DNA from: an uncultured Synergistales bacterium
Lineage (GTDB): Bacteria; Synergistota; Synergistia; Synergistales; Aminobacteriaceae
Reading direction: 5' to 3'
DNA length: 48,686 nucleotides
Assembly: GCA_905233565.1 (NCBI GenBank)
Contig: CAJOCL010000008.1
Coordinates: forward strand, 15,462 to 64,147
The notes under the pieces are model-generated. The model worked only from the letters and a program-made list of their open reading frames with translations. It was not told the DNA's origin and made no database searches. A program made the position numbers and the translations under genes. Shown here piece by piece: positions 1 to 48,686 of the stretch. The first letter of the stretch is position 1. Every line of letters begins with the position of its first letter.

Positions 1-1053
1 TGGGCAGGAATTTCAAACCCGTTATATTATGACGGCCCGACATGGCGTTATGTCGTATTCGCCTACTGTTTTGTAGCTTCAGTCCTCCCGATGTGGCTCC
101 TGAAACACCCCAGAGATTATTTGAGCATATTTCTTTTACTGGGAATGATTTTCGGCGGTGCTGTCGGTCTTTTAATCGCTAACCCTGAAATAAAAATGCC
201 CATGATAACGGGCTGGACGGTAAAAAATCAGCCCTTGTTCCCCATGCTGTTCATAACTATAGCGTGCGGGGCGGTCTCAGGTTTTCACAGTTTAGTATCA
301 TCGGGAACATCATCGAAATCAATTTCAAACGAGCGTGACATGTTACCCGTAGGCTACGGAGCCATGCTTGTTGAAACGCTTCTCGGCGTTGTAGCACTCG
401 TCATAGCCTGTTCAGCCTCAAGCAGCGGAGAACTCCCCAGCGGTACGCCGTTCCAGATATTCGGCAATGCTGTCGGCGGATTTTTCACGATGTTCGGACT
501 TCCTGAACACGTCTCATCATGCGTGATAATGATGTGCGTTTCAGCTCTCGCAATGACAACAATTGACGCTGTAACGAGAATCGGCAGAATGTCCCTTCAG
601 GAGCTTTTACTCCCGTCTGACGGCACGGAGGCAGGTTTCATCGTCAAAGTAATAACGAATAATTACGTTGCTACGGCTATAACGCTTTCACTTGCCTATT
701 CGCTCTGCCTTGCAGGTTATGCGAGCATATGGCCGTTGTTCGGTGCTGCTAACCAGTTATTATCTGCACTCGTCCTCACGGCTCTTGCAGTCTTCCTGAA
801 ATGCACAGGGCGTAAGGGCTTTATGCTTTACGTTCCTATGACGTTTATGTTTGTCGTTACGATGTCGGCACTCGTAATCAGCGTTTACAACATAATAACG
901 AAACTGGGTGCGGGTAATTTCGTTCTTTCTGTTGACGGCCTGCAGCTCGTCATAGCACTTGCACTGATGACGCTTGCGGTGCTTGTCGTTTTGAGCTGTC
1001 TCAAAGAATTAATGCCGTCAGGTAGAAAACAGGATTTAAGTACTGCTCATTAA
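1..1053 (+). CDS. cstA: CstA-family carbon starvation / peptide or pyruvate transporter, C-terminal part (5' end outside window)
   Basis: The reading frame is open from base 1 and ends at TAA 1051-1053, so the gene starts upstream of the window. The first visible residues include the CstA-typical run YCFVASVLP followed by a W-L-L-x-x-P-R-D-Y motif at about bases 61-123. The rest has about seven hydrophobic spans, including the G-A-A-N-Q-L-L-S-A segment near base 740 that is characteristic of the family. CstA proteins are polytopic inner-membrane transporters linked to uptake of peptides or pyruvate under carbon limitation. Substrate cannot be told from this fragment. An ATG at 91 lies inside the conserved core and is not the true start. 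A strong hairpin terminator follows directly. Confidence 0.88.
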   Translation, partial: WAGISNPLYYDGPTWRYVVFAYCFVASVLPMWLLKHPRDYLSIFLLLGMIFGGAVGLLIANPEIKMPMITGWTVKNQPLFPMLFITIACGAVSGFHSLVSSGTSSKSISNERDMLPVGYGAMLVETLLGVVALVIACSASSSGELPSGTPFQIFGNAVGGFFTMFGLPEHVSSCVIMMCVSALAMTTIDAVTRIGRMSLQELLLPSDGTEAGFIVKVITNNYVATAITLSLAYSLCLAGYASIWPLFGAANQLLSALVLTALAVFLKCTGRKGFMLYVPMTFMFVVTMSALVISVYNIITKLGAGNFVLSVDGLQLVIALALMTLAVLVVLSCLKELMPSGRKQDLSTAH

Positions 1054-1067
1054 TTGTTATAATTATT

Positions 1068-1097
1068 GCCCTCATATTCTAAGTGAGGGCTTTTTTT
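1068..1097 (+). terminator. Rho-independent terminator of cstA
   Basis: GCCCTCA (1068-1074) pairs perfectly with TGAGGGC (1084-1090) around a 9-base loop and is followed by seven T (1091-1097). It lies 14 bases after the cstA stop. It also contains the GTG at 1083 that could be mistaken for the start of the next gene. Confidence 0.9.
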
Positions 1098-1109
1098 GTT
1101 GATAATATT

Positions 1110-1988
1110 ATGAAAAAAATTTTAGTTACGGGACTGCACAGCTACACCGGCTCATCCGTCCGGGAATATTTAAGCTCATGGCCCGATGATTATCATTCTG
1201 AGGCAATAACGCTCAGGGGCTGTTCCTGGAAATCCGAAAGTTTCAGGGGCTTTGACACGGTTATCCATACCGCCGGGATCGCTCACGACAATTCAGAAAG
1301 CGGCGGGGCTGAGGCGTATTATTCCGTAAATTCAAAACTTGCCTTCGATACTGCTTTGAAAGCCATGAAAGACGGCGTAAAGCAGTTTATATTTTTAAGT
1401 TCGTCAACAGTCTACGGGAAATCTTCACCGCCCGGACAGGTCAAAATCATAAAACGCGATTCACCGTTAAACCCCTGCGGATATTATGCCGACAGCAAGG
1501 TCAGGGCTGAAAATCTCCTGATGTCTCTTGAAAGTGAAAATTTCAAAGTCTGCATTCTCAGATGTCCCATGATTTATGGCCGTAACAGCAGGGGTAATTA
1601 TCCGATTTTGTCAAAATTTGCGCGGTTTTCGCCCGTCTTCCCGAACGTCCATAACACACGCTCAATGCTTTACGTAAAGAACTTTTCACACTTCATAAAA
1701 TTAATGATAGACAATGACGAAAGGGGCATATTCTGGCCTCAGAACGGAGAATATTCAGATATTGTTAAAATAGTTAAGCTCATTGCAGGCTATCATAAAA
1801 GAGATATTTTTTTGTTACCGCTATGTAATCTGCCGTTGAAATTTTTATCACGTTATTCAATGTTTATAAGCAAGGCTTTCGGATCGCTTGCCTATGATAT
1901 GGATCTGAGCAGTTATCATGAAAATTACAGGTTATATACACTCAGCGAGAGTATCAAAGAGAGCGAGAATTTTTTGATTAAGAAATAG
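1110..1988 (+). CDS. NAD-dependent epimerase/dehydratase (extended SDR family)
   Basis: This 292-residue protein begins with an M-K-K-I-L-V-T-G Rossmann strand and a glycine loop G-L-H-S-Y-T-G-S-S, a variant of TGxxGxxG. It has the SDR catalytic Y-A-D-S-K (YxxxK) near residue 135 and the preceding S-S-S-T-V-Y-G segment. These mark an extended short-chain dehydrogenase/reductase of the sugar-nucleotide epimerase/dehydratase class, acting on a nucleotide-activated sugar in the cytosol. The exact substrate is unknown. I chose ATG 1110. An in-frame GTG at 1083 lies within the cstA terminator and would add nine residues before the beta-strand. No strong ribosome-binding site precedes 1110, so translation may be weak. 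It is a lone gene, convergent with nfnB. Confidence 0.8.
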   Translation: MKKILVTGLHSYTGSSVREYLSSWPDDYHSEAITLRGCSWKSESFRGFDTVIHTAGIAHDNSESGGAEAYYSVNSKLAFDTALKAMKDGVKQFIFLSSSTVYGKSSPPGQVKIIKRDSPLNPCGYYADSKVRAENLLMSLESENFKVCILRCPMIYGRNSRGNYPILSKFARFSPVFPNVHNTRSMLYVKNFSHFIKLMIDNDERGIFWPQNGEYSDIVKIVKLIAGYHKRDIFLLPLCNLPLKFLSRYSMFISKAFGSLAYDMDLSSYHENYRLYTLSESIKESENFLIKK

Positions 1989-2014
1989 CGGAGAAGTTGT
2001 AATCCCCCTCCGCT
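1987..2014. terminator. Weak shared hairpin between convergent genes
   Basis: AGCGGAG (1987-1993) pairs perfectly with CTCCGCT (2008-2014) around a 14-base loop, between the stops of the epimerase gene and nfnB. T-tracts on either side are poor, so it may act only as a 3' end-stabilising hairpin or weak bidirectional terminator. Confidence 0.45.
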
Positions 2015-2031
2015 TTGTATGCGTTAATCCG

Positions 2032-3537
2032 TTACTTTCCTGCTAAATACTCGTTCATGCTTGCTGCTGCTCTGCGTCCTTCACCCATGGCAAGAATGAC
2101 CGTAGCAGCTCCGAGAACTATATCACCGCCCGCCCAAACTCTGGGAATGCTGGTTTTCTGGTTCTCGTCAACGATGATGTTGCCCCATTTAGTTACGTTA
2201 AGCCCTTCAGTTGTCTGAGCCATTAACGGGTTTGAATCATTGCCGAGCGCGATTACTGCCGCGTCAATGTCGAGAACGTGTTCAGTTCCCGGAACAGGTA
2301 CGGGCTTGCGTCTTCCTGATTCGTCAGGCTCTCCCAGTTCGTAGGTCAATAACTCAACGCCGATTAAGCGTCCTTTTTCATCGCCGATAAATTTTGTCGG
2401 GTTCTCAAGGAAATGGAAGTCAACGCCCTCTTCAAAAGCGTGTGCAACTTCCTCAATTCTTGCCGGCATCTCTGCCCTTGTCCTTCTGTAGACGCAGTAG
2501 ACCTTCTCAGCACCGAGCCTCAGTGCAGTTCTTGCGCCGTCCATTGCGACGTTGCCGCCGCCGAAGACTGCGACTTTCTTTGCGTCATAAAGCGGCGTAT
2601 CGGCGTGTTCCCTGTCGTAAGCCTTCATTAAGTTTGAACGGGTTAAATACTCGTTTGCGCTGAAGACACCGATTAAATTCTCGCCCTCAATGTGCATGAA
2701 TTTGGGAAGTCCTGCGCCCGTTCCGATAAATGCAGCGTCATAACCGCCCTCGTTCAGTAACTGGTCAAGTGTTGCGGTTCTGCCGACTAAAAAGCTCGTC
2801 TTGAACTCAACGCCCATTTTCTTTAAGTTTTCGACTTCTTTTGCGACGATCTCTTTCGGAAGCCTGAACTCAGGTATACCGTAAACCATAACTCCGCCCG
2901 TCTTCTGGAAAGCCTCGAAAACGGTTACGCTGTGTCCGGCTCTCCTGATGTCGGCGGCAACCGTAAGACCTGCAGGGCCTGAGCCGATTACTGCAACTTT
3001 CTTTCCCGTTTCAGGTGCAGGAGTTGGAACGGTGATTTTGTTGTTAGCGCGTTCCCAGTCAGCGACAAATCTCTCAAGCCTTCCGATAGCTACGGCCTTT
3101 TCGGGAGCTTTCATCATTTTGCCGACGGTGCAGAAACTCTGACACTGTTTTTCCTGAGGACATACGCGCCCGCATATTGCCGGGAGTAAGTTAGTCTGTT
3201 TGATCGTGTCGACAGCACCTTTGAAATCGCCCTCCTGAATGTGCTTGATAAATTCAGGAATGGGAACGCCTACCGGGCAGCCCTTTTTGCAAGGCGCACC
3301 CGCACACTGTATGCAGCGTTCTGACTCAACACGCGCCTGTGTCTCAGTGTAACCGAGAGCAACTTCGGACATGTTGTGAGCGCGCACTTTCGGCTCCTGT
3401 GAGGGCATTTCCTGAATGGGTATAGATGTTCTGTCTTTAGGGGTTAATTTAGTTCCGGCTGATTTTTTGGCTTCAATTTCAGCCCAGATTTTCGCGGCTT
3501 CGTTCTGTAACATTTCAGTAGTCTTATGTTCACTCAT
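2032..3537 (-). CDS. nfnB: NfnB/SudA-type large subunit of NADH-dependent ferredoxin:NADP oxidoreductase (GltD-like)
   Basis: The protein has 501 residues. After a roughly 45-residue leader comes a cysteine-rich Fe-S domain with C-I-Q-C-A-G-A-P-C-K-K-G-C-P and then I-C-G-R-V-C-P-Q-E-x-x-C-Q-S-F-C. Next are an FAD dinucleotide fold (V-I-G-S-G-P-A-G-L), an NADPH fold (V-F-G-G-G-N-V-A-M-D-G-A) and a C-terminal W-A-G-G-D-I flavin motif. GltD-like proteins of this type pair with a SudB/NfnA subunit to couple NADH, NADPH and ferredoxin by flavin-based electron bifurcation in anaerobes. The partner gene lies just two bases upstream, so I prefer this to a glutamate synthase small subunit: no GltB-type large subunit is present. 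Direct evidence for bifurcation is absent; the call rests on gene pairing and motifs. Confidence 0.82.
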   Translation of the reverse strand: MSEHKTTEMLQNEAAKIWAEIEAKKSAGTKLTPKDRTSIPIQEMPSQEPKVRAHNMSEVALGYTETQARVESERCIQCAGAPCKKGCPVGVPIPEFIKHIQEGDFKGAVDTIKQTNLLPAICGRVCPQEKQCQSFCTVGKMMKAPEKAVAIGRLERFVADWERANNKITVPTPAPETGKKVAVIGSGPAGLTVAADIRRAGHSVTVFEAFQKTGGVMVYGIPEFRLPKEIVAKEVENLKKMGVEFKTSFLVGRTATLDQLLNEGGYDAAFIGTGAGLPKFMHIEGENLIGVFSANEYLTRSNLMKAYDREHADTPLYDAKKVAVFGGGNVAMDGARTALRLGAEKVYCVYRRTRAEMPARIEEVAHAFEEGVDFHFLENPTKFIGDEKGRLIGVELLTYELGEPDESGRRKPVPVPGTEHVLDIDAAVIALGNDSNPLMAQTTEGLNVTKWGNIIVDENQKTSIPRVWAGGDIVLGAATVILAMGEGRRAAASMNEYLAGK

Positions 3538-3539
3538 GG

Positions 3540-4412
3540 TTAAGCCCCCTTCTTTGCGGCATCAAGGCCGATTCTGCATTTGTGGTCTGCTTCCTTTTCT
3601 TTGTCTTTGAAAGCCGTCATTCTCTGCATCATGTTATCGAAGTCAACTTCATAGCCGTTAAATTCAGGGCCGTCAACACAGACAAATTTAGTTTTTCCGC
3701 CTACGCTGACACGGCAGCATCCGCACATACCCGTACCGTCAATCATAATAGTGTTAAGTGATGTAGTTATGGGAACGCCGAAAGGTTTTGCGGCAGCCAC
3801 GCAGAATTTCATCATTATTGCAGGGCCGATTGAGACGATTTCGCTGACTTTTTCTTTTTCGCATATCTCAGTTAATGGGGCTGTTACGACAGCTTTACGG
3901 CCGTATGATCCGTCATCTGTAACGACGATTAATTCATCACTGGCCTTTTTCATTTCGTCTTCAAAGAATAATAATTCTTTTGTCCTTGCGCCGATGATGG
4001 TTATAACTTTGTTGCCGATTTTGTGGTTAGCCTCGACAATCGGGTGAAGCGGAGCTATTCCGATACCGCCTCCGACACAAAGCACTATGCCGTCCTTCTT
4101 TTCAATGTGCGTGGGTTTTCCGAGAGGCCCTACGAGTACGGGGACGTTGTCACCGACGTTGAAAGTCTCTGAAAATCTGCGTGTTGTTGCGCCGACCGTC
4201 TGGAATACTATGGAGATCCATCCTTCGTCAGCGTTGGCATCTGCGATTGTTAAAGGTATTCTCTCGCCGAAATCCTCGTCAAGCTGGAAAATTATAAACT
4301 GTCCTGCTTTTCTGTTGCGGGCGATTTCAGGAGCTTCAACTTTGAAATAATAAACACTCTGATCTCTTTCTTTATCGTAAGAGAGCTGGCGTTTTTCAAG
4401 TATTTTATGCAA
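3540..4412 (-). CDS. nfnA: NfnA/SudB-type FAD/[2Fe-2S] small subunit (dihydroorotate dehydrogenase electron-transfer-like)
   Basis: This 290-residue protein is of the PyrK/SudB family. It has an FAD-binding barrel (K-A-G-Q-F-I-I-F, then R-I-P-L-T-I-A), an NAD-binding fold (C-V-G-G-G-I-G-I-A-P-L) and a C-terminal cysteine cluster (M-C-G-C-C-R-V-S-V with a later F-V-C-V-D-G-P-E-F) for a [2Fe-2S] centre. The start appears to be TTG at 4412. It is preceded by GAGGGGG (4427-4421) at 8-base spacing and gives M-H-K-I-L-E-K, which matches the usual N-terminus of the family. It is the first gene of a two-gene operon with nfnB, separated by two bases. Expected role: cytosolic electron transfer among NADH, ferredoxin and NADPH. 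Confidence 0.83.
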   Translation of the reverse strand: MHKILEKRQLSYDKERDQSVYYFKVEAPEIARNRKAGQFIIFQLDEDFGERIPLTIADANADEGWISIVFQTVGATTRRFSETFNVGDNVPVLVGPLGKPTHIEKKDGIVLCVGGGIGIAPLHPIVEANHKIGNKVITIIGARTKELLFFEDEMKKASDELIVVTDDGSYGRKAVVTAPLTEICEKEKVSEIVSIGPAIMMKFCVAAAKPFGVPITTSLNTIMIDGTGMCGCCRVSVGGKTKFVCVDGPEFNGYEVDFDNMMQRMTAFKDKEKEADHKCRIGLDAAKKGA

Positions 4413-4522
4413 AAGTTTTTCCCCCTCAATTAATGATATTGTTATGGTTTATAACTTGTAAATGATAAGGCAAAAAGTAATTAAAAACAAGAAGGTTTAA
4501 GAAGACTTTCAATGTGTGCGGG

Positions 4523-4551
4523 CTGATTTTATCATGAGAATGATTTATAAT
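4523..4551 (+). promoter_or_regulatory. Candidate sigma-70-like promoter for the acidic protein-ftsY cluster
   Basis: A perfect -10 hexamer TATAAT (4546-4551) lies 40 bases before the ATG at 4592. The best -35 at 17-base spacing, CTGATT (4523-4528), is weak. The intergenic space 4413-4591 separates divergent genes and must hold promoters for both; the nfnA-side promoter was not identified. Confidence 0.35.
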
Positions 4552-4591
4552 TTATTTCAAGTAGGGAATTTTGAAGGACGGAAAATAAATC

Positions 4592-6895
4592 ATGAGTGAG
4601 AAGACAGCAGAGGAAAAATTAAGGCAGACGCTAGAGGGGGATTTTTCGGGAGATAATGAACCCAAGCGGAGTGAATCAGGTTCGCGTCATTTACGCAGAG
4701 TGAGGGTTAAAAAGCCGGAAACTTCATTGAGGCGCATTGATTCATTTATGGACGATTTCGAGCGCAGAGTTGAACAGAGCCTTAATATCACGTACCCTGA
4801 AAATCAGCGTCAGCATAAAGCCTCAGTGCCGAAAATTCACAAAAAGCCTGAGCCGTTACCAGAGCCAGTCCAAGAAATCCCCGAGCCGCTGCCTGAGCCT
4901 GTAGATGAGGAACTGCCCGAAATCCCGGTTATTGAAGCTGAAATCGGACAGGAAGATACACCGCTCCCCGATATTCCCGTTATTGAGCCTGAGCCTGAAG
5001 AAGAACAGGAACAGGAGCAGGAGCAAGAACAAGCACCAGAACAGGAGCAGGAATCAGAACAAGAACAAGAGCAGGAGCCTGAACAGGAACAGGAAATTAA
5101 AGAATTTCAGGAAGCAGAATTAACAGAAGCCCCTGACATTGAGGACATTTTAGAGCTTGATGACGAAATTTTAGATCAGGAGCCGCCCGAAAATGAGCAG
5201 ATTTCGGAACAGGAAAGCACGGAAAATGCGGATTTTTCGCCGTCAGCAGATGTTGTTGTAAATGTTGATGAAGAACTGCCGGTTAACGCTCCTCAGAAAA
5301 CTGAGCCTGATCCCGAAAATGAAGCCGCACCCGTCTCCGTAACGATGCCCGAAACGACAAAAACGGCTGAAGATAAGCTCATGGCCGATATTGCCGAAGC
5401 CATGACGGGAAGCCCGTTAAATCTCGAATCACAGGAAAATCAGGGAATTTACGCGCTCCCTGAAGACTTTTTCAAGCCCGAAAATAATTCAGACGAGTCC
5501 CCCCAGTCGGCAGAAGACAAGTTAAAAGCTAACATCGCTCAGGCACTTTCAGAGTCGCCGATTGATACGGCACAAAATCAGGCCAATCAAGATCTCGAGC
5601 AGGACTTAAACCCCTTCGAGGAAATCCCCGAACCTGAAATACTGCCCGAAATTGAAGCAGACCCCGAACCTGAAGAAACATTTTTCCCTGAGCCTGAGCC
5701 GGTTAATGAGCCGGAAATTGAAGAGCCTGAAGCAGAGCCGCTTGTTGAACCCGAAATTGAAGAAGCTGAAAATGAATCGCTTATTGAGCCTGAAATTGAA
5801 GAAGCTGAAAATGAGCCGCTTACTGAGCCTGAAATTGAAGAAGCTGAAAATGAGCCGCTTGCTGAACCCGAAATTGAAGAAGCTGAAAGCGAGCCGCTTA
5901 TTGAGCCTGAAGTTGAAGAGGCTGAAAGCGAGCCGCTTGTTGAGCCTGAAGTTGAAGAGGTTGAAAGCGAGCCGCTTGTTGAGCCTGAAATTGAAGAAGC
6001 TGAAAATGAGCCGCTTATTGAGCCTGAAGTTGAAGAAGCTGAAAATGAGCCGCTTATTGAGCCTGAAATTATAGAAGACGATGAAATTAACGACCCTTTC
6101 ACAATTCCTGAAAGCCTCTTGAACGATGACGATGACGATGACGAGGACGAGATAAAAAAGCAGGTTAATGAGCCTGAGCCTCTTACCGAACAGGAAAGAT
6201 TAACTCAGGAAGTAGCCGCAATGTCTCAGGAATTTGATTTTGATAACGATAATAATAACGAGGAGGCACCGCAGAATATTGACATGCCCGAACAGATTTT
6301 ATTAGATAACGATGATAACGATGAAGATTTTGACGCATCTTCACTCGGCGAACTTGGGCAGGCCGCTGAAATCCCGGATCATGAAGCTGAGGATTTCCAC
6401 GCCATGCCGGAAACAGTAACGGAAATTATAACCGACACTACATCAGGAATAGTTCAAAACGGCCAGAACGGCGAAGACGAACACAAGGAGAAGACTATGA
6501 GCATCCGGGAAAAATTAGCCTCAAGGAAAGGCGGAAAATCAAGCGAAAATTCATCAGCCAAAAAATCATCATCATCATCAGGATTATTAACGTCAATACT
6601 TTTAGGCTTTATCCTGATTATAGGTGCGCTGATACTTTGGCAGCTCATGCAGCTTTCTGACAAGATAACTTCTTTTGCAATGAACAGCACAAATTTTGAC
6701 GCGCCCGTAAACGAAAGTTCAAAGCAGTCTTATGATTATGCAATAGATTTCATCATCGACCCGAATTTGACTGAAAGGATGTCCCAGAGAGGCCGTGAGG
6801 GCTGGCAGGTTGTCGGTTCAAGGCGCACTCAGGACAGCACAACGGGACAATACGGTTACGAATTTATATTCATGCGTAAAACTCCGTCGAGGTGA
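4592..6895 (+). CDS. Giant acidic Glu/Pro/Gln repeat protein with one C-terminal TM segment and a DUF4177-like tail
   Basis: The protein has 767 residues. A basic N-terminus (about 1-90) precedes about 540 residues dominated by Glu, Pro, Gln and Asp. These include a Glu-Gln tract, nine 13-residue repeats of the type [13 protein letters not shown], and an Asp run. A single hydrophobic segment lies at about 664-686. The last 75 residues end in [18 protein letters not shown] and Y-E-F-I-F-M-R-K, resembling the DUF4177 fold. The long acidic part is probably cytosolic and disordered, anchored by the TM helix. A short motif A-E-(E/D)-K-L recurs at residues 6-10, 259-263 and 307-311. Its stop overlaps the ftsY ribosome-binding site, so the two are likely translationally coupled. 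Function is unknown. A role in membrane recruitment of FtsY is an inference from the missing FtsY A domain. Confidence 0.75.
5003..5095 (+). repeat. Imperfect GARCAR hexanucleotide tract (Glu-Gln repeat)
   Basis: About 31 codons alternate GAA/GAG with CAA/CAG, interrupted by a few Pro, Ala and Ser codons. Synonymous third-base variation (GAA/GAG, CAA/CAG) shows that the array is not a fresh perfect expansion. Confidence 0.85.
5708..6058 (+). repeat. 39-bp coding minisatellite, nine tandem copies
   Basis: Nine consecutive 39-base units (351 bases) each encode E-P-E-(I/V)-E-E-x-E-x-E-x-L-x. Copies differ by scattered substitutions (I/V at position 4; N, S or A at position 9; I, V, T or A at position 13). 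A tenth unit decays after E-P-E-I-I-E. The unit length is a multiple of three, so copy-number change would keep the frame. Confidence 0.92.
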
Positions 6896-6903
6896 TTAAA
6901 AAC

Positions 6904-7827
6904 ATGGCCATTTTTGCAAAATTAAAAGAGAGCCTGAAGGGTGTACGTGAAAAATGGAGTTCAGGAATTTCAAAATTATTCACGTCAGAAAAATTTGACG
7001 CTGATTTCTGGGAAAATTTAGAAGAACAGTTAATTTCAGGAGATACGGGGCTTGATTTTGCCGAAGAAATAACGGACTTCCTGAAAAACGAGGCGAAATC
7101 AAAATCCATAAAATCACCATCTGAATTAAAAGGCATATTTACGGCTAAAATTGTTGAGGAGTTAAATTCTGTTGAAGGAATGGGAAAGCCTTTCAGCCTT
7201 GAACATAAGCCTTTGATATTATTAATGGCTGGGGTGAACGGAAGCGGTAAAACGACATCAGCCGGGAAATTGGCTCACATGTACGCAAAACAGGGTAAGC
7301 GCGTAATCATGGCCGCCGCCGATACTTTCAGGGCAGCAGCGGTCGAACAGCTGAAAATTTGGGCTGAACGTTCAGGGGTCAGGATTATTGCACAGGGTCA
7401 GGGTTCAGATCCTGCGGCAGTTTCCTTTGACGCTCTGAAAGCCGCGAAAAGTTCAAATGCTGATGTCTTAATCGTTGACACCGCAGGCCGTCTTCATGAC
7501 AAACATAATTTAATGGAAGAGTTAAAGAAAATTCACAGGGTTTTGACGCGTGAGGCAGGGAATAAAGGGCTTGAGACCGTTTTAGTCCTTGATGCCGTTC
7601 TCGGTCAAAATTCCGTTGCTCAGGCTGAGACGTTCAACAGCATAATTCCCGTAACATCAATAATATTGACAAAATACGATAATACTTCAAAGGGCGGAGT
7701 TGTCATTTCAGTATCAAGAAAACTTCATATCCCCGTAAGATATATAGGCTTAGGTGAGGGCGCGGACGATTTGAACACGTTTAGCCCGAAAGATTTTGCC
7801 GAAGCCTTAATGGAAGTCAATCCGTGA
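6904..7827 (+). CDS. ftsY: Signal recognition particle receptor FtsY (NG domain only)
   Basis: This 307-residue SRP-type GTPase docks the SRP-ribosome complex at the membrane for co-translational insertion. Visible motifs are a helical N domain (about 1-95), G1 G-V-N-G-S-G-K-T-T near 110, D-T-F-R-A-A-A-V-E-Q-L, G3 D-T-A-G-R, G4 T-K-Y-D-N-T-S-K-G-G (usually TKLDGTAKGG) and the closing Y-I-G-L-G-E-G-A-D-D-L. It lacks the long acidic A domain seen in the E. coli protein. The start is ATG 6904, with GAGGTG (6889-6894) nine bases upstream. A GTG at 6892 lies within that ribosome-binding site and is less likely. It follows the acidic TM protein at 8-base distance and overlaps the next gene by four bases (GTGA). 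Confidence 0.95.
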   Translation: MAIFAKLKESLKGVREKWSSGISKLFTSEKFDADFWENLEEQLISGDTGLDFAEEITDFLKNEAKSKSIKSPSELKGIFTAKIVEELNSVEGMGKPFSLEHKPLILLMAGVNGSGKTTSAGKLAHMYAKQGKRVIMAAADTFRAAAVEQLKIWAERSGVRIIAQGQGSDPAAVSFDALKAAKSSNADVLIVDTAGRLHDKHNLMEELKKIHRVLTREAGNKGLETVLVLDAVLGQNSVAQAETFNSIIPVTSIILTKYDNTSKGGVVISVSRKLHIPVRYIGLGEGADDLNTFSPKDFAEALMEVNP

Positions 7828-8780
7828 GCAGCAAAGATTTTAACAAAGATTTTAATCTTGATAATCTTACGCCTGAGTCGACGCTGTTATATTTCCTGCG
7901 CGTAATTTTCGCGTCTGACTGTGAATACGCCGTTTATATTCCTGATTTCGGGGGTGCAATAGTCCTGCATAAATCGCAGCTTGTCTTTCTTGTTGAAAGG
8001 GGCTGTTCAGACGCTATGATAAAGACGCTTCCCCAGCTTTCAGAGCGCAATATCGTCAAGCCCGTTAATCTTGAAGAAATTGAATATCCTGATGACGTTC
8101 AGGCTTTATACGTTGAGACGACAGGGGCATTTATCGGAAGCCTTGAGACGGCGTTAAATCCTGATGAGCCGCAATATCCGAAATGGTGGGACGCTCCCGT
8201 ACCTTTTGCGATTTCGTCAAGGGGAGTTCTGAGGCTGAACGATACGGCTTTGAGCATGTTCGGGACTGGTCTTGAAAAGATGAATGCCGCTGAACTTCCA
8301 GAACGCGATGAATTTATAGTGAGATTAGACGGGACGAATGCGACGAGATTTATTGCGTTCAGGAAACTAAGGCCGGGAATTTTTACGGTTGACGACTGCA
8401 CGGAAGATCTTAATGATGCTCAGGATATGACGTGGTGGGCATCGGTCGGACAGGCTTGGGCAAAAGAAATCGAGGCAAAGGGCGGAAAATGGCAGAGATT
8501 GTCAGCACCTCCCGAAGGTAAGACAAAAGGCTTCATGACATGCGAATGGCAGGGACAGTTACAGGGATATTTTGATATTCAGATGCCTAAACGCGCTAAA
8601 CCGTCAGAAAAAATTGAAGTCCCTGAAGTTCTGCCGGAATCAGAATATAATGAAAATGAGCCTCTTCAACCTGAGCCTTTAACAGCAAGACATTCTGATG
8701 ACGTTATAGGCAGCATAGGGCCGCAGGCAATGGCACTTTTGACAGCAGGACAATCAAGGGAACACGAGGGATATTATTAA
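7824..8780 (+). CDS. Conserved-looking protein of unknown function, possible PAS-like core
   Basis: The protein has 318 residues and starts at GTG 7824, overlapping the ftsY stop (GTGA), so it is probably coupled to ftsY. I do not recognise the family. It has no signal peptide or TM segment. Residues about 128-200 (P-F-A-I-S-S-R-G-V-L-R-L-N-D-T-A-L-S-M-F-G, then a strand-rich stretch) resemble a PAS-like sensory fold, which is weak evidence. Two Trp pairs (W-W near 120 and 203) are conspicuous. The C-terminal 60 residues are Pro/Glu-rich and probably disordered. It lies in a coupled run with ftsY and the DUF4416 gene. A cytosolic housekeeping or regulatory role is possible but cannot be stated. 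Confidence 0.7.
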   Translation: MSSKDFNKDFNLDNLTPESTLLYFLRVIFASDCEYAVYIPDFGGAIVLHKSQLVFLVERGCSDAMIKTLPQLSERNIVKPVNLEEIEYPDDVQALYVETTGAFIGSLETALNPDEPQYPKWWDAPVPFAISSRGVLRLNDTALSMFGTGLEKMNAAELPERDEFIVRLDGTNATRFIAFRKLRPGIFTVDDCTEDLNDAQDMTWWASVGQAWAKEIEAKGGKWQRLSAPPEGKTKGFMTCEWQGQLQGYFDIQMPKRAKPSEKIEVPEVLPESEYNENEPLQPEPLTARHSDDVIGSIGPQAMALLTAGQSREHEGYY

Positions 8781-8782
8781 TC

Positions 8783-9289
8783 ATGAAAGAACCTAAAGTA
8801 AAACGGATAACGGGGATTTTATACCCTGATGATAATTTTCTTGAATGGAGCATAAACAGGCTTTCTGAAATATGGGGGAAGCCTGAACTTTTAAGCACTC
8901 CCGTAAAATTCGATAAGACGGATTATTATGATTACATTTCGCCTGATTTAACCAGAATATTTTTGAGTTTTCCCGGCCTTGTGAACGCTGGGGGTCTTGC
9001 TGACTGGAAACACGAGGCAATAGAGATTGAAGCCCTCAGCAGGCAGCCCGTACGCGCAGTGAATATAGATCCGGGTTATGTTGACGGCGCGAGGCTTATA
9101 TTAGCGTCAACGAAAGACCATGCACACAGGATTTATCTGCGTGACGGAATTTACGGGGAAGTTACAATGCGTTACAGGTTCAGGAAGTGGCAGAGTTTTG
9201 ATTACACGTTCCCTGATTTTGCAAGCGGCTGTTATGATGATTTTCTGCTGAAAGTCCGTAAATCATGGCTCAGGGAGGTAAAAGAATGA
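8783..9289 (+). CDS. DUF4416 family protein
   Basis: The protein has 168 residues. The pattern matches my memory of DUF4416: an N-terminal G-I-L-Y-P-D-D, a D-K-T-D-Y-Y-D-Y segment, then V-N-I-D-P-G-Y-V-D-G-A-R-L-I-L-A-S-T-K-D-H-A-H-R split across residues 93-117, Y-L-R-D-G-I-Y-G-E-V-T and a closing T-F-P-D-F segment. The family is of unknown function and occurs in several anaerobic diderm lineages. The conserved Asp, Lys and His residues around the central motif suggest an enzyme or nucleotide-binding protein, but no reaction is known. It begins two bases after the previous stop and overlaps the next gene by four bases (ATGA), so it is part of the ftsY cluster. Confidence 0.85.
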   Translation: MKEPKVKRITGILYPDDNFLEWSINRLSEIWGKPELLSTPVKFDKTDYYDYISPDLTRIFLSFPGLVNAGGLADWKHEAIEIEALSRQPVRAVNIDPGYVDGARLILASTKDHAHRIYLRDGIYGEVTMRYRFRKWQSFDYTFPDFASGCYDDFLLKVRKSWLREVKE

Positions 9290-9768
9290 AGGTTAAAATT
9301 TTAGCTTTTCTTTTTTCAGTAATAATATGCAGTGTATCATCAGCGGATGTAAAAATTGAACTTCCTGAAGTTATAGGCTCGTGGCACATGTCGGGAAAAT
9401 TTGAAAAACCTTTAATCACTGAGTACAACGGCGAAAATCAAGGCACCGTTGCTTATTTCACGTACAGCCGTAACACCCCTAATGGAACTCTTGAAGTTAT
9501 ACTGACTGAAGGGGCGGGGACGGGGAATATTTACATTCCTGAAAGTGTCGGAAAATCTAAAGGTCTTATGAGTGCCGATGCTGATTTTGAAATTCTTGAA
9601 ATTTCGGGGCATGACGCGTTAATCGAAAATCAATCATATTTGCCCCTTGTACTGGCAATTAACGTCAGCAATAATATAACGCTCACTCTTGAAAGCCAAT
9701 CGCTTAATAAAAGTGAGATTATAAATATTGCGGAGATGATTTTGTCAGAATGGAACGTTACAGAATAG
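9286..9768 (+). CDS. Small secreted protein of unknown function
   Basis: The protein has 160 residues. It begins M-K-V-K-I-L-A-F-L-F-S-V-I-I-C-S-V-S-S-A-D, a clear Sec signal peptide with likely cleavage after S-S-A at residue 20. The mature part of about 140 residues looks beta-rich and has no Cys. ATG 9286 overlaps the DUF4416 stop (ATGA) and has GGGAGG (9273-9278) seven bases upstream. An in-frame ATG at 9265 would place the signal peptide internally and is rejected. Family not recognised. Its export to the periplasm or outside contrasts with its cytosolic neighbours. It overlaps the aminotransferase gene by 19 bases. Confidence 0.75.
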   Translation: MKVKILAFLFSVIICSVSSADVKIELPEVIGSWHMSGKFEKPLITEYNGENQGTVAYFTYSRNTPNGTLEVILTEGAGTGNIYIPESVGKSKGLMSADADFEILEISGHDALIENQSYLPLVLAINVSNNITLTLESQSLNKSEIINIAEMILSEWNVTE

Positions 9769-10829
9769 GATTAATTCCCGGCCCCGTAAGAATACCTGAG
9801 GAAATAAAAAGAATTTGGCTTAACGATTACGCAAGCCCTGACATTGAGGACGAATTTTTCACGCTTTATCACGAAGACCAGATATTAATCCGGAGATTAT
9901 TAAACACAAAGAACGACATAATAATAACTTTGGGCGAGGCCATGTCGGTTTTGTGGGCAGCCCTTAAATCAACGCTTAAACAGGGCGATAGGATGCTCGC
10001 CGTTTCATCGGGATTATTCGGCGACGGTTTTGCTGAAATGTCGCGGGCATTCGGCGTAAATGCTGAAGTCTGTTCATTCCCGTATGATGAAATCCCAGAC
10101 CCTGAAAAAGTCCGTGAACATGCCTTGAAGTTCAGGCCGAAAGTAATAACTGCCGTGCATTGTGAGACACCTTCGGGGACGTTGACAACGTGCCTGCATG
10201 AAATCGGGAAGATTGCGCGTGAAGTTGATGCTCTTTTTGTTGTTGACTTTGTATCAAGTGCAGGGGGGGCATTTCTTGACGTTGACTACTACAATATAGA
10301 TATAGGACTTTTAGGAAGCCAGAAAGTTTTATCGCTTCCGCCGTCTTTGTCAATATCTTCAATTTCAGAAAGAGCATGGGAAATTATCGAAAAAGTTAAA
10401 TATTCAGGTTATGAGGCTTATTCAGGCTGGAAAAACGTACCTTCTGAACATTTAACGCCGTACACTCACGATTGGAACGCCGTTAAAGCCCTTAACATTT
10501 CATTAAATATGATTTTGTCTGAAGGTCTCGAAAATGTATTCAAACGGCACGAGAACACCGCAAAATTATGCCGTTCTTTAGGGCGCGAAATAGGATTGAA
10601 GCTCTATCCGAAAAGTGAGGACATCTGCTCGCCTACGGTAACAGCGTTCTATGTCCCTGAAAAATTTACATGGCCTGAATTTGATTCAAGGCTGCGTGAA
10701 AAGGGCTTGGCTGTCGGCGGAAATTACGGCATTCTTTCAGGAAAAGTCTTCAGGATCGGACATATGGGCAGTCAGGCAGATTGTGAACTTATAAGCGAGG
10801 CAATGAACATTATCAGGGAATTATGCTAA
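9750..10829 (+). CDS. Class V PLP-dependent aminotransferase (alanine-glyoxylate / serine-pyruvate type)
   Basis: The 359-residue protein starts with L-I-P-G-P-V-R-I-P, the typical opening of the serine-pyruvate/alanine-glyoxylate aminotransferase group. It carries the co-factor aspartate in F-V-V-D-F-V-S-S-A-G-G (about 167) and the PLP Schiff-base lysine in G-S-Q-K-V-L-S-L-P-P (about 192). The enzyme would transfer an amino group between Ser or Ala and a 2-oxo acid in the cytosol. Purine, serine and phosphonate (2-AEP) branches share this fold, so the substrate is open. The G-S-Q-K-x-L-x-x-P-P form favours the Ala/Ser-glyoxylate group. It lies inside the ftsY-purB-miaB run, overlapping the secreted protein gene by 19 bases. 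Confidence 0.85.
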   Translation: MERYRIGLIPGPVRIPEEIKRIWLNDYASPDIEDEFFTLYHEDQILIRRLLNTKNDIIITLGEAMSVLWAALKSTLKQGDRMLAVSSGLFGDGFAEMSRAFGVNAEVCSFPYDEIPDPEKVREHALKFRPKVITAVHCETPSGTLTTCLHEIGKIAREVDALFVVDFVSSAGGAFLDVDYYNIDIGLLGSQKVLSLPPSLSISSISERAWEIIEKVKYSGYEAYSGWKNVPSEHLTPYTHDWNAVKALNISLNMILSEGLENVFKRHENTAKLCRSLGREIGLKLYPKSEDICSPTVTAFYVPEKFTWPEFDSRLREKGLAVGGNYGILSGKVFRIGHMGSQADCELISEAMNIIRELC

Positions 10830-10870
10830 AATCTTCAATAAATACTAACTAAAACGGAGATTTTAATATA

Positions 10871-12166
10871 ATGATTGAAAGATATTCAGAACGCGACATT
10901 TCAGCCTTATGGGACGAACATAACAGGCTGAAGGTCATGTTAGATGTTGAACTTGCAGTCTGTCAGGCGTGGTGCGAGGCCGGAAGGATACCCGAAGATG
11001 CCCTCGAAGACATAGTAAAGAACGCTCATTTTACGGTTGAAAGAGTACAGGAAATCGAAAAGAAAACGCAGCATGATGTCGTAGCTTTCGTAAGTGCCGT
11101 AGCCGAGAACATCGGAACGAACGGCAGATATTTGCATCTCGGCATGACATCAAGCGACATTCTCGACACTGCAAGCTCAATTATGCTCAGGGATTCGCTT
11201 GAAATTATCATCAAGGCACTCTGCGAACTTGATGAAACAGTTGTTGAACTTGCCAAAAAATATAAGCACCTCCCGACAATCGGCAGAACTCACGGAATAC
11301 ACGCCGAGCCGACGTCATTGGGTCTTAAATTCCTGAACTGGCACTCTGAAATTCTCAGGGATAAAGGACGGCTTGAATATGCAAAAAAGGACGTTTCAGC
11401 CGGGAAAATTTCGGGAGCCGTAGGAACTTACGCGATGAGTTCTCCTCAGCTTGAAGCGAGGGTCTGCGAACTTCTCGGCCTTGAGCCGGCTAAAGTTTCA
11501 AACCAGATTTTACAGCGCGACCGCCACGCAAACGTCCTCAACGCGCTTGCAATAATGGGCGGCACTCTCGAGAGAATGGCACTTGAAGTCAGGAATTTAC
11601 AGCGTACTGAAGTCCGCGAGGCATTCGAGCCTTTCGGAGTTGGTCAGAAAGGTTCTTCGGCAATGCCCCACAAGCGCAACCCCGTAAAATGTGAGAGAAT
11701 TTGCGGAATGTCAAGGCTTCTCAGGGGTTACGCCTTAACGGGAATGGAGAATATTGCCTTGTGGCACGAACGCGACATCAGCCACTCTTCAACCGAAAGA
11801 ATAATCTGGCCTGACGCTTTCAACATTGCAGCCTTCATGATCCGCAGCATGACGAGAATATTAAAAGGACTTGTTGTTGACGAGACGAGGGTTAAGCACA
11901 ATATCAACCAGACGAACGGGCTTGTTTATTCACAGAGGGTTTTAACGTTCCTTCTTGACGAGCTGAAATTATCCCGTGAAGATGCTTATTCGATCGTTCA
12001 GGAGAACGCGATGAAGACGGCCTCAAGCGGAGTTGCGTTCCTGGATCTTCTTTTGACTGACGAACGAATGAAGGAAGTTGATCCCGAAATGCTGAAGGCA
12101 CTTTTTGAGAACGATTTTTATCTGAGATTTGTAGATGAGATTTTTGCGAGGTTTTTTGAGGATTAA
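10871..12166 (+). CDS. purB: Adenylosuccinate lyase
   Basis: The protein has 431 residues, normal for PurB. It has the fumarase/aspartase superfamily signature G-S-S-A-M-P-H-K-R-N-P near 262, the catalytic region G-R-T-H-G-I-H-A-E-P-T near 140 and an N-terminal R-Y-S motif. It cleaves adenylosuccinate to AMP and SAICAR to AICAR in purine synthesis. A GGAG lies 11 bases before ATG 10871. There is a 41-base gap from the aminotransferase gene, in which I see no clear terminator. The stop overlaps the miaB start by one base (TAATG), so the two are coupled. Confidence 0.95.
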   Translation: MIERYSERDISALWDEHNRLKVMLDVELAVCQAWCEAGRIPEDALEDIVKNAHFTVERVQEIEKKTQHDVVAFVSAVAENIGTNGRYLHLGMTSSDILDTASSIMLRDSLEIIIKALCELDETVVELAKKYKHLPTIGRTHGIHAEPTSLGLKFLNWHSEILRDKGRLEYAKKDVSAGKISGAVGTYAMSSPQLEARVCELLGLEPAKVSNQILQRDRHANVLNALAIMGGTLERMALEVRNLQRTEVREAFEPFGVGQKGSSAMPHKRNPVKCERICGMSRLLRGYALTGMENIALWHERDISHSSTERIIWPDAFNIAAFMIRSMTRILKGLVVDETRVKHNINQTNGLVYSQRVLTFLLDELKLSREDAYSIVQENAMKTASSGVAFLDLLLTDERMKEVDPEMLKALFENDFYLRFVDEIFARFFED

Positions 12167-13497
12167 TGCCTAAAATTTGTGTTAAAGTTTACGGCTGTCA
12201 AATGAACGTCTATGATGCCGACAGGGTCAGGACAGTTTTAAGCTCACGGGGCTGGGAGGAAGTCAGCGAGGACGAAGCCGACATAATCATGATAACGGGC
12301 TGCAGCGTCAGGGCAAAAGCTGAGCAGAAAGTATGGAGCGAACTTGGATTATACGAACCTTCATGGCTGAAAAATCAGAAGCCTTTAATTGCTTTAACCG
12401 GCTGTATTGCTCAAAGATTGGGCGGTAAGGCTCTGAGCAGGTTTCCGTATGTAAGGCTTGTTGCGGGGCCCAGACATATAGGGCTGCTGCCTGATTCAAT
12501 TGAACAGATTTATTCACATCCAAGATCACGGATTAACATTCTTGATGATGACCAGAGAGAATTTCACGGACTGGATTTTGACTCCGATAACATAACGATA
12601 AAGCGCGAGAACAGATACAAAGCCTATGTAACAATTGCTCACGGCTGCGATAATTTCTGCACTTACTGCATAGTGCCTTACGTCAGGGGGCGTTTTGTTT
12701 CAAGAAAGCCTGATGACATTTTAGACGAATGCAGAATGTTAATTGCTGACGGTGTGAAAGAAATTACGCTGCTCGGCCAGAACGTGAACAGTTACGGCAA
12801 GGATATTGGCCTGAAATTTTCGGATTTGCTTAAAAGCGTTGCGCGTTTGGAGGGAATAAGGCGCGTAAGGTTTGTTACGTCATTGCCGCAGGATTTCACG
12901 GAAGATATTGTTGATGTCATGGCCTCAGAAATTACTGTCTGCCCGTCGCTGAATTTGCCCGTTCAGTCAGGGAGTACACGAATTTTGAAATTAATGAACA
13001 GGAAATACACGCGTGATGAATATATCGAAAAAGTCAGAATGACGCGTGAAAGAGTGCCTGATTTAGGCTTGACGACTGATTTAATCGTGGGATTTCCGGG
13101 AGAAACTGAGGACGATTTCAACGACTCAATGAGCCTGTTAAAAGAAATAAAATTCGATCTTGTCCACAGTGCGGCATATTCGGAACGTGATGGGACACCC
13201 GCTGCAACAATGGAGGGATCGCTGCCTGTTGAATTGAGGCTTGAGAGGCTGACGAAATTAAACGAACTTCAGGACAGTATAACGTTAAAGATTAATGAGG
13301 CTTTGACCGGACAAGTATTCGAGGTTTTAGCCGATGACCTTGCGCCCAGAGGAGAAGGGTTGTTGCAGGGGAGGACGCCTAGCGACAAGGTTGTAATTTT
13401 TGAGGGTAACAGGAAACTTTTAGGGCAGTTTTTGAAAGTTAAGATTACACGGGCTGAGGCGTGGTGCCTGCACGGTGAAATATTAAATCAACAATAA
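12166..13497 (+). CDS. miaB: tRNA-2-methylthio-N6-dimethylallyladenosine synthase MiaB
   Basis: The 443-residue radical-SAM methylthiotransferase has an N-terminal UPF0004 domain with three cluster cysteines (Y-G-C-Q-M-N, T-G-C-S-V-R, T-G-C-I-A-Q). Its radical-SAM motif is G-C-D-N-F-C-T-Y-C-I-V-P-Y-V-R-G, and a C-terminal TRAM domain occupies about 375-440. It adds a methylthio group to i6A37 in tRNAs that read UNN codons. The Y-V-R-G-R-F-V-S-R motif and N-terminal Q-M-N favour MiaB over RimO or MtaB. It is the last gene of the plus-strand cluster. Its last 53 bases overlap antisense with the end of cobQ, and no terminator is visible between them. Confidence 0.93.
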   Translation: MPKICVKVYGCQMNVYDADRVRTVLSSRGWEEVSEDEADIIMITGCSVRAKAEQKVWSELGLYEPSWLKNQKPLIALTGCIAQRLGGKALSRFPYVRLVAGPRHIGLLPDSIEQIYSHPRSRINILDDDQREFHGLDFDSDNITIKRENRYKAYVTIAHGCDNFCTYCIVPYVRGRFVSRKPDDILDECRMLIADGVKEITLLGQNVNSYGKDIGLKFSDLLKSVARLEGIRRVRFVTSLPQDFTEDIVDVMASEITVCPSLNLPVQSGSTRILKLMNRKYTRDEYIEKVRMTRERVPDLGLTTDLIVGFPGETEDDFNDSMSLLKEIKFDLVHSAAYSERDGTPAATMEGSLPVELRLERLTKLNELQDSITLKINEALTGQVFEVLADDLAPRGEGLLQGRTPSDKVVIFEGNRKLLGQFLKVKITRAEAWCLHGEILNQQ

Positions 13498-14935
13498 AAT
13501 CGACGTCAAGGCTTTTGGATAAAATTCCTGATATTTCGTCATAAGGATTATTGATTACGGTGTGCGTTTCGTGTTCACCGTAATTTTTGTTTTTACGGAT
13601 ATTGTTTAGCCATAAATTCCTGAAGTTGTCATTGTTGAATGCTCCGTGTAAATAAGTTCCTGATACTCTCATTTCATGGCCGCAAATTCCTTCAGGTTCA
13701 TCATTAATTAAGAACATGGGCAGAAATTCATGATTGTAATAACATTCAGACCTTCCGAAATGGATTTCATAGCCTGAAATTTTTTTGTCAGTGCCGTAAA
13801 TGAAGCCTGAAACCTGACGGGTGATTTTATTTTCGGAATTGAAATTTGTTTTCAACGGCAGGAGGTTAAGCCCGTCAAGCCTTGTGAAATCATGATTTTC
13901 ATGATAATAATCGTCAGCAATTTCACTCCCTAAAATCTGAAAGCCTCCGCAAATTCCGAATATAAAACCCCTGAACGAGCGCAATAAAGCGTCAAAGCCG
14001 TAATCACGGAGCCATTTCAACGCCGAAAAGGTATTTTTTGTTCCGGGAAGTATTACAGCGTCAAGAGAATTAAATTTTTTGAGGGTTATATTTTCGTCAA
14101 TGTATATAAATTCGGTATCATTTTCAATTTTGAGAGCGTCAAAGTCGCTGAAGTTTGAAATTCCGGGAAATCTCATTATTCCGATTAAAATTTTTTTTGA
14201 TAAACTGCTGTGATGTTCAGTGATGTTCAAACTGTCTTCGTCAGCGATATTAACGCCGTTCATGAACGGGACAACGCCGAGAACTTTAACGCCCGTGTAA
14301 TCTTCAGTCCATTTTACGGCATCTTTGAAAAGCTCAATATCACCGCGAAACATGTTGAATATTATTCCTTTAACGCGTTTTCTGTCGTTGCCCAAAAGTT
14401 CGAGAGTTCCCGTTACTGCTGCCAGAGAACCGCCCCTGTCAACGTCAGCAATTAAAATGACCGGTACATCTGCCTCGCGTGAAATTCTCATGTTGACGAT
14501 TTCAAAGGAATTGAGATTAATTTCAGCGGGACTTCCTGCACCTTCGATTATAACGGCTTGAAAGTTCTGCGATATATAATTTAATGCCTTGCGGACGGCG
14601 TTAATTCCTTCATTTTGAGTGAAATTCCTGTAATTTTTTGTAGACGGTGAAAATACTTTCCCATTCAGGATTATTTCCGAAGATTTATCATGTCTTGGCT
14701 TTAACAGTATGGGATTCATGAAGACTTCAGGGCGGAGATTTGCCGCGCCTGCCTGGACTGCCTGAGCTGTGCTGATTTCAAGTCCGTCATGGGTAACATA
14801 GGCATTGTTGGACATGTTCTGAGATTTGAAGGGGCAGACCTGAAAGCCCATATTTGTTAAAAGCCTGCATAATCCTGCAACTATGAAGGTTTTTCCTGAG
14901 CCGCTCGATGTCCCTTGAATCATTATGCCGTTCAT
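13445..14935 (-). CDS. cobQ: Cobyric acid synthase
   Basis: This 496-residue amidotransferase of adenosylcobalamin synthesis amidates side chains b, d, e and g of adenosylcobyrinic a,c-diamide using glutamine and ATP. The N-terminal ATPase domain shows G-T-S-S-G-S-G-K-T and Q-N-M-S-N-N-A-Y. The C-terminal class I glutaminase domain has the nucleophile Cys in F-G-I-C-G-G-F-Q-I-L-G and the His in G-T-Y-L-H-G-A-F. It is the last gene of the lptA-cobQ run and starts two bases after hicA. The last 17 codons are read antisense to miaB, so its C-terminal tail (after D-F-I-V-D-L) is constrained by that gene. Confidence 0.94.
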   Translation of the reverse strand: MNGIMIQGTSSGSGKTFIVAGLCRLLTNMGFQVCPFKSQNMSNNAYVTHDGLEISTAQAVQAGAANLRPEVFMNPILLKPRHDKSSEIILNGKVFSPSTKNYRNFTQNEGINAVRKALNYISQNFQAVIIEGAGSPAEINLNSFEIVNMRISREADVPVILIADVDRGGSLAAVTGTLELLGNDRKRVKGIIFNMFRGDIELFKDAVKWTEDYTGVKVLGVVPFMNGVNIADEDSLNITEHHSSLSKKILIGIMRFPGISNFSDFDALKIENDTEFIYIDENITLKKFNSLDAVILPGTKNTFSALKWLRDYGFDALLRSFRGFIFGICGGFQILGSEIADDYYHENHDFTRLDGLNLLPLKTNFNSENKITRQVSGFIYGTDKKISGYEIHFGRSECYYNHEFLPMFLINDEPEGICGHEMRVSGTYLHGAFNNDNFRNLWLNNIRKNKNYGEHETHTVINNPYDEISGILSKSLDVDFIVDLIFHRAGTTPQPV

Positions 14936-14937
14936 GA

Positions 14938-15159
14938 TTAACGCCTTATGCTGTCTACATTAATTCCAGCCCTGTTTAATATGCTTAAAAGAAGGCCGGA
15001 TTTTATATTACGCCCTGAATGCACGGGAACAATTACGGTTACATTTTCAGGCGAACGCATTTTTACGTGTGAACCCTTCTGTCCTATTTTAACGAAGCCA
15101 TGACGTTTTAAGAGGCTTATCAGTTCATCGGCAGTCATTACGGGCAGGCTTGGACTCAT
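14938..15159 (-). CDS. hicA: HicA-family toxin (mRNA interferase)
   Basis: The protein has 73 residues. The HicA hallmarks are the N-terminal T-A-D-E-L-I-S-L-L-K-R-H-G-F, the catalytic-His segment G-Q-K-G-S-H-V-K-M and a closing V-P-V-H-S-G-R-x-I-K-x-G-L-L-x-S-I-L. HicA toxins are small double-stranded-RNA-binding-fold ribonucleases that cut mRNA and are held inactive by HicB. The start overlaps the hicB stop by four bases (ATGA). A second ATG seven codons on matches the usual family start and cannot be excluded. The order is hicB then hicA, the reverse of the commoner arrangement. All visible catalytic features are intact. Confidence 0.9.
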   Translation of the reverse strand: MSPSLPVMTADELISLLKRHGFVKIGQKGSHVKMRSPENVTVIVPVHSGRNIKSGLLLSILNRAGINVDSIRR

Positions 15160-15359
15160 AACGCAAGCTCCCTTATTTCCTCAACGGGCAGAATATTCAC
15201 GGCTTCAGGTTCATCAAGGTATAATTCTGCTGCCTCTCTCATGTTCAACATAAGTTCATCGATTGATTCCCCCTGACTGTAACAGCCCGGCAATTCTGGA
15301 CATTCTCCCCAGTATCCGCCTTCTTGAAAATCTTTATGGATAATTACAGTATATTTCAT
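15156..15359 (-). CDS. hicB: HicB-family antitoxin, short form without DNA-binding domain
   Basis: The protein has 67 residues. The partial RNase-H-like HicB fold is clear from G-G-Y-W-G-E-C-P-E-L-P-G-C-Y-S-Q-G-E-S and E-A-A-E-L-Y-L-D-E-P. It would bind and neutralise HicA. Longer HicB proteins carry a C-terminal ribbon-helix-helix or helix-turn-helix domain for autoregulation. This one ends soon after the core, so operator binding is unlikely. That fits its lack of a private promoter: ATG 15359 overlaps the cobD-like stop by four bases (ATGA), and its own stop overlaps hicA in the same way. Confidence 0.88.
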   Translation of the reverse strand: MKYTVIIHKDFQEGGYWGECPELPGCYSQGESIDELMLNMREAAELYLDEPEAVNILPVEEIRELAL

Positions 15360-16339
15360 GATAACGCCGCCTTTTTAATTGTTTCAACAAAATAAATATT
15401 CTCTTCAGGCTGCCTTGTTGCAACGCGTATATATTTCCCGTCAAGCCCTGAAAAATTCCTCGTATGCCTGACAGCGATGCCGTTTTTGAGCAGATATTTT
15501 ATAATTTTAATATCATTATTCACCCTGACAAGGAAATAGTGAACATCAGAATTTATAACATGAAAGCCCGAACTTCTCAGATTTTTTACGAATAACGGGA
15601 CATTCTCGCGGTAAAAATCTCTGGTTCTCTTGTAAAATTTACTGTCATTAAGAAAATACAAAGCCAGTTCCTGAGCGAATGAATTTACGTTCCATGACGG
15701 CAAATGCCCTTTAAGTTCTGAAATAATATTCTCGTCAGCAATGACATAACCTATTCTTGCGCCGCTTAAATGAAATATTTTAGTCATAGAACGCAGAATT
15801 ATAACGTTCCTGAAATCACATAACCGCTCAGGTTCAGCATTTGTCAGAAAATCTATATACGCTTCATCAACAATAAAGACGGTATCAGGGAATTTCTTTA
15901 TTGTCAGCGATAAATCAGCTGTAAATTTCCCCGTAGGGTTATTAGGGTTTGAAAGTATGAAAGTGCCGTAATTTCCTGCCTCGTTAAGATTAAAGACATC
16001 GTGCAAATTCCTGAATGCCCTTGAATATTCAGTGTAACACGGCTGCAATATCCCTACATTGTCGATATATATTCTTGACAAGGCGAATATTGCCTCGTTT
16101 ATTCCGTTTGTGAATAAAATTCTGTCAAGATTTATGTTAATTTTCGACGATAAAAAATCACGGAGTTTTCTGCATTCATTGTCAGGGTAACTCGAGGCCA
16201 GCTTCTCAACATCAAGGTTAATATCCGGCCATGAAAGTATATTCGTATTTGTGCTGAAGTCTAAAATTTTATCAGGCTCTGCAACATTCATTAAGCCGTA
16301 TAAATTTTCGGGGTTACCGCCGTGCAGTGTCATATTCAT
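15356..16339 (-). CDS. cobD: CobD-like threonine-phosphate decarboxylase / HisC-family aminotransferase
   Basis: This 327-residue class I PLP enzyme starts with L-H-G-G-N-P-E-N and D-F-S-T-N-T-N, the opening typical of CobD (L-threonine-O-3-phosphate decarboxylase, which makes the aminopropanol arm of cobalamin). The PLP lysine lies in S-M-T-K-I-F-H-L-S-G-A-R-I-G-Y near residue 190, and the cofactor region includes S-N-P-N-N-P-T-G and V-D-E-A-Y-I-D-F. HisC is the main alternative. The CobD opening and the nearby cobQ favour cobalamin synthesis. Start and stop overlap both neighbours by four bases. Confidence 0.82.
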   Translation of the reverse strand: MNMTLHGGNPENLYGLMNVAEPDKILDFSTNTNILSWPDINLDVEKLASSYPDNECRKLRDFLSSKININLDRILFTNGINEAIFALSRIYIDNVGILQPCYTEYSRAFRNLHDVFNLNEAGNYGTFILSNPNNPTGKFTADLSLTIKKFPDTVFIVDEAYIDFLTNAEPERLCDFRNVIILRSMTKIFHLSGARIGYVIADENIISELKGHLPSWNVNSFAQELALYFLNDSKFYKRTRDFYRENVPLFVKNLRSSGFHVINSDVHYFLVRVNNDIKIIKYLLKNGIAVRHTRNFSGLDGKYIRVATRQPEENIYFVETIKKAALS

Positions 16340-17712
16340 TTTTTGAAAAGTGAAATTACGGTCTCAACATGTGCCGTCTGCGGAAACATATCAAACGCCC
16401 TTACGCTCTCAATATTATATCCGTGTGATGATAAAATCCTGCAGTCCCTCGCAAGCGTTGCAGGGTTGCACGAGACGTATATTATTCTCTTAACGCAGAA
16501 ATCATTGACGGCTTCAAGCACTGACCTTTCACAGCCGTTACGGGGCGGATCCATCACAACAGCGTCATAATTATCTTTAAGTCCGCTGATTACGTCTTCG
16601 GATTTTCCGCATAATGCCCTTACGTTTGAAAAATTATTAGTTTCGAGGTTTCTGACGGCCATTTTTACGGCTCCCTTAAATTCCTCAACACTCGTAACAT
16701 TTTCTGATTTTTCGGCAAGCCAGCATGTTAAAGACCCCGTACCGCTGTAAAGTTCCAAGATATTTTTTGAACCTTCAGTTTTTGACGACACATAAGAAAA
16801 TAAGTTTTCAGCCTGACCCGTATTAACCTGAAAAAATGACGCTGTATCAAAATTCAGCTTATATTTTCCGAGACGTTCTGAGATTAAGCCAGAACCCGTC
16901 AGATTTTCCGTGTAATTCCCTAATATTACGTTGCCGGGCTTTGAGTTGTGATTTAGGGTGATTGTATCAGGGTGCGCCGAATTTCCCAGCAATGCGAGGG
17001 ATTTAACGTTTTTTGCTGACAGTTTGCCGTTAATGACGAATGATAACAGGCTTTCACCCGTATTGATCCCTGTCCGTGCTATTATGTGCCGTAATTTTCC
17101 GGTATTAGCGCGCTCATTGTAACCGTCAAAAGAATAGTGATTATTTTCTAGTCCGCTGAGAATTTTCCCGTAAATCTCATTTATTTTCACTGCATTAACG
17201 GGGCATTTCTTTATAAATTCGAGCCTGTGAGTTCCTGCCCTGTAAAACCCCGTAACAATTTTCCCGTTAATTCCCTGAACAGGAAAAGCCGCCTTATTCC
17301 TATATCCCCAAATTTCGGGAGATTTAACGCATTCCAAGCCGTCAAAAATTCCTGCTTCAAATCCCCCGATTCTTGTCATTGCGTCACGGACTAAACCGGA
17401 TTTAATTTCAAGCTGAGTTTTGTAATCTGCGTGCTGAAGCTGACAGCCCCCGCATTTGCCGTAATATCTGCATTTAGGGAAAACACGGCCTGATGATGAC
17501 TTTTCAACCGAAACGGTATCGGCAATCATGAAATCTTTTTTTCTTGAGACGATTTCAGCCCTTACTTTTTCGCCCGGCAAAGCACCCTGAACGAATACGA
17601 CACCGTCAGAAGTCCTTGAAATTCCCGTCCCGTCGCTTGAAAGCCCTGATATTTCAAAAATTTTTATATTGTTATTGATTATGGTGAACTCCTTCCCATT
17701 CAAAATTTTCAC
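16336..17712 (-). CDS. rlmD: 23S rRNA (uracil-5-)-methyltransferase RlmD/RumA type
   Basis: This is an SAM-dependent RNA methyltransferase with an N-terminal TRAM-like domain (V-F-V-Q-G-A-L-P-G-E) and a [4Fe-4S] cluster motif C-x5-C-G-G-C-Q-L-Q-H plus a later K-K-C-P. It also has the SAM fold L-E-L-Y-S-G-T-G-S-L and the catalytic region M-D-P-P-R-N-G then V-S-C-N-P. It methylates C5 of a uridine in 23S rRNA; paralogues act on tRNA (TrmFO-independent) or other rRNA sites. The start is uncertain. ATG 17787 would overlap lptB by 116 bases. I give GTG 17712 (41-base overlap), but the best ribosome-binding site, GGGAAGGAG (17697-17689), points to ATA 17682 or ATC 17679. Confidence 0.85.
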   Translation of the reverse strand: MKILNGKEFTIINNNIKIFEISGLSSDGTGISRTSDGVVFVQGALPGEKVRAEIVSRKKDFMIADTVSVEKSSSGRVFPKCRYYGKCGGCQLQHADYKTQLEIKSGLVRDAMTRIGGFEAGIFDGLECVKSPEIWGYRNKAAFPVQGINGKIVTGFYRAGTHRLEFIKKCPVNAVKINEIYGKILSGLENNHYSFDGYNERANTGKLRHIIARTGINTGESLLSFVINGKLSAKNVKSLALLGNSAHPDTITLNHNSKPGNVILGNYTENLTGSGLISERLGKYKLNFDTASFFQVNTGQAENLFSYVSSKTEGSKNILELYSGTGSLTCWLAEKSENVTSVEEFKGAVKMAVRNLETNNFSNVRALCGKSEDVISGLKDNYDAVVMDPPRNGCERSVLEAVNDFCVKRIIYVSCNPATLARDCRILSSHGYNIESVRAFDMFPQTAHVETVISLFKK

Positions 17713-18421
17713 CCAGATAAAATTTCCTTGCCAGTTCATTGCCTGCGACATCTTCGGGCGAGCCTGAAAGGAAAATTTTTCCGTCATGTATTAAATATGT
17801 CCTGTCAGTGATTGAAAGAGTTTCCCTGACGTTGTGATCCGTGATTAAAATTCCGTAGCCCTGAGATTTAAGCTCGTGTATCATGGACTGAATATCAGCA
17901 ACGGCGATCGGGTCAATTCCGCTGAACGGCTCATCAAGCAGTATAAATTTAGGTTTAAGCGTCAAAGCCCGTGCAATTTCAACGCGCCTGCGTTCACCGC
18001 CTGAAAGGGCGTAACCGTGAGTGTCGGCGATATGAGTAATCTTGAACTGTTCGAGGAGATTATCGGTTAATTCTTTAGCATTTTTCCTTTGTCCTGTTTC
18101 TTCCCAGACGAGATTAATATTTTCCCTTACGGTTAAATTTCTGAAGACTGAGGCTTCCTGAGGAAGATAGCCGATTCCTTTTCTTGCGCGTTCGTAAACG
18201 GGAAGTCCCGTAATCTCCTCCCCGTCAATCGTTACGGTTCCCGAGTCAGGCCGTATTAATCCTACAATCATGTAAAATGACGTTGTTTTGCCTGCACCGT
18301 TGGGGCCTAAAAGCCCGACAACCTCGCCTGCATTAACGTTAATGCTGACACCGCCTACGACAAGCCTGCCGCTGTAGCCTTTGCGTAAATCTGAGGCTTT
18401 AAGTTCGTTGTTAGAGTTCAT
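17672..18421 (-). CDS. lptB: LPS export ABC transporter ATP-binding protein LptB
   Basis: This 249-residue ABC ATPase has Walker A G-P-N-G-A-G-K-T-T, Q-loop Y-L-P-Q-E-A-S-V-F, signature L-S-G-G-E-R-R-R-V-E-I-A-R, Walker B F-I-L-L-D-E-P-F-S-G-I-D and switch His I-T-D-H-N-V. The D-E-P-F-S-G-I-D-P-I-A-V and Y-L-P-Q-E-A-S-V-F-R wording is typical of LptB, which powers lipopolysaccharide extraction from the inner membrane with LptFG. LptF and LptG are not in the window. The start overlaps lptA by four bases (ATGA). It supports a diderm, LPS-bearing envelope. Confidence 0.94.
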   Translation of the reverse strand: MNSNNELKASDLRKGYSGRLVVGGVSINVNAGEVVGLLGPNGAGKTTSFYMIVGLIRPDSGTVTIDGEEITGLPVYERARKGIGYLPQEASVFRNLTVRENINLVWEETGQRKNAKELTDNLLEQFKITHIADTHGYALSGGERRRVEIARALTLKPKFILLDEPFSGIDPIAVADIQSMIHELKSQGYGILITDHNVRETLSITDRTYLIHDGKIFLSGSPEDVAGNELARKFYLGENFEWEGVHHNQ

Positions 18422-19344
18422 TTTCTTCTTGTAGACCTCTTTCTTGGCTGCTGTTTGGGAGTATTTTTAGGCTTGATGTCTGAGCTTGCGGGCTTGGGCT
18501 TTCTTTCACGCGTAAGATCTATGGTTATCTCTGCGCGTTCAGAGTTTACTGTTCCCGTTTCATTTTTCCTCGTTAATCCTCCGAGTGCTTCGACCCTGTT
18601 CTGATCTGGGAAATAAACGACCGAGTCAGATCTCAAAGTCCTTCCCCCCTGAACAGCGACGACATGGCCGCTGACTACTATACTGCCTCTTGTAATCGAG
18701 TACAGAGCGTTATCGCCTTTCAGGCTTACGGGATCGCCGTTAGCTTTCGGACGGCCTTTAATCCAGACGCCTTTTTTTGCCGTAAGTTCGTGCAGCTCAC
18801 CGCCCTTTAATACGCCCTCGATTGAGTCAGCACCGAAACTCAAGCCTCTTGACGTGTCCTCAAGGTTATGAGCTTTGACGATCCAGAATTTAGTCTGCCT
18901 GTCTCTTCCTGAAGGTGTATCAATTCCGCCAAGCCCCGTAATTGTCAGACGGTCGGCATCAAGTTTCATTGTTCCCATGCTTCCTATTACCCTGCCTTGA
19001 AATTTACAGCTCGGAATTTCAAGAAAAGACAGGAAAAGGCTGCCTGCTTTCAGGGAAATTTTATCGCCGTACCATTTTCCTGAGGCGTTTATGCCCTTGT
19101 CGAAATTGACCTCTCTTTTGTCAACATTCCCTGAGCCTTCGGGGGCTGTAACTTTCAGTTCTCCGGCCGTGATTATAACGTTGCCTTCAGCTAAAAAGTC
19201 GCCCGTTTCTGCGTCGAATCTCATTCTGTTTGCTGACAGCGTAGCCTGATCCGGCATTGCTGACTCATCTATTGCATAACATGTGAGCGGCGTGTACAGA
19301 CATGCAATAATCAGAATTAGAATGATAAATATTTTCCGTGTCAT
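18418..19344 (-). CDS. lptA: LptA/OstA-like periplasmic LPS transport protein
   Basis: This 308-residue protein has a signal peptide (about 1-25, ending C-Y-A) and then OstA/LptA-type beta-jellyroll repeats (S-A-N-R-M-R-F-D-A-E-T-G-D-F-L-A-E-G-N-V; later L-R-S-D-S-V-V-Y-F-P-D-Q-N-R-V-E-A). It would bridge LPS across the periplasm. It is longer than E. coli LptA (about 185 residues), so it may combine LptA and LptC-like segments. It ends in a very basic Pro/Lys/Arg tail (last 35 residues), which is unusual. GAAGGAG lies about ten bases before ATG 19344. It is the first gene of the run leading to cobQ. The promoter should lie in 19345-19408 but is not obvious. Confidence 0.85.
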   Translation of the reverse strand: MTRKIFIILILIIACLYTPLTCYAIDESAMPDQATLSANRMRFDAETGDFLAEGNVIITAGELKVTAPEGSGNVDKREVNFDKGINASGKWYGDKISLKAGSLFLSFLEIPSCKFQGRVIGSMGTMKLDADRLTITGLGGIDTPSGRDRQTKFWIVKAHNLEDTSRGLSFGADSIEGVLKGGELHELTAKKGVWIKGRPKANGDPVSLKGDNALYSITRGSIVVSGHVVAVQGGRTLRSDSVVYFPDQNRVEALGGLTRKNETGTVNSERAEITIDLTRERKPKPASSDIKPKNTPKQQPRKRSTRRK

Positions 19345-19408
19345 TTGGTATTTTCTCCTTCTGCATCGTGTAAAATAAATATATCATAAATTATTAAGGT
19401 TGAAAGTG

Positions 19409-19441
19409 AAAAAAATACCCCCAGAGTATTTACTGGAGGTA
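19409..19441 (-). terminator. Rho-independent terminator of glpFK
   Basis: On the minus strand TACCTCCAG (19441-19433) pairs with CTGGGGGTA (19424-19416), one G-T wobble, with an 8-base loop, followed by seven T (19415-19409). It lies 27 bases after the glpK stop and insulates the lptA operon. Confidence 0.9.
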
Positions 19442-19467
19442 AAGAATCTATGATAAATAGCGTTAGT

Positions 19468-21090
19468 TTACTCAGTCCAAGCCCTCGATTTTTCGACGGC
19501 TTTTTTCCATCCTGCGTAGGCTTTTTCGCGTTCATCATCTTCAAGCTCAGGCACAAATTTATGATCCTGAGCCCAGTTTGCGCGAATATCGCCCTCATCT
19601 TTCCAGAAACCGACAGCCAGCCCCGCAGCATAAGCCGCGCCGAGTGCAGTTGTCTCATTAACGACGGGACGGACGACATCAGCACCGAGAATATCAGCCT
19701 GAAGCTGCATCAGAAGATTATTGACGACCGCTCCGCCGTCAACTTTGAGAGCCGTTAATTTTTTGCCTGAGTCCTTCTCCATAGCCTCTATGACATCTCT
19801 TGTCTGATAGCATAAACTTTCAAGAGTTGCCCTGATAAAATGTTCTTTCCTGACGTAACGGGTTAATCCGACTATTGCGCCCCTTGCGGTCATGTCCCAG
19901 TAAGGAGCGAACAGGCCTGAGAATGCAGGGACGAAATAAATACCTGCCGAGTCTTCAACTTTTCCTGCGTAATATTCGGTAACTGGGGCATCGTCTATAA
20001 TTTTCAGATTATCCCTGAGCCACTGAATAGCCGCGCCTGCAATGGCAATAGATCCCTCAAGGGCGTAATGGCATTTTCCCTTTTCGCGCGAATAAAAAGC
20101 TGTCGTTAAAAGCCCGTTCTTTGAAGGTATGGGCTTGTCGCCGATATTCATGAGCATGAAGCAGCCTGTTCCGTAAGTATTCTTTGCTTCGCCCTCGCTT
20201 AAACATGCCTGTCCGAACAACGCCGCCTGCTGGTCGCCCAAATCTCCCGAAACCGGGATTTCAGCGCCGAAAGGCCCGTTCTTGTCAGTCATTCCGTAAA
20301 CTGTGCTTGAGGGCATAATCTTGGGAAGCATTGAGGACGGTATCTGTAACTCTTTCATCATTGTTTCGTCCCATTCACACGTTTCAATATTCATGAGAAG
20401 AGTACGTGAAGCGTTTGAAACGTCCGTAACATGAACACCGCCGTTTACTCCGCCCGTTAAGTTCCAGATGAGCCATGTATCAGTATTTCCGAAAAGAAGC
20501 TCTCCTTTTTCGGCTTTTTCGCGCGCTCCGGGAACGTTGTCGAGTATCCAGCGGATTTTTGTCCCTGAAAAATAAGGGTTGATTAACAGTCCCGTTATGT
20601 CCTTGACTTTGCCTTCACCTTTTTCGTTCTGATTCCAGCCGGGTTTTTTGAGCCATTCCGAACAAAAATCCTGAGTTCTCGTACACTGCCACACTATAGC
20701 GTTGTAAATCGGCTTTCCCGTTGATTTTTCCCAGACAACGGTTGTTTCGCGCTGGTTAGTGATACCGACTGCGGCGATCTCTTCGGGCTTTGCGTCAACG
20801 GCGTTCATTGCTGCGCGTATAACGTCCTGAGTTCTGCTCCATATTTCCATCGGGTTATGTTCGACCCAGCCGGGCTGCGGGAATATCTGTTCATGTTCCA
20901 TCTGATAAGAACCTGCCGGCCTTCCGTCTTTCGTGAAGAGCATACAGCGGGTGCTTGTTGTTCCCTGATCTATGGCGGCTACGTATTTTTTTCCTGAAAT
21001 TTTCGGCATTGAAAAATCTGCCTCCTGTTTGATTTCTTGTTTAACTGTCGGAGTTTTTATCGTTTTTACCTTAAATAATTTTAATGACAT
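19468..21090 (-). CDS. glpK: Glycerol kinase
   Basis: This FGGY-family kinase phosphorylates glycerol to sn-glycerol-3-phosphate. Motifs are [33 protein letters not shown] and [12 protein letters not shown]. From ATG 21090 the protein has 540 residues, about 30 more than usual at the N-terminus. AGGAG lies nine bases upstream of that start. A second ATG at 21009 has a perfect AGGAGG 11 bases upstream and gives [11 protein letters not shown], the normal family start (513 residues). Both are possible. It lies downstream of glpF in one operon. A short AAAAGC/GCTTTT hairpin in the gap (21114-21132) might attenuate. Confidence 0.94.
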
Positions 21091-21137
21091 TGTCTTTAAC
21101 TCCTAAAATTACGAAAAGCGCGGGGGGCTTTTTTGAG

Positions 21138-21893
21138 CTACATTATTCCGCAGGCGTGGCAGAAGAAATAAGCGCAGACTGCACCGATTAACGGACCGAC
21201 AACGGGAACCCATGAATAACCCCAGTCTGAATCTCTCTTGCCTGGAATCGGAAGGACGAAATGCGCGATTCTGGGTGATAAGTCTCTTGCCGGGTTTAGG
21301 GCGTAACCTGTAGGGCCGCCGAGTGCCGCTCCCAGACCGTAGATTATGCCGGCAACCAAGAATGTGCCTACTCCGGGCGTGAATCCCGACTTTGTCGCAA
21401 CACCCTCAGAGAATACGCACATTATCAGCGTAACAAGGAAGAACGTAGCGATTGCCTCAGTCAGGCAGCAGCAGGGGAGGCTGCGCTCAGCTTCGCTCTT
21501 GTTGGGAGCCGTGCAGAACACTGCGAGCTGTGAATTGGGATCTGAACCCTTCCAGTGATTCAGATACGCAAGCCAGACTACAACGCCGCCGCAGAATCCG
21601 CCGATCATCTGAGCGATTATGACGCTGATAGCCGCGCCCCATGTCGGGTAAGTTCCTGCGAGTGTTTTTGCAACGGTAACAACGGGGTTGAGATCAGCTT
21701 CAGGCGAACCGAGACCATTTGCGGCGAAGACTCCCAGACCTACCGCCCAAGCCCAGCCCCAGCAGATATGAACCCAGTCGGAGCCGTTAGCTTTTGAGTC
21801 TTTCAGGACTAAGTTAGCAACGTTGCCGTCTCCGAAAACAACAAGTACAAGTGTTCCGAAAAATTCTCCTAATACGGGTCCTTGTGTAAACAT
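21138..21893 (-). CDS. glpF: Glycerol uptake facilitator (aquaglyceroporin, MIP family)
   Basis: This 251-residue membrane channel has about six TM helices and two re-entrant NPA boxes. The second is canonical (A-L-N-P-A-R-D-L-S-P-R, with the selectivity-filter Arg). The first is N-P-V (residues 69-71, context E-A-D-L-N-P-V-V-T) instead of H-L-N-P-A. Ala-to-Val at this box occurs in divergent MIP proteins and may alter pore packing. The channel passes glycerol for GlpK downstream. AGGAGG lies about 13 bases before ATG 21893. A promoter with good -35 and -10 boxes lies upstream. Confidence 0.93.
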   Translation of the reverse strand: MFTQGPVLGEFFGTLVLVVFGDGNVANLVLKDSKANGSDWVHICWGWAWAVGLGVFAANGLGSPEADLNPVVTVAKTLAGTYPTWGAAISVIIAQMIGGFCGGVVVWLAYLNHWKGSDPNSQLAVFCTAPNKSEAERSLPCCCLTEAIATFFLVTLIMCVFSEGVATKSGFTPGVGTFLVAGIIYGLGAALGGPTGYALNPARDLSPRIAHFVLPIPGKRDSDWGYSWVPVVGPLIGAVCAYFFCHACGIM

Positions 21894-21937
21894 GATGTTA
21901 AAAAAGCCTCCTGAATGAAATGAAAATTATTGTTTTT

Positions 21938-21965
21938 ATTTTAGTGCATTGTTATTTTATGGCAA
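21938..21965 (-). promoter_or_regulatory. Sigma-70-type promoter for glpFK
   Basis: On the minus strand TTGCCA (21965-21960), a 16-base spacer and TAAAAT (21943-21938) match the -35 and -10 consensus at five of six bases each, 45 bases before the glpF ATG. Its -35 box abuts the candidate -35 of the divergent flavoprotein gene. Confidence 0.6.
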
Positions 21966-21994
21966 TTAGAAATTTTGCTGTATTAATTTATAAT
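21966..21994 (+). promoter_or_regulatory. Candidate promoter for the exported flavoprotein gene
   Basis: TATAAT (21989-21994) is perfect. TTAGAA (21966-21971) at 17-base spacing is a poor -35 box. It lies 38 bases before ATG 22032, which also has a strong AGGAGG at nine-base spacing. Confidence 0.4.
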
Positions 21995-22031
21995 AAATAA
22001 TAAACAAAACTTAAACAGGAGGTTAAAAGTC

Positions 22032-23999
22032 ATGCACAAAAAAATTCTGTGTAAAGCCGTCATTTTCACCATAATAATAACGCTCTCAGCATTCCCGGCA
22101 AATGCTGTCGAGGTTAAGGACAATTACGACATAATCATAGCCGGAGCGGGAACGGGCGGAATCTCAGCGGCAATTCAGGCAGCATCAATGGGAGTTGAAG
22201 TTCTTGTTATTGAGCCGTCCTCAATGCTCGGAGGTCAGGCAATCGCTGCAGGTGTCTCAAATATGGACGATTTCAGCTCACAGTCAAGCGGAATATATGC
22301 CGAGTTAATAAGCCGTGTTGAGGAATATTATTCAGCAAGAGGAAAATCAATTCATACTACTTACTGGGACACATGGCACAGAGCCTTTGAGCCTCATATA
22401 GGCCGCAAAATTCTTAATGAAATGGCCAGAGGTGAGGACGCGCCCGACATTATATACAGGTCGGAAATTATAGCGGTCGGGAAAGAAAAAGTCATTTCAG
22501 TAACGGGTGAAAACATCAGCGAGGCTCCCAGAATTAACAGCGTCATCGTAAGAACTCCTGAAGGAGTAAAAAATATAACCTGCAAAATCCTCATAGACGC
22601 TACAGAATACGGTGACATACTGCCTCTTTCGGGGGCTGATTACAGGGCAGGAAACTCAATAACGCCGAATATAAATCCTGATGCAATGATTCAGGATATA
22701 ACATGGACGGCCGTTATACGGAAATACCCGGACGGAATACCCGAACATCTGCGCCCGAAAACTCCGCTTCCCAGTTACGATATGGAACGTTACAATTTTG
22801 TCAATTATGTTACGAAAGACGGCTCAAGTTTCATGGGAGTATTTCCCGTTAAAATCCCCGTCAACGTAATCTCACACAATGCCTACAGAGGATTACCCGA
22901 TTCATTTTCAGAATATAATTACGATGCCTCGCCGCATAACTGGCACTTAATCACGAAAACAAGCATAAACTGGGCGAATGATTTTCCGGGTCAGTCGAAA
23001 TGGGGGAAGAAGTACGGACTTCCCGTTTCATATCTTGAGGACAGGAATTTACGGAAAAGGGCAGAAAGGGACGCGCTCATAAAAACCCTGAATTTTATAT
23101 GGTACATGCAGAACGAATTAGGCGAGTCATGGTCAGTTGACGAGAACGAATACGACGAATTACAGGAAGCCGCGAAAGATTTTCCGGCTGAATGGCAGGT
23201 TATCGCCCGGCATTTGCCGCCGGTTCCTTACGTCAGGGAATCAAGAAGGGGAGTAGGCATTCACACTTTGATTTCAGAGGAACTTTTCAAAAATTCAGAG
23301 AGCTACAGAACCGGAAACGGCAACAATGAATTTCAGGATGCAATAGCTACGGGCTGTTACATGCTTGATTTACATCATACGGATATAGATGCTGACATGG
23401 AGGCTGATTTGGGCGAAAAAGCGGCATATATACAGCAGCACAAGCCCATTCATGATTTTCAGGTGCCTATGAGCATTTTAATTCCGAAGAGTGTTGACGG
23501 GCTTTTATTTGCCGAAAAAAATCTCTCAATGTCGCGCCTTGTTTCGGGAGCGTTGAGGCTTCAGCCGATTACGATGATGACCGGGCAGGCTGCGGGGGCA
23601 TTGGCAGCCGTTGCGGTAATCCGTAACATTCAGCCGAGATTCGTAAAGCCCCTGCACGTTCAGGCTGCTTTGCTGAAATCAGGCGTTAATCTGACGTTAT
23701 GCCCGTATTCAGATGTTCCGCCGGGTCATAAATATTACGCAGGCGTTCAGATTTCAAATCTCTACAGGCTTTTAGAGCCGAAGAAATATCCCGTTGTTCA
23801 GTCAAGAGATATTCAGGTTGAAAAGCCCGAAGAATTTACGGGAATTTTCGGAGTTGATGAGATTCTCAGCACTGAGGAAAGAAATTCATTAATGAAACGC
23901 GCCGAAGAGATTTCAGGGACACCGATAACACTTCCTGAAGGGAATATAACACGCGGTGAAGCTGTTGATTTTGTCGTAAAGGAAATCGAAAAGTTATAG
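22032..23999 (+). CDS. Exported FAD-dependent oxidoreductase with SLH-like C-terminus
   Basis: The protein has 655 residues. A signal peptide (1-25, F-P-A-N-A) precedes an FAD fold (I-I-I-A-G-A-G-T-G-G-I-S-A-A, glycines 38-43; later E-P-S-S-M-L-G-G-Q). The FAD_oxidored (PF12831-like) family region follows, with a second FAD contact near M-T-G-Q-A-A-G-A-L. From about 557 the sequence P-Y-S-D-V-P-P-G-H-K-Y-Y-A-G-V-Q-I-S-N-L and, at the end, I-T-R-G-E-A-V-D-F-V-V-K-E-I resemble S-layer-homology repeats. A surface- or periplasm-located flavoenzyme is inferred. Substrate is unknown; this family includes proteins annotated as xanthan lyase or fumarate-reductase-like without proof. It is a monocistron with its own promoter and terminator. 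Confidence 0.8.
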   Translation: MHKKILCKAVIFTIIITLSAFPANAVEVKDNYDIIIAGAGTGGISAAIQAASMGVEVLVIEPSSMLGGQAIAAGVSNMDDFSSQSSGIYAELISRVEEYYSARGKSIHTTYWDTWHRAFEPHIGRKILNEMARGEDAPDIIYRSEIIAVGKEKVISVTGENISEAPRINSVIVRTPEGVKNITCKILIDATEYGDILPLSGADYRAGNSITPNINPDAMIQDITWTAVIRKYPDGIPEHLRPKTPLPSYDMERYNFVNYVTKDGSSFMGVFPVKIPVNVISHNAYRGLPDSFSEYNYDASPHNWHLITKTSINWANDFPGQSKWGKKYGLPVSYLEDRNLRKRAERDALIKTLNFIWYMQNELGESWSVDENEYDELQEAAKDFPAEWQVIARHLPPVPYVRESRRGVGIHTLISEELFKNSESYRTGNGNNEFQDAIATGCYMLDLHHTDIDADMEADLGEKAAYIQQHKPIHDFQVPMSILIPKSVDGLLFAEKNLSMSRLVSGALRLQPITMMTGQAAGALAAVAVIRNIQPRFVKPLHVQAALLKSGVNLTLCPYSDVPPGHKYYAGVQISNLYRLLEPKKYPVVQSRDIQVEKPEEFTGIFGVDEILSTEERNSLMKRAEEISGTPITLPEGNITRGEAVDFVVKEIEKL

Positions 24000-24010
24000 C
24001 ATTAAAAAAC

Positions 24011-24050
24011 GGGGGAGACGTTCAAAAATTGCCTCCCTCTTTTATTTTAT
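24011..24050. terminator. Bidirectional terminator between convergent genes
   Basis: GGGGGAG (24011-24017) pairs with CTCCCTC (24033-24039), with one wobble pair. On the plus strand it is followed by TTTTATTTTAT, and on the minus strand by GTTTTTTAAT. It can end both the flavoprotein gene and the mfd operon. Confidence 0.8.
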
Positions 24051-24607
24051 ATACATTTGTCGAAAATTATTTCTTTAACATGAGAGATTACGGCATCGAT
24101 ATTTTTCCCCGTATCTATGGTTACTGTTCTTGATGTCAGGCCGAGAGCGTCAATACATTCGTCTATTTTGTCGCCTACCCTTGAATGAAAATCGACCGCC
24201 CAGTCTTTATTATTGCTGAATGTTTTTGTCCTCAGGTGCATTTGTTCGGGCGTTGTGTGAAGCCTTATCCCCCATGCCGTATTTATTAAAGGCGATGTCT
24301 TCATGAGAGCGAGAAGACGGTTAAAACTTTTCGGATTTCTTACGGCTACATATGCGAGATTGCCGGGATGCCATGTTTCAGAAATTGAAACGCCGGGCAT
24401 TTTTGAGAATTTCAGATCGCGTTCAAGCTCCATTTTCGTTAAGTCGATTTCAAAAGCCTCATCTCTTTGATCCGGTATATATTTATGTTTATAGAATAAT
24501 TCCTTGCCTATTTCGTAGCCGCAGCCCGTAATTATATTATCCCGTTCAAGGGCGCGCAATATGGTTGTCTTGCCGCTTGCATGAGGGCCGCATATGAACA
24601 TGAACAT
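24047..24607 (-). CDS. Small P-loop NTPase / nucleoside- or AAA-type kinase-like protein
   Basis: This 186-residue protein has Walker A G-P-H-A-S-G-K-T-T at residues 7-15 and no TM segment. The size and order of elements (P-loop, an S-E-T-W-H-P-G-N-L-A-Y stretch in the middle that could be a DRx-like or lid region, Arg/Lys-rich helices, then an I-D-T-G motif near the end) resemble deoxynucleoside-kinase or AAA_28-like folds. I do not recognise a specific family. It starts three bases after the mfd stop, so it is probably co-transcribed. Whether it serves nucleotide salvage or repair is unknown. Confidence 0.65.
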   Translation of the reverse strand: MFMFICGPHASGKTTILRALERDNIITGCGYEIGKELFYKHKYIPDQRDEAFEIDLTKMELERDLKFSKMPGVSISETWHPGNLAYVAVRNPKSFNRLLALMKTSPLINTAWGIRLHTTPEQMHLRTKTFSNNKDWAVDFHSRVGDKIDECIDALGLTSRTVTIDTGKNIDAVISHVKEIIFDKCI

Positions 24608-24610
24608 AAT

Positions 24611-27600
24611 TTAATTTTTCACCTCTAAAATATATTTTACATTTCGTCCCAAAGGCTTTATGTAATTTTTAACTCTTTCGGGAATTTCTGAACCGTTATA
24701 TTTTACGCTGATTAATCCCTTTTTTATTGATATTTCTTTAATTCCGTAGCGTCCGCCGAAATTTTTCATGGCCGTTATTCCTGCAAGATATTTAACTTCA
24801 GGCGGAATATTTCCGAATCTGTCGGCAATCTCATCACAAAGTGCGTCAATCTCATCAAGCCCCACAGCGTTAATCATTCTCCTGTATAAAGTAATTCTGA
24901 CATCATCCTGAGGAATATATCCGGAAGGTATAAAGCCCGTTCCCCTGTCTGAATTTATTTCCGGCTGAGGGATTTTATCCTTACCGCGAAGCCTGTCGAG
25001 TTCCTGTTCGAGCATTCTGTAAAAAAGATTGTAACTGCTGTTTCTTGTATTTCCGTGCTGATTTGTTCCTCCGGCCTCTCCGCCCCCCCGAATGTCAAGA
25101 TCCCTGCGTGCAATTTCATAGCCTGAGCCCAATTCAGTAAATGTTGAAATTGCTTCAAGGCGGTCAATAGTATCCTGATTAAGCGAATCTTTATCGGGGT
25201 AAAAGAAATAAGCGAATGCCTTTTCGCCGCGCCTCCCGACACGCCCCCTTAACTGGTACATCTGTGCAAGCCCTAATTCTTCAGAGTTGTCAATTAATAT
25301 TGTGTTTGCACGTCCGACATCTAAACCGCTTTCAATTATTGTAGTGGCGACGAGAATATCAATTTTTCCGTCATAAAATTCAAGCATTGTTTTTTCAAGC
25401 TCGCGCTCAGTCATTTGACCGTGAGCAGTTTTTATGACGGCTTCAGGGAAGAACGTTTCAAGCATTTTCATGTATTCAGGCATTCTTGATATTTTCCCTG
25501 ACAGGAAATAAACCTGACCGCCCCTGTTAAGCTCATAAGTTATGGCACGCCTTACAGTTCCGGCTGAAAACTGACCCGTATATGTCGTTATCGGGAGTCT
25601 GTCTTCAGGGGGTGTTGATAAAACTGAAATGCTTCGCAGACCCCGCAGTGCCATTTCAAGAGTTCTGGGAATCGGAGTGGCCGAAAGGCTGAGAACGTCA
25701 GCATTGCCGTAAGTCATTTTAAGGCTTTCCTTGTGCATAACGCCGAATCTGTGTTCCTCGTCAATGACTAAGAGACCGAGATTTTTGAATTTAACGCCCC
25801 TCTGCAGTAATTTATGAGTGCCGATAAGAATATCAATTTTTCCTTCAGCCGTTAAATTTATGACTTCTTTTGCTTTCTTGGGAGTTATGAAACGTGATAA
25901 CAAACCGACATTAACGGGAAATCCCGACAATCTCGACTGAAACGCCGAAAAATGCTGCTGTGCAAGTATGGTTGTCGGGACTAAGACGCAGACCTGAAAA
26001 CCGCCCATTACGACACGGAATGCGGCACGCAAAGCAACTTCAGTTTTTCCGAAACCGACATCACCGACTAAAAGCCTGTCCATAGGGAAATTTGACGATA
26101 AATCTTTCATGATTTCGCTGACGGCTTTTAACTGGTCTGCAGTCTCGCTGAAAGTAAAGGCTTTGACAAATTCATCATAAATGCTGTCATTTTCAGGATA
26201 AGGCGGCCTTCGTTCAAGTTCGCGCTGGGCAAAGATACTCATCAGGACTTTTGCTTCTTCTTTGGCACGTTCCTGAGTTTTCTGCATGTTCTTTTTCCAT
26301 GTTTTTCCTCTGAGACTGTCGAGTTTTGCGTATTCGCTTTCATGTTCGTTAAGCCCCGTTATTTTTGCCGACTGAGTTACGGGGATTAATAATCTTTGAT
26401 TGTCGGCAAACTCAATCGCAAGGACATCAATCGGAAGTCCTGAATCGTCGATCGTCTCAATTCCCCTGAAAATTCCAGTCCCGTAATCCTCATGAATTAC
26501 GAGCTGCCCTGTCGATAATTTACCGCCCTCGTTCCAGTCATTAGGAGTTTTCCGCTGAGTTAATGATACGGCTGAATTTATGCCCGACAGTTCGCGCTCA
26601 GAAATGAATGCACGTTTTGAAATTTTATCGGTGAAGCCTGATGATAATCTGCCCTCATGGATGTTATAAGGCAGTTTCATGAAAACAGGATTATTTGTGA
26701 AAACGTCAATGGTAAAGCCGTTTTTTTCAAGCTCATCACAAATCTGCAAAATGCTTTCAGGATTTCCCCTGAATGCGGGGAGGGGCTGTGTCGGAAATTC
26801 TGAGTCTGATTTTTCCGGATCATTTGTAATTCTTATAACAGGAAGTTCCGACATGTTTATGAAAATTTCAGTCCATTCTGAAACGTCATAGCCGCTTTTT
26901 TCATCTGATGATAATTCGTTCCACAGCCACATGAAGGACTCTGCCTGATTTTCAATTTTTGACGGTTCATTGAGTATTATTAAACTGTCTTCGGGGATAA
27001 GCTCATACGTTGATTTTTTGACGGCTTCTGAAATTCCGTGAAGCGTAATCTCCTCAAGTGCCATTAACTGCGAACTTGATTTCTGGGTATCGGGGTGAAA
27101 GCCTCCTATACGTTCTAAATCGTCATCAAAAAATTCAAATCTCAAAGGCATTGCGTAAGCAGGATCGTAGACATCGAGAATATAGCCTCTCCTTGCGAAC
27201 TGTCCTGGAACCCATACGAGGCTTGACGGCGTGTAACCTGACGAAATGAGCCATTGCACGGTTTTTTCGGAGTCAAATTTATCTGATTTTGAAATTTTCA
27301 GCTGTCCGCTTCCGATTAAGCAAGAGGACATCAGTGCGCCCGGCGATGCAGCAAGAACGCCCTGAGATTCATTCCAGCGTTTAAGAATTTCGCCGCGTTC
27401 AAGCAATAACGCCCGAATACTTACGCTCTGTGATGTCAATGGCATTTCGGGAAGGGTAAATATATTCTGTTCGGGGTGAAGTGCCGCGAAGTCCGAAGAA
27501 AATGCGGATACCTGCGTCATGTCGGGAAATACGGCAAGAATGTGAGAGTTTTCAGGCGTTAAATATGCCCGTGCCGAGATTCCTGCGGTTTCAAGGACGG

Positions 27601-27652
27601 TCATATTCCGCAGAGAACGCGTTAATTTTTTATTTACAGGACGGTTAATCAA
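24611..27652 (-). CDS. mfd: Transcription-repair coupling factor Mfd (short N-terminus)
   Basis: The protein has 1013 residues. It carries a CarD-like RNA polymerase interaction domain (G-Q-L-V-I-H-E-D-Y-G-T-G-I-F-R-G, near 380) and a RecG-like superfamily 2 translocase. The translocase shows Walker A G-D-V-G-F-G-K-T-E, D-E-E-H-R-F-G-V, S-A-T-P-I-P-R-T and Q-L-R-G-R-V-G-R. A C-terminal TRCF domain follows. Mfd removes stalled RNA polymerase and recruits UvrA. Family members usually have about 1,150 residues; here the region before the CarD-like domain is about 90 residues shorter, within the UvrB-like part. The start appears to be TTG 27652, with GGAG ten bases upstream; ATG 27604 is an alternative. 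Confidence 0.93.
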   Translation of the reverse strand: MINRPVNKKLTRSLRNMTVLETAGISARAYLTPENSHILAVFPDMTQVSAFSSDFAALHPEQNIFTLPEMPLTSQSVSIRALLLERGEILKRWNESQGVLAASPGALMSSCLIGSGQLKISKSDKFDSEKTVQWLISSGYTPSSLVWVPGQFARRGYILDVYDPAYAMPLRFEFFDDDLERIGGFHPDTQKSSSQLMALEEITLHGISEAVKKSTYELIPEDSLIILNEPSKIENQAESFMWLWNELSSDEKSGYDVSEWTEIFINMSELPVIRITNDPEKSDSEFPTQPLPAFRGNPESILQICDELEKNGFTIDVFTNNPVFMKLPYNIHEGRLSSGFTDKISKRAFISERELSGINSAVSLTQRKTPNDWNEGGKLSTGQLVIHEDYGTGIFRGIETIDDSGLPIDVLAIEFADNQRLLIPVTQSAKITGLNEHESEYAKLDSLRGKTWKKNMQKTQERAKEEAKVLMSIFAQRELERRPPYPENDSIYDEFVKAFTFSETADQLKAVSEIMKDLSSNFPMDRLLVGDVGFGKTEVALRAAFRVVMGGFQVCVLVPTTILAQQHFSAFQSRLSGFPVNVGLLSRFITPKKAKEVINLTAEGKIDILIGTHKLLQRGVKFKNLGLLVIDEEHRFGVMHKESLKMTYGNADVLSLSATPIPRTLEMALRGLRSISVLSTPPEDRLPITTYTGQFSAGTVRRAITYELNRGGQVYFLSGKISRMPEYMKMLETFFPEAVIKTAHGQMTERELEKTMLEFYDGKIDILVATTIIESGLDVGRANTILIDNSEELGLAQMYQLRGRVGRRGEKAFAYFFYPDKDSLNQDTIDRLEAISTFTELGSGYEIARRDLDIRGGGEAGGTNQHGNTRNSSYNLFYRMLEQELDRLRGKDKIPQPEINSDRGTGFIPSGYIPQDDVRITLYRRMINAVGLDEIDALCDEIADRFGNIPPEVKYLAGITAMKNFGGRYGIKEISIKKGLISVKYNGSEIPERVKNYIKPLGRNVKYILEVKN

Positions 27653-27745
27653 GTGTCAAAGTCTCCGTATTAATATATGATATTATCTTCAAACATAAAC
27701 TTTTTTTGTGATTATAACATTAAGGCAGAAGGGAGAATAATACAA

Positions 27746-28609
27746 ATGAAAAACGTAGCTTTTATAGGCACAGGAAGAATGGGAAAACCTATCATCAATA
27801 ATTTAATGAAAATAGGCTTCAATGTCGATATATATGCGCGTTCAATAATAAAGGTATACGATATTATCAGCAACGGGGCGCGTTATCACAGCTCAATAAA
27901 CGACTGCGTAAGGCTCTGCGACGTAGCAATAACGATGCTTGGATTTCCGAAGGACGTTGAGGAAGTATATTTTTCTACGGGGGGGCTTCTTGAAAGCGTC
28001 CGCGAGGGGACATATATTATAGACATGACGACGACAAGCCCGACGCTTGCTAAAATGATTCACGAAGAGGCCGTTAAAAGGGGATTGCATTTTCTTGACG
28101 CTCCTGTAACGGGCGGTGTTAAAGGCGCGAAGGATGCTGCATTGTCAATCATGGTCGGAGGAGATGCCGATGATTATAATATATGCCTTCCGTTATTCAG
28201 GGCAATAGGGACGAATATAAATCACATAGGCGGGCCGGGAATGGGTCAGCACGCTAAATTAGCAAATCAGATAATGATAGCCGGAACAATTGCCGGGATA
28301 TGCGAGGCGATGACTTACGCGAGGGCTGAGAGGCTTGACATGTATAAATTTCTGCGTTCAGTTTCGACGGGCGGTGCATCGTCAAGACAGCTTGAGACTG
28401 CCGGGACTAAAATACTCGAACGGGATTTTACGCCGGGTTTCAGCATTAAACATTTTGTAAAAGATTTGCTGCTTGCTGTTGACGAAGCGACAAAAGAAAA
28501 TCTCAATCTTGATGTCCTTCTTACGGTTCTGAGCCATTATAAACAGCTTCAGGACGAAGGATATTCGGAGAACGGTACGCAGACGCTCATAAAATATTAC
28601 GGAGGTTAG
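27746..28609 (+). CDS. Beta-hydroxyacid dehydrogenase (2-hydroxy-3-oxopropionate reductase / 3-hydroxyisobutyrate dehydrogenase family)
   Basis: This 287-residue NAD(P)-dependent enzyme has the dinucleotide loop F-I-G-T-G-R-M-G, the substrate motif D-A-P-V-T-G-G-V-K-G-A and the catalytic Lys in G-Q-H-A-K-L-A-N-Q. It would oxidise or reduce a short beta-hydroxyacid such as tartronate semialdehyde/glycerate or 3-hydroxyisobutyrate; the substrate cannot be chosen from sequence alone. The start is ATG 27746, with AAGGGAG upstream. A longer frame from 27677 would add 23 unrelated residues. It lies 11 bases upstream of ddl and is divergent from mfd. Confidence 0.87.
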   Translation: MKNVAFIGTGRMGKPIINNLMKIGFNVDIYARSIIKVYDIISNGARYHSSINDCVRLCDVAITMLGFPKDVEEVYFSTGGLLESVREGTYIIDMTTTSPTLAKMIHEEAVKRGLHFLDAPVTGGVKGAKDAALSIMVGGDADDYNICLPLFRAIGTNINHIGGPGMGQHAKLANQIMIAGTIAGICEAMTYARAERLDMYKFLRSVSTGGASSRQLETAGTKILERDFTPGFSIKHFVKDLLLAVDEATKENLNLDVLLTVLSHYKQLQDEGYSENGTQTLIKYYGG

Positions 28610-28620
28610 AAATTAAAAAA

Positions 28621-29547
28621 ATGAATAAATTTAAGAAAGTAGCCGTATTATGCGGAGGAGACGGAAGAGAGCGCGAAGTGTCATTAAGAAGCGGTAAGGC
28701 CGTAACTGATGCTCTCAATGAGGCAGGATTTGAGGCCGTAATGATTGACCTTCTGAGGCTGAAAGATGCTGACAATCTGAAGGATTCGGACTTTGAAGGG
28801 GCATTTATAGCCATGCACGGAGACTGGGGAGAGGGCGGACAGCTTCAGGAAAAACTCGGAAAAATCGGAATGCCTTACACGGGTTCGGATCCTCACGCAA
28901 GCGCACTTGCAATGGATAAATGGGAGGCACAGAGATTTTTTGAACGCGCAGGGATTCCAGTTCCGAAATCTATATTTATTCCGAAGAGTTACGATGATGT
29001 TATGAACAGGCTCGGCAATGATATAGTCGTAAAACCGTGTTCAGGAGGCTCAACGGTCGGAGTGTCGATAATTCATAATCTTACGCCCCAGAATCTCAAT
29101 GAGGCTCTGAATCTCGCACGTGAAAGCTACGCGGGCGAGGTCATGGCCGAAAAGTATATTTCAGGACGTGAAATAACCTGTGCAGTTTGGGAAAGGAACG
29201 GAAAAACTGAGGCTTTGCCCGTAATCGAAATTAAACCGCATGAAGGATATTACGACTACACGAACAAATACACTAAGGGAGCAACTGAATATATCGTCCC
29301 GGCAGAACTTGATTCAGATACCGCGTCAATGATACAGGATTACGCTGTCAAGGCTCATGAGGCTTTGGGGTGCAGGGCTTACAGCAGGGCGGATTTCAGG
29401 CTGACACCCGAAGGAGAGGCGTATATTCTCGAAGTTAATACGGCTCCGGGAATGACTGCAACAAGTTTAGTCCCTAAAGCAGCTAAGGCAGTAGGCGTAA
29501 GCATGTCGGATTTTGTTAAGGAAATAATGAATAAAGCGAGAATATAA
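28621..29547 (+). CDS. ddl: D-alanine--D-alanine ligase
   Basis: This 308-residue ATP-grasp enzyme makes D-Ala-D-Ala for peptidoglycan. Motifs are R-E-V-S-L-R-S-G (N-terminal), M-H-G-D-W-G-E-G-G-Q, P-Y-T-G-S-D-P-H-A-S-A, V-K-P-C-S-G-G-S-T-V-G-V and Y-D-Y-T-N-K-Y. The Mg-binding E-V-N-T-A-P-G-M-T has Ala where Leu or Ile is commoner. Length is normal. GGAGG overlaps the stop of the upstream gene 15 bases before ATG 28621, a wide spacing. It is followed by a perfect hairpin shared with the convergent yjfF. Confidence 0.95.
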   Translation: MNKFKKVAVLCGGDGREREVSLRSGKAVTDALNEAGFEAVMIDLLRLKDADNLKDSDFEGAFIAMHGDWGEGGQLQEKLGKIGMPYTGSDPHASALAMDKWEAQRFFERAGIPVPKSIFIPKSYDDVMNRLGNDIVVKPCSGGSTVGVSIIHNLTPQNLNEALNLARESYAGEVMAEKYISGREITCAVWERNGKTEALPVIEIKPHEGYYDYTNKYTKGATEYIVPAELDSDTASMIQDYAVKAHEALGCRAYSRADFRLTPEGEAYILEVNTAPGMTATSLVPKAAKAVGVSMSDFVKEIMNKARI

Positions 29548-29552
29548 AATTT

Positions 29553-29590
29553 AAGCGGTGCCGTTAAACATCTGAACACCGCTTTTATTA
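29553..29590. terminator. Hairpin terminator between ddl and yjfF
   Basis: AAGCGGTG (29553-29560) pairs perfectly with CACCGCTT (29577-29584). It is followed by TTATTAAA on the plus strand and by AAATTTTATATT on the minus strand. The T-tracts are modest, but the stem is strong and lies between two convergent stops. Confidence 0.7.
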
Positions 29591-29593
29591 AAT

Positions 29594-30631
29594 TCACCGT
29601 TTGCCTGCTGAGGCAGTAATCACTCTCTGAATACATATGAACAGAAGCAAGAGAAGCCCTGTTGCAATTTTTCCCCACCATGAGAGCAAATTACCGTTAA
29701 ACGTAATCAGCGCAGGAATTATTGATTTCAATAGAACACCGAAAAGCGTTCCGGCCATGTAGCCTACTCCGCCCGTAAGCAAAGTACCGCCGATGACGGC
29801 ACATGTAATAACTTCGAGTTCACCGCCCTGTAATGACAGGTTCCAGCCGCTCTTCACGTAAAGCGCGTAGCTTATTCCTGCGAGGACTGAGCATAAACCG
29901 TTGAAGCCGTAAACCAAAACTTTTGTGCGTCCTACGGGAAGCCCCATTAACGCCGCTGACTGTTCATTTCCGCCTATAGCGTAGATGTTGCGCCCGAAAC
30001 GTGTACGCTGAAGGATGAACGCGCCTATCAAAATCATTGCGAGGAACAATATTACATTGAAGTTTATGAAAGCAATCGGCTTTATTCTTACCCATTTGCC
30101 GTCAGCAAACTTCATGAGATAAATCTTCCAACCTGCGAGAGCGTCAATCATAGGGTGATGTATGTCGATTGATTCACGGCTTATAAGCGAGCAGACTCCC
30201 CTAGCGAAAAACATTCCCGTTAATGTCGTTATGAAAGGCGGAACATTGAGATAATGTATCACCCAGCCCATTAACAAGCCCAATCCTACGCCCATAACGA
30301 GAGCAGCAAATATGCAGGTCAACGGGTGAAGATGAAGCACCGTAGTTCCGTAAGCTATGAACATTCCTGTTAATGACGCTACGGCACCGACTGAAAGGTC
30401 TATACCGCCCGTTATCAATACCATAGTCATGCCGACGGCTGAAATTCCGAAGTATGCGTTGTCAATGAAGAGATTAACGAACGTTCTGACAGTCAGGAAT
30501 CCTTTATTGCCGTAAAGGAACGCGCCGAACGCGTAAATCACTAGGAATATTGCAATAGTGGCATAGACCATTATATATTTAGGGTTGGTTAATCTTCCCC
30601 ATAAACTTTGTTTTTTCGTTACGCCTGCCAT
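29594..30631 (-). CDS. yjfF: Sugar ABC transporter permease, YjfF type
   Basis: This 345-residue inner-membrane permease of the RbsC/BPD_transp_2 family has about eight to ten TM segments, with G-G-I-D-L-S-V-G-A near 80 and the EAA-like G-G-N-E-Q-S-A-A-L-M-G-L near 220. Along with ytfT, ytfR and a ytfQ-like binding protein it forms a complete YtfQRT-YjfF-type transporter. In E. coli that system takes up galactofuranose, and the related Shewanella AraUVWZ takes up L-arabinose. The start overlaps the ytfT stop by one base. It is the last gene of the minus-strand run. Confidence 0.86.
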   Translation of the reverse strand: MAGVTKKQSLWGRLTNPKYIMVYATIAIFLVIYAFGAFLYGNKGFLTVRTFVNLFIDNAYFGISAVGMTMVLITGGIDLSVGAVASLTGMFIAYGTTVLHLHPLTCIFAALVMGVGLGLLMGWVIHYLNVPPFITTLTGMFFARGVCSLISRESIDIHHPMIDALAGWKIYLMKFADGKWVRIKPIAFINFNVILFLAMILIGAFILQRTRFGRNIYAIGGNEQSAALMGLPVGRTKVLVYGFNGLCSVLAGISYALYVKSGWNLSLQGGELEVITCAVIGGTLLTGGVGYMAGTLFGVLLKSIIPALITFNGNLLSWWGKIATGLLLLLFICIQRVITASAGKR

Positions 30632-31701
30632 TATTTCGCACCCCCTGAACGAGCCTGACGCAATGCCGAACGCTTGGCGAAATATCTGCGTACCGGTTCA
30701 GACTGCAGGACTATGACAACGGCGATTATTAACGCCTTGAATGCCATTGTTGCCTCCGCAACGATCCCGAAATAATACACGAATGTTACGATTGTCCTTA
30801 TTATCAGCGAGCCTATGACCGTCCCCGCAAGGCTGAATCTTCCTCCGGCCATGTTCGTACCGCCTATGACGACAGCAAGAATTGCATCCATCTCAAAATT
30901 CAAACCTGCATTGTTCGAGTCGTTCGACATTATGCGGCTTGAGTAAATCAGACCTGCAATCCCTGAAAGCAGCCCCGTTATCATGAATACGATTAATATA
31001 ACGCTGCCTGCCTTTATTCCCGATAACCTGCTGGCACTCGGATTAACTCCGACAGATTCAACGAATGCACCGAATGCAGTTTTACGCGTGAAGAGAGCTA
31101 CGGCGATAACGACAATAACAGTAATTATTATCGGCATAGGAAGACACAGGAAACTTCCCTGACCTATTATCCTGAACGGCGAATAACCCGTAGTGAACTG
31201 CTTCCCGTCAGTCAAAATCTGAGCTATTCCCCTTCCGCAGACCATTAAAATTAACGTTGCTATTATCGGCTGTATTCCTCCCTTAGCGACAAGAAAGCCG
31301 TTGAACAGCCCCATTAATGCACAGACGATTAACGGCACTCCCAAGACGAGAATATAAGGATACACCGTATAATCTCCGGGCGTTGTGTAAGTGAGAACGT
31401 CCCAGCGCAGGAATTTAAGGGCTATAGCTCCTGCGACCGCGACAAGAGCGCCGACCGATAAATCAGTACCGCCGAGAGCAATAACTAAAGTCATTCCCAT
31501 TGAAATTATCGTGATTTCTGCCGAACGGTTCACGATGTCGATTAAACTTCCGTAAAGCATACCCGTTGAGGGCTGATAACTTATGCTGAAGAAGTCGGGA
31601 CGTATCAGGAAACATACAAGCAGTATTAAAGCCTCAGCGATGACCGCCCAAGTAACTTTTGACTGCATGATCCCTGAAAAATCTGTTTTTTTCATCGTCA
31701 T
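30631..31701 (-). CDS. ytfT: Sugar ABC transporter permease, YtfT type
   Basis: This 356-residue polytopic permease has the RbsC-family segment G-G-T-D-L-S-V-G-A-L-V-A-V-A-G near 95. The cytoplasmic coupling region V-E-S-V-G-V-N-P-S-A-S-R-L-S-G-I-K lies near 225, and G-G-T-N-M-A-G-G-R-F near 285. It pairs with YjfF as the membrane heterodimer. ATG 31701 follows the ytfR stop with no gap, so ytfR-ytfT-yjfF are tightly coupled. Confidence 0.86.
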   Translation of the reverse strand: MTMKKTDFSGIMQSKVTWAVIAEALILLVCFLIRPDFFSISYQPSTGMLYGSLIDIVNRSAEITIISMGMTLVIALGGTDLSVGALVAVAGAIALKFLRWDVLTYTTPGDYTVYPYILVLGVPLIVCALMGLFNGFLVAKGGIQPIIATLILMVCGRGIAQILTDGKQFTTGYSPFRIIGQGSFLCLPMPIIITVIVVIAVALFTRKTAFGAFVESVGVNPSASRLSGIKAGSVILIVFMITGLLSGIAGLIYSSRIMSNDSNNAGLNFEMDAILAVVIGGTNMAGGRFSLAGTVIGSLIIRTIVTFVYYFGIVAEATMAFKALIIAVVIVLQSEPVRRYFAKRSALRQARSGGAK

Positions 31702-33213
31702 TTATGCCGCCCCCTCTGCAATTATTCTCAAAATATCCTGCTGAGTGCATGTTGAGCCATCAACTTCCGCGACTTTTTCACGATCCCTCATGATTATGAT
31801 TCTCGTTGAACAGCGTATTATCTCGTCAAGTTCCGAACTTATGAATATTACGGATACGCCGTCTTTGCACATTTCGAGCATTAGACGCTGAATTTCAGCC
31901 TTTGCTCCGATGTCAATTCCCCGTGTAGGCTCATCGAGTATTAAGACTTTTGGATTTGCCGCCATCCACCGGGCTAATATGACTTTCTGCTGATTTCCTC
32001 CTGAAAGTTCACCGGCTTTCTTTTCACAGTCAGGAGTAACGATTCCGAGTATTGATATATATTTGTCGGCAAGCTCTTCCTGTTCCTGACGCGTCATTGG
32101 GTGCATGAATCCTTTTCTTGACTGAACGGCAAGCATTATATTTTCACGTATCGACAAATCGCCGATAATCCCGTCCCTTTTTCTGTCTTCAGGGCAGAAA
32201 GCGAGCCGAGCTTTTATAGCGTCAAAAGGCTGCTTAATTTCGATTTTTTCGCCGTCAATGAATATGTCGCCCCTTACGGTTTTTGTTGCGCCGAACAGCA
32301 TTTCAGCCGTCTCAGTCCTTCCGCTTCCCAGAAGTCCCGCAAAGCCCATAAGTTCGCCCTTTCTTAAATCAAGCGAAATATCATTAATTTTTGACGCATC
32401 GCCGATGTGTTCAGCTTTCAGGACTATTTCGGCACCGTCTTTTACTTCAGCTCGCTTCAAACTGAATATAACGTCCATATCCTTGCCGACCATTTTTGTA
32501 ACAAGCTCAACCTTTCCAAGCTCATTAATATTATATGTGCCGACTAAATGCCCGTTGCGCAATATCGTCATTCTGTCTGAAACCGCGTAAATCTGGTCAA
32601 GGAAGTGAGTTATAAATATTATTCCCATTCCTGACTCTTTCAGCTGCCTCATGACGGTGAACAATAACTGAACTTCATTTTCATCAAGCGAACTTGTCGG
32701 CTCATCGAGAATTAATATTTTTGCCTGAATGTCGACCGCTCTTGCTATTGAAGTCATCTGCTGAATTGCCGTTGAATAATAAGACAGCGGGCGCGTAACA
32801 TCAATATCAAGATGAAAACGGGACATTAACTCTTCAGCTCTCCTGTTAATTTCGTTCCAGTCGATCTGGCCGTGCTTCATGGGCTGCCTTCCGACGAAAA
32901 TATTTTCAGCAACGCTTAAATTCGGACATAAATTGATCTCCTGAAAGACTGCCGAAATTCCAAGCTCTATGGCATTTCCCGGCCCTGTTGGGTGAATTTC
33001 CCTGCCGTCAAGAATAATCTTCCCTTCGTCCATTCTGTTTACGCCCGTAAGACACTTTATGAGGGTTGATTTACCTGCGCCGTTTTCGCCTAAAAGTGAA
33101 TGTATTTCACCCTCGCATAAAGAGAAGTCAACGCCGTCAAGCGCCTTAACGCCCGGAAACTGTATAGTAATTCCCTTCATTTCAAGGATATTTTTTCCCG
33201 GCAACGCTGACAC
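31702..33213 (-). CDS. ytfR: Sugar ABC transporter ATP-binding protein, YtfR type (two NBDs)
   Basis: The protein has 503 residues and two fused ATPase domains. NBD1 has Walker A G-E-N-G-A-G-K-S-T and Walker B L-I-L-D-E-P-T-S-S-L-D, but the signature is degenerate (L-S-Y-Y-S-T-A-I-Q-Q). NBD2 has a degenerate Walker A (G-L-L-G-S-G-R-T-E-T) and an intact signature L-S-G-G-N-Q-Q-K with D-E-P-T-R-G-I-D. This split of functions is usual for sugar importers of this class. Sequence resembles E. coli YtfR closely (F-P-G-V-K-A-L-D, T-H-F-L-D-Q-I-Y). The start is GTG 33213 or, with AAGGGGG eight bases upstream, TTG 33204. Confidence 0.88.
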   Translation of the reverse strand: MSALPGKNILEMKGITIQFPGVKALDGVDFSLCEGEIHSLLGENGAGKSTLIKCLTGVNRMDEGKIILDGREIHPTGPGNAIELGISAVFQEINLCPNLSVAENIFVGRQPMKHGQIDWNEINRRAEELMSRFHLDIDVTRPLSYYSTAIQQMTSIARAVDIQAKILILDEPTSSLDENEVQLLFTVMRQLKESGMGIIFITHFLDQIYAVSDRMTILRNGHLVGTYNINELGKVELVTKMVGKDMDVIFSLKRAEVKDGAEIVLKAEHIGDASKINDISLDLRKGELMGFAGLLGSGRTETAEMLFGATKTVRGDIFIDGEKIEIKQPFDAIKARLAFCPEDRKRDGIIGDLSIRENIMLAVQSRKGFMHPMTRQEQEELADKYISILGIVTPDCEKKAGELSGGNQQKVILARWMAANPKVLILDEPTRGIDIGAKAEIQRLMLEMCKDGVSVIFISSELDEIIRCSTRIIIMRDREKVAEVDGSTCTQQDILRIIAEGAA

Positions 33214-33217
33214 CCCC

Positions 33218-34183
33218 TTATTTGATGACTTTCAGAGCTTTTCTGTCTATCGTCAATGCAACGAAAATCAGGAATACGATTCCTTTTATGAGCTGCTGAG
33301 TTGCCGATTCAAATCCAAGCATGACGAGGCCGTTGTTAAGAACCGTATACATGAGGGTGCCGACAACGATATTTGAAAATCTGACTTTTGCACCGCCCGT
33401 AATCGGAAGTCCTCCGAGAACGAGTGAGATTAAAATTTGAGTTTCGAGCTGATTTCCTGCCGTTGAGGTTATTGAGCCGACTTTTATAACGTTTACGAAA
33501 GCCGCAAGACCTGTCAAGGCGCCTGCAGCAACGAACGCTAAAAATTTAACCCTGTCAGTTCTTACGCCTGAAAATCTCGCTGCCGTCTCGCCTGAACCTA
33601 CGGCCTTTACGTCATTCCCGATTCTCGTGAACTTGAACAGGAAAAACGCTATTATTAAAACTCCGAGTGTTATTGCAATCTTCAGATTATCGCTGTCAAG
33701 TGCCTTTATTTCTGCCGAAGCGGGTATTGCCGTCTCAGTTGTCAGATAAGCGCATACGCCCCTGAATAAATACATCGTGCATATTGTAACGATGAAGCTC
33801 TGAAGCCTGAATCTGACGTGGAAGAATCCGTTTACCGCCCCGATTGCCGCGCCCGTGAGAATGCCGCCGAGAACTGCAAGAGGAATGCTGTAGAACGAAA
33901 GAACTGAAACTACAATAGACGCAACGCCGAGAGTTGAACCCTCAGTGAAATCTATTGATCCCAAAGTCATTACGAAAAATACGCCCGTTGCAACTATCAT
34001 CGGATAGTAGACCTGAGATAAAAGCAGCCTTAATCTCTTGGGCTGCATGATTCTGCCTTCCGTGAGCCAGTACATGATGCCGAGAATCACAACGAGGCCG
34101 ATAAACGGCAATAACCCTTTGAAAGTATCACTTCCGAAAAACTCAGAAATTTTTGACGGTCTTAACTCATTTTTTTCTGCCAT
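33218..34183 (-). CDS. Sugar ABC transporter permease of the nested second transporter
   Basis: The protein has 321 residues from ATG 34183 (M-A-E-K-N-E-L). A GTG at 34192 is an alternative and sits in the presumed ribosome-binding region. It is an RbsC/BPD_transp_2 family permease with eight or more TM segments, the S-I-D-F-T-E-G-S-T-L-G motif in place of G-I-D-L-S-V-G, and the coupling helix A-V-G-S-G-E-T-A-A-R-F-S-G. It probably dimerises with the permease at 35,714-36,652, since both flank the same ATPase gene. Substrate unknown; a pentose or related sugar is inferred from araA and araD upstream. Confidence 0.83.
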   Translation of the reverse strand: MAEKNELRPSKISEFFGSDTFKGLLPFIGLVVILGIMYWLTEGRIMQPKRLRLLLSQVYYPMIVATGVFFVMTLGSIDFTEGSTLGVASIVVSVLSFYSIPLAVLGGILTGAAIGAVNGFFHVRFRLQSFIVTICTMYLFRGVCAYLTTETAIPASAEIKALDSDNLKIAITLGVLIIAFFLFKFTRIGNDVKAVGSGETAARFSGVRTDRVKFLAFVAAGALTGLAAFVNVIKVGSITSTAGNQLETQILISLVLGGLPITGGAKVRFSNIVVGTLMYTVLNNGLVMLGFESATQQLIKGIVFLIFVALTIDRKALKVIK

Positions 34184-34197
34184 AATATTCACCAGCC

Positions 34198-35700
34198 TTA
34201 TACCATTTTTGCGATTAAATCCTCTTCGCTGAGGCTTTCACTGCGCATAAATTCGCCGTTAATTTTTCCGTCTTTCATGATTAGTATTCTGTCCGACATT
34301 CCGAGAAGTTCGGGAATTTCCTCGCTTATCATGATTATTGATTTCCCCTGTGCCGTAAGTTCCTGCATTAACGCGTAAATTGCCTGTTTGACTTTTACGT
34401 CAATGCCCCTTGTCGGCGAGTCAAGAACGAGAATATCGCTTCCCTTTCCCAGCCAGCGGGCAAGAACAACTTTCTGCTTGTTTCCGCCCGATAAGTCAGA
34501 AATGAATTGATGAATACCCTGCATTTTCGTCTGCATTTTGTCGGCGAACTCCTGCGCGAATCTGTTGAGCTTTCCGGCTTTGAGTATGTGATTCTCTGCG
34601 AGATCATCAAGTGAAGGAAGGACGATATTATTTCTGATTGACTCGTTGAGGATTATTGACTCGTTGTCGCGGTCTTTCGAGGCGTAAGCGATTGAGTGAT
34701 GTATAGCCGTCGGAATGTCGTTAATCTGCGTCCCGTCAGCAAGCGTTACAGTTCCTTTCCTGTCGAGCGAGGCACCGAAAACTGCTTTTCCTACCTCGTG
34801 CATTCCGCATTCGCTGAGACCGCCGAAGCCTAAAATCTCGCCCCTGTGAAGTTCAAAGCTGACATCATAAATCTGATTGGGAACGGTTACGTCCTTTACG
34901 CTGAGTACGACTTCCGGTGATATTGCTTTTCCGTAATCAGTCCTGTAATACGCGCTGCCGATTTCGCGTCCGACCATGAGGCGTTTCAAACCGTCTTCAT
35001 CAATTTCTTTTGCGTTTACGGTGTCGATGTATTCGCCGTCCCTGAGTATTGATATTGTGTCGCAGTGGGTCAAAATTTCGTTGAGGTCATGGCTTATGAA
35101 TATTACGCTGCGCCCGTCAGCCCTCACAGCATCCATAATTTTATAAAGCTCAAGTCTTCCGTTCTGCGAGAGTGCCGTTGTCGTTTCGTCAACGATCAGG
35201 ATTTTAGGCTTCATGTAAGTAGCTTTGACGATTTCAACGAGTTTTCTGTCTTCAAAATTGTAACTGTCAATCATCGAACCGGCTCTTATGCCTGAAAATC
35301 CGTACTCATCGAGAAGCCTCTGACCCTCTTTTATCATTGCGCGGGTGTCTTTAATTCCGTTGTGCATGAAAGGATCTTCATGACCCAAGAAAATATTCTC
35401 AGCAACGGTTAAGCCCGACAGCGTACCCATTTCCTGAACTATGATTGAAACTCCGAGCTTGTTCGCCTCAACCTGGTTTTTGACGTGTACTTCCTGCCCA
35501 TCAAGGGTGAAAGTTCCTCCGCCGATCGTGTATATTCCGCATAACATCTGGCAGAATGTTGACTTTCCTGAACCGTTTTCACCGATTAACGCCCTTATTT
35601 CCCCTGCGCTGACCGTTAAACTTACATCATTGACGGCGTGGGTTATTCCGAAACGCTTATCGATATGCTCGGCATTAAGCAGAATTTTCCCTTTTTCCAT
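34198..35700 (-). CDS. Sugar ABC transporter ATP-binding protein (RbsA/MglA-like) of the second transporter
   Basis: The protein has 500 residues and two fused NBDs. NBD1 has Walker A G-E-N-G-S-G-K-S-T and Walker B L-I-V-D-E-T-T-T-A-L but no LSGGQ signature (S-Y-N-F-E-D-R-K-L). NBD2 lacks a proper Walker A (S-E-C-G-M-H-E-V-G-K) but has L-S-G-G-N-K-Q-K. Its Walker B reads L-D-S-P-T-R-G-I-D, with Ser replacing the catalytic Glu. ATP hydrolysis therefore likely occurs only at the composite site made of NBD1 Walker motifs and the NBD2 signature. GGAGG lies eight bases before ATG 35700. It is flanked by its two permease genes. Confidence 0.86.
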   Translation of the reverse strand: MEKGKILLNAEHIDKRFGITHAVNDVSLTVSAGEIRALIGENGSGKSTFCQMLCGIYTIGGGTFTLDGQEVHVKNQVEANKLGVSIIVQEMGTLSGLTVAENIFLGHEDPFMHNGIKDTRAMIKEGQRLLDEYGFSGIRAGSMIDSYNFEDRKLVEIVKATYMKPKILIVDETTTALSQNGRLELYKIMDAVRADGRSVIFISHDLNEILTHCDTISILRDGEYIDTVNAKEIDEDGLKRLMVGREIGSAYYRTDYGKAISPEVVLSVKDVTVPNQIYDVSFELHRGEILGFGGLSECGMHEVGKAVFGASLDRKGTVTLADGTQINDIPTAIHHSIAYASKDRDNESIILNESIRNNIVLPSLDDLAENHILKAGKLNRFAQEFADKMQTKMQGIHQFISDLSGGNKQKVVLARWLGKGSDILVLDSPTRGIDVKVKQAIYALMQELTAQGKSIIMISEEIPELLGMSDRILIMKDGKINGEFMRSESLSEEDLIAKMV

Positions 35701-35713
35701 TGCGTAATCCTCC

Positions 35714-36652
35714 TTATTTGACGACTGAACCGCGTCCGCCGCGAGCCGTAAGAGTTACGATAGCAAGAAGGGCACCGCCCGTAACAACGTTCTGTATTGT
35801 CGTTGGTGCGCCAAGTGCGACAAAGCCGTTGAAGATTATTGCTATTATGAACTCGCCTATAACTATTGCACTTATCGGCGTGCCGTATTTCCTGAAAGCA
35901 ACTCCGAAAAATGTACCCATAAGGGGCTGGAAGTTGCGGCTCATCGTTGACATTCCGGTTAAGGCCGTCATTGTCGTACCGTATGAGACCGTGAGAATTG
36001 CCATGATTCCGACAAAGAAATGCAGCAGGGCAAAGCCGATTAACTTGTATTTCTTTACGTCAATTCCCATATTCTTTGCCGTAAATTCATTGCTTCCGAT
36101 AGCGTTGCAGTATGTGCCTATTCTCGTATAGTTCAGAATAAACCACATTAAGGCAAACGCAAATGCAGCGAGTATTATATTTCCCGGTGCGCCTGAAAAG
36201 AATCTCAGTTCGGGTGCTAACGTCTGCTTTACACCGCCCGCAGTGAATACGGCTACGCTTTCAAGAATTAACATAATTCCGACAGTAACGATCATTGAGG
36301 GGACATTGAGACGGTTGTATAACATTCCGATGATGACGCCGATTAACGTTCCGCAGCCTATGCAGCCGATTATGAAACCTGCATAGCCGAACTTTTCGGA
36401 TAAGATTACGCCGACGATTGATGACAGGACGATATTTGCGCCGACAGCGAAATCAAAAAGACCCATAACGACAATGAAATACAGACCGCAGCCGCCGACT
36501 GAATATATTATTGACGACTGGAAATATGAATACAGATTAGCCGGACTTCCGAAATTTGAGGGCGTTAATATCTTGAACAGTGCATAAAAAAACAGCACCA
36601 TAGCCGCAAGAATCATGAAGCCGTAGAACTTTGAATTTTTGAAACTCTGCAT
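35714..36652 (-). CDS. Sugar ABC transporter permease (first permease of the second transporter)
   Basis: This 312-residue polytopic permease of the RbsC family has G-L-F-D-F-A-V-G-A-N-I-V near 64 and the coupling segment A-I-G-S-N-E-F-T-A-K-N-M-G-I near 185. It starts after an intra-operon terminator (36683-36716) and precedes the ATPase gene by 13 bases. Its expression is probably lower than that of the binding-protein gene upstream of the hairpin. Confidence 0.83.
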   Translation of the reverse strand: MQSFKNSKFYGFMILAAMVLFFYALFKILTPSNFGSPANLYSYFQSSIIYSVGGCGLYFIVVMGLFDFAVGANIVLSSIVGVILSEKFGYAGFIIGCIGCGTLIGVIIGMLYNRLNVPSMIVTVGIMLILESVAVFTAGGVKQTLAPELRFFSGAPGNIILAAFAFALMWFILNYTRIGTYCNAIGSNEFTAKNMGIDVKKYKLIGFALLHFFVGIMAILTVSYGTTMTALTGMSTMSRNFQPLMGTFFGVAFRKYGTPISAIVIGEFIIAIIFNGFVALGAPTTIQNVVTGGALLAIVTLTARGGRGSVVK

Positions 36653-36682
36653 GGATAAATCACATCCTTAATCATAAATTAC

Positions 36683-36716
36683 AAAAAAAAGAGCCGGCCC
36701 CATAAAAGACCAGCTC
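36683..36716 (-). terminator. Intra-operon Rho-independent terminator/attenuator after the binding-protein gene
   Basis: On the minus strand GAGCTGG (36716-36710) pairs with CCGGCTC (36697-36691), with one G-T wobble, followed by eight T (36690-36683). It lies just after the stop of the second binding-protein gene and before its permease gene. This fits partial termination that favours high levels of the periplasmic protein. Confidence 0.82.
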
Positions 36717-36738
36717 AAATGAATCACATAGTTAAGCC

Positions 36739-37860
36739 CTACTTTGAATGTCTCTGTGCAGCGTCTTCAACTGAAAGTTTTGCACATGCTGCAGCGAGAT
36801 CATCATAGCTCATGTCAGCGAGTGCCTTAATTTCAGCCTCGTTGTAGGGGAGTGCATCGCCGGTGAAGAATTTTGCGTACTTCTCGTAGTCTTCAGGGGA
36901 AGCAACATACATATACGGGAAGACCATATCATAGAATCCGTCTGTCTTTACGGGTAATTTGCCTCTGATTGCGTTATAGACCATGAGGAACGCAAAGAAC
37001 GGGTCTGCATAGTGTCCGCCTGATTCGGCTGCCATTGCGCCTGATTTTAATTTTGCGTCAAGGTCGGGGAGGAAGTCGGTTGAAACGACTGCTATTTTTC
37101 CCGTAAGTCCTTTTGCCTCGATTGCCGCGATTGCTCCGAGAAGAGTATCACCGCCGCCGCCTGCTACGATAAGCGCATCAATATCAGGGTTGGCATCAAT
37201 GATGGCCTCTGCGGTTGCGCGTCCCGTGTCAGTTGTCGTGCGTCCGTACTGGGGATCAAGGAGTACGACTTTGTCATCGGGGTGTTCAGCGTTCCAAGCC
37301 TCAACGCCTGCCTTGTAACCTGCCCAGCGTCCCAAGAAGGTTGCGTCACCGGGTTCCCAGCCTTCGAGGCCGATTTTTCTGCAGCCCTTCTGACCTGCGA
37401 GAATGAGAACAAGGTTTTTGCCGTTGTCGAACTCTGATTCATGAACTGCGCCGACATAGTATTTTGACTCACAAGCCTGCTTGTATTCGTTCGGGTTAGC
37501 GTCTTTGTCTATTACCCTGAAGAACTGTGCAACGTAGACTTCATTTTCATCACAGGTCTTTATTACTGAACCCATTTCCGCGCTTGCACTGTTGCAGATT
37601 ATTATTCCGTCACAGCCGGCAAGAGCCAGAGTTTCAGCACTTGAAGTTACCTGCTCGGAGATATGAGCCTGATCGACCCACTGGGTTTCAACGCCGAGAG
37701 CCTTTGCAGCAGCGTCAATCATTCTTTTGCATTCACTGCCGAGTGTGTCTGTTGAACTCCAGATCGAAATTCCGATTTTTATCGGAGCCGCGAAAACTGC
37801 CGGAGCTGTCCCGAATATCATTGATACTGCGAGAATTGATGCGATTAACTTTCTTTTCAT
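36739..37860 (-). CDS. Periplasmic sugar-binding protein of the second ABC transporter
   Basis: This 373-residue protein has a signal peptide (1-24, ending V-F-A-A) and a Peripla_BP_4-type fold (I-K-I-G-I-S-I-W at the start of the mature chain, I-I-I-C-N-S-A-S-A, D-A-L-I-V-A-G-G-G-G-D). It is only distantly like RbsB and has an extra C-terminal extension of about 45 residues. It would deliver a sugar to the permease pair encoded next. AGGAGG lies 12 bases before ATG 37860. It follows the ytfQ-like gene by 41 bases, so two binding proteins of different families are adjacent. Confidence 0.82.
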   Translation of the reverse strand: MKRKLIASILAVSMIFGTAPAVFAAPIKIGISIWSSTDTLGSECKRMIDAAAKALGVETQWVDQAHISEQVTSSAETLALAGCDGIIICNSASAEMGSVIKTCDENEVYVAQFFRVIDKDANPNEYKQACESKYYVGAVHESEFDNGKNLVLILAGQKGCRKIGLEGWEPGDATFLGRWAGYKAGVEAWNAEHPDDKVVLLDPQYGRTTTDTGRATAEAIIDANPDIDALIVAGGGGDTLLGAIAAIEAKGLTGKIAVVSTDFLPDLDAKLKSGAMAAESGGHYADPFFAFLMVYNAIRGKLPVKTDGFYDMVFPYMYVASPEDYEKYAKFFTGDALPYNEAEIKALADMSYDDLAAACAKLSVEDAAQRHSK

Positions 37861-37901
37861 TTCTGAAAAATTCCTCCTGATAAATATTTGATGATAATTA
37901 A

Positions 37902-38894
37902 TTAATATTTGCGCTGAGAGATTACGTCAGCAGCTTTTACTGATTTCACTGTTCCGAGATCGATCCCGCCGTTCGTATCGAAAACGCCCTCTTCAGGGTG
38001 TATTACGGTACGGCTGAACTTTTCACCGCGTTCAAGAGCCTCAATAGTCGGGACGACAAAAGCACCGTAAAGCGGAGTGCATTCAACAGTGCAGTTCATT
38101 TCGCCCGCAACTATGGCATCAAAAGCGGCCTTAACTGAATCGCAGCCGACGATGATAATATCTTTGCCCGGAACTTTTCCGGCGGCTTTGATTGCATCGA
38201 TTGCGCCCAGTGCCATGTCGTCATTCTGTGCAATGAGAACATCAATTTTCGGGATTGACTTCAGCCAGCTCTCCATAACTGCCTGACCCTCAGCCCTTGT
38301 GAAGTTTCCTGACTGCTGCCCGACGAGTTTTAAGTGGGGGTACTGCTTGAGTGCTGCAAGGTTGCCCTCAGTGCGTCCGGTCTGTGCGCTTGCGCCCGTA
38401 GTGCCTTCCATGATTACGACATTAACATCTTCATCACCGCGCCCGATACTCTTTAAGTATTCGCCGACCCAAGCAACCTGCCTTCTGCCTTCTTCAACGA
38501 AATCTCCGCCGAATGCCGCGACATATTCGATCTTGTCCGCACAGTCGGGTAAACGGTCAACGAGAAGCAGGGGTATTTCAGCCTCGTTTACTTCCTTGAG
38601 TACTTCGTCCCAGCCTGTTGAGACAACGCCCGTGAACAGGATGTAATCAACGCCCTGAGTTATGAAGTTGCGCAGAGCCTTGATCTGGTTTTCCTGTTTC
38701 TGCTGGCCGTCATCATAGACCAGTACCCAGCCCGGATGATTTTCGATTGCTGAACGTAAATCATCGGTGTTTGCTGTTCTCCAGTCGGATTCCTGTCCGA
38801 TCTGTGAGAAGGCAATTACAATGTCTTTTGCACTTGCGGCCGAAACGCAGACGAGCAGAACAAGCGCAATTGTGAAAAGAAATACTTTTTTCAT
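37902..38894 (-). CDS. ytfQ: Periplasmic binding protein, YtfQ / AraU type (galactofuranose or arabinose)
   Basis: This 330-residue protein has a signal peptide (1-22, S-A-A-S-A). The mature part shows the YtfQ pattern: I-A-F-S-Q-I-G-Q-E-S-D-W-R-T-A, D-G-Q-Q-K-Q-E-N-Q-I-K-A, S-T-G-W-D-E-V-L-K-E, Q-S-G-N-F-T-R-A-E-G and Q-N-D-D-M-A-L-G-A-I-D. It should feed the YtfR-YtfT-YjfF transporter, which lies four genes downstream beyond another transporter. The start is ATG 38894, with GGAGGGA nine bases upstream. The ATG at 38912 lies within that ribosome-binding site. It follows the araD terminator, so it probably has its own promoter in 38,913-38,996. Confidence 0.88.
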   Translation of the reverse strand: MKKVFLFTIALVLLVCVSAASAKDIVIAFSQIGQESDWRTANTDDLRSAIENHPGWVLVYDDGQQKQENQIKALRNFITQGVDYILFTGVVSTGWDEVLKEVNEAEIPLLLVDRLPDCADKIEYVAAFGGDFVEEGRRQVAWVGEYLKSIGRGDEDVNVVIMEGTTGASAQTGRTEGNLAALKQYPHLKLVGQQSGNFTRAEGQAVMESWLKSIPKIDVLIAQNDDMALGAIDAIKAAGKVPGKDIIIVGCDSVKAAFDAIVAGEMNCTVECTPLYGAFVVPTIEALERGEKFSRTVIHPEEGVFDTNGGIDLGTVKSVKAADVISQRKY

Positions 38895-38996
38895 GAAAAA
38901 ATTTCCCTCCATGTTATTAATATAATTTAGAAATGATGTTAATAATATCTTACACTAAAATTAAATCCGTGATAAGGTTTATTTTACTGAGTGTAC

Positions 38997-39028
38997 AAAA
39001 AAATCCCCGAACCTTTTACGGAACGGGG
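38997..39028 (-). terminator. Terminator of araA-araD
   Basis: On the minus strand CCCCG (39009-39005 complement side of 39028-39024) closes a stem with a second C-C/G-G helix and an internal T-T loop, and is followed by seven T (39003-38997). It lies 15 bases after the araD stop. It separates araAD from the transporter genes, although some read-through is possible. Confidence 0.75.
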
Positions 39029-39043
39029 AGAAGTTTCAAATTT

Positions 39044-39745
39044 TTAATTGCCCTGACCGTAATACGCATTAGGTCCGTGCTTCCTGAGATAATGTTTGTC
39101 GAGGACATATTCAGGCGCGGGGCTTGCGTTATGGTCAACGTTAAGCGTATACATGGCCATTTTGGCGACTTCTTCGAGGACTACGGCATGATAGACGGCT
39201 TTTGCGGCATCTTTTCCCCAAGTGAAGGGTCCGTGACAGCGGCATATAACGCCGGGAACTGCGAGGGGGTCTAACTTTCTATCCCTGAAAGTTTCAGCGA
39301 TGACTTTTCCCGTGTTCAGCTCATAATCACCTTCAACTTCCTCACGCGTCAGATTCCGGGTACAAGGCACTGAGCCGTAAAAATAATCTGCCTGTGTCGT
39401 CCCGTAACATGGAATGTCGCGCCCAGCCTGCGCCCAGCCTACAGCATGGGGGCTGTGAGTGTGGACGATTCCGCCGACTTCCGGGAATGATTTATAAAGT
39501 TCAACATGTGTTTTTGTATCTGATGAAGGGTTGAGGCTGCCTTCAACAATATTATTATCCATGTCGACAATTACGAGATTTTCAGGGGTTAAATCTTCAT
39601 ACTCAACGCCTGAGGGCTTTATGACGATTAATCCCTTGTCCCTGTCAATTCCTGATACGTTGCCCCAAGTGTAGACGACAAGCCCCTTTTTCGGAAGCTC
39701 CATATTAGCGCAGTAGACTTTTTCACGTAAATCCTTAAGCATCAT
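39044..39745 (-). CDS. araD: L-ribulose-5-phosphate 4-epimerase
   Basis: This 233-residue class II aldolase-fold epimerase converts L-ribulose-5-phosphate to D-xylulose-5-phosphate. Motifs are the zinc ligands in H-T-H-S-P-H-A-V near 96, the catalytic Asp in T-T-Q-A-D-Y-F, the third ligand His in C-R-C-H-G-P-F, and the closing H-Y-L-R-K-H-G-P-N-A-Y-Y-G-Q. Length matches E. coli AraD (231). It starts two bases after the araA stop. AraB, which makes its substrate, is not in the window. Confidence 0.95.
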   Translation of the reverse strand: MMLKDLREKVYCANMELPKKGLVVYTWGNVSGIDRDKGLIVIKPSGVEYEDLTPENLVIVDMDNNIVEGSLNPSSDTKTHVELYKSFPEVGGIVHTHSPHAVGWAQAGRDIPCYGTTQADYFYGSVPCTRNLTREEVEGDYELNTGKVIAETFRDRKLDPLAVPGVICRCHGPFTWGKDAAKAVYHAVVLEEVAKMAMYTLNVDHNASPAPEYVLDKHYLRKHGPNAYYGQGN

Positions 39746-39747
39746 GA

Positions 39748-41223
39748 TTATTTAAGTTTCCAGGCAATATCAGAAAGGAATAAATCCTTTTCAAGGCTCT
39801 CTGCTGTCGTATCTTTCCCTATGTGTACGAACTCAATATCCATCATTCTCGCCCAGTCCCTCATCTGTTCGGCGTCAACATCATGGCTCAAAACCGTATG
39901 ATGTGCGCCCCCTGCGAGTATCCAGCATTCAAGCCCTGTCTTCAAATCGGGCATGGCCTGCCACATTACACGCGCAACGGGAAGATTAGGCATCGGCATA
40001 ATCGGCTTTACGCACTGAATATCCTGACAGATGAGCCTCAATCTTCCGCCCATGTCAACGAGGCTGACGACTACCGCTTTACCTTCACGGCCTTCAAATA
40101 CGAGACGTGCGGGGTCTTCTTTTCCGCCGATTCCGAGATAATGTACTTCAATTCTCGGTCTTCCTGCGGCTACTGACGGGCATACTTCGAGCATGTGTGC
40201 ACCCAGACTGTACTCGTTACCTTGAGCAAGATGGTAAGTGTAATCTTCCATGAACGCCGTACCGCCTTTCAGCCCTTCGCCCATGAATTTTATAATTGCC
40301 GTCATTGCCGCAACTTTCCAGTCGCCCTCAGCACCGTAGCCGTAACCTGACGCGAGTAAATGCTGAGTTGCGATTCCCGGTAACTGCCTCATTCCGTAAA
40401 GATCCTGGAACGTGTTCGAGAACGCGCAGCAGCCCTCAGCGTCAAGCATTTTTTTGATTGCTATTTCTTCACGTGCCTGATAACGTACGGCCTCTATATT
40501 ATCCGTTGCCATGTCGTAAAGTGATTCATATTCTTTCATTAAAGCGTCAACTTCGGCATCAGTAACGGCGTTAATCGTCTCGGCAAGCTGTCCGACCGGC
40601 CATGTGTTGACCTGCCAGCCTAATTTTGCCTGTACTTCTACTTTGTCGCCTTCAGTTACGGCAACTTCGCGCATGTTGTCGCCGAATCTCATGACTTTGA
40701 GGGTTTTTGAGAATGCTGCGCCTGCAGCCGCTCTCATCCAACGCCCTAATCTCTCCTGAATGTCCTTGTCCTGCCAGTAACCGGCTATGACTTTTCGCGG
40801 AGTTCTGAGACGTGCGCCGATGAAACCGTGTTCTCTGTCGCCGTGAGCTGCCTGATTGAGATTCATGAAATCCATATCGATTTCTTCATTCGGGATTTCG
40901 CGGTTGTACTGGGTTGCGAAATGACACCAGGGCTTCTGGAGATTGACGAGGCCGTTGATCCACATTTTCGATGGGCTGAAAGTATGGCACCAGGTTATAA
41001 TCCCGGCGCATTTTTCATCATGGTTTGCATCGCGTATTGTGTCGGTGATTTCAGCGTTTGTCTTTGCCGTTACTTTGTAGACGACTTTGCAGGGGAGATT
41101 TCCTGAGGCGTTTAACGTGTCGGCCATTTCCTGTGCGCGTTTTGCTACCGTTTCAAGAACTTCAGGGCCGTAAAGATACTGACTGCCCACTATAAACCAG
41201 AACTCATAATCTTTTAAGCTCAT
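39748..41223 (-). CDS. araA: L-arabinose isomerase
   Basis: This 491-residue Mn-dependent isomerase converts L-arabinose to L-ribulose. Visible active-site segments are Y-G-A-E-G-D-W-K, F-M-E-D-Y-T-Y-H and G-A-H-M-L-E-V-C-P, with the family opening E-F-W-F-I-V-G-S-Q-Y-L-Y-G. The start is ATG 41223, with AAGGAG about 12 bases upstream; the ATG at 41244 lies just before this ribosome-binding site and adds seven unrelated residues. It is the first gene of araA-araD. A TATAAT box lies about 70 bases upstream of the start. Confidence 0.96.
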   Translation of the reverse strand: MSLKDYEFWFIVGSQYLYGPEVLETVAKRAQEMADTLNASGNLPCKVVYKVTAKTNAEITDTIRDANHDEKCAGIITWCHTFSPSKMWINGLVNLQKPWCHFATQYNREIPNEEIDMDFMNLNQAAHGDREHGFIGARLRTPRKVIAGYWQDKDIQERLGRWMRAAAGAAFSKTLKVMRFGDNMREVAVTEGDKVEVQAKLGWQVNTWPVGQLAETINAVTDAEVDALMKEYESLYDMATDNIEAVRYQAREEIAIKKMLDAEGCCAFSNTFQDLYGMRQLPGIATQHLLASGYGYGAEGDWKVAAMTAIIKFMGEGLKGGTAFMEDYTYHLAQGNEYSLGAHMLEVCPSVAAGRPRIEVHYLGIGGKEDPARLVFEGREGKAVVVSLVDMGGRLRLICQDIQCVKPIMPMPNLPVARVMWQAMPDLKTGLECWILAGGAHHTVLSHDVDAEQMRDWARMMDIEFVHIGKDTTAESLEKDLFLSDIAWKLK

Positions 41224-41292
41224 AAAAAAACGATTCTCCTTCATTAACTCAAATATTTATGGCTGATATTGATGGATTCAAATATAACCCGT

Positions 41293-41298
41293 ATTATA
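41293..41298 (-). promoter_or_regulatory. Candidate -10 box for araA-araD
   Basis: A perfect TATAAT on the minus strand lies about 70 bases before the araA ATG, between the end of the GGDEF-EAL gene and araA. No good -35 box is present, so an activator may be needed. No AraC or AraR gene or clear operator repeat is seen here. Confidence 0.35.
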
Positions 41299-41314
41299 CA
41301 CTATCATTAAAAAA

Positions 41315-42982
41315 TTATTTTACTCCGCTGGCCGGTGCAGGTCTTCCGAATAAATAGCCCTGAGCAAGATCGCAGCCTGCCTTTTTCAGAAATTCTAACT
41401 GCTCTCTCGTTTCAACGCCTTTAGAGAGTGCCGGGATTCCAAGTTTTCTGGCCATGTCAATAACTGCTGAAATTATTATGTGCGCCCTTCCGTCATCGAC
41501 AGAGCGAATCATATCCATGTCGATTTTCAGGCCGTCAAGCGAAAAATCTTTCAGGACTTTCAATGATGAATAACCTGATCCGAATGCGTCCATCCATACT
41601 TTGAAGCCGTGCTGCCTGAGCCTTTCGGATTCGCGTTTCATTGCGTCCATGTCTACGGCTATGAGGCTTTCGGTAAGTTCAAAACGCAATAAATCATCGG
41701 GGATTTTATTCTTGTAAACAGCGTCTTCAATCACCCTTACAACGTCAGTAAGTTCAAAATCAAGCCGCGACAGATTCAGCGATACGGGGACTAAATCTTC
41801 GCCGTTATCCTTGCGACGTTTAAGCTCTTCGCAGACTTTGTTAATCACGAAAGTATCAAGCCTGTGTATTAATCTCTGTTCTTCAAGGACGTAAAGGAAA
41901 TTTGCCGGTGAAAGCCTCCCGTATTTCGGATCTTCCCAGCGCGTCAAAGCCTCAACTGAAGCCGTCTTACCCGTCTTGACATCAACAACGGGCTGAAAGA
42001 ATATCTGTATTCTGCCTTCATCTATTGCATCTTGGAATGAGCTTATTATATGTTCCTGAAGCTGTACTTTTTCGTCCATTTTCCCGTCATATTTCTGAAC
42101 GTTGCTGCCGTATTCGTGCTTTATGCTGTCACAGGCTATTTTCGCACAGTCGCATATAACGCTGATGTCCATATCGGGCGATTTTATTTCGTATATTCCT
42201 GCTTTCATTTCGACGATTACGCCGCGCCTGAGATTATTAACCCTTACGCTCATACGGTTAATTTTTTCTTTCAGGTCTTCCTGTGCGGTTATTATGGCAA
42301 AATGATCCTCGCCGAACCTTGAAATCAATCCCTGAGGGAATGTCTCCTGAAGTATTCTTGCTACAGATTTCAGCATTCTGTCACCGCCTGCAAATCCGTA
42401 TGTCTCGTTGTATGTATGAAAGTTACGGATATTGAAATATACACATCTCGGCCTGCCGCCCTTTTTGAAGAAATCGCGTATTACATTCCCGGCCTGAAGC
42501 CTGAAAGCCCTCATATTCGCAAGCCCCGTAAGCTCGTCTATCGTTGCCGCTTTAGGTTCGGGGAGGCTTGTCTGGCCTGAAATGTCCGTCAGCCTCTCGC
42601 GTATGTCCATATCATGAAGATAGACATAAAATATGTCGCCGAGTTCCTCATCATGTACAAGATGTCCCCAGTCTTCGATTTTTTTGATATTTCCGTTTTT
42701 CGTGATTATGCGGTAAGTTACATAATCATAGCCGCCTGTTGATATTATCTGCTTCCTGATTATCTGTTCGACTTCTTCAATATCTTCAGGATATACGATA
42801 GTTGCGAAACTTCCGCCCGTGAACTTCATGAAATCATTAACTGAGTCGCATTCAAATATATTGGCGATCTCCTCACTGGCGAAAACAATATCTTCAGCTT
42901 CGTTGTTCCTGTATACAAGAAGTGCTCCGGGCATGTATGCAGAAATTTTTTCGAGTGTCATACAGTCATTTTCATTGAACAT
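41315..42982 (-). CDS. PAS-GGDEF-EAL protein with both catalytic domains degenerate
   Basis: The protein has 555 residues from ATG 42982 (AGGAAAGG upstream; the ATG at 43006 precedes that site). Order: PAS-like sensor (about 15-130), GGDEF (about 145-310), EAL (about 315-555). The GGDEF loop reads F-G-E-D-H-F instead of G-G-(D/E)-E-F. In EAL, the first Glu (E-A-L, residue 344), L-N-L-S, F-E-L-T-E-S and Q-G-Y are kept. The D-D-F-G pair is D-A-F-G (Ala 466), and the A-E-G-V-E motif is S-K-G-V-E (Lys 521). By comparison with studied EAL phosphodiesterases, both changes should remove metal binding or catalysis. It is probably a cyclic-di-GMP sensor or protein-interaction module. It follows two hybrid kinase genes on the same strand. 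Confidence 0.85.
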   Translation of the reverse strand: MFNENDCMTLEKISAYMPGALLVYRNNEAEDIVFASEEIANIFECDSVNDFMKFTGGSFATIVYPEDIEEVEQIIRKQIISTGGYDYVTYRIITKNGNIKKIEDWGHLVHDEELGDIFYVYLHDMDIRERLTDISGQTSLPEPKAATIDELTGLANMRAFRLQAGNVIRDFFKKGGRPRCVYFNIRNFHTYNETYGFAGGDRMLKSVARILQETFPQGLISRFGEDHFAIITAQEDLKEKINRMSVRVNNLRRGVIVEMKAGIYEIKSPDMDISVICDCAKIACDSIKHEYGSNVQKYDGKMDEKVQLQEHIISSFQDAIDEGRIQIFFQPVVDVKTGKTASVEALTRWEDPKYGRLSPANFLYVLEEQRLIHRLDTFVINKVCEELKRRKDNGEDLVPVSLNLSRLDFELTDVVRVIEDAVYKNKIPDDLLRFELTESLIAVDMDAMKRESERLRQHGFKVWMDAFGSGYSSLKVLKDFSLDGLKIDMDMIRSVDDGRAHIIISAVIDMARKLGIPALSKGVETREQLEFLKKAGCDLAQGYLFGRPAPASGVK

Positions 42983-43067
42983 ATAAAAACCTTTCCTCCA
43001 TATCATGTGTTAAAAAAAAATTTTATGGAATATAAAAATTATCGGCTTACAATACCCGTTTTCTGAA

Positions 43068-45011
43068 CTATTCCCGTATTTTGAGATTTTCAGGAATGCA
43101 GGACGATAATATTTTCCTCAGCGCGTCGGCTTTTATCGGTTTAGGCATATAGTCATTAAAACCCATGCTTATGTATTCCTCGCGCAGCCCGGTGCCTGAA
43201 TTGGCCGTCAGTGCTATATATTTTGCGAGCCTTGAAGGGCCGTCAATCTCACGGGCTTTTTTCAGAGTCTCTATTCCGTCAAGGCCGGGCATTTTATGAT
43301 CAAGAAATATAATGTCATAATGATTGTCTTTTATTAATTCCAAAGCGTCAGTGCCTGACTCAGACGTATCAACATGAGCCTTAAAATCTTTTAGCATTCC
43401 TTTTGCTACAACAAGATTAACGGGCGTATCGTCAACAATGAGCAATTTAGCATCAGGACACGTAAAGGGGCTGTCATAATCCCGTGATGTCCCTGAATAT
43501 CTTTCGCGTTCATCCTGAAGAACTGCCTCATATTCTTTAATAGTGCCGTTGAAACCCTCATGAGCAAGCTGCTGGGTAATCTTAACCGTGAAGGTGCTGC
43601 CCTTCCCGTAAACGCTTTCAGCGCTGACAGTTCCGCCCATAAGCTCAAGTATGGAGCGGACAAGGGTAAGGCCGAGACCTGCACCCTGTATGCTCTGGGT
43701 TTCGTTGAGATTGACGCGCTCAAATGACCTGAAAAGTTTCGGCAAGTCGCTCTGACGTATTCCGATTCCCGTATCTTTGACGGAAATAATTAAATTTACG
43801 CGTGAATGTTCGATAAGTTCTCCGTTTATGGTGAGAGTTACTGAGCCTTTTTCAGTGTATTTTATGGCGTTGTCCGTGAGATTCGTTATAACCTGCCTGA
43901 TATGATCTTCGTCGCCGTAAAGATGTTCGGGAAGTTCTTTGTCAACTTCAAGAATGAATTTCAGCCCCTTTTCGTGAACGGCCTCAAAAACTCCCTCTTC
44001 AATGTCCTTCAGCATCTGCCATAAATGATAATCCGTCTTGTAAAGCTCCATTTTCCCGGATTCTATTTTTGAGATGTCAAGTATATTGTTTATAATTGAA
44101 AGAAGATGATTGCCGGCTCTGCGAATGTCAAGAGATGCCTGCCGGATTTCAGGGTCTCTGCTTTCTTTCAGAATCATTTCATTCATTCCCAATATTGCAT
44201 TCATGGGTGTACGAATCTCATGTGAGGTGTTTGCTAAAAAATCGCTCTTTGCATGATTAGCGGCGTTTGCGATTCTCGCCGAGCGTTCCGCAGCCTGCCG
44301 CGAAATTTCCAAATCCTTTTCAACCGTCAGCATCCTTCTGTATGCCGGTGCTTCATAATAAAAGAATATTACGAACAAAACGATCGTTGAAATTGCATAA
44401 GTGAACAAGACCATACGTATAAACATGTATTGAATTATATTTGCTGCGATGAGAACTGTAACAAATAAATTCATTACGAGATACTGTGATTTTGCCTTGT
44501 AATATTCCCTGTGTGTAACCTGAAGCCACAAGGCCATTACGGCAAAGTAAAGAACGTATACGCTCCGCCACAGGGTATTATATGCCCCCCTGTATAATCC
44601 GCCGTCATTGACGATTACGAAGAAAAATCCTGATGTTCCGGGTATTAAATTCAGCGCAAGGACAACGAAACTTGAAGCTATCACTATTCTGTTGAAAAGA
44701 TCAAATTTTTGATTTTCGACGTTTACATAAGCCTGAACGTAACGCATAAGGTGATAAGCATTTATATTTATAGCAGCATAATACATCGTCCTTATGGCAA
44801 GATTGACTGTATGCCTGTGTCCCCAGCCGTCTATGAGAATCGTTGACGCAACCTCAAGGAGCGCGGCGAAAAACGTGGACATTGACAAGAGCCTGAAACG
44901 CTTGTTTACTTCCGCATTGGTCTTGTAACGTGCAAAAAGGAAAGCTGCCATAACTCCCAGAAAAGGGAGAACTGACGCTTCAATCCATACATCAAAGCCG
45001 TATGTCAGCAT
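43068..45011 (-). CDS. Hybrid histidine kinase, N-terminal multi-TM sensor with C-terminal receiver
   Basis: The protein has 647 residues. About seven TM helices (1-220) form an integral-membrane sensor. A short coiled linker follows, then HisKA with the phospho-acceptor His 264 (L-A-N-T-S-H-E-I-R-T-P), HATPase (D-N-A-I-K-Y-T, D-T-G-I-G-I, G-A-G-L-G-L-T) and a C-terminal receiver with Asp 571 (F-L-D-H-K-M-P-G-L-D-G) and K-P. All catalytic residues are present. No HPt domain or separate DNA-binding regulator is encoded nearby, so phosphotransfer targets are unknown. It starts ten bases after its paralogue at 45,022-46,944 and lies upstream of the GGDEF-EAL gene. Confidence 0.9.
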   Translation of the reverse strand: MLTYGFDVWIEASVLPFLGVMAAFLFARYKTNAEVNKRFRLLSMSTFFAALLEVASTILIDGWGHRHTVNLAIRTMYYAAININAYHLMRYVQAYVNVENQKFDLFNRIVIASSFVVLALNLIPGTSGFFFVIVNDGGLYRGAYNTLWRSVYVLYFAVMALWLQVTHREYYKAKSQYLVMNLFVTVLIAANIIQYMFIRMVLFTYAISTIVLFVIFFYYEAPAYRRMLTVEKDLEISRQAAERSARIANAANHAKSDFLANTSHEIRTPMNAILGMNEMILKESRDPEIRQASLDIRRAGNHLLSIINNILDISKIESGKMELYKTDYHLWQMLKDIEEGVFEAVHEKGLKFILEVDKELPEHLYGDEDHIRQVITNLTDNAIKYTEKGSVTLTINGELIEHSRVNLIISVKDTGIGIRQSDLPKLFRSFERVNLNETQSIQGAGLGLTLVRSILELMGGTVSAESVYGKGSTFTVKITQQLAHEGFNGTIKEYEAVLQDERERYSGTSRDYDSPFTCPDAKLLIVDDTPVNLVVAKGMLKDFKAHVDTSESGTDALELIKDNHYDIIFLDHKMPGLDGIETLKKAREIDGPSRLAKYIALTANSGTGLREEYISMGFNDYMPKPIKADALRKILSSCIPENLKIRE

Positions 45012-45021
45012 GAAAAATCAC

Positions 45022-46944
45022 TCACTCCCTGCCCTGAATTATTTTTTCTGAAGGGATGTACTTGGCAAGCATCTCTTCAAGTTCCTTTCCGTTTACGGGC
45101 TTGCTGAGGAAATCGTCAAAACCTGCCGAAAGAAGTTCAGCCCTTACGCCGACAAGCGCGTTAGCCGTGCAGACAATGACTTTTGCTTTTGAACCCGGTG
45201 AATCTCTCATCTCCTTCAGGCGTGATAAAGTCTCTTTACCGTCCATTTTAGGCATCATGTAATCCATTAATATTACGTCATAAGCATTCTTTGAACACTT
45301 GTTCAGACACTCCTCGCCTGATTCTGCCTCATCAATTTTCACCTGATTTTCTTTCATGAGTGAGCGCAGAACTATTCTGTTCATGTCATTGTCATCAACG
45401 ATTAATATTTTTGCGTCAGGAGCTTTCAGGACTGTACGTTCTTCCTTCTTTGCGTGGGATGCTTCGATTTCGTAATCTCTTATTGTCTTTGTGCCGACTA
45501 TTTTTTGAGGGATTACTACGTGGAAAGTTGAGCCGATCCCGTAAGTTGACGTAACTTCAACATTTCCTCCCATAAGTTCAATTAAACGCCCGGTAATCGC
45601 AAGTCCCAGCCCCGTACCCTCGATATTATGTGTCTCTTTAGCGTCAATCCTGCTGAATGACTTAAATAATTTCGGTATGTCTTCGGCGTGTATGCCGATT
45701 CCTGTATCCGTAACGGTTATGTGAAGCACGATTAATGACGGGTCATCGCCTTTTACTCCCGTAAGCGTGAATTTAACGCTTCCCCGTTTCGTGTATTTAA
45801 CGGCGTTGTTAAGAATGTTGACCATGATTTGATGTACCCTTATCCTGTCGCCGAAAAGCTCATCGGGCAGTGAGTCATCAATCTGGGCAATATACTGAAG
45901 TCCTTTCTGTTCTGCCCGGATCTTTATCATGTTGTCAACGTCCCTCAATACCTGGCCTAAATCGTAATTCCTAGCAGCAAGTTCAAGCTGTCCCGATTCG
46001 ATTTTCGAGAAGTCTAAAATATCGTTGATTATGTGAAGCAGTGTATTGCCCGCGCTCTGAATGTCCCTTGCGTATTCGTAGACGGGGCCGGCCTCGTATT
46101 TCCTGAGAATGACTTCATCCATTCCCATTATTGTAGTCAGGGGAGTACGGATTTCATGGGACATGTTGGCAAGGAACTCGCCTTTTGCGGCATCAGCGGC
46201 GATTGCCTGTTCGTTTGCCTCGTCAGCGATTGCCTTTGCTTTCCGCAGCCTTTCGAGTGTCCGCTCAAGATCCCTGTATGCCGGTGTCTCAAGAAGGAAG
46301 AAATAATAATAAACATTCACTGAAATAATTATGAACTGTACGGGAACATCAGGGAAAAATACGGACTGACAGAAAATAATTATCCAGCAGACTATTAAAT
46401 TTCCGGCCAATGCCCAGAGCTGCCCCCTTGTGAAAGCCTTGCTGTACATGTATATCTCCGCCCAAGTCCAAACTGACCATATGACTATAAATCCTGAAGA
46501 TAAAAGCCAGTTCAGCGCACCTTCAACGAGTTTTGAACCATCGGGGGAAATTGCATAATTTGCTCCAGTGAAGTGTCCTGCTAACTGAAGATAAAAGAAC
46601 AATCCAAGAATAACATTTTGCGCGTAATACATCCTTCTGCGTCCGGGCGTGTCTGAGCCGAAACATGATATATATTTCATGAACATAAAATAAACTCCGC
46701 AGTCGGCACACTGAAGAAGTATCGAACATAAATATTTTGAGCTTATTGAAAAAGCTGAACCCTTAGCAAGAACGAATGATACAAGAACATCAATGACGCT
46801 GCTTGCCGTTGTCATGTAACAATAGCGGAGAAGTCCTTTTTTTTCTGACGAAGTACCAGCGTAGATAATCTGAAGATAAACACATAACGTAACACTCAAA
46901 AATATAACGGCTATTTCTGACTCGATAATATAATGGCTCTCCAA
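45022..46944 (-). CDS. Hybrid histidine kinase paralogue, multi-TM sensor with C-terminal receiver
   Basis: The 640-residue protein has the same architecture as the next gene: about seven TM helices (1-220), HisKA with His 263 (A-N-M-S-H-E-I-R-T-P), HATPase (N-A-V-K-Y-T, D-T-G-I-G-I, G-T-G-L-G-L-A) and a receiver with Asp 561 (I-L-M-D-Y-M-M-P-K-M-D-G). The two are clearly a tandem duplication that has diverged, most strongly in the TM sensor. The start is TTG 46944, with AAGGAG 11 bases upstream. It is the first gene of the signalling block and is divergent from the MATE gene. Confidence 0.9.
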   Translation of the reverse strand: MESHYIIESEIAVIFLSVTLCVYLQIIYAGTSSEKKGLLRYCYMTTASSVIDVLVSFVLAKGSAFSISSKYLCSILLQCADCGVYFMFMKYISCFGSDTPGRRRMYYAQNVILGLFFYLQLAGHFTGANYAISPDGSKLVEGALNWLLSSGFIVIWSVWTWAEIYMYSKAFTRGQLWALAGNLIVCWIIIFCQSVFFPDVPVQFIIISVNVYYYFFLLETPAYRDLERTLERLRKAKAIADEANEQAIAADAAKGEFLANMSHEIRTPLTTIMGMDEVILRKYEAGPVYEYARDIQSAGNTLLHIINDILDFSKIESGQLELAARNYDLGQVLRDVDNMIKIRAEQKGLQYIAQIDDSLPDELFGDRIRVHQIMVNILNNAVKYTKRGSVKFTLTGVKGDDPSLIVLHITVTDTGIGIHAEDIPKLFKSFSRIDAKETHNIEGTGLGLAITGRLIELMGGNVEVTSTYGIGSTFHVVIPQKIVGTKTIRDYEIEASHAKKEERTVLKAPDAKILIVDDNDMNRIVLRSLMKENQVKIDEAESGEECLNKCSKNAYDVILMDYMMPKMDGKETLSRLKEMRDSPGSKAKVIVCTANALVGVRAELLSAGFDDFLSKPVNGKELEEMLAKYIPSEKIIQGRE

Positions 46945-46996
46945 GTTTCTTTTAACTCCTTAGACAAGATAAAAATAATTAAAAATAAACGTTAAT

Positions 46997-47002
46997 ATTA
47001 TA
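46997..47002 (-). promoter_or_regulatory. Candidate -10 box for the hybrid kinase operon
   Basis: TATAAT on the minus strand lies 52 bases before the TTG start at 46944, in the divergent intergenic region 46,945-47,156. No convincing -35 box was found. Confidence 0.3.
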
Positions 47003-47064
47003 TAACCTGTGAAGGGCTATAGAGTATGTCATCATGAATAATAAAGTATGAAAAATAAAGGGAG

Positions 47065-47093
47065 TTCAACCCAAAGATACACTCTGATATAAT
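47065..47093 (+). promoter_or_regulatory. Extended -10 promoter for the MATE-HATPase gene
   Basis: TGATATAAT (47085-47093) is a perfect extended -10 element (TGnTATAAT). TTCAAC (47065-47070) is a partial -35 at 17-base spacing. It lies 63 bases before the ATG at 47157. Confidence 0.55.
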
Positions 47094-47112
47094 ACGAAAT
47101 TCAATAAACATT

Positions 47113-47140
47113 AAATTTATATCGGAAAATTTATATCGGA
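47113..47140 (+). repeat. Perfect 14-bp tandem direct repeat in the leader of the MATE gene
   Basis: AAATTTATATCGGA occurs twice head to tail (47113-47126 and 47127-47140). The GGA of the second copy forms part of the GGAGGG ribosome-binding site (47138-47143). Confidence 0.9.
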
Positions 47141-47156
47141 GGGATAATTTACACAC

Positions 47157-48686
47157 ATGCTGAAAAGTGATTCACAATCCGACTTAATACCCTCAATGTT
47201 TGTTTCAACGGCTGTAGCTATGATCTTCACACAGCTTGCCGGGTATGTTGCAGTTCTTATTGACGGAATAATCACAAGCAGGGCTTTAGGGTATCTGGCA
47301 TACTCGGCAATATCTCTTCTCGTTCCCTTCAACGGCGTAATACTCCTCGTAAGCATGGGAATTTCAGCGGGCGTAAATGTCGTATGCTCTCAGGCTGTAG
47401 GGCGCGGCGAAAAGGACAAAGCTCATTCCGCTTTCACTGTCGGTGTTATTGCGGTGATTGTTTCTGCGCTGCTTCTTGTCATTGCGTGCGTGTTATGGCC
47501 GTCTGAGCTTTTCAGAATCTGCGGAATAACAGAAACTTCACACCCCGAAATCTATTCGCACATGGCCGGATACCTCAAAGGCTACATGCCCGGTATACTT
47601 TTCCAGATGATGATACAGATTCTCGGTCCTGTAATAGTTATTGACAGCGGCAAAGCGTTATTCACATCGTCGTCATTCTTTTTTGCGGGCGCGGATATTG
47701 CCGGGGATTTGCTGAATGCTTATGTCTTTCACGGCGGCACTTTCGGAATGGGACTCGCTACGTCAGCTTCATACTTTCTTCAATTCTTGATGTTAATGAC
47801 TCACTTCATGAAGAACACCTCTTACTTCAGGATTTCGCTGAAAGGCTTCGAGTCTTCACAGCTCACGGAAATGATGAAGGCCGCTTCACCTATGTTAGTG
47901 CTTAAACTTGCTACGGCGTTAAGGGATTTGGCCGTCAACAGAATCAATCTCAGCGTTGCACTTTCAGCGGCGGCGATTGCGGCGAGGGGCATACAGAACG
48001 ATTTGAACACCGTGCTTTTCTGCATAGGAATCGGAATCGGGAATGCCGTTATCATAATGGCAGGAATGTTTTTCGGAGCCAATGACCGCCGGGGAATGAA
48101 CCGCCTTTTCTCATGCACTGTGAAAATGTCTGTCATCATTGCCGGTACTGCAGGTGTGATTTCGTATTTCTTTGCTGAATGGATCGCTGAGTGTTTCACG
48201 TCTGATCCTGAAGTCATAAATTTTGCGGCATTCAGCATAAAGTGCATGGCATTGGGGCTTGTGCCTGATACCTTGTCGGTTGTGTATCAGCGTTACCTGC
48301 AGGGAATCAATGAGCGCGGGCTTGTAAATTTCCTGAGTTTTGCTGACAGATTTTTTATCCCTGTGGCAGCTGCTTACGTTATGGGAACTTATTTCGGCTC
48401 AAAAGGCATAATGGCTTCAATTGCTGCCGGAAAAATTATTCTCATCATTTTTATTGCGGTTACAATTTTAGTGCGTACAGGCTCACTCAGAAATTTCATG
48501 TTCCTTCCTGAAAATTTCGGCGGAACAAACGCGGATAACATTTACTCTTCGATAACTTCACAGTGCGATGTCATGAGAGAATGCAAGAGGGCTGAAATAT
48601 TTTGCCAGGATCACGGAGTCAGCGCGAGGGACTCAAAATTGACGGCACTATTCATTGAGGAGGCTGCCGGGAATATTATCGCGCAC
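47157..48686 (+). CDS. MATE-family transporter fused to an anti-sigma/serine-kinase-like HATPase domain (3' end outside window)
   Basis: The first 510 codons are visible and the frame is open to the last base. Residues 1 to about 445 form a MATE (MatE) multidrug/organic cation antiporter fold with about 12 TM helices. Hallmarks include F-T-Q-L-A-G-Y-V-A-V-L-I-D-G-I-I near 30 and Q-A-V-G-R-G-E near 80. From about 458 a soluble part begins (N-I-Y-S-S-I-T-S-Q-C-D-V-M, then A-E-I-F-C-Q-D-H-G) and reaches I-E-E-A-A-G-N-I-I-A-H at 500-510. That is the N-box of RsbW/SpoIIAB-like HATPase domains (EExxxN). The G1/G2 boxes lie beyond the window. ATG 47157 has GGAGGG 13 bases upstream. It is divergent from the hybrid kinases. 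Confidence 0.8.
   Translation, partial: MLKSDSQSDLIPSMFVSTAVAMIFTQLAGYVAVLIDGIITSRALGYLAYSAISLLVPFNGVILLVSMGISAGVNVVCSQAVGRGEKDKAHSAFTVGVIAVIVSALLLVIACVLWPSELFRICGITETSHPEIYSHMAGYLKGYMPGILFQMMIQILGPVIVIDSGKALFTSSSFFFAGADIAGDLLNAYVFHGGTFGMGLATSASYFLQFLMLMTHFMKNTSYFRISLKGFESSQLTEMMKAASPMLVLKLATALRDLAVNRINLSVALSAAAIAARGIQNDLNTVLFCIGIGIGNAVIIMAGMFFGANDRRGMNRLFSCTVKMSVIIAGTAGVISYFFAEWIAECFTSDPEVINFAAFSIKCMALGLVPDTLSVVYQRYLQGINERGLVNFLSFADRFFIPVAAAYVMGTYFGSKGIMASIAAGKIILIIFIAVTILVRTGSLRNFMFLPENFGGTNADNIYSSITSQCDVMRECKRAEIFCQDHGVSARDSKLTALFIEEAAGNIIAH

Follow-up and report, generated by a model that had tools for sequence, protein, structure and literature searches.

The gene at the end of the DNA analyzed here encodes a MATE exporter whose cytoplasmic C-terminus is fused to a HATPase_c_2 domain of the SpoIIAB/RsbW type. 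We posit, with a probability of about 0.5, that this GHKL tail acts as a regulatory receptor on which a STAS protein docks to gate the transporter, and mostly not as a kinase. The proposal builds on the fusion itself and on its fold match, together with coupling aspartates that are conserved and a GGxG box that is not; sister genes add their operon links, and each partner STAS domain carries the SSAGL motif.

Gene structure and domain identity

The window, that is, the whole stretch of 48,686 nucleotides, corresponds to positions 15462-64147 of contig C8 in the host genome (G000; 2.02 Mb, 34 contigs). It ends together with the contig (64,147 bp), and the gene, which starts with ATG and stays open to the window end (Table 1), is therefore cut by an assembly gap. 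A search of the contigs of the same genome did not find the missing 3' end; from the downstream part of the operon, just the tail of a TIM-barrel protein and a cyclase were recovered, at the end of contig C4. Orthologues from the same genus of rumen Synergistaceae are whole (592-618 aa) and share 84% (G030), 71% (G005), 70% (G004), 68% (G002), 65% (G021) and 56% (G010) identity with the window protein. The genus members that bear names are uncultured Fretibacterium sp. and Synergistaceae MAGs, with goat forestomach and abomasum as source. Another genome, G068, holds a copy with 98% DNA identity (L158), and its C-terminus very probably resembles the missing end of the window gene.

Pfam MatE matched the cut window protein in two stretches (E 4.2e-30). 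In a sequence alignment to 6hfb/4mlb, D36 (47262-47264) and D184 (47706-47708) fall on D41 and D184 of PfMATE (PF0708), i.e., both N-lobe cation-coupling aspartates of MATE are present. A model of a whole orthologous protein matched MATE structures in a fold search (best E 9.5e-11); this full-length model is of low confidence (mean pLDDT 56.2) and was used for fold matching only. Because of the aligned coupling aspartates and these structural matches, the transporter part looks like a functional, cation-coupled MATE exporter. It has Pfam MatE, the fold and both aspartates in common with PfMATE, DinF-BH and ClbM of the MOP superfamily, but the fused gene adds a linker and a cytoplasmic domain of ~125 residues.

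A sequence-only reading of the window had described the frame as running, after the last transmembrane helix, into an RsbW/SpoIIAB-like domain with the N-box IEEAAGNIIAH, and our analysis confirms both the domain and the motif. The ExxxN pattern of switch serine kinases is present (IEEAAGN, 48654-48674), and it is not a chance motif, since orthologues at 84-58% identity run on through a whole HATPase domain. Their frames extend for ~90 residues, with GKPK..., a beta pair, LRDCC..FDPSAFYEAHKDDS and then xGIKIVMxLADDVRYF.AF.SNNIMI.ID. The HATPase stub in the cut window protein is too short for a separate Pfam call; whole orthologues pass the HATPase_c_2 profile search proposed as a check, with L017 reaching 32.0 bits (curated cut-off 27.4). 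Both MatE and HATPase_c_2 were matched in 18/18 of a diverse member set.

Searching PDB sequences with the domain profile or with the RsbW of the host gave no meaningful match, and a fold search was therefore required. For this, the tail (161 aa) was modeled in AlphaFold with 6 orthologues, at modest confidence (mean pLDDT 62.7). The best PDB matches of the model were SpoIIAB with SpoIIAA or sigma F (1th8, 1tid, 1l0o, 1til), UsfX-RsfB, RsbV/RsbW and a sigF/anti-sigma complex, and nearly all of the top 19 were SpoIIAB, RsbW, UsfX or anti-sigma-F structures. As modeled, the C-terminal domain has a Bergerat-type fold like that of SpoIIAB/RsbW, so that the sequence-only reading had named the domain correctly.

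SpoIIAB, RsbW and UsfX are anti-sigma kinases of partner switches that also comprise STAS proteins (SpoIIAA, RsbV) and PP2C phosphatases (SpoIIE, RsbU). The fused domain is similar to them in fold, N-box and G1 aspartate, and sister operons likewise encode STAS, PP2C and RsbW-like proteins. It differs in being carried by a 12-TM transporter, in its mostly cysteine-substituted G1 glycine and in the lost GGxG; furthermore, no sigma factor gene was noticed beside the fused gene on inspection in passing. SLC26/SulP proteins are likewise transporters with a partner-switch domain on the cytoplasmic tail, which is a C-terminal STAS domain in SLC26/SulP, whereas the MATE-HATPase tail is a STAS-binding kind of domain (in part from PMC8256260).

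Table 1. Features of the window and gene order in partner-linked operons of related loci.
Feature	Position	Strand	Description
MATE-HATPase_c_2 fusion gene	47157..48686	+	510 codons present; 3' ~90-100 codons missing at contig end
MATE transporter part	47157..48476	+	residues 1-440, 12 TM helices; Pfam MatE
Linker TGSLRNFMFLPENFGG...	48477..48581	+	residues 441-475, last TM helix to soluble domain; from orthologue alignment and Pfam HATPase_c_2 start in L017
HATPase_c_2 domain start, SpoIIAB/RsbW-like	48582..48686	+	first 35 residues (476-510); from orthologue Pfam match and fold search of orthologue model
N-box IEEAAGNIIAH with E502, N506	48654..48686	+	from sequence
Hybrid histidine kinase	45022..46944	-	flanks the insertion site on the left; homology of the backbone to three relatives stops at ~46961 (46944 in G068)
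Window part of horizontally acquired operon	47128..48686	+	98% identity to G068 from 29 bp before ATG to contig end
L163, L172, L155			STAS-PP2C-MATE/HATPase operon; no separate kinase
L171			STAS, RsbW-like, MATE-HATPase, formyltransferase-like, PP2C
L137			STAS, PP2C, MATE-HATPase, then one STAS-APH-HATPase protein
L152			MATE-HATPase, STAS, PP2C-HATPase
L136, L138, L085 (host genome)			STAS-APH fusion adjoining MATE-HATPase

Kinase motifs of the fused domain

The window stops before the ATP-lid motifs, as had been noted from the sequence, and the G1 and G2 boxes lie beyond the contig end. Following up the proposal to read them in the rest of the gene, we found them partly preserved in the close orthologues: the G1 aspartate is kept in a box reading RDCC..FD, with cysteine in place of glycine, also in L158, but DxGxG/GxGxG are incomplete. 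DxG is absent from all orthologues of the window gene, L158 included, and so is the GGxG of the G2 box, where the orthologues have xxSG or xxPG (e.g., xxSGIKIV).

An alignment of 55 whole MATE-fused domains extends this picture to the family. Both N-box glutamates are conserved in 55/55, the N-box asparagine in 42/55 and the G1 aspartate in 52/55. The G1 glycine is replaced in 37/55 (C 34, S 2, A 1), and strict GGxG occurs in 0/55. In the neighborhoods of the fused genes, the HATPases that are not joined to an effector, being either separate proteins or fusions with PP2C or STAS-APH, retain both DxG and GGxG in 8/8 cases. The domains fused to an AMP ligase and an EamA transporter (n=2) are without GGxG, as in the MATEs, giving 0/57 for effector-fused HATPases overall. 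We interpret this contrast between non-effector and effector-fused domains as a division of labor, with true kinases beside effector-borne receptor domains.

A different role, in line with the switch-kinase idea of the sequence-only reading, would be that of an active serine kinase, with the transporter itself phosphorylating a STAS protein and so reporting substrate flux or an ion gradient to the partner switch. The conserved N-box and G1 aspartate would fit such an activity, and 14/55 domains retain all four residues (E, N, D, G) of these two boxes. Several STAS/PP2C operons also show no separate kinase, among them L163, L172 and L155, and the MATE-fused domains of L163 and L155 retain GxG (KGIGIK). 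Set against this are the complete absence of GGxG, the exchange of the G1 glycine in all orthologues of the window gene and the separate canonical kinase of operons L171, L145, L146, L148, L137 and L152. We therefore consider an active kinase unlikely. A working switch kinase finds no support in the window gene's orthologues, which are devoid of the two features that the kinases of sister operons keep, and from these motifs kinase activity of the fused domain is doubtful. Given the 14 intact domains and the GxG of L155 and L163, some fused domains may nevertheless be active, and in these two operons the transporter domain may itself be the kinase.

Partner-switch genes near fused transporters

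The neighborhoods of 54 fused genes were compared with those of 20 plain MATEs of the same groups. STAS, PP2C, APH and HATPase genes were labeled with models built from sequences gathered in the analysis, and operons were defined by same strand and gaps of ≤120 bp. Operons of fused genes contained STAS in 12/54, PP2C in 13/54, another HATPase protein in 7/54 and any of these partners in 18/54 cases, as against 0/20 for plain MATEs (one-sided Fisher P 0.0013, with draws that are not fully independent because the control MATEs partly belong to one orthologous group). The partner-linked fused MATEs are found on many branches of the tree and in two phyla (Synergistota, Clostridia), and their partner STAS domains carry the motif SSAGL in the phospho-acceptor loop in 15/15 cases. 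The remaining 36/54 fused genes, including the window gene's own group, are without an operon partner. The suggested link between transport and partner switching thus holds for the family, through STAS/PP2C operons in Synergistota and Clostridia, but not for the operon of the window gene.

STAS-APH fusions were seen at L137:8952-10538, L085:7395-8615, L136:5821-7026 and L138:8829-10010, always adjacent to a MATE-HATPase gene; a canonical HATPase domain has been added to them once, in L137. TIGR02172, considered as a name for the APH-type kinase, was not confirmed, and our literature search brought no paper on it. In L085 (G000 C4), the MATE-HATPase beside STAS-APH (8651-10205) is split into two overlapping frames of 152 and 410 aa, perhaps by a frameshift or an assembly error.

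Other enzymes also carry these domains or lie among them. The host operon L084 (G000 C5:180000-193948) consists of STAS, a condensation/acyltransferase-like protein, an enzyme of the alpha-amylase family, MATE-HATPase and an AMP ligase whose tail matches HATPase_c_2 weakly, and is adjoined by a PP2C gene. In L170 of G021, whose MATE is the sister of the L084 MATE, the AMP ligase carries STAS and not HATPase, an exchange of tails that, judged by domain matches, we take to be a Rosetta-stone swap. Both operons combine an AMP ligase, condensation/acyltransferase-like proteins and a MATE exporter, with the alpha-amylase-family enzyme in L084, and possibly represent a switch-controlled cluster for biosynthesis and export. 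Further gene arrangements are as follows: (i) the partner-switch operon L086:6755-12260 (G000 C16) with STAS, a phosphotransferase/GNAT-like protein, an EamA transporter whose HATPase tail is degenerate, a sensor PP2C and an RsbW-like kinase of canonical type, (ii) L196:6386-7648 (G000 C5:66385-67647) with a leucine carboxyl methyltransferase-like protein bearing a C-terminal STAS, and (iii) L154:5577-7178, where a clostridial operon has an acyl-adenylating enzyme of the GH3 family flanked by STAS and MATE-HATPase.

The operon of the window gene and its insertion

The window gene's operon consists of MATE-HATPase, a TIM barrel and a PAS-cyclase. In close relatives, the genes downstream of MATE-HATPase encode, in some cases, an APH-type phosphotransferase, then a TIM-barrel-like protein, labeled by eye and without Pfam match, and a protein with PAS and class III cyclase domains. 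The search for a STAS or PP2C gene downstream, which had been suggested earlier, turned up none in the operon of the window gene or in the labeled neighborhoods of its close orthologues. Any STAS partner must therefore be encoded elsewhere in the genome, where STAS proteins are present on C16, C5 and C4, in addition to the methyltransferase-STAS fusion on C5. We posit that the window gene's copy uses such a partner; its own link to partner switching would follow from homology to its relatives.

Alternatively, the domain could be a sensor of ATP/ADP or a metabolite that acts solely in cis, without any STAS protein, and its signal may relate to the cyclic nucleotide of the PAS-cyclase. An operon that lacks STAS and PP2C but has a class III cyclase is in agreement with this idea, as is the APH-type phosphotransferase of several relatives. 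However, conservation within the domain is lowest in the ATP lid/G2 region, and the repeated STAS/PP2C linkage in sister operons would be left unexplained, so that sensing in cis seems improbable to us.

The PAS-cyclase also matched PycC of the Pycsar system in PADLOC (E 4e-20). This match, explained by the shared class III cyclase domain, concerns a protein that bears a PAS domain here; no Pycsar effector was found, and the other genes of the operon had no PADLOC match. An assignment as a defense system was rejected, as PADLOC gave only the generic cyclase domain.

The gene had been described as lying opposite twin hybrid kinases, and this is true of its position. In G030, G068 and G004, only 56-73 bp separate the kinase pair from a third kinase gene, which in the host adjoins the cyclase on C4. 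As the empty site is intact in these relatives, the operon came to lie between two divergent hybrid-kinase genes by insertion. The stretch that begins 29 bp ahead of the ATG and runs up to the contig end is 87% identical to G030, while the kinase pair and other compared regions share 73-75% identity with the relatives. The inserted operon spans window positions 46962-48686 and the end of C4 (L195:11730-13168), at 98% identity to G068 versus 74% for the backbone. From these comparisons the operon is a recent, horizontally acquired arrival, and the ends of C8 and C4 face each other across the gap. Its mosaic identity to G068 (98% for the MATE gene, 90% for the cyclase) points to recombination as well. 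The position beside the kinases is accidental and, the operon being newly inserted there, uninformative on function.

That the gene was instead misjoined to C8 in an assembly chimera is very improbable: the position at a contig end and the 98% identity to another species' gene would be expected of one, but the other end of the operon lies on C4, with a backbone that continues the same empty-site homology in three relatives, a single misjoin is insufficient because both ends fit this site, and the fusion is present in many genomes anyway.

Distribution and origin of the fusion

The host genome contains the fused architecture at least about 7 times, on C3, C4, C5, C6, C8 and C20 and, as a related tail on a transporter of another family (EamA), on C16. 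We sampled 121 genomes of Synergistota and 243 of Clostridia, with all fusion counts being lower bounds. The MATE-HATPase fusion was found in at least 21/31 sampled genomes of the host genus and, among the Synergistota matches listed, also in G079 (another genus of the same family) and G104 (another family). In Clostridia, it was present in at least 19/243 genomes. The remaining MATEs among the matches listed end at profile position ~445 of 597.

A tree of MATE domains groups the fused proteins away from most plain ones, and within it Synergistota and Clostridia are interleaved. This suggests that the fusion is old and arose once or a few times, with exchange between gut and rumen lineages. 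A single origin was considered, but it is one of several possible histories, since on the tree the fused groups are separated by several changes. Our search of openly available literature found no paper on a MATE-HATPase fusion with partner switching, and the architecture may already be listed in domain databases. The loss of the G1 and G2 motifs might be read as the decay of a functionless appendage of an old fusion, a view with very little probability given that L507, E510, E511, D547 and N591 (L017 numbering) are invariant in members down to 22-26% identity, that the domain is retained in two phyla and that nearly all members have an uninterrupted frame.

Proposed mechanism and implications

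In the receptor model, the cytoplasmic C-terminus would be a GHKL domain of the SpoIIAB/RsbW type whose ATP lid is for the most part gone. The unphosphorylated STAS protein would dock on it, comparable to RsbV on RsbW, and docking would open or shut the transporter. A separate, true RsbW-like kinase would phosphorylate the STAS protein, and a PP2C phosphatase would restore it. Through a sensor on the phosphatase, export would then be controlled at the post-translational level and without an intervening sigma factor.

STAS-only proteins have been reviewed with partner switching seen as gene regulation, and the targets of several systems are unknown (PMC8256260). The operons of the relatives that contain the switch components suggest that exporters are controlled directly, beyond gene expression. 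More tentatively, and at somewhat less than even odds, we propose that a widespread, undescribed form of partner switching exists, in which STAS proteins act on effectors such as exporters, AMP ligases and EamA via catalytically dead, RsbW-like docking tags, and in which the phosphatase-kinase-STAS switch gates transport and metabolism post-translationally without a sigma factor. Operons in which STAS, PP2C and a true kinase accompany transporters or ligases with degenerate kinase domains represent concrete, testable non-sigma outputs, and they supply natural sets of a kinase and a dead-kinase domain for one STAS partner. For bacteria of the rumen and gut, this may be a possible route to switch exporters on and off.
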